From: a virus
DNA: 24,365 nucleotides
Direction: 5' to 3' (one strand)
IMG/VR virus record: IMGVR_UViG_3300042691_008185
Coordinates: 1 to 24,365 of that record
A program made the position numbers and the translations under genes. Shown here piece by piece: positions 1 through 24,365 of the stretch (position 1 is its first letter; each line of letters opens with the position of its first letter). Under the pieces are notes generated by a model, which worked only from the letters and a program-made list of their open reading frames with translations, was not told where the DNA came from and did not search any database.

Positions 1-184
1 TTAAATTTGATTTGATTTTTTCTTCGATTAATACTGGAAGGATAGTCTGCAAGTACTTGATGTATTGCTCTCTATTCACTAATGTTTTGCCTTCTGATTT
101 AGCGAGGCATTTCACCTGTCTTTCGGTGACTGATAGGCTTATCCTGCCTATGTTGCGGTTGTCTTTAGTTATTACTTTTGGCAT
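1..184 (-). CDS. Small hypothetical protein, 3' end cut by window edge
   Basis: A leftward reading frame starts with ATG at 184-182 and stays open for 61 codons to position 2, so its stop lies outside the window. The visible protein begins MPKVITKDNRNIGRISLSV and is basic and helical toward the end (QYIKYLQTILPVLIEEK). I do not recognise a family. It overlaps the end of the next leftward gene by 20 bases, which fits translational coupling in a small leftward operon of three genes. The stretch NIGRISLSVTERQV could be the start of a small DNA-binding fold such as ribbon-helix-helix, but that is a guess. Confidence 0.6.
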   Translation of the reverse strand, partial: MPKVITKDNRNIGRISLSVTERQVKCLAKSEGKTLVNREQYIKYLQTILPVLIEEKIKSNL

Positions 185-353
185 TTTCTTCTTTAATAAA
201 TTTACTAAATAATTTGTGAAATGTTTTGAAACTATCGAGTAACCATAGTTGTTCATCTCTCGATAAATCTTCCCATTGGATTACCTCACCTTCATCATTT
301 GTTAGCGTTGCGGATGTTAGCCCACTATCGCAAATGTCTATTGTTGCTTTCAT
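165..353 (-). CDS. Small hypothetical protein (62 aa)
   Basis: A leftward frame of 62 codons lies between two other leftward genes: it is 2 bases from the upstream gene at 356-724 and overlaps the downstream gene by 20 bases. The product is acidic in its first half (NDEGEVIQWEDLSRDEQ) and basic and aromatic at the end (FKTFHKLFSKFIKEEN). The first part could form a short beta hairpin followed by a helix. I recognise no family and no catalytic motif. Tight packing with same-strand neighbours is the main support for it being a gene. Confidence 0.6.
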   Translation of the reverse strand: MKATIDICDSGLTSATLTNDEGEVIQWEDLSRDEQLWLLDSFKTFHKLFSKFIKEENAKSNN

Positions 354-355
354 AA

Positions 356-724
356 TTAAAATTTTTTACTCATGTAATTAAATGCTTTGTCATCATTTGT
401 CTTTGCTAACTTGTTAAGGTTTACATCCTTCATCCATTCAGGTTCGGGCGCGAGGTAAAAGTCAGGTATGTCACCAAAGTTCACAGCCAAAGGCGGCACT
501 TCCGTTACTCTTATGTATGGGTTGTTATGGCCCTTGTCGGGCTGTGACTTGAACACTATTCCGAGATGATATTGTGCGCTTGTACTTGCAACATCTGTGT
601 CATTCCTATTAAGACCAAATGATTCGCCAATATCTTTAATGCTTCTGTCAGGTTGGTTTAGTTTGATTCGCAATATCTCAATTCCAATATTGGTAATGTT
701 GGCATCCTTTGCTGCTATCTTCAT
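356..724 (-). CDS. Hypothetical protein (122 aa), first gene of leftward unit
   Basis: A leftward frame of 122 codons faces the ERF gene across a 159-base divergent promoter region. Residues about 28-60 (SIKDIGESFGLNRNDTD...) could form a helix-turn-helix-like segment, because the spacing of SIKDIGESFGLNR resembles sigma-like or MarR-like recognition helices. The second half is proline-rich (VTEVPPLAVNFGDIPDFYLAPEPEW) and looks non-globular. I cannot assign a family. Its position opposite the early recombination operon would suit a regulator, but that is inference from context only. Confidence 0.65.
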   Translation of the reverse strand: MKIAAKDANITNIGIEILRIKLNQPDRSIKDIGESFGLNRNDTDVASTSAQYHLGIVFKSQPDKGHNNPYIRVTEVPPLAVNFGDIPDFYLAPEPEWMKDVNLNKLAKTNDDKAFNYMSKKF

Positions 725-741
725 ATTTAATTTATTTTTTG

Positions 742-772
742 CAATGATAATATTTATTTTTTAATTGCCAAC
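742..772 (-). promoter_or_regulatory. Weak candidate promoter for the leftward genes
   Basis: Read on the minus strand, 749-742 is TATCATTG, one mismatch from the Bacteroidota -7 box TAnnTTTG. It is preceded after 19 bases by GTTG (772-769), a weak match to the -33 box TTTG. It would start transcription about 10 bases before the ATG at 724. The match is partial in an AT-rich region, so chance is possible. Confidence 0.3.
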
Positions 773-829
773 TATTAAATCTTTAAAGCGTTGAATATTA
801 AGGCAATAAATATTTTAATCAAATTTTAA

Positions 830-860
830 TTTGTCATATCAAAATAAAAATTATTTTTGC
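830..860 (+). promoter_or_regulatory. Promoter of the recombination cassette, partial copy of the repeated operator
   Basis: TTTG at 830-833 and TATTTTTG at 852-859 are separated by 18 bases, matching the Bacteroidota -33/-7 consensus closely. Between them lies CATATCAAAA (835-844) followed by exactly 7 bases and the -7 box. The same CAAAA-N7-TAnnTTnGC arrangement occurs in the promoters at 5714, 7379 and 10240. The upstream 17-bp palindrome of those three is missing here. It lies 24 bases before the ERF start codon. Confidence 0.7.
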
Positions 861-883
861 AGCACTTTAATAAATAAAAAGAT

Positions 884-1438
884 ATGAAGCAAATTGCTAC
901 AGCCTTAGTAAAGGCACAAATGGAAATGGGTAACGCCATCAAGGATTCAAGCAATCCATTTTTTAAATCAAAGTACGCAGACTTGAATGCAGTCCGCGAA
1001 GCATGTATGCCAGCATTAAATAAGCATGGTATAGTAGTATTACAACCTATCGTTCACATCGATGGTAAAAACTTTGTGAAAACATTGTTACTACATGAAA
1101 GTGGTGAGTGTTTAGAATCATTTACAGAAATCGTTTATTCGAAGCAAAACGACGCACAAGCGCAAGGTAGTGGAATTACTTATGCTAGACGTTATGGCTT
1201 ACAATCATTCGTAAACGTAGGTGCTGACGATGACGATGGAAACAAAGCAAGCGCACCGCAACCTATGAAAAAAGTATCAGTTGAATTTTCAAAAGATATG
1301 GCAATCATTGGCGAGCAACTTAGGCTAATGGCTTCAATCGAAGATTTGAACGCTTACTACAACCAAGTGCAACCAACGGATGCAGCAATTAAAGCAATGT
1401 TCACTAAACGTAAAGTAGAAATCAATGGAAGTAAATAG
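884..1438 (+). CDS. erf: ERF-family single-strand annealing recombinase
   Basis: The product is an ERF-superfamily protein, a phage recombinase that binds single-stranded DNA and anneals complementary strands. The family is known for recircularisation and recombination of phage genomes. The N-terminal part (residues about 1-115) carries the family signatures: FFKSKYADLNAV at 26-37 and, near 94-112, QGSGITYARRYGL, with the typical TYARRY core. An acidic stretch (GADDDDGN) follows. The C-terminal 60 residues are a variable helical tail. It is the first gene behind the promoter at 830-860 and overlaps the exonuclease gene by 14 bases. With exonuclease and SSB it forms a Red-like recombination module. 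Length (184 aa) is within the usual range. Confidence 0.92.
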   Translation: MKQIATALVKAQMEMGNAIKDSSNPFFKSKYADLNAVREACMPALNKHGIVVLQPIVHIDGKNFVKTLLLHESGECLESFTEIVYSKQNDAQAQGSGITYARRYGLQSFVNVGADDDDGNKASAPQPMKKVSVEFSKDMAIIGEQLRLMASIEDLNAYYNQVQPTDAAIKAMFTKRKVEINGSK

Positions 1439-2162
1439 TAGAATAGGTAAGTTTTCAGCGAGTAGAATATCAGAGCTACTCGCTGGCGGAACAGGCAAAA
1501 CGGCCCAATCGTATTGCTTAGATTTGGCAATGGATATGATAGGCCTAAAAAAGGACCTCCAAACATCTGATATGTTGCACGGAATAGTGAATCAACACAA
1601 TGCTTTTGAGTTATGTGTAAAGCCATTATATCCTGAAATTAAATGGCATGATGAATACATGGCAATAGATGACAGATGTGGCGCAAGTCCAGACTTTTTA
1701 GGAGTTGGAATAGTTGGTGATATTAAATGCCCAACATCTATCTATACATACCTAGAGCAGATTGAGAAGATGCCAACAAAGTATTATAATCAACTACAAA
1801 TGCAGATGATGTCGGCTAACGTAACAGATGCAATGCTTTGTTTTTACCTCACTAAAAAAGAGGAATGGGGTGAAGACGAATGGACTGAATATCCGATGCC
1901 TTTAGAAGACAGGTTCAAGATATTCGATGTGCAAAAGGATGAAGAAATTTGCGACAAAATAATGTCGGCAGTTGAGAAATATCAGCCTGAAAAGGCTATA
2001 TTAGCTGCAAAGTTAGCGACTGCTCCAGTGATGGATGAAGTGGAATTTTTCTACTCACAATTTAACGGTTGTAAGTTTAAGAAACTAAAGGAAGCAAGTA
2101 ATATCTTTACGGCAGCCGACAAAACAATCAGAGTTAATAATAATTTTTTTTATAGTAAATAA
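1425..2162 (+). CDS. YqaJ / lambda-exonuclease-like nuclease
   Basis: The product is a PD-(D/E)XK nuclease of the YqaJ viral recombinase / lambda exonuclease superfamily, expected to resect double-stranded DNA ends so that the ERF protein can anneal the exposed strand. Visible motifs are GASPDFLG (Asp90), VGDIKCP (Asp99-x-Lys101, the metal-binding and catalytic core) and YYNQLQMQMM (about 120-129, the conserved glutamine helix). The usual early Glu is less clear: HGIVNQHNAFEL at 52-63 occupies its place. The start overlaps the ERF gene by 14 bases, and the SSB gene begins on the base after the stop codon, so the three are probably co-translated. At 245 aa it is close to family size. Confidence 0.88.
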   Translation: MEVNSRIGKFSASRISELLAGGTGKTAQSYCLDLAMDMIGLKKDLQTSDMLHGIVNQHNAFELCVKPLYPEIKWHDEYMAIDDRCGASPDFLGVGIVGDIKCPTSIYTYLEQIEKMPTKYYNQLQMQMMSANVTDAMLCFYLTKKEEWGEDEWTEYPMPLEDRFKIFDVQKDEEICDKIMSAVEKYQPEKAILAAKLATAPVMDEVEFFYSQFNGCKFKKLKEASNIFTAADKTIRVNNNFFYSK

Positions 2163-2474
2163 ATGGGAACAATAATCGGAGCATCAATTTGCCTAGACCA
2201 GATTGACGAAAGCAAAGTAACAATAGCGCAAAACGGAAAGCGCTATTTAAACATTAGTATCGTAGTGAATGACAAGCTAGATAAATATGGTAAGCATGTA
2301 GAACTGTCGCATAGTCAAACTAAAGAAGAGCGTGATTCTAAGGCTAAAAAAAAGTATTTAGGAAGCGGAAATCAGATATGGCCAAAGGTTAACTTAGAAA
2401 GTTGGGACAATTCTCAACCAGTTCAACCAGTTCAAATAGCAGTAGCAAAAAATGATAATGATTTGCCTTTTTAA
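2163..2474 (+). CDS. ssb: Single-stranded DNA-binding protein, phage type
   Basis: The product is a short (103 aa) SSB-like protein. Its C-terminus, DNDLPF, is the acidic hydrophobic tip typical of bacterial SSB (DDDIPF), which recruits partner enzymes. The N-terminal part (about 1-75) is compatible with an OB fold: GASICLDQI, a strand with KRYLNISIVVND, and a basic loop (QTKEERDSKAKKKYLGSGN) before a tryptophan strand. A short Q/P/V linker (SQPVQPVQIAVAK) joins the tip. It starts immediately after the exonuclease stop codon and completes the recombination module. It could protect single strands both in recombination and in phage replication. Confidence 0.8.
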   Translation: MGTIIGASICLDQIDESKVTIAQNGKRYLNISIVVNDKLDKYGKHVELSHSQTKEERDSKAKKKYLGSGNQIWPKVNLESWDNSQPVQPVQIAVAKNDNDLPF

Positions 2475-2475
2475 T

Positions 2476-2505
2476 TTTTTAATTTAAAAAAGTATTTTAT
2501 ATTCG
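2476..2505 (+). promoter_or_regulatory. Candidate promoter for the structured RNA / replication block
   Basis: TATATTCG at 2498-2505 is a one-base variant of the -7 box TAnnTTTG and resembles the -7 box TACATTCG of the promoter at 7442-7449. Eighteen bases upstream lies TTTT (2476-2479) in place of TTTG. A start near 2510 would give an RNA of about 120 nt ending at the terminator at 2584-2630. Confidence 0.45.
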
Positions 2506-2510
2506 CAAAA

Positions 2511-2630
2511 GTTCTTTAAAATTACAATTAGCGATGTGAGCCGACATCAGTTAAAAATATGCGAGAAATCGCACTTACGCAAAGCTCTAATAGGTTGGAC
2601 GGCTCTCCACCTATTGGGGCTTTTGTTTTT
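2511..2630 (+). ncRNA. Predicted structured RNA: small RNA or attenuating leader
   Basis: Three hairpins lie in a gap without coding potential. P1 is GATGT/ACATC (2533-2537 with 2544-2548) and has the 6-base loop GAGCCG. P2 is TGCGA/TCGCA (2560-2573) and has the GNRA loop GAAA. P3 is a 12-bp stem (2584-2595 with 2609-2620, three G-U pairs) with two more pairs above a bulge; its loop (2599-2606) contains CGGCTC. The P1 loop is the exact reverse complement of six P3 loop bases (2600-2605), so a kissing-loop contact is possible. P3 is followed by TTTTGTTTTT. The start codon at 2633 is 2 bases beyond, so the element may act in cis as an attenuator or in trans as a small RNA. I recognise no known RNA family. 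Confidence 0.55.
2584..2630 (+). terminator. Rho-independent terminator just before a start codon
   Basis: A 12-bp stem (2584-2595 with 2609-2620) with a 13-base apical part and a T-rich tail (2621-2630). The A's before the stem (2581-2583) also allow some activity on the other strand. The tail ends 2 bases before the ATG at 2633, so read-through is needed for the downstream replication genes unless they have another promoter. I see none. Confidence 0.7.
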
Positions 2631-2632
2631 AT

Positions 2633-3301
2633 ATGAATAGAGATTCAACTATTTTTTATCGTTCATTTTATGAAGCCATAAAAGAACTACCTGAGCAAAA
2701 TCAGTTAGAGATTTATAATGCCATTTTTGAGCATTCACTTAATCTAAAAAAGCCAGAATTAACTGGATTAAGCAAAACTATCTATACACTTATTGAGCCT
2801 CAAATAGAAGCTAATTTGAAGCGATACACTAACGGAAAGCAACCAAAAAAGAAGCAAGACGAAAGCGAAAAAGAAGCAAAAGCGGAGCAAGATTTAAGCA
2901 AAAGCGGAGCTAATAAGAATAAGAATAAGAATAATAATGAAAATATTAATACTTCTTTAAAAAAGAAGCAAGCGCTTAAACAATTATTTTCTGAATCTAT
3001 TTATGTAGACAAACACAATTTTAAAGAAGCATTACCAGATTGGAATCAAGAAAAGTTAAAGTATTATTATGATTCATTATTAACTTGGTCAAACGAAGGC
3101 AATAGAAAAATTAATTGGATTGCTACGGCACAACAATGGGCTGCAAGAGATGAAAAGTTGGGCAAGTTAAAATTTGAAAGTAAAAGTGAACTACCAACTA
3201 ACTGGATTCATTTGAAACTTACAGACCAACAAAAGAAATTACTAACCAAAGAACAATTAGGAAAATATCAAACACATCAAACTAGATTATCAATGCAATG
3301 A
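2633..3301 (+). CDS. DUF6291-domain protein, probable replication-initiation component
   Basis: Residues 1 to about 70 (IFYRSFYEAIKELPEQNQLEIYNAIFEHSLN...) match the pattern of the DUF6291 domain, which is found at the N-terminus of phage replication proteins in Bacteroidota. A lysine/asparagine-rich low-complexity linker follows (about 78-108). The C-terminal half (YYYDSLLTWSNEGNRKINWIATAQQWAARDE) resembles the C-terminal helices of DnaT/DnaD-like loader proteins. It leads the replication block; its stop codon overlaps the start of the DnaB-N-like gene. A role in loading the split helicase encoded next is inferred. The linker DNA holds a 15-bp direct repeat and three AATAAG hexamers, which could slip during replication. 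Confidence 0.7.
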   Translation: MNRDSTIFYRSFYEAIKELPEQNQLEIYNAIFEHSLNLKKPELTGLSKTIYTLIEPQIEANLKRYTNGKQPKKKQDESEKEAKAEQDLSKSGANKNKNKNNNENINTSLKKKQALKQLFSESIYVDKHNFKEALPDWNQEKLKYYYDSLLTWSNEGNRKINWIATAQQWAARDEKLGKLKFESKSELPTNWIHLKLTDQQKKLLTKEQLGKYQTHQTRLSMQ

Positions 3302-3954
3302 TGGACTTAAAAAACGAAAGAAAAAAGTTAGAGGAATACATCCTTAGTGCTGCAATCTTTGAAAACAAGATAGTGAATGTTCTCAACTTTTTGACTTATA
3401 AAAATTTTACTATTTGGGAAGATTACGATTACCAAGAAGCTTGGGTAATAATTACAACACTTTATAAAGAAAATAGAATCATTGACGTAATGACGTTTTC
3501 TATTGAGTACAAGAAACGCTTTAATAAATCAATCTTTAATCATATTATGGATTTATCAAGTAGAATAGCCAGTACGCAAAATACGCAACACCACGCGGCT
3601 ATATTAGTTCAAATAGACATGACTGATAGATTGGTTGAATTATTGCAATCGTTATCAATGAATCATAACTTGCCAGAATCCGAAAGAATAGACTTTAAAA
3701 ATACATCTATTGATTTGCAAGGCTATAAGATAGATGTGTTTGATGCTAAAGACGCTTTACTTAAAATGATATTACACAAGAATTATTCAGATGTTGCTGC
3801 CAAACAAATAAACAAATACGCGGAATTAATGAATAAAAAAGTAGATAATATCAGAAGAAATGAAACTAAAATTGCTTTAATTGCAAACCTTAGATGTCTA
3901 TGTATATCAGAAAAAGCTAAATACTTATTAATGCAATTAGAATCAGAAATATGA
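3298..3954 (+). CDS. DnaB N-terminal-domain-like protein without ATPase domain
   Basis: The first about 115 residues follow the pattern of the DnaB helicase N-terminal domain: a start helix with EEYILSAAIFE, then L..KNF....DYDYQEAWVIITTLYKENRIIDVMTFSIEY, then DLSSRIASTQNTQHHAAILVQ. In DnaB this domain binds primase and forms the collar of the ring. No Walker motif follows; the C-terminal 100 residues are helical and unassigned. The next gene supplies an ATPase domain and overlaps by 4 bases (ATGA). The pair therefore looks like a replicative helicase split in two, or a loader-like domain plus ATPase. The double ATG at 3298 makes the exact start uncertain by one codon. Confidence 0.6.
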   Translation: MMDLKNERKKLEEYILSAAIFENKIVNVLNFLTYKNFTIWEDYDYQEAWVIITTLYKENRIIDVMTFSIEYKKRFNKSIFNHIMDLSSRIASTQNTQHHAAILVQIDMTDRLVELLQSLSMNHNLPESERIDFKNTSIDLQGYKIDVFDAKDALLKMILHKNYSDVAAKQINKYAELMNKKVDNIRRNETKIALIANLRCLCISEKAKYLLMQLESEI

Positions 3955-4850
3955 GTGAATTTTTAAAGTACCTAGCTATTGAAGAACCAATAGTTAAACC
4001 TATAACAGAAAACCAAAAAAAGTTAGAAGCGGCATTCGTAGATATTACAAAAAAGATTGAGTTTCCACCTTTAGCAATTTCAATAGGTTCACATTATCTT
4101 GGAGGTACCAATTATCCAACTGCATTTGCAACATATGGAAACTTTAGTGCGTTAATGGCTCCATCTAAAGCAAGAAAATCATTCTTTAAAAGTTTACTAG
4201 TTTCAGCATACATTGGAGGCAATGCAAATCAATTCACTACATCAATAAAATCTCACAAATCAAAAGGCGGTTATATCTTAGATTTTGATACAGAGCAAAG
4301 CAGATTTCATGCTCAAAATGTATTTAAGAGAGTGATACCAATGACAGGCTCAAACCCTGACAATTATAAACCATTTGCATTGAGAGAATTTTCATCAACA
4401 GAAAGAGTAGAGATAATAGAAACAGCTATTTATTCAAGTGAGTATTCAGATAATATTGACTTTATAATTATTGATGGTATTGCGGATTTAATTAAGGATG
4501 TAAACGACATCAAAGAATCAACAATGATTATTGAAAAGTTGATGAGATGGACATCAGATAAAAGATGCCACATTTTAAATGTCATCCACACTAACCCTGG
4601 AACTAATAAACCAAAAGGTCATTTAGGTACTTTTATCATGCAGAAAGCAGAGACAGTATCGCGATTAGAATACATTGACGAAAAGCAAACAAAGATTGAG
4701 TTTCCTTTTACTCGAAATTATCCAATACAAGATTTGATTATGGAAATAAATGATGAAGGACTTCCTTTTATAGTTGGAGAGCAATTAAATATGATTCAAG
4801 AATCAATTACTATTCAACCTAATACTAACTTTGAATACGAACCATTTTGA
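3951..4850 (+). CDS. RecA/AAA_25-like ATPase, probable replicative helicase subunit
   Basis: The product (299 aa) resembles RepA/AAA_25-type RecA-fold ATPases. Residues 64-80 (NFSALMAPSKARKSFFK) occupy the Walker A place but read A-P-S-K-A-R-K-S rather than GxxxxGK[ST]: the final Lys-Ser is kept and the glycines are lost. A strand with acidic residues follows (ILDFDTEQSRFHAQNVF, 109-125). The Walker B is FIIIDGIADL (171-180, Asp175). A sensor-like segment reads HILNVIHTNPGTNKPKGHLG. Position after a DnaB-N-like protein and overlap by ATGA argue for a helicase role in phage replication. ATP hydrolysis with the altered P-loop is not certain. Confidence 0.72.
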   Translation: MSEFLKYLAIEEPIVKPITENQKKLEAAFVDITKKIEFPPLAISIGSHYLGGTNYPTAFATYGNFSALMAPSKARKSFFKSLLVSAYIGGNANQFTTSIKSHKSKGGYILDFDTEQSRFHAQNVFKRVIPMTGSNPDNYKPFALREFSSTERVEIIETAIYSSEYSDNIDFIIIDGIADLIKDVNDIKESTMIIEKLMRWTSDKRCHILNVIHTNPGTNKPKGHLGTFIMQKAETVSRLEYIDEKQTKIEFPFTRNYPIQDLIMEINDEGLPFIVGEQLNMIQESITIQPNTNFEYEPF

Positions 4851-5167
4851 TATTACCACACCTTAATTGCATAATCGTGAAAGATAACCGTTATCATTGG
4901 TGCGCTTCAATATTTTGGATTGGATTAGACCAGCACTTTACTTTGGTTGAGGTAAAGCCTTCATGCGATAGGTATTCAAAGGTCAAAGGTTATGACATCC
5001 TGATGAAGATGGATAAATTGAAACTGATAACTGTACTATCACGAAAAAAAATACTTGAATTATATTCTGAAAAGTCAATAGTTATAATGACAGAATTTAA
5101 AATGGCTATATCAGAAAAAATGATGTTTGAAATATTAATACGTGAAACCGATGCTGTGCGCAAATAA
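4847..5167 (+). CDS. Hypothetical protein (106 aa) in replication block
   Basis: The frame has no ATG near its beginning. A TTG at 4847 overlaps the previous stop codon (TTGA) and gives 106 residues; the next possibility is GTG at 4877, giving 96. I prefer TTG because the first residues (LPHLNCIIVKDNRYHWCASIFWIG) look like a conserved pair of strands and the overlap suggests coupling. The protein is small and mixed alpha/beta with no motif I recognise. It overlaps the NinG gene by 17 bases. In similar phages this spot often holds small Holliday-junction or nuclease proteins, but nothing in this sequence proves that. Confidence 0.55.
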   Translation: MILPHLNCIIVKDNRYHWCASIFWIGLDQHFTLVEVKPSCDRYSKVKGYDILMKMDKLKLITVLSRKKILELYSEKSIVIMTEFKMAISEKMMFEILIRETDAVRK

Positions 5168-5720
5168 AGAATGTAACCAGGGAAATTTTGGAAAGCGAAA
5201 GAGATTTGAACCTGTGCGGGGAGAAAAGGTATGCTGCATTGAATGTTCATTGGCTGTTATTCGCTCGAAAACTTACGTCAGAAAGCACGAAAAAGAAATT
5301 AGGCTTAGTAATGCTATAAAAAAGAAAAATATACTTGAGAAGCTAGAAACGCATTCAGATTGGTTGAAGAAATTGCAAAAGGTATTTAATACTTACATCC
5401 GTAAAAGGGATAAAAACAAAAGGTGTATTAGCTGTCAAACACCATTAAATGGTAGAAAATTCGATGCAGGACATTGTTATTCAGTTGGTGCATATCCTAA
5501 CCTAAGATTCAATGAAAACAACGTTCATGGGCAATGTGTACACTGCAACCAACATAAGCATGGCAATATTCACGAATACATGAGCAATCTACCTATTGTT
5601 ATTGGGGATGAAGCATTTGAAAGGCTACAAGAAAAAAGGAATGAACCTTTAAAATTATCAATACCAGAAATCAAAGAGTTAATCGAGATTTATAAGCAAA
5701 AAGTAAAAGCTTATTTATAA
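5151..5720 (+). CDS. ninG: NinG/Rap-type recombination endonuclease
   Basis: The product matches the lambda NinG (Rap) family, which processes branched recombination intermediates. An N-terminal zinc-binding region (CANKEC at 3-8 and VCCIEC at 27-32) is followed by a basic helical linker. Next comes the HNH-like core: CISC (92-95), AGHCYS (106-111), LRFNENNVHGQC (118-129), VHCNQHKHGN (130-139). The C-terminal helix contains the usual GDEAFERL and EIKELI segments. I chose ATG at 5151; GTG at 5142, three codons upstream, is also possible. It is the last gene of the replication block, and a 17-bp palindrome of the next promoter overlaps its stop codon. It works logically with the ERF, exonuclease and SSB genes. 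Confidence 0.85.
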   Translation: MLCANKECNQGNFGKRKRFEPVRGEKVCCIECSLAVIRSKTYVRKHEKEIRLSNAIKKKNILEKLETHSDWLKKLQKVFNTYIRKRDKNKRCISCQTPLNGRKFDAGHCYSVGAYPNLRFNENNVHGQCVHCNQHKHGNIHEYMSNLPIVIGDEAFERLQEKRNEPLKLSIPEIKELIEIYKQKVKAYL

Positions 5721-5784
5721 TGATTATAAATTAGGATTATTTTTGATACATGTATTTCATATATCAAAATACGGTGTATATTTG
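5714..5784 (+). promoter_or_regulatory. Repeated 71-bp promoter/operator element, copy A
   Basis: The element begins with the perfect 17-bp palindrome TTTATAATGATTATAAA (5714-5730), which overlaps the ninG stop codon. A second imperfect dyad of 27 bp follows, with arms TTTGAT and ATCAAA (5742-5768), enclosing a TTTC in the -33 position (5755-5758). The -7 box is TATATTTG (5777-5784), 18 bases from TTTC. Copies B (7379-7449) and C (10240-10310) have the same length and order. Two regulator-binding sites are implied: one upstream and one over the promoter. Confidence 0.75.
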
Positions 5785-5815
5785 CCTTCGAAATAATAAC
5801 TAACAAATTAAAATC

Positions 5816-6028
5816 ATGACAATTTCACTTACAGAACAAGACATCGAAATCATTGAAACAAATCATAGAACTAAAGCAAGCAATATAACAATAGTTAGCA
5901 AAGAATTAGATGTGAACGGAAAAATGTATTTGTGCGAAATATCACCAAGCACGCCAACAACTATGTTTGAATTGGGTAAGATAGTTGGTAGGTCAAAAGA
6001 ATATGAATTAAAAAAACATTTAGCTTAA
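5816..6028 (+). CDS. Small hypothetical early protein (70 aa)
   Basis: This is the first gene behind promoter copy A, 31 bases from its -7 box. The product has an acidic N-terminal helix (TEQDIEIIETNH), two likely strands (NITIVSKELDV and KMYLCEISP) and a basic end (KEYELKKHLA). I recognise no family. Its position behind a regulated early promoter and its size fit the many small host-takeover or accessory proteins of phages. Confidence 0.6.
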   Translation: MTISLTEQDIEIIETNHRTKASNITIVSKELDVNGKMYLCEISPSTPTTMFELGKIVGRSKEYELKKHLA

Positions 6029-6045
6029 TTAATAATAAAAACGAT

Positions 6046-6633
6046 ATGAATACAATAATTGAATTATTGAATGCAGCTGGTTACAAAAATAGTAATACTA
6101 ACAAAGAAAGAGCAGTAAGGAACATGAATTTATTACTTAATAGCGGAATTATGAAGTTAACATTAGTTGATGCTGAAGCTTATAATGCTAAAGAAAATGG
6201 TAGAGGTTTTTGGATGATGTGTAGTGATGGCAAAAAAAGACCTACTGCATACAAAGTAACTTTATATGGTAAAACATACTATGGTCATTTAATGCAAAAA
6301 AGCCTTACAACAAAATTTAAGCACATCCAGCATATGGATTTAACTTGGGAGTATGCAACCAATACAGAGTACTACGATAATACATCTATTTCAATAAGTG
6401 ATATTCAAACTCGTGTTGCTCAATTATTAACTATTATTCGTGAGGATAAAGATTTTTTTGCACCTAAATTGTTTGCTGCAAAAGGCGATTGCTCTTGCGG
6501 TAAATGTAATGGAGTTGGTATAATACCTGCATTTAGCTATTATGCAAATGGGATATGTTTTGATTGCGGCGGTTCTGGTATAAATAGAAATTATTTAAAA
6601 TCAATTGTTGATAACGCTATAAAAATTTCATAA
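6046..6633 (+). CDS. Hypothetical protein with C-terminal DnaJ-like zinc domain
   Basis: The N-terminal 110 residues are unassigned and include a strand-rich stretch (KKRPTAYKVTLYGKTYYGHL). The C-terminal part (about 145-180) carries four paired cysteines: CSCGKCNGVG and CFDCGGSG. The C-x-x-C-x-G-x-G arrangement is like the zinc-binding repeats of DnaJ. The intervening segment IIPAFSYYANGI resembles zinc domains seen in other small phage proteins. The zinc module may bind nucleic acid or protein. It sits second in the unit behind promoter A, and the next gene starts on the base after its stop codon. Function unknown. Confidence 0.65.
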   Translation: MNTIIELLNAAGYKNSNTNKERAVRNMNLLLNSGIMKLTLVDAEAYNAKENGRGFWMMCSDGKKRPTAYKVTLYGKTYYGHLMQKSLTTKFKHIQHMDLTWEYATNTEYYDNTSISISDIQTRVAQLLTIIREDKDFFAPKLFAAKGDCSCGKCNGVGIIPAFSYYANGICFDCGGSGINRNYLKSIVDNAIKIS

Positions 6634-6855
6634 ATGAAAAATAAAAAAGAAATGAGAGGTGGAAAAAGACAAGGGGCAGGCAGAAAGGCAAGCCCCGATA
6701 AAATGGTAATGACATCTTTAAGACTACCGATTGAGGTAAAAAAAGGACTAACCACCAAAGAGAAGCGAGTTGTGCTTACTGAAGCTCACGATGAAAAGAT
6801 GCGCGACTTATACGAGTGGTGCGAAAAAATGCTTAACAAATTAAATTCAAAATAA
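6634..6855 (+). CDS. Small basic protein with GGKRQGAGRK motif (73 aa)
   Basis: Residues 9-18 read GGKRQGAGRK, a short basic glycine-rich motif often found at the N-terminus of small phage DNA-associated proteins, including terminase-like and ribbon-helix-helix proteins. It is followed by MTSLRLPIEVKKGL, which looks like the strand and first helix of a ribbon-helix-helix DNA-binding fold. The C-terminal half is a charged helix (DEKMRDLYEWCEKMLNKL). It starts on the base after the preceding stop codon. A DNA-binding regulator is plausible and could even act on the repeated operators, but nothing here shows that. Confidence 0.55.
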   Translation: MKNKKEMRGGKRQGAGRKASPDKMVMTSLRLPIEVKKGLTTKEKRVVLTEAHDEKMRDLYEWCEKMLNKLNSK

Positions 6856-6856
6856 G

Positions 6857-7162
6857 ATGAAAACTAAGACAATCAGTTACGTTAGCGGTAAGCTAGACCG
6901 CTCAATGACACCAACACAATCTACAACACAAATCGTGCGTGAAAAGCTAAAAAAAGCTATGATACATTTGGGTAAGGTAGTACTTTCAATGATGGAGAAT
7001 GGCCAAAAGCAACTAATACGCATCGAGGGTGAGCGAATGAAGCACATCATCGAGGTGAGCCGAAGAAAGCGCACTAAGGTTATGTACAAACAGTGGGGCA
7101 ACCCAGAACAAGACATCAATACGCAACAATTGATTAATGATATTAGATTTGGAAGGCTATGA
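6857..7162 (+). CDS. Basic hypothetical protein (101 aa)
   Basis: The frame is packed one base after the preceding gene and overlaps the next by 4 bases. The protein is strongly basic throughout (KTKTISYVSGKLDR, REKLKKAMIHLGK, EVSRRKRTKVMYKQW) with predicted helices and a short C-terminal segment (QQLINDIRFGRL). Charge suggests nucleic-acid contact. No family is recognised. A 116-codon antisense frame overlies it, but the forward frame fits the gene spacing and is preferred. Confidence 0.5.
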   Translation: MKTKTISYVSGKLDRSMTPTQSTTQIVREKLKKAMIHLGKVVLSMMENGQKQLIRIEGERMKHIIEVSRRKRTKVMYKQWGNPEQDINTQQLINDIRFGRL

Positions 7163-7368
7163 ATTTTGACGAAACTCACAAAATAAGTATTGATGGTATT
7201 CCTTATACAGTGCATATCACAAAGCAATCAACTAAAGAATGGAAGTTAACAGTATTTGAGGCAAGAAATATTCCAGATGTTTATAACCATACTCCTGAAA
7301 AGTGTATTAATTCGTTAAAGATGCAACTAGAGTCAAGAGGTAGAAGGTTTGAAATAATTAAAGTTTAA
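7159..7368 (+). CDS. Small hypothetical protein (69 aa)
   Basis: ATG overlaps the preceding stop codon by 4 bases. The short product has a beta hairpin-like start (HKISIDGIPYTVHITKQ), a strand with tryptophan (KEWKLTVFE) and a C-terminal helix ending in a basic strand (CINSLKMQLESRGRRFEIIKV), a compact alpha/beta fold. I recognise no family. It is the last gene of the unit behind promoter A; copy B of the operator begins 10 bases after its stop codon. Confidence 0.55.
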   Translation: MNFDETHKISIDGIPYTVHITKQSTKEWKLTVFEARNIPDVYNHTPEKCINSLKMQLESRGRRFEIIKV

Positions 7369-7378
7369 TAATTCCTTA

Positions 7379-7449
7379 TTTATAATGGTTATAAATTAGT
7401 ATTTTTTTTGAATAAAGTATTTCATATATCAAAAATATATGTACATTCG
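7379..7449 (+). promoter_or_regulatory. Repeated 71-bp promoter/operator element, copy B
   Basis: Same layout as the copies at 5714 and 10240. The palindrome half-sites are TTTATAAT (7379-7386) and GTTATAAA (7388-7395), with one broken pair. The second dyad keeps TTTGA and ATCAAA arms around GTATTTCATAT. TTTC (7420-7423) is followed after 18 bases by the -7 box TACATTCG (7442-7449). It drives the gene starting at 7478; an in-frame ATG at 7439 lies within the promoter and is not a credible start. Confidence 0.75.
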
Positions 7450-7477
7450 CACTATCAAATTTAAAAACAAATACAAA

Positions 7478-7528
7478 ATGACAACTTTAATTCAAATTTT
7501 AAAATCAGAAACTCAATCTTTAAAAGAA
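7478..7528 (+). repeat. 5' coding repeat shared with 10331-10381, copy 1
   Basis: The first 17 codons differ from those at 10331-10381 in only four bases. Three changes are silent and one is Ile/Val. The upstream 71-bp promoter is also repeated, so a promoter-plus-tag unit appears to have been duplicated and joined to different bodies. Confidence 0.8.
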
Positions 7529-8008
7529 CAATATCTTTTAAAAACTAAAGAATGGTCAATTAATTACTACAATTCTATTGAAGTTAAGAAGACATGGAAA
7601 GAAGTTGATTGGTGTAAGTATTTCAATTTAGAGCCAAGAGTTGCTAATGCTCATGGTCCAGCTAGTCAGCAATTTCTAACTTTCCCAAGTGGTTTTTATA
7701 ACACTTCAAATTCGAAAGAATATAGAAAATTAAGAAATGAAATTCATAGCCTATTAACTATGGGTTTAGAAAAGTACATTGCTAAAGAATTGAAATACGC
7801 AGAAATGCACTATGAAACTAGCATTGAAAAGTTAGCATTTAGAATTGAAAAAAAAGGTCTTAACCAAGAAAAACTAAATGTTGTTACATCGCACATTGGT
7901 ATTAATATCAATACTACTTTAACAGATGGCGATAAAATAGTAAGAGCATTCACAATAATCGCAGAGGGTGAAATACAAAGGCCACATTATCGCTATCTTA
8001 TAAAATAG
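7478..8008 (+). CDS. Hypothetical protein with shared N-terminal tag (176 aa)
   Basis: Start chosen at ATG 7478, 28 bases after the -7 box of promoter copy B. The first 17 residues (MTTLIQILKSETQSLKE) are almost the same as those of the protein at 10331, while the rest differs. The body contains KKTWKEVDWCKYFNLEPRV, a histidine/glycine-rich stretch, and a helical segment LLTMGLEKYIAKELKYAEMHYE, with a strand-rich end (GININTTLTDGDKIVRAFTIIAEG). No family is recognised. A 10-bp perfect hairpin straddles its stop codon and a terminator follows, so it is probably transcribed alone. Confidence 0.65.
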   Translation: MTTLIQILKSETQSLKEQYLLKTKEWSINYYNSIEVKKTWKEVDWCKYFNLEPRVANAHGPASQQFLTFPSGFYNTSNSKEYRKLRNEIHSLLTMGLEKYIAKELKYAEMHYETSIEKLAFRIEKKGLNQEKLNVVTSHIGININTTLTDGDKIVRAFTIIAEGEIQRPHYRYLIK

Positions 8009-8014
8009 CGATAA
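7987..8014 (+). other. Perfect 10-bp hairpin across a stop codon
   Basis: TTATCGCTAT (7987-7996) and ATAGCGATAA (8005-8014) are exact reverse complements with an 8-base loop. The stop codon of the 7478 gene lies in the 3' arm (8006-8008). A second small hairpin, ACCCT/AGGGT (8022-8026 with 8035-8039), and the terminator at 8045 follow. It may protect the mRNA 3' end. Confidence 0.6.
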
Positions 8015-8044
8015 AAATCTCACCCTATTAGTACAGGGTTGACA

Positions 8045-8067
8045 GGCTGGAAAGACAGCCATTTTTT
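8045..8067 (+). terminator. Rho-independent terminator after the 7478 gene
   Basis: GGCTG (8045-8049) pairs with CAGCC (8056-8060) around a 6-base loop, followed by ATTTTTT (8061-8067). It ends 20 bases before the DUF6378 gene at 8088. No obvious promoter separates them, so read-through may feed the following genes. Confidence 0.6.
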
Positions 8068-8087
8068 AAAAATAAAATACTTCAAAA

Positions 8088-8363
8088 ATGAATATACTTC
8101 AAAAAGCAAATGAAATAGTCAATGAACGTACAGAAGAAAAAGAAAGAATGTACGGACCATTTGAAGAAGGAATGGAAAAAGCAGCAATAATAGCTTCTGC
8201 CATGTCTAGTAAGTTATTTTCTGCAGAAGACATATATGTATGTCTTATAGCATTAAAATTGTCCAGAGCGTCTTATAATTACAAAGAAGACAACTATTTG
8301 GATTGTGTTGCATATTTAGGTGCACTTAATAATCATATAATCAATAAAAATAATAAAAAATGA
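8088..8363 (+). CDS. DUF6378-like protein
   Basis: The product (91 aa) matches the pattern I associate with the phage DUF6378 family: an N-terminal helix with ERTEEKERMYGPFEEGMEKAA (arginine/tyrosine-glycine core at MYGPF), a middle segment FSAEDIYVCLIALKLSRAS and an end with YKEDNYLDCVAYLGALN. The all-helical layout and conserved acidic residues recall MazG/dUTPase-type nucleotide pyrophosphohydrolases, and family members often sit beside nucleotide genes, as here. The biochemical role is unproven. It overlaps the following SGNH-like gene by ATGA. Confidence 0.7.
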   Translation: MNILQKANEIVNERTEEKERMYGPFEEGMEKAAIIASAMSSKLFSAEDIYVCLIALKLSRASYNYKEDNYLDCVAYLGALNNHIINKNNKK

Positions 8364-9253
8364 AAACAGGAATAGTTGGAATACTAAACAACCCAGCAAC
8401 ATCAATGAACTCACATTCTGCTGGCATGAATAAGATAGTAGCTTCATTGTTTAATGCAAATTTATTAAGTCATGTAGATAATTGGGAAGAATATGACCAA
8501 TTGATAATTTATCATGGCCCTAATTTTAAAGAAGGTAGTTACAATGTCATTGGTGGAATAACAATTGAAGTTTTAATAAGAGCAAAAAAACTATCTCAAT
8601 TCAAAGGCATCATTAAAACTTTAGATGGTTTCCAGTTAAATGATTTTTCTATTAAAAGGAAAATTAACTTATACAATGATTTTACTATAATAGAAAAAAT
8701 TGAATTGCCATTTATGGAAAACATGGTAATTGGTGATTCACATTCTTTGTCAGTTTGGCCAAATGAAAATTATGGTATTTCAAGAAATGATGGAAAGACT
8801 TTATTTGGCTTTCTTAAGTTAGAAAAGGATTTAAGTTTGCATAGTCATGTTATACTTTACTTTGGAAATATTGACATACGTTTCCATTTGTGTAGACAGT
8901 TAGACCCAATTAATGCTACCAAAGAATTATTTACTAGGTATGTAGAATATGCTAAAAAGTACAATTGCACTTTAGTTGAATTATTACCAATTGAAGATGA
9001 AAGTAGAAAACTTCCTGCAAGTGGACTTTATAAAGGCAAACCATTTTATGGAAGTATTGACCAAAGGAAACAAATAAGAGAAATAGCTAATGAAATAATT
9101 AGAAACTCTGGATTGGATTATTTAAGTTGGCCGGATGAATTTTTAGATGAAAAAGGCAATTTAAAATTTGATGTAATGGAACCAAAACAATCAGTTCATT
9201 TAAGACCATCATATTATTTAAAAAACTTTAAAAAGCAACTAAATTTATTTTAA
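8360..9253 (+). CDS. SGNH-hydrolase-like protein, candidate base-modification partner
   Basis: The protein (297 aa) has two parts. Residues 1-115 form an unassigned domain (GILNNPATSMNSHSAGMNK; EYDQLIIYHGPNFKEGSYN). Residues from about 120 look like an SGNH/GDSL-type hydrolase: VIGDSHSLSVWP (GDS nucleophile block, Ser127), LYFGNIDIRFHL (third block, Gly169/Asn170) and SVHLRP near the end (His280 as possible catalytic base). The usual D-x-x-H spacing before the histidine is not clear. SGNH enzymes cleave or transfer ester-linked groups. It overlaps the DUF6378 gene by ATGA and is one base from the pyrophosphorylase-like gene, so the three probably act together. Esterase or acyltransferase activity on a modified base or sugar is inference. 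Confidence 0.6.
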   Translation: MKTGIVGILNNPATSMNSHSAGMNKIVASLFNANLLSHVDNWEEYDQLIIYHGPNFKEGSYNVIGGITIEVLIRAKKLSQFKGIIKTLDGFQLNDFSIKRKINLYNDFTIIEKIELPFMENMVIGDSHSLSVWPNENYGISRNDGKTLFGFLKLEKDLSLHSHVILYFGNIDIRFHLCRQLDPINATKELFTRYVEYAKKYNCTLVELLPIEDESRKLPASGLYKGKPFYGSIDQRKQIREIANEIIRNSGLDYLSWPDEFLDEKGNLKFDVMEPKQSVHLRPSYYLKNFKKQLNLF

Positions 9254-9254
9254 A

Positions 9255-10232
9255 ATGGAAAATTACAATACGAAAGCTCTTGAATGCTTAGATTACTACA
9301 TTGAAATTTGCAGGAAAACAGAAAAAGTATTTATAGATACAAAGAAAAGAGTGTTTAATACTGGAGACAAATACATCGATAATGTTTTCTTATTTCACAA
9401 CATAGATAGAAGGTATGAAGGTTTTATATTTTTATTAGAAGATTACTTTATGCAAGAAAAATCACTAACGTGGGATATTTACAAATTTAAGGCTAATGCA
9501 AATTGGAACCATTATGATTATCTTTTTTTAATTTATGCGCATAGGATATTTGGTTCAGGTACATCAAATCAATTTAACCATGGTTACAATAACACAATAT
9601 TAGATAAATTTCAATACTATGAATCGTATGAAGAATTTATGGACTTTATGTTAAGTAGCAATACAAATTTTGTTAGTTGTTGTGTTAATCAACCGCCAAG
9701 ATATCCATTAAAGAATTTAGTAAAAACACATTTTAGAACATGGGCTGATTATGTAATTAAAAACGTAAAAGGAACTATGTCTATAAAAGACATTGTAAAT
9801 GTTATGAATAGTTATAACAAAGAAAACAATTTGCACGCTTTTAATTTCCATTACTTACTCATGGCTGGTGACATAGCAAACTATGTGAATTTAGACACTA
9901 AAATAAAAGGTCTATTAACAATAAATGAATGGAGCGAGTGTAATTTAGGACCAACATCTATGGCATCTATGAAGATTTTAAAGAAAAGTTATAAATACTC
10001 AGACTTTGAAAAACTATGTGAAAGGTATAATATGAAACCAATAGATTTTGAGGACCTTTTATGTGTTTGGTTAAAATACATAAAAAATCCAATATGGAAT
10101 TATTACATACAACCTAGCCATAGTTTTTCAGATTTTGAAAATGGATGGGATATTGTAGAAAAACACAAAAGTTATTATCAATTCAAGAATAATTTTGGTA
10201 AACAATTACAACTAAAATTAGTAAATAGCTAA
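9255..10232 (+). CDS. Alpha-glutamyl/putrescinyl-thymine pyrophosphorylase-like protein
   Basis: The 325-residue protein shows the order of motifs that I associate with the aGPT-Pplase / HMUDK-helical superfamily of phage thymine-hypermodifying enzymes. There is an early asparagine-arginine helix (NVFLFHNIDRRYEG, 43-56), an aromatic helix with an arginine (LFLIYAHRIFG, 90-100), an FHYLLMAGDIANY helix (198-210), a helix-hairpin-helix-like turn CNLGPTSMASMK (229-240), and IDFEDLLCVWLKY (263-275, compare the family's E-x-x-LCE-x-x-KY). Known members replace the pyrophosphate of 5-pyrophosphomethyl-uracil in DNA with putrescine or glutamate. No kinase gene of that pathway is in the window. The match is from memory of motif order and is moderate. 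Confidence 0.55.
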   Translation: MENYNTKALECLDYYIEICRKTEKVFIDTKKRVFNTGDKYIDNVFLFHNIDRRYEGFIFLLEDYFMQEKSLTWDIYKFKANANWNHYDYLFLIYAHRIFGSGTSNQFNHGYNNTILDKFQYYESYEEFMDFMLSSNTNFVSCCVNQPPRYPLKNLVKTHFRTWADYVIKNVKGTMSIKDIVNVMNSYNKENNLHAFNFHYLLMAGDIANYVNLDTKIKGLLTINEWSECNLGPTSMASMKILKKSYKYSDFEKLCERYNMKPIDFEDLLCVWLKYIKNPIWNYYIQPSHSFSDFENGWDIVEKHKSYYQFKNNFGKQLQLKLVNS

Positions 10233-10239
10233 TTCTTTA

Positions 10240-10310
10240 TTTGTAATGATTACAAATTACAATTATTTTTGATTAAAGTATTTCATATATCAAAAGTTGG
10301 TGTACATTAG
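10240..10310 (+). promoter_or_regulatory. Repeated 71-bp promoter/operator element, copy C
   Basis: The palindrome TTTGTAATGATTACAAA (10240-10256) is perfect, although it differs from copy A at two places: the two changes are paired (A-T to G-C in both arms). The TTTGAT/ATCAAA arms (10268-10294) enclose TTTC (10281-10284), which is 18 bases from the -7 box TACATTAG (10303-10310). By eye about 59 of 71 positions match copy A. Confidence 0.75.
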
Positions 10311-10330
10311 CACTCAACAAACAAACAGAT

Positions 10331-10381
10331 ATGACAACTTTAGTTCAAATTTTAAAATCAGAAACACAATCATTGAAAGAA
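10331..10381 (+). repeat. 5' coding repeat shared with 7478-7528, copy 2
   Basis: See the matching repeat at 7478-7528. Identity stops after about codon 17, where the two proteins diverge completely. Confidence 0.8.
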
Positions 10382-10669
10382 GAAATGAGTATTATTTCAA
10401 ACGAAAATCGTTATGAAATAATTGACCAACAACAAACCAACAAATCGTTAGATAATATATTAGATGCTATTCAATTATTAAATAACAATGGTTTAAAACT
10501 TACAACAGAAGATGAGACTGGTCACTATTCAGGTGGATATAATTATATTAATTCTATGTATGTTAATAGCCCACTATCGTTTGATGTATTGATAAAAAAA
10601 GCTAATGATGTTTTATTTAAAAATAATATGGAACATTTAAGAATAGTTAAAGTAAATCCTTTTTTATAA
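10331..10669 (+). CDS. Hypothetical protein with shared N-terminal tag (112 aa)
   Basis: It starts 20 bases after the -7 box of promoter copy C. The first 17 residues (MTTLVQILKSETQSLKE) repeat those of the protein at 7478. The remaining 95 residues do not resemble that protein: they contain a helix (NKSLDNILDAIQLLNNNG), an acidic, glycine/tyrosine-rich loop (TEDETGHYSGGYNY) and a basic C-terminal helix and strand (EHLRIVKVNPFL). Function unknown. It is followed by an 89-base gap with only a 14-codon ATG frame. Confidence 0.6.
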   Translation: MTTLVQILKSETQSLKEEMSIISNENRYEIIDQQQTNKSLDNILDAIQLLNNNGLKLTTEDETGHYSGGYNYINSMYVNSPLSFDVLIKKANDVLFKNNMEHLRIVKVNPFL

Positions 10670-10758
10670 TAATTAACACAATTTTTAAAACAAATATCAT
10701 AATGAAAGGCGTAAAAAGAAAAAATTTAACAAATAACAATAAATAATAATTAGGCAAA

Positions 10759-11100
10759 ATGAAATTAAAAAACGAATTCCAACAGATTAGAGAGTGGGCA
10801 AATGAAAGAGGTATTTATGAAAAAGGTGACGTAAAAACCCAATTCATAAAGTTAACAGAAGAGGTGGGTGAATTATCTAGGGCCATTTTAAAAGAAGATG
10901 AAGATGAAATGATAGATGCTATAGGTGATATTGTAATTGTATTGACTAATCTCACGCATTTAGCAAAATTATACAAAGATAATGCAACTAAAACAGCATG
11001 GGAGAATGTAACAATTGAAGACTGTATCAATTCTGCGTATTCTGTCATAGCAAAAAGAACAGGTAAAATGGAAAATGGAACTTTTGTAAAAAACTCATAA
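10759..11100 (+). CDS. MazG-like nucleotide pyrophosphohydrolase
   Basis: The product (113 aa) has the MazG-family metal-binding helices: LTEEVGELSRAI (Glu34, Glu35, Glu38) and, after a short acidic turn, EMIDAIGDIVIVLTNL (Asp53, Asp57). The first helix QQIREWANERGI is also typical. Family members hydrolyse nucleoside triphosphates to monophosphate and pyrophosphate; phage versions can remove unwanted dNTPs or supply monophosphates for base modification. It lies in the nucleotide/base-modification block, two genes before the thymidylate-synthase-like enzyme, which would use the dNMP. Its length fits the single-domain MazG-like class. Confidence 0.85.
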   Translation: MKLKNEFQQIREWANERGIYEKGDVKTQFIKLTEEVGELSRAILKEDEDEMIDAIGDIVIVLTNLTHLAKLYKDNATKTAWENVTIEDCINSAYSVIAKRTGKMENGTFVKNS

Positions 11101-11101
11101 T

Positions 11102-11356
11102 ATGAAAGCTATACTAACAAAAATAGATAATCCAAGAATGTCAAAACATGGAGGAGAATTCACAAGAGTGTATTTTAAATCTATTCCTGAAAATAAGACT
11201 TATAGACTTGATGTCTATACGAATCACACGCTGTCTAATAGATTTCTTCCATTTATAAAAACTCAAGCAATATTTGATGGTTTAGAAATTTATAAAAACA
11301 ATATTATAAATGGTTGTTGCAACTTTAGATATTTAGGCATAAAAAATGGTATTTAG
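11102..11356 (+). CDS. Small hypothetical protein (84 aa)
   Basis: It starts one base after the MazG-like gene and overlaps the next by 11 bases, so it is likely in the same operon. The sequence (FTRVYFKSIPENKTYRLDVYTNHTLSNRFLPFI) looks strand-rich and may form a small barrel. It has a pair of cysteines near the end (INGCCNFRYLGI). No family is recognised. Confidence 0.55.
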   Translation: MKAILTKIDNPRMSKHGGEFTRVYFKSIPENKTYRLDVYTNHTLSNRFLPFIKTQAIFDGLEIYKNNIINGCCNFRYLGIKNGI

Positions 11357-11981
11357 TAATGCACAAGAAGCGTTTGAATTTTATTATAATGAAATATCAA
11401 ACCATGGATTAATATTAGACAACACTAAGTTTATTCAAAATATTGGTTTTTATATCAATAATCCACTTGACAATAAGATAAATACAGAATTCAGAAACTG
11501 GAAAAACTCTTATGCTGAATTAGAATGGGATTGGTATTTATCTGAAAATAGAAATGTGTCAGAAATAAAAAAACATGCCAAAATATGGGACAAAATGCAT
11601 AATGGCAACAACATAGTGAATTCAAATTATGGTTATCAATGGAACAGAAATGGACAACTAGATTTCGTTATTAAAGAATTAACAACTAATCCTAATTCAA
11701 GAAGAGCTGCTATAACAATATATGATGGAAAAGAACACATAGAACATAGTTTCGATACACCATGCACATTAAGTATTGTTTTTAATATAACCAATAACAA
11801 ATTAAACATGACAGTCTTAATGCGCTCTAATGACTTGTGGTATGGATTCTGTAATGACCAATACTGTTTTAGTAAATTACAAGAGATGGTTACCACTAAA
11901 CTCAATTTAGAAATAGGTTGGTATTATCATTTCGCTAATAATTTACATCTATATGATAACAAGTTAAACAAAAACCAATAA
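11346..11981 (+). CDS. Thymidylate-synthase-family enzyme, probable dCMP/dUMP hydroxymethylase
   Basis: The product is a short (211 aa) member of the thymidylate synthase fold. Recognisable elements are SRRAAITIYDG (arginines 119/120, phosphate binding), HSFDTPCTLSIVF (catalytic Cys140), LMRSNDLWYGF (Arg160, Ser161, Asp163) and NNLHLYDNKL (His201, Tyr203). Counting from Arg160, Asp171 stands where E. coli thymidylate synthase has Asn177. Asn there selects dUMP, and T4 dCMP hydroxymethylase has Asp. The enzyme therefore may act on dCMP, using methylene-tetrahydrofolate to add a hydroxymethyl or methyl group; dUMP cannot be excluded. The N-terminal part is shorter than in canonical enzymes. It closes the modification block before the packaging genes. 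Confidence 0.8.
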   Translation: MVFSNAQEAFEFYYNEISNHGLILDNTKFIQNIGFYINNPLDNKINTEFRNWKNSYAELEWDWYLSENRNVSEIKKHAKIWDKMHNGNNIVNSNYGYQWNRNGQLDFVIKELTTNPNSRRAAITIYDGKEHIEHSFDTPCTLSIVFNITNNKLNMTVLMRSNDLWYGFCNDQYCFSKLQEMVTTKLNLEIGWYYHFANNLHLYDNKLNKNQ

Positions 11982-11986
11982 TTGTT

Positions 11987-11994
11987 TACATTTG
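11987..11994 (+). promoter_or_regulatory. -7 box of terminase operon promoter
   Basis: TACATTTG matches TAnnTTTG exactly and lies 22 bases before the terminase small-subunit start codon. No clear TTTG is present at the -33 distance, so it may be weak or activator-dependent. Confidence 0.5.
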
Positions 11995-12016
11995 CATGAT
12001 AACAAATTGAAACAAA

Positions 12017-12502
12017 ATGTTAACATCAAAACAAATTGAGTTCTGTAAGCAATACATAAATGGCTTAGATGCATCAAATGCTTACTCTATTGCATTCAAT
12101 AAAGAAAACAATGGTTCAATACGTTCAGCGTCTTCAAGGCTGCTTAAACGCAAAGAAATACAATCTTACATTTCTGAGTTACAAGAGCAAAACAAGAAAA
12201 TTGTTGAAATGGCTAATGAAAAAGCAAAAGACACAATTATTGCAGGAAGCATAGCTAATTCAAGTGAAAGAATGATGACTTTAACAAAGATATTAAGAGG
12301 CGAATTGGTAATAAATACAGAACAAATGACAAAAGATGGACCTGCCACTATAACATTATCACCTGAATACAATGACCGTATTAAAGCCATTGCCGAACTA
12401 AACAAGATGGATGGCAGCTATGCACCGACCCAAACAAAAATAGAGTTATCAAAAGAGCAACCTTTATTCCCAGATGTTCAGACGAACAACCTCAATCAAT
12501 AA
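12017..12502 (+). CDS. terS: Terminase small subunit
   Basis: The first 60 residues have the terminase small-subunit helix-turn-helix pattern: LTSKQIEFCKQYINGLDASNAYSIAF, then SIRSASSRLLKRKEIQSYISELQEQN. This domain binds the phage packaging site. A long helix and an oligomerisation region follow (ANEKAKDTIIAGSIANSSERMMTLTKILRGEL). The C-terminal tail is polar. It is directly followed, with a 29-base overlap, by the large subunit, the usual order. This marks the start of the late packaging/head region. Confidence 0.88.
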   Translation: MLTSKQIEFCKQYINGLDASNAYSIAFNKENNGSIRSASSRLLKRKEIQSYISELQEQNKKIVEMANEKAKDTIIAGSIANSSERMMTLTKILRGELVINTEQMTKDGPATITLSPEYNDRIKAIAELNKMDGSYAPTQTKIELSKEQPLFPDVQTNNLNQ

Positions 12503-13631
12503 GCTTCTTAAACTAACCAATCGTAAGAAGGTAGTACAAGGTGGGACAAGTGCTGGTAAGACATACGCTATTTTGCCAATCCTTATTGACAAAGCAGCTA
12601 AGACACCACGTTTAGTGATAACGGTTGTTGCCGAGTCAATTCCTGCGGTTCGGAATGGGGCTGTGAGGATATTCCAAGATGTAATGCATGACACTAACAG
12701 GTGGATTGAAGACCATTGGAGGGCCAACCCCATGGAATATAAGTTCAGCAACGGCTCAATTATTCAGTTCACTTCATTCGATACGCAAGGCAAAGCCAAA
12801 GCAAGCGGCAAACGTGACATCCTATTTATCAATGAAGCAAATCATATTTCATTCGAGATTGCTGATGCTTTAATGGTAAGGTCTAATGAAATATGGATTG
12901 ACTTCAACCCCGACAATGAGTTCTGGGCACACACAGAGGTAGTAACAGAAACTAACTCTGATTTCATAATACTTACCTACCACGATAATGAAGCCATACC
13001 ACCCGAAATAAAGAAGGAGTTAGAGCTAAAGCAAGAGAAAGCAAAGACATCCGACTATTGGGCCAATTGGTGTAAGGTGTATATTGATGGCCAAATAGGT
13101 ACTTTGCAAGGTGCTATCTTTCAAAATTGGAGGGTCGGTGAATTTGACAGTTCATTGCCTCATGTTTATGGCTTGGATTTTGGGTTTAGTAATGACCCAG
13201 ATTCTCTTATAAAGGTAGCCGTCGACAAAAAAAGAAATCTAATCTATGCTCAAGAAATATTCTATAAGACAGGAAATTCAACTGAACAACTAATCCAACT
13301 ACTAAGAACAAACGTGCTACCTAGCAACTCACTAATAGTAGCAGACAGCGCCGACCCTAGAACTATCAATGACTTACGAATAAAGAACTTGAACGCAATG
13401 CCAGCGACCAAAGGACCAGACAGCGTAAGGAATGGAATAAAGCGAATACAAGATTATGAAATAGTGGTTACTTCTGACTCATTAAACTTAATCAAGGAAC
13501 TACGCAACTATGTTTGGCATGATAAGCGGTCAGAGATGCCAATCGACGCCTTTAATCATCAGATAGACCCTTTACGATATGCATTTGATAAATTAGTTCC
13601 GCAATCTTCACTTTATATTTCTGGAATGTGA
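12474..13631 (+). CDS. terL: Terminase large subunit
   Basis: The product (385 aa) is the DNA-packaging motor ATPase and nuclease. Walker A is GGTSAGKT (23-30), Walker B is ILFINEANHI (116-125, Glu121 as catalytic base), and SFDTQGKAKASGKR just before it is a typical adenine/coupling stretch. The RNase-H-like nuclease domain follows: HVYGLDFGFSNDPDS (Asp235) and SLIVADSADPRTI (second acidic site), with DAFNHQIDPLRYA as the conserved C-terminal segment. It belongs to the PBSX-like group. It sits between the small subunit and portal genes. Confidence 0.95.
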   Translation: MFRRTTSINKLLKLTNRKKVVQGGTSAGKTYAILPILIDKAAKTPRLVITVVAESIPAVRNGAVRIFQDVMHDTNRWIEDHWRANPMEYKFSNGSIIQFTSFDTQGKAKASGKRDILFINEANHISFEIADALMVRSNEIWIDFNPDNEFWAHTEVVTETNSDFIILTYHDNEAIPPEIKKELELKQEKAKTSDYWANWCKVYIDGQIGTLQGAIFQNWRVGEFDSSLPHVYGLDFGFSNDPDSLIKVAVDKKRNLIYAQEIFYKTGNSTEQLIQLLRTNVLPSNSLIVADSADPRTINDLRIKNLNAMPATKGPDSVRNGIKRIQDYEIVVTSDSLNLIKELRNYVWHDKRSEMPIDAFNHQIDPLRYAFDKLVPQSSLYISGM

Positions 13632-13632
13632 T

Positions 13633-13663
13633 TACATTTGCAATTAAAAATATATTAGTTTTG
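13633..13663 (+). promoter_or_regulatory. Tandem -7 boxes before the portal gene
   Basis: TACATTTG (13633-13640) and TAGTTTTG (13656-13663) both match TAnnTTTG. The second ends 5 bases before the portal ATG (TTTTGCAGACATG), which predicts an mRNA with almost no leader. The TTTG of the first box lies 15 bases upstream of the second and could double as its -33 box, though the spacing is short. Confidence 0.5.
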
Positions 13664-13668
13664 CAGAC

Positions 13669-14940
13669 ATGAATTTATATCAACGTATAAAATCGGCAGT
13701 CACTACCAAAGGAATGACAATGCCATTGACCGAACGCGATAGAAGGGTAATTTGGCAATTCTTAGGCGGATGGATGCCGTTGAACTTTCAGAATAACTTT
13801 ATCAATCAAGTAAATGCTGGTTACTCACAGAATGTTGATGTTTATGCAATCGTAAAAAAAATAACCGATGTTTCTAAGTCTATACCTTGGATAATTGAAA
13901 AGAAACTAAACAACGGCACTTGGAAACAATTAGAAGATACAACCGTTCATGAGTTGATGTATTCACCTAACAATGCAAAAGGATATACATGGAACGATAT
14001 AGAAGAACAAACATTGCTTTACTTACTTATAACTGGGAATACTTATCTAGTAGGTAACACGCAGTTTAATTCGTCATTGATAGAGGAACTCGATGTGTTA
14101 CCTACGCAATCCGTTAACATCCTCAATCGCAATTCTGACTTCTTTTTACCACTATTAGAATACCAATTCAGCTATGGTTCAAGTGCTAGGATATACAGCA
14201 AGAATGACTTATGCCATATCAAGTTCTTTAATCCTAACTTAGAAAGATATTACTATGGACTTTCACCTATTCAAGTGGCAGCTAATGTTGTTCATGTAGG
14301 CAATGAGAGATGGGAGGCAGATGCCTCAATCCTATCAAATAGGGGCGTTAGTGGTATTATTGGCGATAAGTCACAGCTACCAATGACATCAGATGAAGCG
14401 CAAGTTGTTGATGACTCGCTAAAGGGTAGAATAGGAGGCTCACATAAATATGGTGGTATAATTGTAAGCAATAAAGACTTAACCTATACCAACATTGCAA
14501 TGAGTAGCGCGGACTTAGAGTTACTTAAAAAAGGAGTTGTAACAACTAGGACATTATGCAATGTTATGGGTTTAGATAGCTCACTATTTAATGACCCAGA
14601 CAATAAGACTTATAACAATAGGTTAGAAGCAGAGAAAGCAATGTATACTAATTGCATCATTCCTTTATCTGATAAAATGAGTGAAGCTTACACATCATTT
14701 ATTTGCAAAAATCATTTTCCAAATCAGAATGTAAGAATGCGTCAAGACTTTAGTAAGGTGGAATGCCTGCAAGAAAACCTAAAAGAAAAGGCTCAAATAC
14801 TTCAAGACTTCAAGACTAAAGGCATTTATACGGCAAATGAGGTGCGTCAAAAGATGGGAGAATCGAAAAGCGACGACCCAAATGCAGATATTTTAATCAT
14901 AAACACCACGGCCGTTGAAAATATTTCTACAACGAATTAA
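13669..14940 (+). CDS. Portal protein, HK97 family
   Basis: The product (423 aa) has the HK97-type portal pattern. An N-terminal segment (NAGYSQNVDVYAIVKKITDVSKSIPW) is followed by the tail-proximal hydrophobic and aromatic region (EEQTLLYLLITGNTYLVG), a LPTQSVNI strand, the H-IKFFNPN..YYYGLSPIQVAANVV segment and the wing/crown part with GGIIVSNKDLTY. The C-terminal region ends in KGIYTANEVRQKMG, a common portal ending. It forms the dodecameric ring through which DNA enters the head. It is placed correctly between terminase and protease. Confidence 0.9.
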   Translation: MNLYQRIKSAVTTKGMTMPLTERDRRVIWQFLGGWMPLNFQNNFINQVNAGYSQNVDVYAIVKKITDVSKSIPWIIEKKLNNGTWKQLEDTTVHELMYSPNNAKGYTWNDIEEQTLLYLLITGNTYLVGNTQFNSSLIEELDVLPTQSVNILNRNSDFFLPLLEYQFSYGSSARIYSKNDLCHIKFFNPNLERYYYGLSPIQVAANVVHVGNERWEADASILSNRGVSGIIGDKSQLPMTSDEAQVVDDSLKGRIGGSHKYGGIIVSNKDLTYTNIAMSSADLELLKKGVVTTRTLCNVMGLDSSLFNDPDNKTYNNRLEAEKAMYTNCIIPLSDKMSEAYTSFICKNHFPNQNVRMRQDFSKVECLQENLKEKAQILQDFKTKGIYTANEVRQKMGESKSDDPNADILIINTTAVENISTTN

Positions 14941-14956
14941 AAAAAGATTAATTTTG
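14924..14956 (+). promoter_or_regulatory. Candidate promoter before the 26-codon gene and protease
   Basis: TAATTTTG at 14949-14956 matches TAnnTTTG; TTTC (14924-14927) lies 21 bases upstream as a possible -33 box. The box ends 5 bases before the ATG at 14962 (TTTTGTAGCGATG), giving a near-leaderless transcript. Confidence 0.45.
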
Positions 14957-14961
14957 TAGCG

Positions 14962-15042
14962 ATGAAAACGAAATCGAAAGGCGAATTAGATGCTATTATC
15001 AAGCAAACGGAAGTTAAAAAAGGTAAAATAGTGAAGAAATGA
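14962..15042 (+). CDS. 26-residue basic peptide, coupled to the protease gene
   Basis: A short frame starts with ATG directly after a -7 box and ends with TGA overlapping the protease ATG (ATGA at 15039-15042). The peptide (MKTKSKGELDAII..., ending KKGKIVKK) has nine lysines in 26 residues. Its placement after a promoter and its stop/start overlap suggest it is translated, either as a head peptide or as a leader that opens translation of the protease. No family can be assigned at this size. Confidence 0.5.
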   Translation: MKTKSKGELDAIIKQTEVKKGKIVKK

Positions 15043-15956
15043 GTATAAAGTCGGTATATTTTCCAAATAAAGAGTTCAGCACAAAGAGTGAGTTGATTGA
15101 GGCTATCGTAAAGGATGAGACTAAAATCAAAGCATTAAAAAAGGCCGAAGTTATCTACTCACACGAACGCAATCACATTTCAGCTATCAACTTAAAGCTA
15201 AAGGCGAATGCAACTAAAGCCCTTACTATTGAAGATGGTTACATTTACCCTGTTATATCTACAACTAATTACATGGACTCGCACGGTGACGTTCACATCA
15301 ATGGGTGCTTCAAGAAGACCGTACAAGAGCAACAGGGAAAAATACTATACTGCAAGAATCACGAAATAAGAGTAGGCTCAATCATTGCATGGCAGTCAGA
15401 TGTTGAGATGATGATTAGCACATTGGCATTTAGTGAGCTTGGAAAAGACTATGCTGGCAATACTGAATGTTTGATTTTTAAGATTGACAAAGAAGCCATT
15501 GCAGATGATGAAGCAGAAGACATCATTGAGAAAAACAGACCAGTTCAGAATAGCATAAGAATGCAGTATGTGACATTCTTTACTTGCATAGACGATAAAA
15601 GACCCGAATACAAAGAGTACAAAGCTAATTGGGACAAATATTATCCTTTCATTGCTAATAAAGAGGTAGCAGATGCAGAGGGTTATTTTTGGGCCGTTAC
15701 TGAATTAAAGATTAGAGAGGAAGGTTCAATGGTTGTTAAAGGTAGCAACGATGCAACGCCGATATTACAGATACCAGAGCCCGAAGAAGAATGTTCTAAC
15801 TGTGGTGAAACTATGATGGGAGACTACTGTAGTGGATGTGGAACGCCAAGAAAGAAAACAAGTGCGCCGTCAGTTGACACGCAAGTTGATATAGAAGCCG
15901 CGAAAGCACTAAAGAAAAAAGAATTTTTTATTAATTTAATCCAATCAAAAAAATGA
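15039..15956 (+). CDS. Prohead maturation protease with C-terminal zinc ribbon
   Basis: Residues about 60-230 resemble HK97-type prohead serine proteases (U35/S78-like): TTNYMDSHGDVHINGCFKK is the common D-x-x-G-D-x-x-x-x-G entry motif. LYCKNHEI follows (His108), then VQNSIRMQY (Ser172, at the nucleophile place) and WAVTELKIREEGSMVV (the late Glu-x-Ser-x-V strand). Beyond it lies a four-cysteine zinc ribbon CSNCGETMMGDYCSGCG (252-268) and a helical tail. Prohead proteases trim the capsid delta domain before expansion. The zinc ribbon is not usual for the family. It overlaps the capsid gene by ATGA and the small peptide gene before it by 4 bases. Confidence 0.8.
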   Translation: MSIKSVYFPNKEFSTKSELIEAIVKDETKIKALKKAEVIYSHERNHISAINLKLKANATKALTIEDGYIYPVISTTNYMDSHGDVHINGCFKKTVQEQQGKILYCKNHEIRVGSIIAWQSDVEMMISTLAFSELGKDYAGNTECLIFKIDKEAIADDEAEDIIEKNRPVQNSIRMQYVTFFTCIDDKRPEYKEYKANWDKYYPFIANKEVADAEGYFWAVTELKIREEGSMVVKGSNDATPILQIPEPEEECSNCGETMMGDYCSGCGTPRKKTSAPSVDTQVDIEAAKALKKKEFFINLIQSKK

Positions 15957-17257
15957 CAAAGTTTGAAAAGTTCCTTGAAGTAAAAGGAATCACATCGGCT
16001 CAATTTGCCGATAAAAGTGCCGAAGATATGGCAGGGTTATACAATGAGTATAACGATGCAACTACTAAGGCATTAGAGGAAGCAGTATCGAAAAGCGCAA
16101 GCAAAGAGGATATTGAGTCTTTAAAGAGTGAAATTGCAGAGGCTCAAAAAGAGCAGATGAAGCAATTGAACGCTACATTAAAGCAGTATGGTTTAGCTAT
16201 CGAAAAGTTAAACAAGAACAATGTTGACAGAAGCTTATCTAGCAATGCATCTTCAATCAAAGAAGCGTTATCTAGCGAAGAAAACAAAGCTAAATTAAGC
16301 GCATTGAAAGGTCTTAACAAAGGTAGCGCAGAGCAATCAGGCATTACTTTTGAGATTAAAGCAGCAGGAACGATGTTAGAATCAACTAACATTTCAGGTG
16401 GTAACGTACCAGTTGAGCAACGTATCGCAGGTCTTAACTTAATCGCTACACGCCGTGTTCGTTTGATGGACTTATTCGCTAAGGGCGCAGCTAGTTCAAA
16501 CATCATCTCATGGGTATATCAAGCTAACCGCGATGGTTCAGCAGGTGGAACAGCAGAAGGTGACACTAAGAACCAAATCGATTTTGACTTAGTAGTGGCT
16601 TCGCAAGCAGTTGTTAAGCGTACAGCTTTCATCAAAGTATCAACAGAAATGTTAGATGATATCGACTTTATCGAGTCTGAAATCCGTAACGAGTTGTTGA
16701 GATTGTTATTGTTAGATGTTGAAGGTACTTCATATTCAGGTAATGGAACAGCGCCAGCAATGAATGGAATCCGTACGGTTGCAACAGCATTCGCAGCGGG
16801 AACATTTGCAGCGACAGTTGACAATGCAAACGAAGCAGACGTATTAACGGTTGCAATGAACCAAATCGCATTGGCAAATCAAGAAGCACCAAACGCTATC
16901 TTGATGAATCCAAGTGACATCACTAAGTTGAAGCTTTACAAAGTGTCGGCTACTGACAGACGTTACATTGACAGATTAATGTTCATCGGAGAAACTCTAA
17001 CTTTGGATGGCGTTCCAATGATTGCAACTACATTAGTGACTGCAGGTACTTACTTAGTAGGTAATTTCAACATGGCTACATTGTACCAAAAAGAAGCGGT
17101 AACAATCAACATGGGTCTTGATGGTAATGACTGGACTAAGAACTTGCGTACAATCATTGCAGAGTGGAGAGGTGCATTAGTAACTAAGAACAATGACAGA
17201 ACAGCATTTGTAAAAGGTACATTTGCGACTGACATTGCAGCATTAGAAACAGCTTAA
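15953..17257 (+). CDS. Major capsid protein, HK97 fold
   Basis: The product (434 aa) has an N-terminal coiled-coil delta/scaffold-like region (about 30-105, rich in E, K, A, Q) followed by the HK97-type capsid core. The core includes SGGNVPVEQRIAGLNL, ATRRVRLMDLF, KVSTEMLDDIDFIESEIRNELLR (spine helix), DVEGTSYSGNGTAPAMNGI and ILMNPSDITKLKLYK. It ends in GALVTKNNDRTAFVKG. The protease gene directly before it probably removes the delta region. Codon choice is the least AT-rich of the window, as expected for a highly expressed structural gene. Confidence 0.92.
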   Translation: MTKFEKFLEVKGITSAQFADKSAEDMAGLYNEYNDATTKALEEAVSKSASKEDIESLKSEIAEAQKEQMKQLNATLKQYGLAIEKLNKNNVDRSLSSNASSIKEALSSEENKAKLSALKGLNKGSAEQSGITFEIKAAGTMLESTNISGGNVPVEQRIAGLNLIATRRVRLMDLFAKGAASSNIISWVYQANRDGSAGGTAEGDTKNQIDFDLVVASQAVVKRTAFIKVSTEMLDDIDFIESEIRNELLRLLLLDVEGTSYSGNGTAPAMNGIRTVATAFAAGTFAATVDNANEADVLTVAMNQIALANQEAPNAILMNPSDITKLKLYKVSATDRRYIDRLMFIGETLTLDGVPMIATTLVTAGTYLVGNFNMATLYQKEAVTINMGLDGNDWTKNLRTIIAEWRGALVTKNNDRTAFVKGTFATDIAALETA

Positions 17258-17259
17258 TC

Positions 17260-17448
17260 ATGGCTAAGAAAGTAGAAAAAGAAACTCAAACCGCTTCAAT
17301 AGAGGCGGTTGAGTTCTCTCAATCAACTGAAATAGTAATCGTTGAGGTTGTTGAGGCGTTCAAAGGTTTAGAAGTAGGCATGAAGTTAGAAGTATCTACT
17401 AACATCGCCGAAATATTGACACACAAAAAACTAGTAAAAGTATTGTAA
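17260..17448 (+). CDS. Small head-associated hypothetical protein (62 aa)
   Basis: It starts two bases after the capsid stop codon and ends one base before the connector gene. The N-terminal 25 residues are polar; the rest (EIVIVEVVEAFKGLEVGMKLEVSTNIAEILTHKKLVKVL) looks like a small barrel or SH3-like fold. Short proteins at this position are common in HK97-type phages and are usually head decoration or joining proteins, but the sequence alone does not decide. Confidence 0.65.
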   Translation: MAKKVEKETQTASIEAVEFSQSTEIVIVEVVEAFKGLEVGMKLEVSTNIAEILTHKKLVKVL

Positions 17449-17449
17449 A

Positions 17450-17953
17450 ATGAGTTACATTGTATCATTAGCAGATTTTGAAACTGGCACTACAGCCATT
17501 GCAACAGATAACTTCACAGAAGCGGAGTTAGAAACGGCTATTGATACTTATGAAACATCAATTCTTTATGAGCTGTTAGGCGTTGAGTTATGCGATTTAT
17601 TCTTAGATAGCATTGATGACCAAGCGCCAACAGAGCAAAGATTTATAGATATTTTTTACCCATGGTTTAAGGACATAGATGGGGAGTTGGTTCAATCATT
17701 AGGCATCCCTAAGATGTTAGTAAAGTGGATATTCTTTTTTTATGTTCGTCAGCAAAGCCAAGTGAATACTATTTCGGGCAATGAGCAGTCTGAAAGCAGT
17801 ATAAACTATTTTAGCAAGATGGGTTACGCAACCTTAGTAAATGAATACAACCAATGTATTAGCACCTTTAAGGCGATTAGAAAATACATTGAGGCTAACA
17901 AAAATACTTATCCTGAATACAAGGGAATAGATAAAGATTACATCTCATTATAA
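17450..17953 (+). CDS. Head-tail connector protein, DUF6712-like
   Basis: The product (167 aa) is mainly helical, with FTEAELETAIDTYETSILYELLGVELCDLFL near the start, LVKWIFFFYVRQQSQVNTISGNEQ in the middle and an end with YNQCISTFKAIRKYIEAN. This arrangement resembles the DUF6712 / gp6-like connector proteins of Bacteroidota phages, which bind under the portal and close the head. The position after capsid and the small protein fits. Overlaps the next gene by one base. Confidence 0.65.
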   Translation: MSYIVSLADFETGTTAIATDNFTEAELETAIDTYETSILYELLGVELCDLFLDSIDDQAPTEQRFIDIFYPWFKDIDGELVQSLGIPKMLVKWIFFFYVRQQSQVNTISGNEQSESSINYFSKMGYATLVNEYNQCISTFKAIRKYIEANKNTYPEYKGIDKDYISL

Positions 17954-18627
17954 TGACAACACACGAACACATCCAAGCTATTATAAACACTATTGATGGA
18001 ACTATCAAAGTGACATCTGTGGATGTAATTAGTTCGGGTTTATATCGTATGAATACAAGTAAAACACTATGGGCAACTGTAGGTAATTTACTCGGAGCGT
18101 ACAAGATTACTGATGTAGTTGAGAACGCAAGCATAACGGTAAAGTCAAATGTTGCATTGAGTGCAGGTAGTTACTCTTTACGATTACCATTCTTTTATTA
18201 TGGTACTTTTTTGGACACCAACAAGGAGTTGATGAAAAAGAAAAATGCCAACGATAAGTTACCTTTCATTTACCTTCACTTGAATGCTCCAGAGGTGTAT
18301 GCTTCTGAAATGGATTTGGTGGACTATGAAAGCGATTGTGCTATTTATTTCATGGCTAACTGCGACCCTAAAGATTGGTTAACGGGTGACCATTACACCA
18401 ATGCTATTAAACCGATGAAATCGGCGGTGAGGCAGTTCATGATTGCCTTATCAAATTATGCTCAAGCAAACGCATCATACAACATTACTTTTGTGGAGAA
18501 TGACTTTGTAAACTTTGGAGATGTTATCGAGAAGGGTATTGATAAAAAGATATTTTCAGATAATATTTCGGGAGTTGAATTGTTGATTAAGATTCCATTC
18601 AATAAGTGTTTGATATGTTGCAATTAA
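17953..18627 (+). CDS. Hypothetical head-tail joining / tail terminator candidate
   Basis: The 224-residue protein has no motif I recognise. Its N-terminal half is strand-rich (GTIKVTSVDVISSGLYRM; ITVKSNVALSAGSYSLRLPFFYYGTF), while the second half reads like a tail-terminator-type alpha/beta fold (PFIYLHLNAPEVYASEMDLVDYESDCAIYFMANC, then a helix KPMKSAVRQFMIALSNY). It ends in a cysteine-rich tail (KCLICCN). Located between connector and tail tube, it most likely joins head to tail. This is inference from gene order. Confidence 0.55.
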   Translation: MTTHEHIQAIINTIDGTIKVTSVDVISSGLYRMNTSKTLWATVGNLLGAYKITDVVENASITVKSNVALSAGSYSLRLPFFYYGTFLDTNKELMKKKNANDKLPFIYLHLNAPEVYASEMDLVDYESDCAIYFMANCDPKDWLTGDHYTNAIKPMKSAVRQFMIALSNYAQANASYNITFVENDFVNFGDVIEKGIDKKIFSDNISGVELLIKIPFNKCLICCN

Positions 18628-18652
18628 TTATTAACTAAAAAAATTAAATAAC

Positions 18653-19612
18653 ATGAGTGCATTATGTTCTTGCGGTGTAAGCTTACAAAATACAGGCACA
18701 CCGAATTGCATTCCAGTATTTGGAGTGACAAAACAACTGATTCTCGTTCCATTAATTGCGAACGATGGAACAGAAAATTCAATAGACCCGACAGACACTT
18801 TAGATAGTGCTTATGTAACGGCGTTGATAAATCAAGCAGACGATTCAAAGAGATGGTATCCTGTAGGCCCATTGAAGAATGTTGCTGGTGAGCGTGCTGA
18901 TGCGTTGATGGAAACTTTCGAAGATGGTTCAAAGGTATTCATCCGTCAAGGTGTTAGAAGCTTTACAGGCTTAGTTCTTAAAGGCGGTCCAGAGTTACTC
19001 AATCAGTTAAACTCAAACAGATGTTCATCGTTTGGGGCTTACATGATTGACTCAAATGGATCGTTGTACGGAAAAGTAAAGAATGACGATGGTATGCTTT
19101 ATCCTGTAGAGATACAAGCTGATTCATTCTACAACAAGTTGATGTTTACCACCGACACTACTATTCAAAAGATTATGATTTCTTTTGAGTTTGGTATCGA
19201 CGAAAAAGACGAAGACTTGAGAATGATTTTATCTTCATCATTTACAGGGGTAAATCTTGCGAATGTGAAAGGTTTGATTAACACTTACTACAAAGGTGTA
19301 GCAATCGGAACAACGTCAATCGTAGTTGATATTTTCAACAAGTATGGTGACTTTGTAAATGGTTCACCAGTTGAGGGATTACAGACCGCTGACTTTGTTA
19401 GTTCTGATTCAGCAACTACCGGTAAGGTGTATGACATCACAGATAATTCTGATGTTACAATTTCTTCTGTAGCTGAAAGCACAACTCAATTAGGTAGATA
19501 CACACTTTCAATGTCAAGTGGCATCACAGTTGGTGATGACTTACAGATTCTTGTAAAGAAGAATGGCCTTGATGGTAGTACTATGTTGGGTACTATTGTT
19601 ACCGCAGTTTAA
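18653..19612 (+). CDS. Probable major tail tube protein
   Basis: The 319-residue product starts with a cysteine-bearing segment (CSCGVSLQNTGTPNC, 5-19) that I associate with conserved proteins of Bacteroidota phages. A strand-rich body follows (RWYPVGPLKNVAGERADALMETFEDG; FIRQGVRSFTGLVLKGGPELL). The last 100 residues look like an added Ig-like domain (TSIVVDIFNKYGDFVNGSPVEGL...GRYTLSMSSGI). Position between joining gene and tape measure, size, and a strong terminator behind it support the main tail tube subunit. Confidence 0.65.
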   Translation: MSALCSCGVSLQNTGTPNCIPVFGVTKQLILVPLIANDGTENSIDPTDTLDSAYVTALINQADDSKRWYPVGPLKNVAGERADALMETFEDGSKVFIRQGVRSFTGLVLKGGPELLNQLNSNRCSSFGAYMIDSNGSLYGKVKNDDGMLYPVEIQADSFYNKLMFTTDTTIQKIMISFEFGIDEKDEDLRMILSSSFTGVNLANVKGLINTYYKGVAIGTTSIVVDIFNKYGDFVNGSPVEGLQTADFVSSDSATTGKVYDITDNSDVTISSVAESTTQLGRYTLSMSSGITVGDDLQILVKKNGLDGSTMLGTIVTAV

Positions 19613-19640
19613 AGATGTTTCTGATAGTTTGATTTGTTTG

Positions 19641-19673
19641 AAAGCCCTTGCAGAAATGTGAGGGCTTTTTTTT
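19641..19673 (+). terminator. Rho-independent terminator after the tail tube gene
   Basis: AAAGCCCT (19641-19648) pairs with AGGGCTTT (19661-19668) around a 12-base loop, and eight T's run from 19666 to 19673. The last T is also the first base of the next -7 box. It would set high expression of upstream structural genes apart from the genes that follow. Confidence 0.85.
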
Positions 19674-19680
19674 ATATTTG
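19673..19680 (+). promoter_or_regulatory. -7 box directly behind the terminator
   Basis: TATATTTG matches TAnnTTTG and ends 4 bases before the ATG at 19685 (TATATTTGCAGCATG). No clear TTTG is at the usual -33 spacing. It predicts a near-leaderless mRNA for the tail-assembly genes. Confidence 0.5.
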
Positions 19681-19684
19681 CAGC

Positions 19685-19858
19685 ATGGATAATCGCAAAA
19701 TGATAACTATTGACGGCTATAAGTTTGAAGTCAATACAATAGGAAAATACACAGAAAATCAGTTTCGTGAGGCGTTTAAGGACTTACCAAACTTTCATTG
19801 GCAAAATGCGTACAGACAAATCAAGAAAGAGTTTGCTAAGTTGAATGTGGAGTCTTGA
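19685..19858 (+). CDS. Small tail-region hypothetical protein (57 aa)
   Basis: I place the start at ATG 19685, directly after the -7 box. An in-frame TTG at 19634 would read through the terminator hairpin and is not credible. The product (MDNRKMITIDGYKFEVN...) has a short strand pair, then ENQFREAFKDLPNFHWQNAYRQIKKEF, a helical region with aromatic residues. Function unknown. It overlaps the next gene by 14 bases. Confidence 0.65.
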   Translation: MDNRKMITIDGYKFEVNTIGKYTENQFREAFKDLPNFHWQNAYRQIKKEFAKLNVES

Positions 19859-20309
19859 GGCCATAGCAAAAAAAGTATTAAAGCTAAATGAAACGGATGC
19901 GCTAAAGGTAGTAACTGGCAATCGTTCTATTCAGTTTGAAGCGTTGAGGCTCAATCGTCAAGTTCAGTTATACGAAAAGGGTGTTGATGTAGATGGTCGC
20001 ACATTGCGTTCAGTCTATGCAAGAGGTGCTTCTGTTTATTCGCCGAATACTGAATTTATAAAGCGTGAAAAAGGCCAACCAATAAACAGAGTAACGCTAA
20101 GAGATACAGGCGCATTCTACAGCACATTTAAAGTGAAGACTATTGCGAATGGTGATTTGGTTATTGATGCCAACACTATTAAGGATGGCGAAGACTTGCA
20201 AGATAATTTCGGAATAGTTATCGGATTGACTCAAGAATCAAAAGATGTATTAAGGGAAAAGGCGAAGCCAATAATTATGACGTATGTTAAGAGTAAAATT
20301 TTACAATAG
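19845..20309 (+). CDS. Tail completion-like protein
   Basis: The 154-residue product contains VTLRDTGAFYSTFKVKTIANGDLVIDA, which resembles the L-x-D-T-G-x-L-x-x-S signature of HK97 gp10-like or tail-completion proteins. A long N-terminal helix region comes before it and FGIVIGLTQESKDVLREKAKPIIMTYV after it. Such proteins sit at the head-tail interface. Here the gene follows the tail tube instead of preceding it, so the assignment is moderate. It overlaps both neighbours. Confidence 0.5.
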   Translation: MWSLEAIAKKVLKLNETDALKVVTGNRSIQFEALRLNRQVQLYEKGVDVDGRTLRSVYARGASVYSPNTEFIKREKGQPINRVTLRDTGAFYSTFKVKTIANGDLVIDANTIKDGEDLQDNFGIVIGLTQESKDVLREKAKPIIMTYVKSKILQ

Positions 20310-20736
20310 CATTGACACCATGCCTACATTTAATTACTTAAAGGTAGTTGATGAAGATGATATTAAATTCATGGCTAAAAAGCGTGGGTTGTTTGGCAAT
20401 TATGAAAAGGCATTTGAGGCTATTCAGAGGCAGTTAGTTGATAGGTTTGGACTATCTGAATCATTCATTGAAATAATCGAGCTACAGAAAGAAATTATAG
20501 CGTTAAAATGCGAGGTAGCAATAACTGGAGATAAGTTTAATAATACTTTTATTCGCATTCATGAGGATGAGTTGAAAAAAAAGTTAGAACAAAAATCTTT
20601 GAAATCAAATGAATTGAAGATATTAATTGAGAAATGGATTGGATTTAAGTTAAATTTGCACGAATTAAGTGTATCTGAATGGTTCAGTTATCTGCATCAG
20701 TATTCAGAGTTTAATAAGCAAAATAATAAGGAATAA
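20284..20736 (+). CDS. Tail assembly chaperone candidate
   Basis: The 150-residue product lies directly before the tape measure gene, where tail assembly chaperones are encoded in most siphoviruses, and the stop overlaps the tape measure ATG (TAATG). It begins MLRVKFYNSIDTMPTFNYLK and is mainly helical (EKAFEAIQRQLVDRFGLSESFIEIIELQKEIIALK). I chose ATG 20284, which overlaps the previous gene by 26 bases; ATG 20320 is possible but would remove the conserved-looking strand. No slippery heptamer for a frameshifted second product is obvious. Confidence 0.5.
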   Translation: MLRVKFYNSIDTMPTFNYLKVVDEDDIKFMAKKRGLFGNYEKAFEAIQRQLVDRFGLSESFIEIIELQKEIIALKCEVAITGDKFNNTFIRIHEDELKKKLEQKSLKSNELKILIEKWIGFKLNLHELSVSEWFSYLHQYSEFNKQNNKE

Positions 20737-23390
20737 TGGCAGAAGGTAAGGCATTAGGCAAAGAAGATTTATTCGTCAATGGTTTGTTTGACGATGCTAA
20801 GAGGGGAGCAACGGAACTATTAGCAGTAATCAAAGAAACGCAAGATACGATTAGGGGTTCGATATCGGCTCAAAAGGAGTTTGTGTCTACGTTTAAGGCT
20901 AAGAGCTATGACGATGTGAAGCAGTTGAATCAGGCAATGGCTGAAACCAATCAACTTATTAAGCAACAAGAGCAACTAACAAAGGCTGAATTGGTGGTGG
21001 CGCAACAAGCAGAAAAACTTAATCAACAAAAGCTAAAGACACAACAAGAGGAAATAAAAACAGCATCATTAGCAGAAAAACAAAATAGAGCCACAGAGCG
21101 CAGTTTAAATTCTTTGAATGGTGAATATACTAAAGGTGTAAAACAGCTCGCAGAAATAAAAAAACAGCTAAAAGAATTAGAGTTTACAGGTCGAAACAAT
21201 GGCAAACTTTATAAGCAACTAGGGAAGGAGTTCGAGGAACTAGATAAAAAGGTTCGAAAGGCAGAAGAAGGCGTTGGTGAATTTCAAAGGAACGTAGGTA
21301 ACTATCCAAATGCTGTCAAAGAATTAAAGGCTCTCAATCGTGAGATGCAAAACATGGAAGTTGGCACGGCTGAATTTGAAAAAGCAGCTAAGAAAGCGGG
21401 TGCATTGCGCGACCAAATAAAGGATGCTAAAGAAGCGACAGCGGTATTTGCTAACGAAAGCAAAACAGCTCAAGCAAGTACAGCATTTGGGCAAATGTTA
21501 GGGTCAATAAAGGATTTAGATTTTAAAGATGCAGCCGACAAAGCAAAAGTATTTTCAAGCGTTATAAGTTCTATTTCTTTGACAGAGGTAGTATCGGGGT
21601 TAAAGAATTTAGGTGTAGCATTATTAAATGTTGGTAAGGCATTATTATTTAATCCTCTTACTTTACTTGCGGCGGCGGTTGCGGCGGTTGTGTATGTAGT
21701 GTATGATTTAATCGAAGCTAATAGACAATTAGATGCAGGATTAGAAGAAAATAGAAAGACTATTGAAGCTAATAATGAATCGTATAAAAAATATGCTAAT
21801 GCCCATGCTGAATATGTTGTGAAAATGGCCGTTGCATTAGGTAAATTATCTAAGGCTCAAGGTGAATTAAAGCTTTCAGAATTAAAAAATAATAATGAAA
21901 GGATAGATTTAGCTAAGAAATTTGCAGAGCAAAAAATAAAATTAGCGAAAGACTTAGAGGTTGACATCACACAACTTGAAAATGGTCGGGCAAATGAAAG
22001 CTATACTGGAGATTACAAGCAAATGCAAAGAAATATAGCATTTAATAAAGGTATTATAGACCTAGAAAAATCACAAGCATTAGAAAGAAAAGGATTACTA
22101 CAATCACAACAAGATGAAATAAACTTGATGAAGCAAGAAAATGACAATGAGGAAAAGGCTAAGAAAAAAGAGCAACTAGAGAAAGAAAAAAAAGAAAATG
22201 ATGCAGCATTAAAACGAATAAAGGAACATGAGGCAGCCGTTTACAAAGCCAGAGCGGCTGCAAGAAAAAAAGAGTTTGATGACTTATGGAAACAAGTTCA
22301 AAAAGATACGGAAGACTTAAACAATTATATCACAGAGCAACAAGTAAAGTCTATTGATAACGAAGTAGAGCGCAAGAAAGCAGAAGCAAAAAGGATATAC
22401 GATTTAAAAGTAAAAGAAATTGAAAACTCTAAAGCATTAGAGGAAACCAAAGCAGCAGCATTAATTGAGGCAGCACGAAGGTTAAAAAAAGCATTAGAGG
22501 ATATTGACAAAGAGGCTGACGACAACAAGGATAAAGCAGATGCCAAGCGCCAAGAGAAAAGAGCAAAAGCAGCGCAAAAAGATTTTAAAGAAAAGTGGGA
22601 TGACTATCAAAAGGATGTTGACAAACAAAAAAAAGCAACTCAAGAACAAATAGCACAACTTGATAAGTTAGAAAAAGCGGTTGAGGCTGGATTCCAAAAG
22701 AGAAATAAAATAGCTAATGACTACTTAGACCGCGAAACGCAAGCAAATCAAAAAGCTATTGAGGCCCAAGAGCGACTAGCTGAACGTGGACTAGATAACA
22801 CACTTGCATTCGAGAAAGAGAAAGCAGCTAAGTTAGAACTAGAGAAACGTAGACAGCAAGAGAAAGAGGTTCGTCAACAAAAGATATTTGCTTTCTATCA
22901 ACTATTTTCAAGCTATGCAAAGACAGACCCTAACACAGCACTACAAAAGGCAATCGTTGACACGGCACTTGCAGAGGTAATCAGCGGTGCATTCATTGAA
23001 GGTACTGAAAATGTAGGGCGTGACTTGCAAGGAAACAAGGTTCACAACGGCACGGATGGATACGTTGTGGCGGTGGATGGAAACGAACGAATATTTAATC
23101 CTTCACAAAATGCTAAGATAGGTAACATATCAAATGAGGATGCAGCGCAAATACTACATGACTATCAAAAGGGAGTGCTATTTAATTATGGTAACATCGA
23201 GCAACCTAAAGGCGTATTGATTAATCAAAATATTGAGCTAAGAGAAACAAATAATCTTTTGAAGCAATTACTATCGGTAACGAATAATAAGCCTGTACAT
23301 CAAACGAATATTGACAATTTAGGCAATATAGTTCACGCCGAGATTAGAAATGGAATTGCTAAAGTAACCACACATCGCAGAAGGATATGA
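20736..23390 (+). CDS. Tape measure protein
   Basis: The largest protein of the window (884 aa) is mostly coiled coil: residues about 30-270 and 360-740 are rich in Q, K, E and A. A hydrophobic segment at about 288-325 (VALLNVGKALLFNPLTLLAAAVAAVVYVVYDLI, shown here only in part as a membrane-like stretch) would insert in or cross the host membrane during DNA delivery. The C-terminal part (AFIEGTENVGRD, VVAVDGNERIFNPSQNAKIGN) matches the usual tape measure ending. At about 0.15 nm per residue it predicts a tail of roughly 130 nm. It sits between a chaperone candidate and a distal tail gene. Confidence 0.9.
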   Translation: MAEGKALGKEDLFVNGLFDDAKRGATELLAVIKETQDTIRGSISAQKEFVSTFKAKSYDDVKQLNQAMAETNQLIKQQEQLTKAELVVAQQAEKLNQQKLKTQQEEIKTASLAEKQNRATERSLNSLNGEYTKGVKQLAEIKKQLKELEFTGRNNGKLYKQLGKEFEELDKKVRKAEEGVGEFQRNVGNYPNAVKELKALNREMQNMEVGTAEFEKAAKKAGALRDQIKDAKEATAVFANESKTAQASTAFGQMLGSIKDLDFKDAADKAKVFSSVISSISLTEVVSGLKNLGVALLNVGKALLFNPLTLLAAAVAAVVYVVYDLIEANRQLDAGLEENRKTIEANNESYKKYANAHAEYVVKMAVALGKLSKAQGELKLSELKNNNERIDLAKKFAEQKIKLAKDLEVDITQLENGRANESYTGDYKQMQRNIAFNKGIIDLEKSQALERKGLLQSQQDEINLMKQENDNEEKAKKKEQLEKEKKENDAALKRIKEHEAAVYKARAAARKKEFDDLWKQVQKDTEDLNNYITEQQVKSIDNEVERKKAEAKRIYDLKVKEIENSKALEETKAAALIEAARRLKKALEDIDKEADDNKDKADAKRQEKRAKAAQKDFKEKWDDYQKDVDKQKKATQEQIAQLDKLEKAVEAGFQKRNKIANDYLDRETQANQKAIEAQERLAERGLDNTLAFEKEKAAKLELEKRRQQEKEVRQQKIFAFYQLFSSYAKTDPNTALQKAIVDTALAEVISGAFIEGTENVGRDLQGNKVHNGTDGYVVAVDGNERIFNPSQNAKIGNISNEDAAQILHDYQKGVLFNYGNIEQPKGVLINQNIELRETNNLLKQLLSVTNNKPVHQTNIDNLGNIVHAEIRNGIAKVTTHRRRI

Positions 23391-24365
23391 ATCAACTAAA
23401 TTTTTACCTCAATAATCAGAAGGTTAATCCACCAAAGAACTGGCGTGAGTTAGGCATTGAATGTAACTTTCAAGACGGCGAGTTCAAGAGCAGTCAAGTA
23501 ACGATTAATGATTGGGACTTTGTGCGCGAGAACATTGATTTATTGCAGCAATGGATATTTTCGGGTTACATCATGGAGGGTATGGGCTTTAGGATTGAGG
23601 CGGTGCGCGAATCTGACGGCCAAGTAATACCTGTTTTGGATGGATATATTGACTTGACTGACGATGCAATCTTTGATGAGTATTCCATCCAAGCCAAGAG
23701 CAAAGAAAAGTATTCTATTGATTGGATTAATGACACGGCGGCGGGCTTTGGATTTGACTATTTAGCAAGCCCAGAAGTGGGCCTAATTACTGATGCCGAC
23801 TACATAAATATTCCTTATGTTATTTCGGCTATTCCTAACTACAAAGAAACAGCTATTGCGATGGTATCACTTACCTTTGTAGGGCAGTCACTTTATGCGG
23901 CGGGAAGGGATTTGTTAGCGACGTTATCGGCATTAGCAACAGACCCTTTATCGTATGGTCAGATATTTGCGTTGGTAGTTCAGATAGTAAAGTTTGTGGC
24001 TATGTTAGTGGCTATGTTGCTATTGATAAAGCAGATGTTCAACTTGCTTATTCAGCCTGTGAAGTATCACAAAGCAATGAAGCTAAGAACACTATTCGAA
24101 AAGGGATGTCAATATTTAGGTTTGACTTTTGATAGCACGGTTGTTCCTAGCGATTGGGTAATATTACCTAAGAAGTTCAGAGTGCCACCGTCAACAACTA
24201 ATGCTTATGACTTTGGTATGATAGGGGCGTTAACTACATCGGAGTTCCCACAATTTGGATATCCTAAGGATATGACGTTTTCGGACTTCATCATTAAGAT
24301 GAAAGACTTATTCAATGGTAAGGTGTTGATGAATAGTTCAACTGGTAATATGCGATTTGAGCGCA
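23387..24365 (+). CDS. Distal tail / baseplate-type protein, 3' end outside window
   Basis: The ATG overlaps the tape measure stop codon (ATGA). The frame is open for 326 codons to the window end. It begins MNQLNFYLNNQKVNPPKNWR and has a distal-tail-like N-terminal part (VLDGYIDLTDDAIFDEYSI). A strongly hydrophobic segment follows at about 190-217 (FALVVQIVKFVAMLVAMLLLI), which is unusual for a tail-tip protein. The last part (DFGMIGALTTSEFPQFGYPKDMTFSDFI) looks globular again. Position suggests tail tip or hub; function is inferred from order. Confidence 0.65.
   Translation, partial: MNQLNFYLNNQKVNPPKNWRELGIECNFQDGEFKSSQVTINDWDFVRENIDLLQQWIFSGYIMEGMGFRIEAVRESDGQVIPVLDGYIDLTDDAIFDEYSIQAKSKEKYSIDWINDTAAGFGFDYLASPEVGLITDADYINIPYVISAIPNYKETAIAMVSLTFVGQSLYAAGRDLLATLSALATDPLSYGQIFALVVQIVKFVAMLVAMLLLIKQMFNLLIQPVKYHKAMKLRTLFEKGCQYLGLTFDSTVVPSDWVILPKKFRVPPSTTNAYDFGMIGALTTSEFPQFGYPKDMTFSDFIIKMKDLFNGKVLMNSSTGNMRFER

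Follow-up and report, generated by a model that had tools for sequence, protein, structure and literature searches.

The window, a virus record of 24,365 bases, carries genes for ERF, a YqaJ-like exonuclease, DUF6291, a DnaB-N-like protein, a RecA/RepA-like AAA protein and NinG, followed by terminase and portal genes, and by this gene content it is a tailed phage of the Flavobacterium type. In blastn the stretch coding for the AAA ATPase matches a Flavobacterium phage DNA primase/helicase gene, and the large terminase subunit is of an ordinary type. The structured leader RNA analysed here is located between the small ORF phrog_24909 and the DUF6291 gene (Table 1).

Table 1. Features of the leader RNA locus in the window, with the basis for each assignment.
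Feature	Position	Strand	Basis or remark
Gene phrog_24909, function not assigned	2163..2474	+	Small ORF upstream of the RNA
Promoter-like box TATATTCG	2498..2505	+	Bacteroidota -7 type TAnnTTTG, one mismatch
Structured leader RNA, putative terminated small RNA, ~120 nt	2511..2630	+	Fold z -4.6 to -4.7; covariation in relatives
Hairpin P1, presents E1	2533..2548	+	In MFE; GATGT 2533-2537 / ACATC 2544-2548
E1, P1 loop GAGCCG, complementary to E2	2538..2543	+	Sequence; differing loops at the same position in relatives
Hairpin P2, TGCGA-GAAA-TCGCA, GNRA tetraloop, optional	2560..2573	+	MFE; presence varies among relatives
Intrinsic terminator, hairpin 2581-2623 plus T-rich tract	2581..2630	+	Sequence, MFE, stem pairing in class I
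E2, terminator apical loop CGGCTC, predicted kissing partner of E1	2600..2605	+	Fully complementary to E1
DUF6291 gene, first gene past the terminator	2633..3301	+	Pfam PF19808, E 2.4e-16
DnaB N-terminal-like replication gene	3298..3954	+	PF00772, E 4.9e-5
AAA ATPase, RepA/helicase-like	3951..4850	+	PF13481, E 3.5e-6

The three hairpins and both loops proposed in the first-pass annotation were borne out by the sequence and by the minimum free energy (MFE) structure, which contains all three hairpins. The MFE of the 120 nt is -38.9 kcal/mol compared with -22.8 ± 3.5 kcal/mol for shuffled sequences (z -4.64; 0 of 200 shuffles as good), and a slightly longer stretch around the RNA gives a z of -4.69. 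The terminator is built from the arms AAAGCTCTAATAGGT (2581-2595) and ACCTATTGGGGCTTT (2609-2623), with GGA (2597-2599) and TCC (2606-2608) forming its cap, and this stable hairpin is followed by a T-rich tract at 2620-2630, as in an intrinsic terminator. Only 2 nt separate the tract from the ATG, and with the promoter-like box upstream the locus may be an attenuator or leader. The -7 consensus box of Bacteroidota promoters is TAnnTTTG; the box in the window is only a fair match to it, a clear -33 box is not present, and two relatives of the locus (L005 and L006) display TATTATTG/TATTTTTG at the same position. From this anatomy, a small RNA of about 110-120 nt is expected. The complementarity of E1 and E2 had been pointed out before and is complete; the chance of a fully Watson-Crick match between two 6-nt loops is about 1 in 4096.

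A second copy of the RNA in the window was considered at 19610-19670, where a weak E1/E2-like match contains two G-U pairs and P1 is missing; it was judged to be an ordinary terminator, and the match is probably due to chance. This terminator (AAGCCCTT...GAGGGCTT, within 19610-19690) is immediately followed by the promoter-like box TATATTTG and an ATG.

At the same locus in the relatives L005, L006 and L125, the gene order upstream and downstream as well as the terminator stem (CTATTGGGGCTTT) are as in the window, while the loops differ. The terminator stem is 100% paired in the four class I sequences, and P1 is maintained in the relatives with a compensatory A-U/U-A change. E1/E2 reads GGGCAT/ATGCCC in L006 and GTGGTAG/CTACCAC in L005 and L125, and the L005 contig has one more RNA (L126), located before a helicase-methylase gene, that carries GTGCGAG/CTCGCAC with E1 presented by the hairpin ATCAT/ATGAT. 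All of these are perfect Watson-Crick pairs, giving four different ones in class I. As the set is small and MAFFT misregistered loops of unequal length (45.8% for the loop pair), the pairs were read directly by eye. Two earlier proposals stood only in part. GCTC is found at 2584-2587 in the 5' arm of the terminator, as had been claimed, but its alternative pairing with E1 is not conserved and cannot be formed by L006 (arm AAAGTCTC, loop GGGCAT) or L005 (arm AAAGCTCT, loop GTGGTAG). Likewise, the GNRA hairpin P2 lies where it had been placed and has a counterpart in L006 that shows a compensating change, but P2 is absent from L005 and L125 and hence not conserved.

The DUF6291 N-terminal domain is of the type MENRKAFNFYRSYYETG in L006 (4259-4909) and L125 (1963-2634) and of the type MNRDSTIFYRSFYEAI in L005 (726-1409) and the window. 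Since the C-terminal halves of the L005 and L006 proteins are nearly identical, this indicates a domain swap directly behind the RNA that is unlinked to the loop type. The RNA is missing next to distant relatives of the upstream gene, showing that it is not bound to that gene.

The same RNA plan with other sequences was found at relatives of the DUF6291 gene. To collect class II, a DNA pattern was derived from the inner loop, excluding E1, E2 and the promoter, and nearly all of the 61 contigs that it fetched carry the leader RNA. In this subset, which is unbiased for E1 and E2, 40 of 41 distinct sequences pair at 9/9 positions, using 10 different pairs. In alignment A2, comprising 48 distinct class II RNAs and including the relatives found via DUF6291, 97.8% of the cells over the 28 pairs of the whole structure are paired, compared with 31-52% in slid controls and with 0 of 500 shuffles reaching this value. 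Within A2 the E1:E2 helix has 99.1% of its cells paired and changes on both sides at 6 of its 9 pairs, the most variable of which is CG in 18, UA in 18, GC in 7 and AU in 5 sequences. E1:E2 also covaries in class III (n = 9; 97.5% paired) and class IV (n = 8; 64/64 cells paired). The loop-loop helix expected of a kissing loop or pseudoknot is therefore backed by compensatory changes in classes II, III and IV, and the pairing suggested by the window is backed by its homologues. Strong compensatory changes, whose absence had been named in advance as the observation that would speak against the structure, were thus found in classes I to IV.

E1 lies in a loop in the hairpin classes, whereas in class II it forms the first nucleotides after the promoter-like box. 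E2 is placed inside the terminator hairpin in all classes and leaves the outer stem unused, so that E1:E2 pairing can coexist with the terminator, and the distance from E1 to the terminator is mostly 21-45 nt, which makes pairing in cis possible. In nearly all class II members ATGAAAA follows directly after E1 (e.g., L163:7584-7692). A class II leader peptide was considered and rejected, because the reading frame, its length and its stop vary among members, one of which has only 4 codons before the stop; no peptide is conserved. The leader of a Bacteroidetes MAG (L087, ~1180-1290) contains two separate complementary pairs, GCAACAAAAC/GTTTTGTTGC and TTCACAGATGAA/TTCATTTGTGAG.

The variable pair changes far more than the rest of the RNA. 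Among class II RNAs with scaffolds at least 95% identical, E1 differs on average at 2.9 of 9 sites where 0.22 would be expected, almost always with compensation, and E1 types differ even though the downstream genes are 85-95% identical. In the IIb subset the outer stem varies by 0.07-0.11 compared with 0.39 for the variable element, and the inner loop UUGCCA...CCUUUG has zero diversity. Such a pattern suggests that new self-matching pairs are selected for, or that whole RNAs are exchanged within a pool of types, and the 5' element looks like a diversifying self-specificity code. All six phages with two copies (L140, L163, L195, L045, the L005/L126 contig and Gundel_1) carry different pairs in the two, which is weak evidence, as about 11% identity is expected by chance. 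Class II RNAs are often found at a mosaic boundary (L164/L165, L143/L192, L159/L192), with one side about 90% or more identical and the other showing no relationship, and recombination may use the conserved scaffold as a joint.

The RNA was found in dozens of Bacteroidota-type phage contigs. With the class II covariance model, 1 of 395 Bacteroidia genomes was matched, in a search whose stricter filters lose weak matches. By this distribution, the leader RNA is mainly a phage element. The sole genomic match (L197, 1501-1607) is a class II RNA with the pair GCTTATTCG/CGGATAAGC, situated between a gene for the large terminase subunit and an HNH gene. Searching viral contigs with a DNA pattern containing the window's own loops gave no match, as expected for a hypervariable pair, and blastn of the window RNA against phages returned A/T-rich noise only. 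On the phage contig L041 a DUF805b RNA (RF02914, 41.4 bits) at 2084-2116 precedes the leader RNA by about 900 nt.

In most RNAs an ATG follows within a few to about 25 nt of the terminator, leaving no room for another promoter, and class II has a TAnn[TA]T[TC]G box 12 nt upstream of E1. The genes behind the RNA encode DUF6291, SNF2 helicase-methylase, DUF1376, DUF4326, HNH, Phg_2220_C/HTH, a replication protein, an antirepressor or small ORFs, mostly with a role in DNA metabolism. Since the gene behind it differs, the RNA is not tied to DUF6291 genes. A cultivated carrier is the Tenacibaculum phage Gundel_1 (MT732474), whose two copies have different pairs: GTAGGATTC/GAATCCTAC lies directly before the gene at 16,904 annotated as replication protein, and GCTCTCAC/GTGAGAGC lies before the antirepressor gene at 34,015. 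This phage is listed among lytic flavophages with 0 integrases (PMC8776804).

With Rfam 15 at the gathering threshold, no family, including isrK and C4, was found at the RNA in the window or at 36 relative loci, and relaxed thresholds gave chance-level matches only (e.g., rliA with 18 bits where 50 are needed). The literature, covered chiefly outside subscription journals, yielded no description of a promoter-proximal 5' element with a partner in the terminator loop and a hypervariable, compensated pair, and the RNA is apparently undescribed. The nearest working parallels are IsrK and the P4 CI RNA (PMC4825925), and C4 of phages P1 and P7 (PMC12197685). IsrK of the Salmonella prophage Gifsy-1 is likewise a phage leader with its own promoter, yielding a short terminated RNA and a read-through mRNA from one promoter, with RNA-RNA pairing between the two forms (PMC4825925). 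Unlike the RNA described here, which has no Rfam isrK match, it is prophage-borne and acts on translation, and it is not described as having a self-complementary hypervariable loop pair. The CI RNA of satellite phage P4 shares the untranslated leader before replication genes, the complementary segments in one transcript (seqA and seqC) and control by premature termination, but it arises by processing from the region between seqA and seqC, and its role is in lysogenic immunity (PMC4825925). In the RNA described here, by contrast, it is the 5' element and the terminator loop themselves that are complementary, and the phages appear to be virulent: neither PF00589 nor PF00239 integrases occur in any of 26 RNA-bearing records, several of which may be fragments, while a P4-type system belongs to a temperate or plasmid-forming element with a lysogenic state. 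The C4 antisense RNA resembles the RNA in its complementary loops, its sequence-based heteroimmunity and its control of an antirepressor gene, such a gene also following one Gundel_1 copy; it differs in blocking the ribosome site of the ant mRNA, whereas here the complement lies in the RNA's own terminator (PMC12197685).

Taken together, sequence and covariation indicate that the leader RNA is real and widespread, being either an RNA switch or a self-recognition tag. Our preferred reading, to which we assign a probability of roughly 0.6, is a promoter-proximal attenuator of an early/replication operon, in which the 5' element clamps the RNA's own terminator. Transcription would start between a few nt (class II) and about 25 nt (window) before E1, and most transcripts would end at the terminator as a stable RNA of about 110-120 nt with a kissing or pseudoknot fold. 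As the terminator abuts the start codon, the downstream genes would be made by read-through only. The gating of replication genes proposed at first reading is accordingly plausible, because the RNA ends at a terminator directly before them and no room is left for another promoter. As sequence and covariation show, E1 pairs with E2 inside the terminator hairpin, and the pair changes wholly between relatives yet remains complementary. In every class the terminator stem can form alongside this pairing. Its most likely effect is therefore to clamp and stabilise the terminated form, not to block termination, and a mutually exclusive antiterminator is unlikely. The variable pair would have a specificity function, its hypervariability being best explained by selection for each copy recognising only itself. 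A purely structural helix could drift as well, although the same RNA shows hardly any variation in its outer stem. The terminated RNA may further act in trans on leaders of its type that are still being transcribed, and so give feedback on copy number or let co-infecting virulent phages exclude one another; this trans step is the least certain part of the mechanism.

A trans-acting immunity or feedback system like P4 CI RNA or IsrK, in which the terminated RNA uses E1 or E2 to pair with same-type leaders, either nascent or read-through, forces termination or alters translation, and thereby sets immunity or incompatibility groups, is a tentative alternative. It would account for a pair that is hypervariable yet compensated on a conserved scaffold, for nearly identical genes preceded by different types, and for the display of E1 in the P1 loop, as in antisense kissing RNAs; the antirepressor gene in Gundel_1 and the IsrK and P4 precedents (PMC4825925) point the same way. 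However, with E1 and E2 in one RNA the spacing permits pairing in cis, and apart from the RNA itself no target sites occur in the loci. The missing integrases in the 26 records, several of which may be fragments, and the lytic lifestyle of Gundel_1 make classic lysogenic immunity unlikely.

It is unlikely that the RNA is an independent small RNA with host or phage mRNAs elsewhere as targets, in which E1:E2 would do no more than protect the ends and the place before genes would merely reflect compact phage genomes. Although it has its own promoter-like box and terminator and sits before differing genes, any gene behind it needs read-through of the terminator, and a conserved target would forbid free change of the seed. 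Moreover, the phage loci show no enrichment of the E1 and E2 words at other sites when the perfect self-complement is left out of the count.

Even less probable is a riboregulator sensing a ligand or protein through the class II inner loop, with E1:E2 as a variable structural helix. The absence of diversity in this loop in the IIb subset would fit, but the loop is not common to classes I, III and IV, fold details differ between classes and the downstream genes do not form one pathway.

The phi29 pRNA is an RNA of the packaging motor that self-associates through kissing loops. GOLLD/ROOL RNAs are also phage-associated and engage in kissing loops or self-association, although these are large (PMC12286853). 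A comparable self-assembly, with E1 kissing E2 of the next molecule, is suggested by two mutually complementary, covarying loops in one RNA, but we regard it as highly improbable: the RNA described here is small, has a promoter and is tied to a terminator at the start of replication and other genes, its linkers have sufficient length for E1 and E2 to pair in cis, and it matches no Rfam family, Phage_pRNA included, in a phage whose terminase is ordinary. Finally, terminators are common, 6-nt matches arise by chance in 100 nt and the window pair alone is not outstanding under a free search, a test too permissive for single cases and replaced here by class-wise tests, but the covariation across four classes refutes an ordinary terminator with a chance loop match.

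The RNA would add a widespread family, absent from Rfam 15, to the phages of Bacteroidota, whose replication regulation is hardly known, and its compensated hypervariable pair constitutes a clean natural experiment on RNA-RNA specificity. As a cultivated lytic phage with two copies, Gundel_1 makes the RNA testable now. We raise only with reserve the idea that virulent Bacteroidota phages possess an RNA-only self/non-self code, in which leaders would recognise only their own type in trans and replication genes would be held back by phage copy number or by a same-type phage infecting the same cell. If the trans action is true, lytic phages would have an incompatibility system with several independent channels per genome, which would also offer a ready set of orthogonal RNA regulators.
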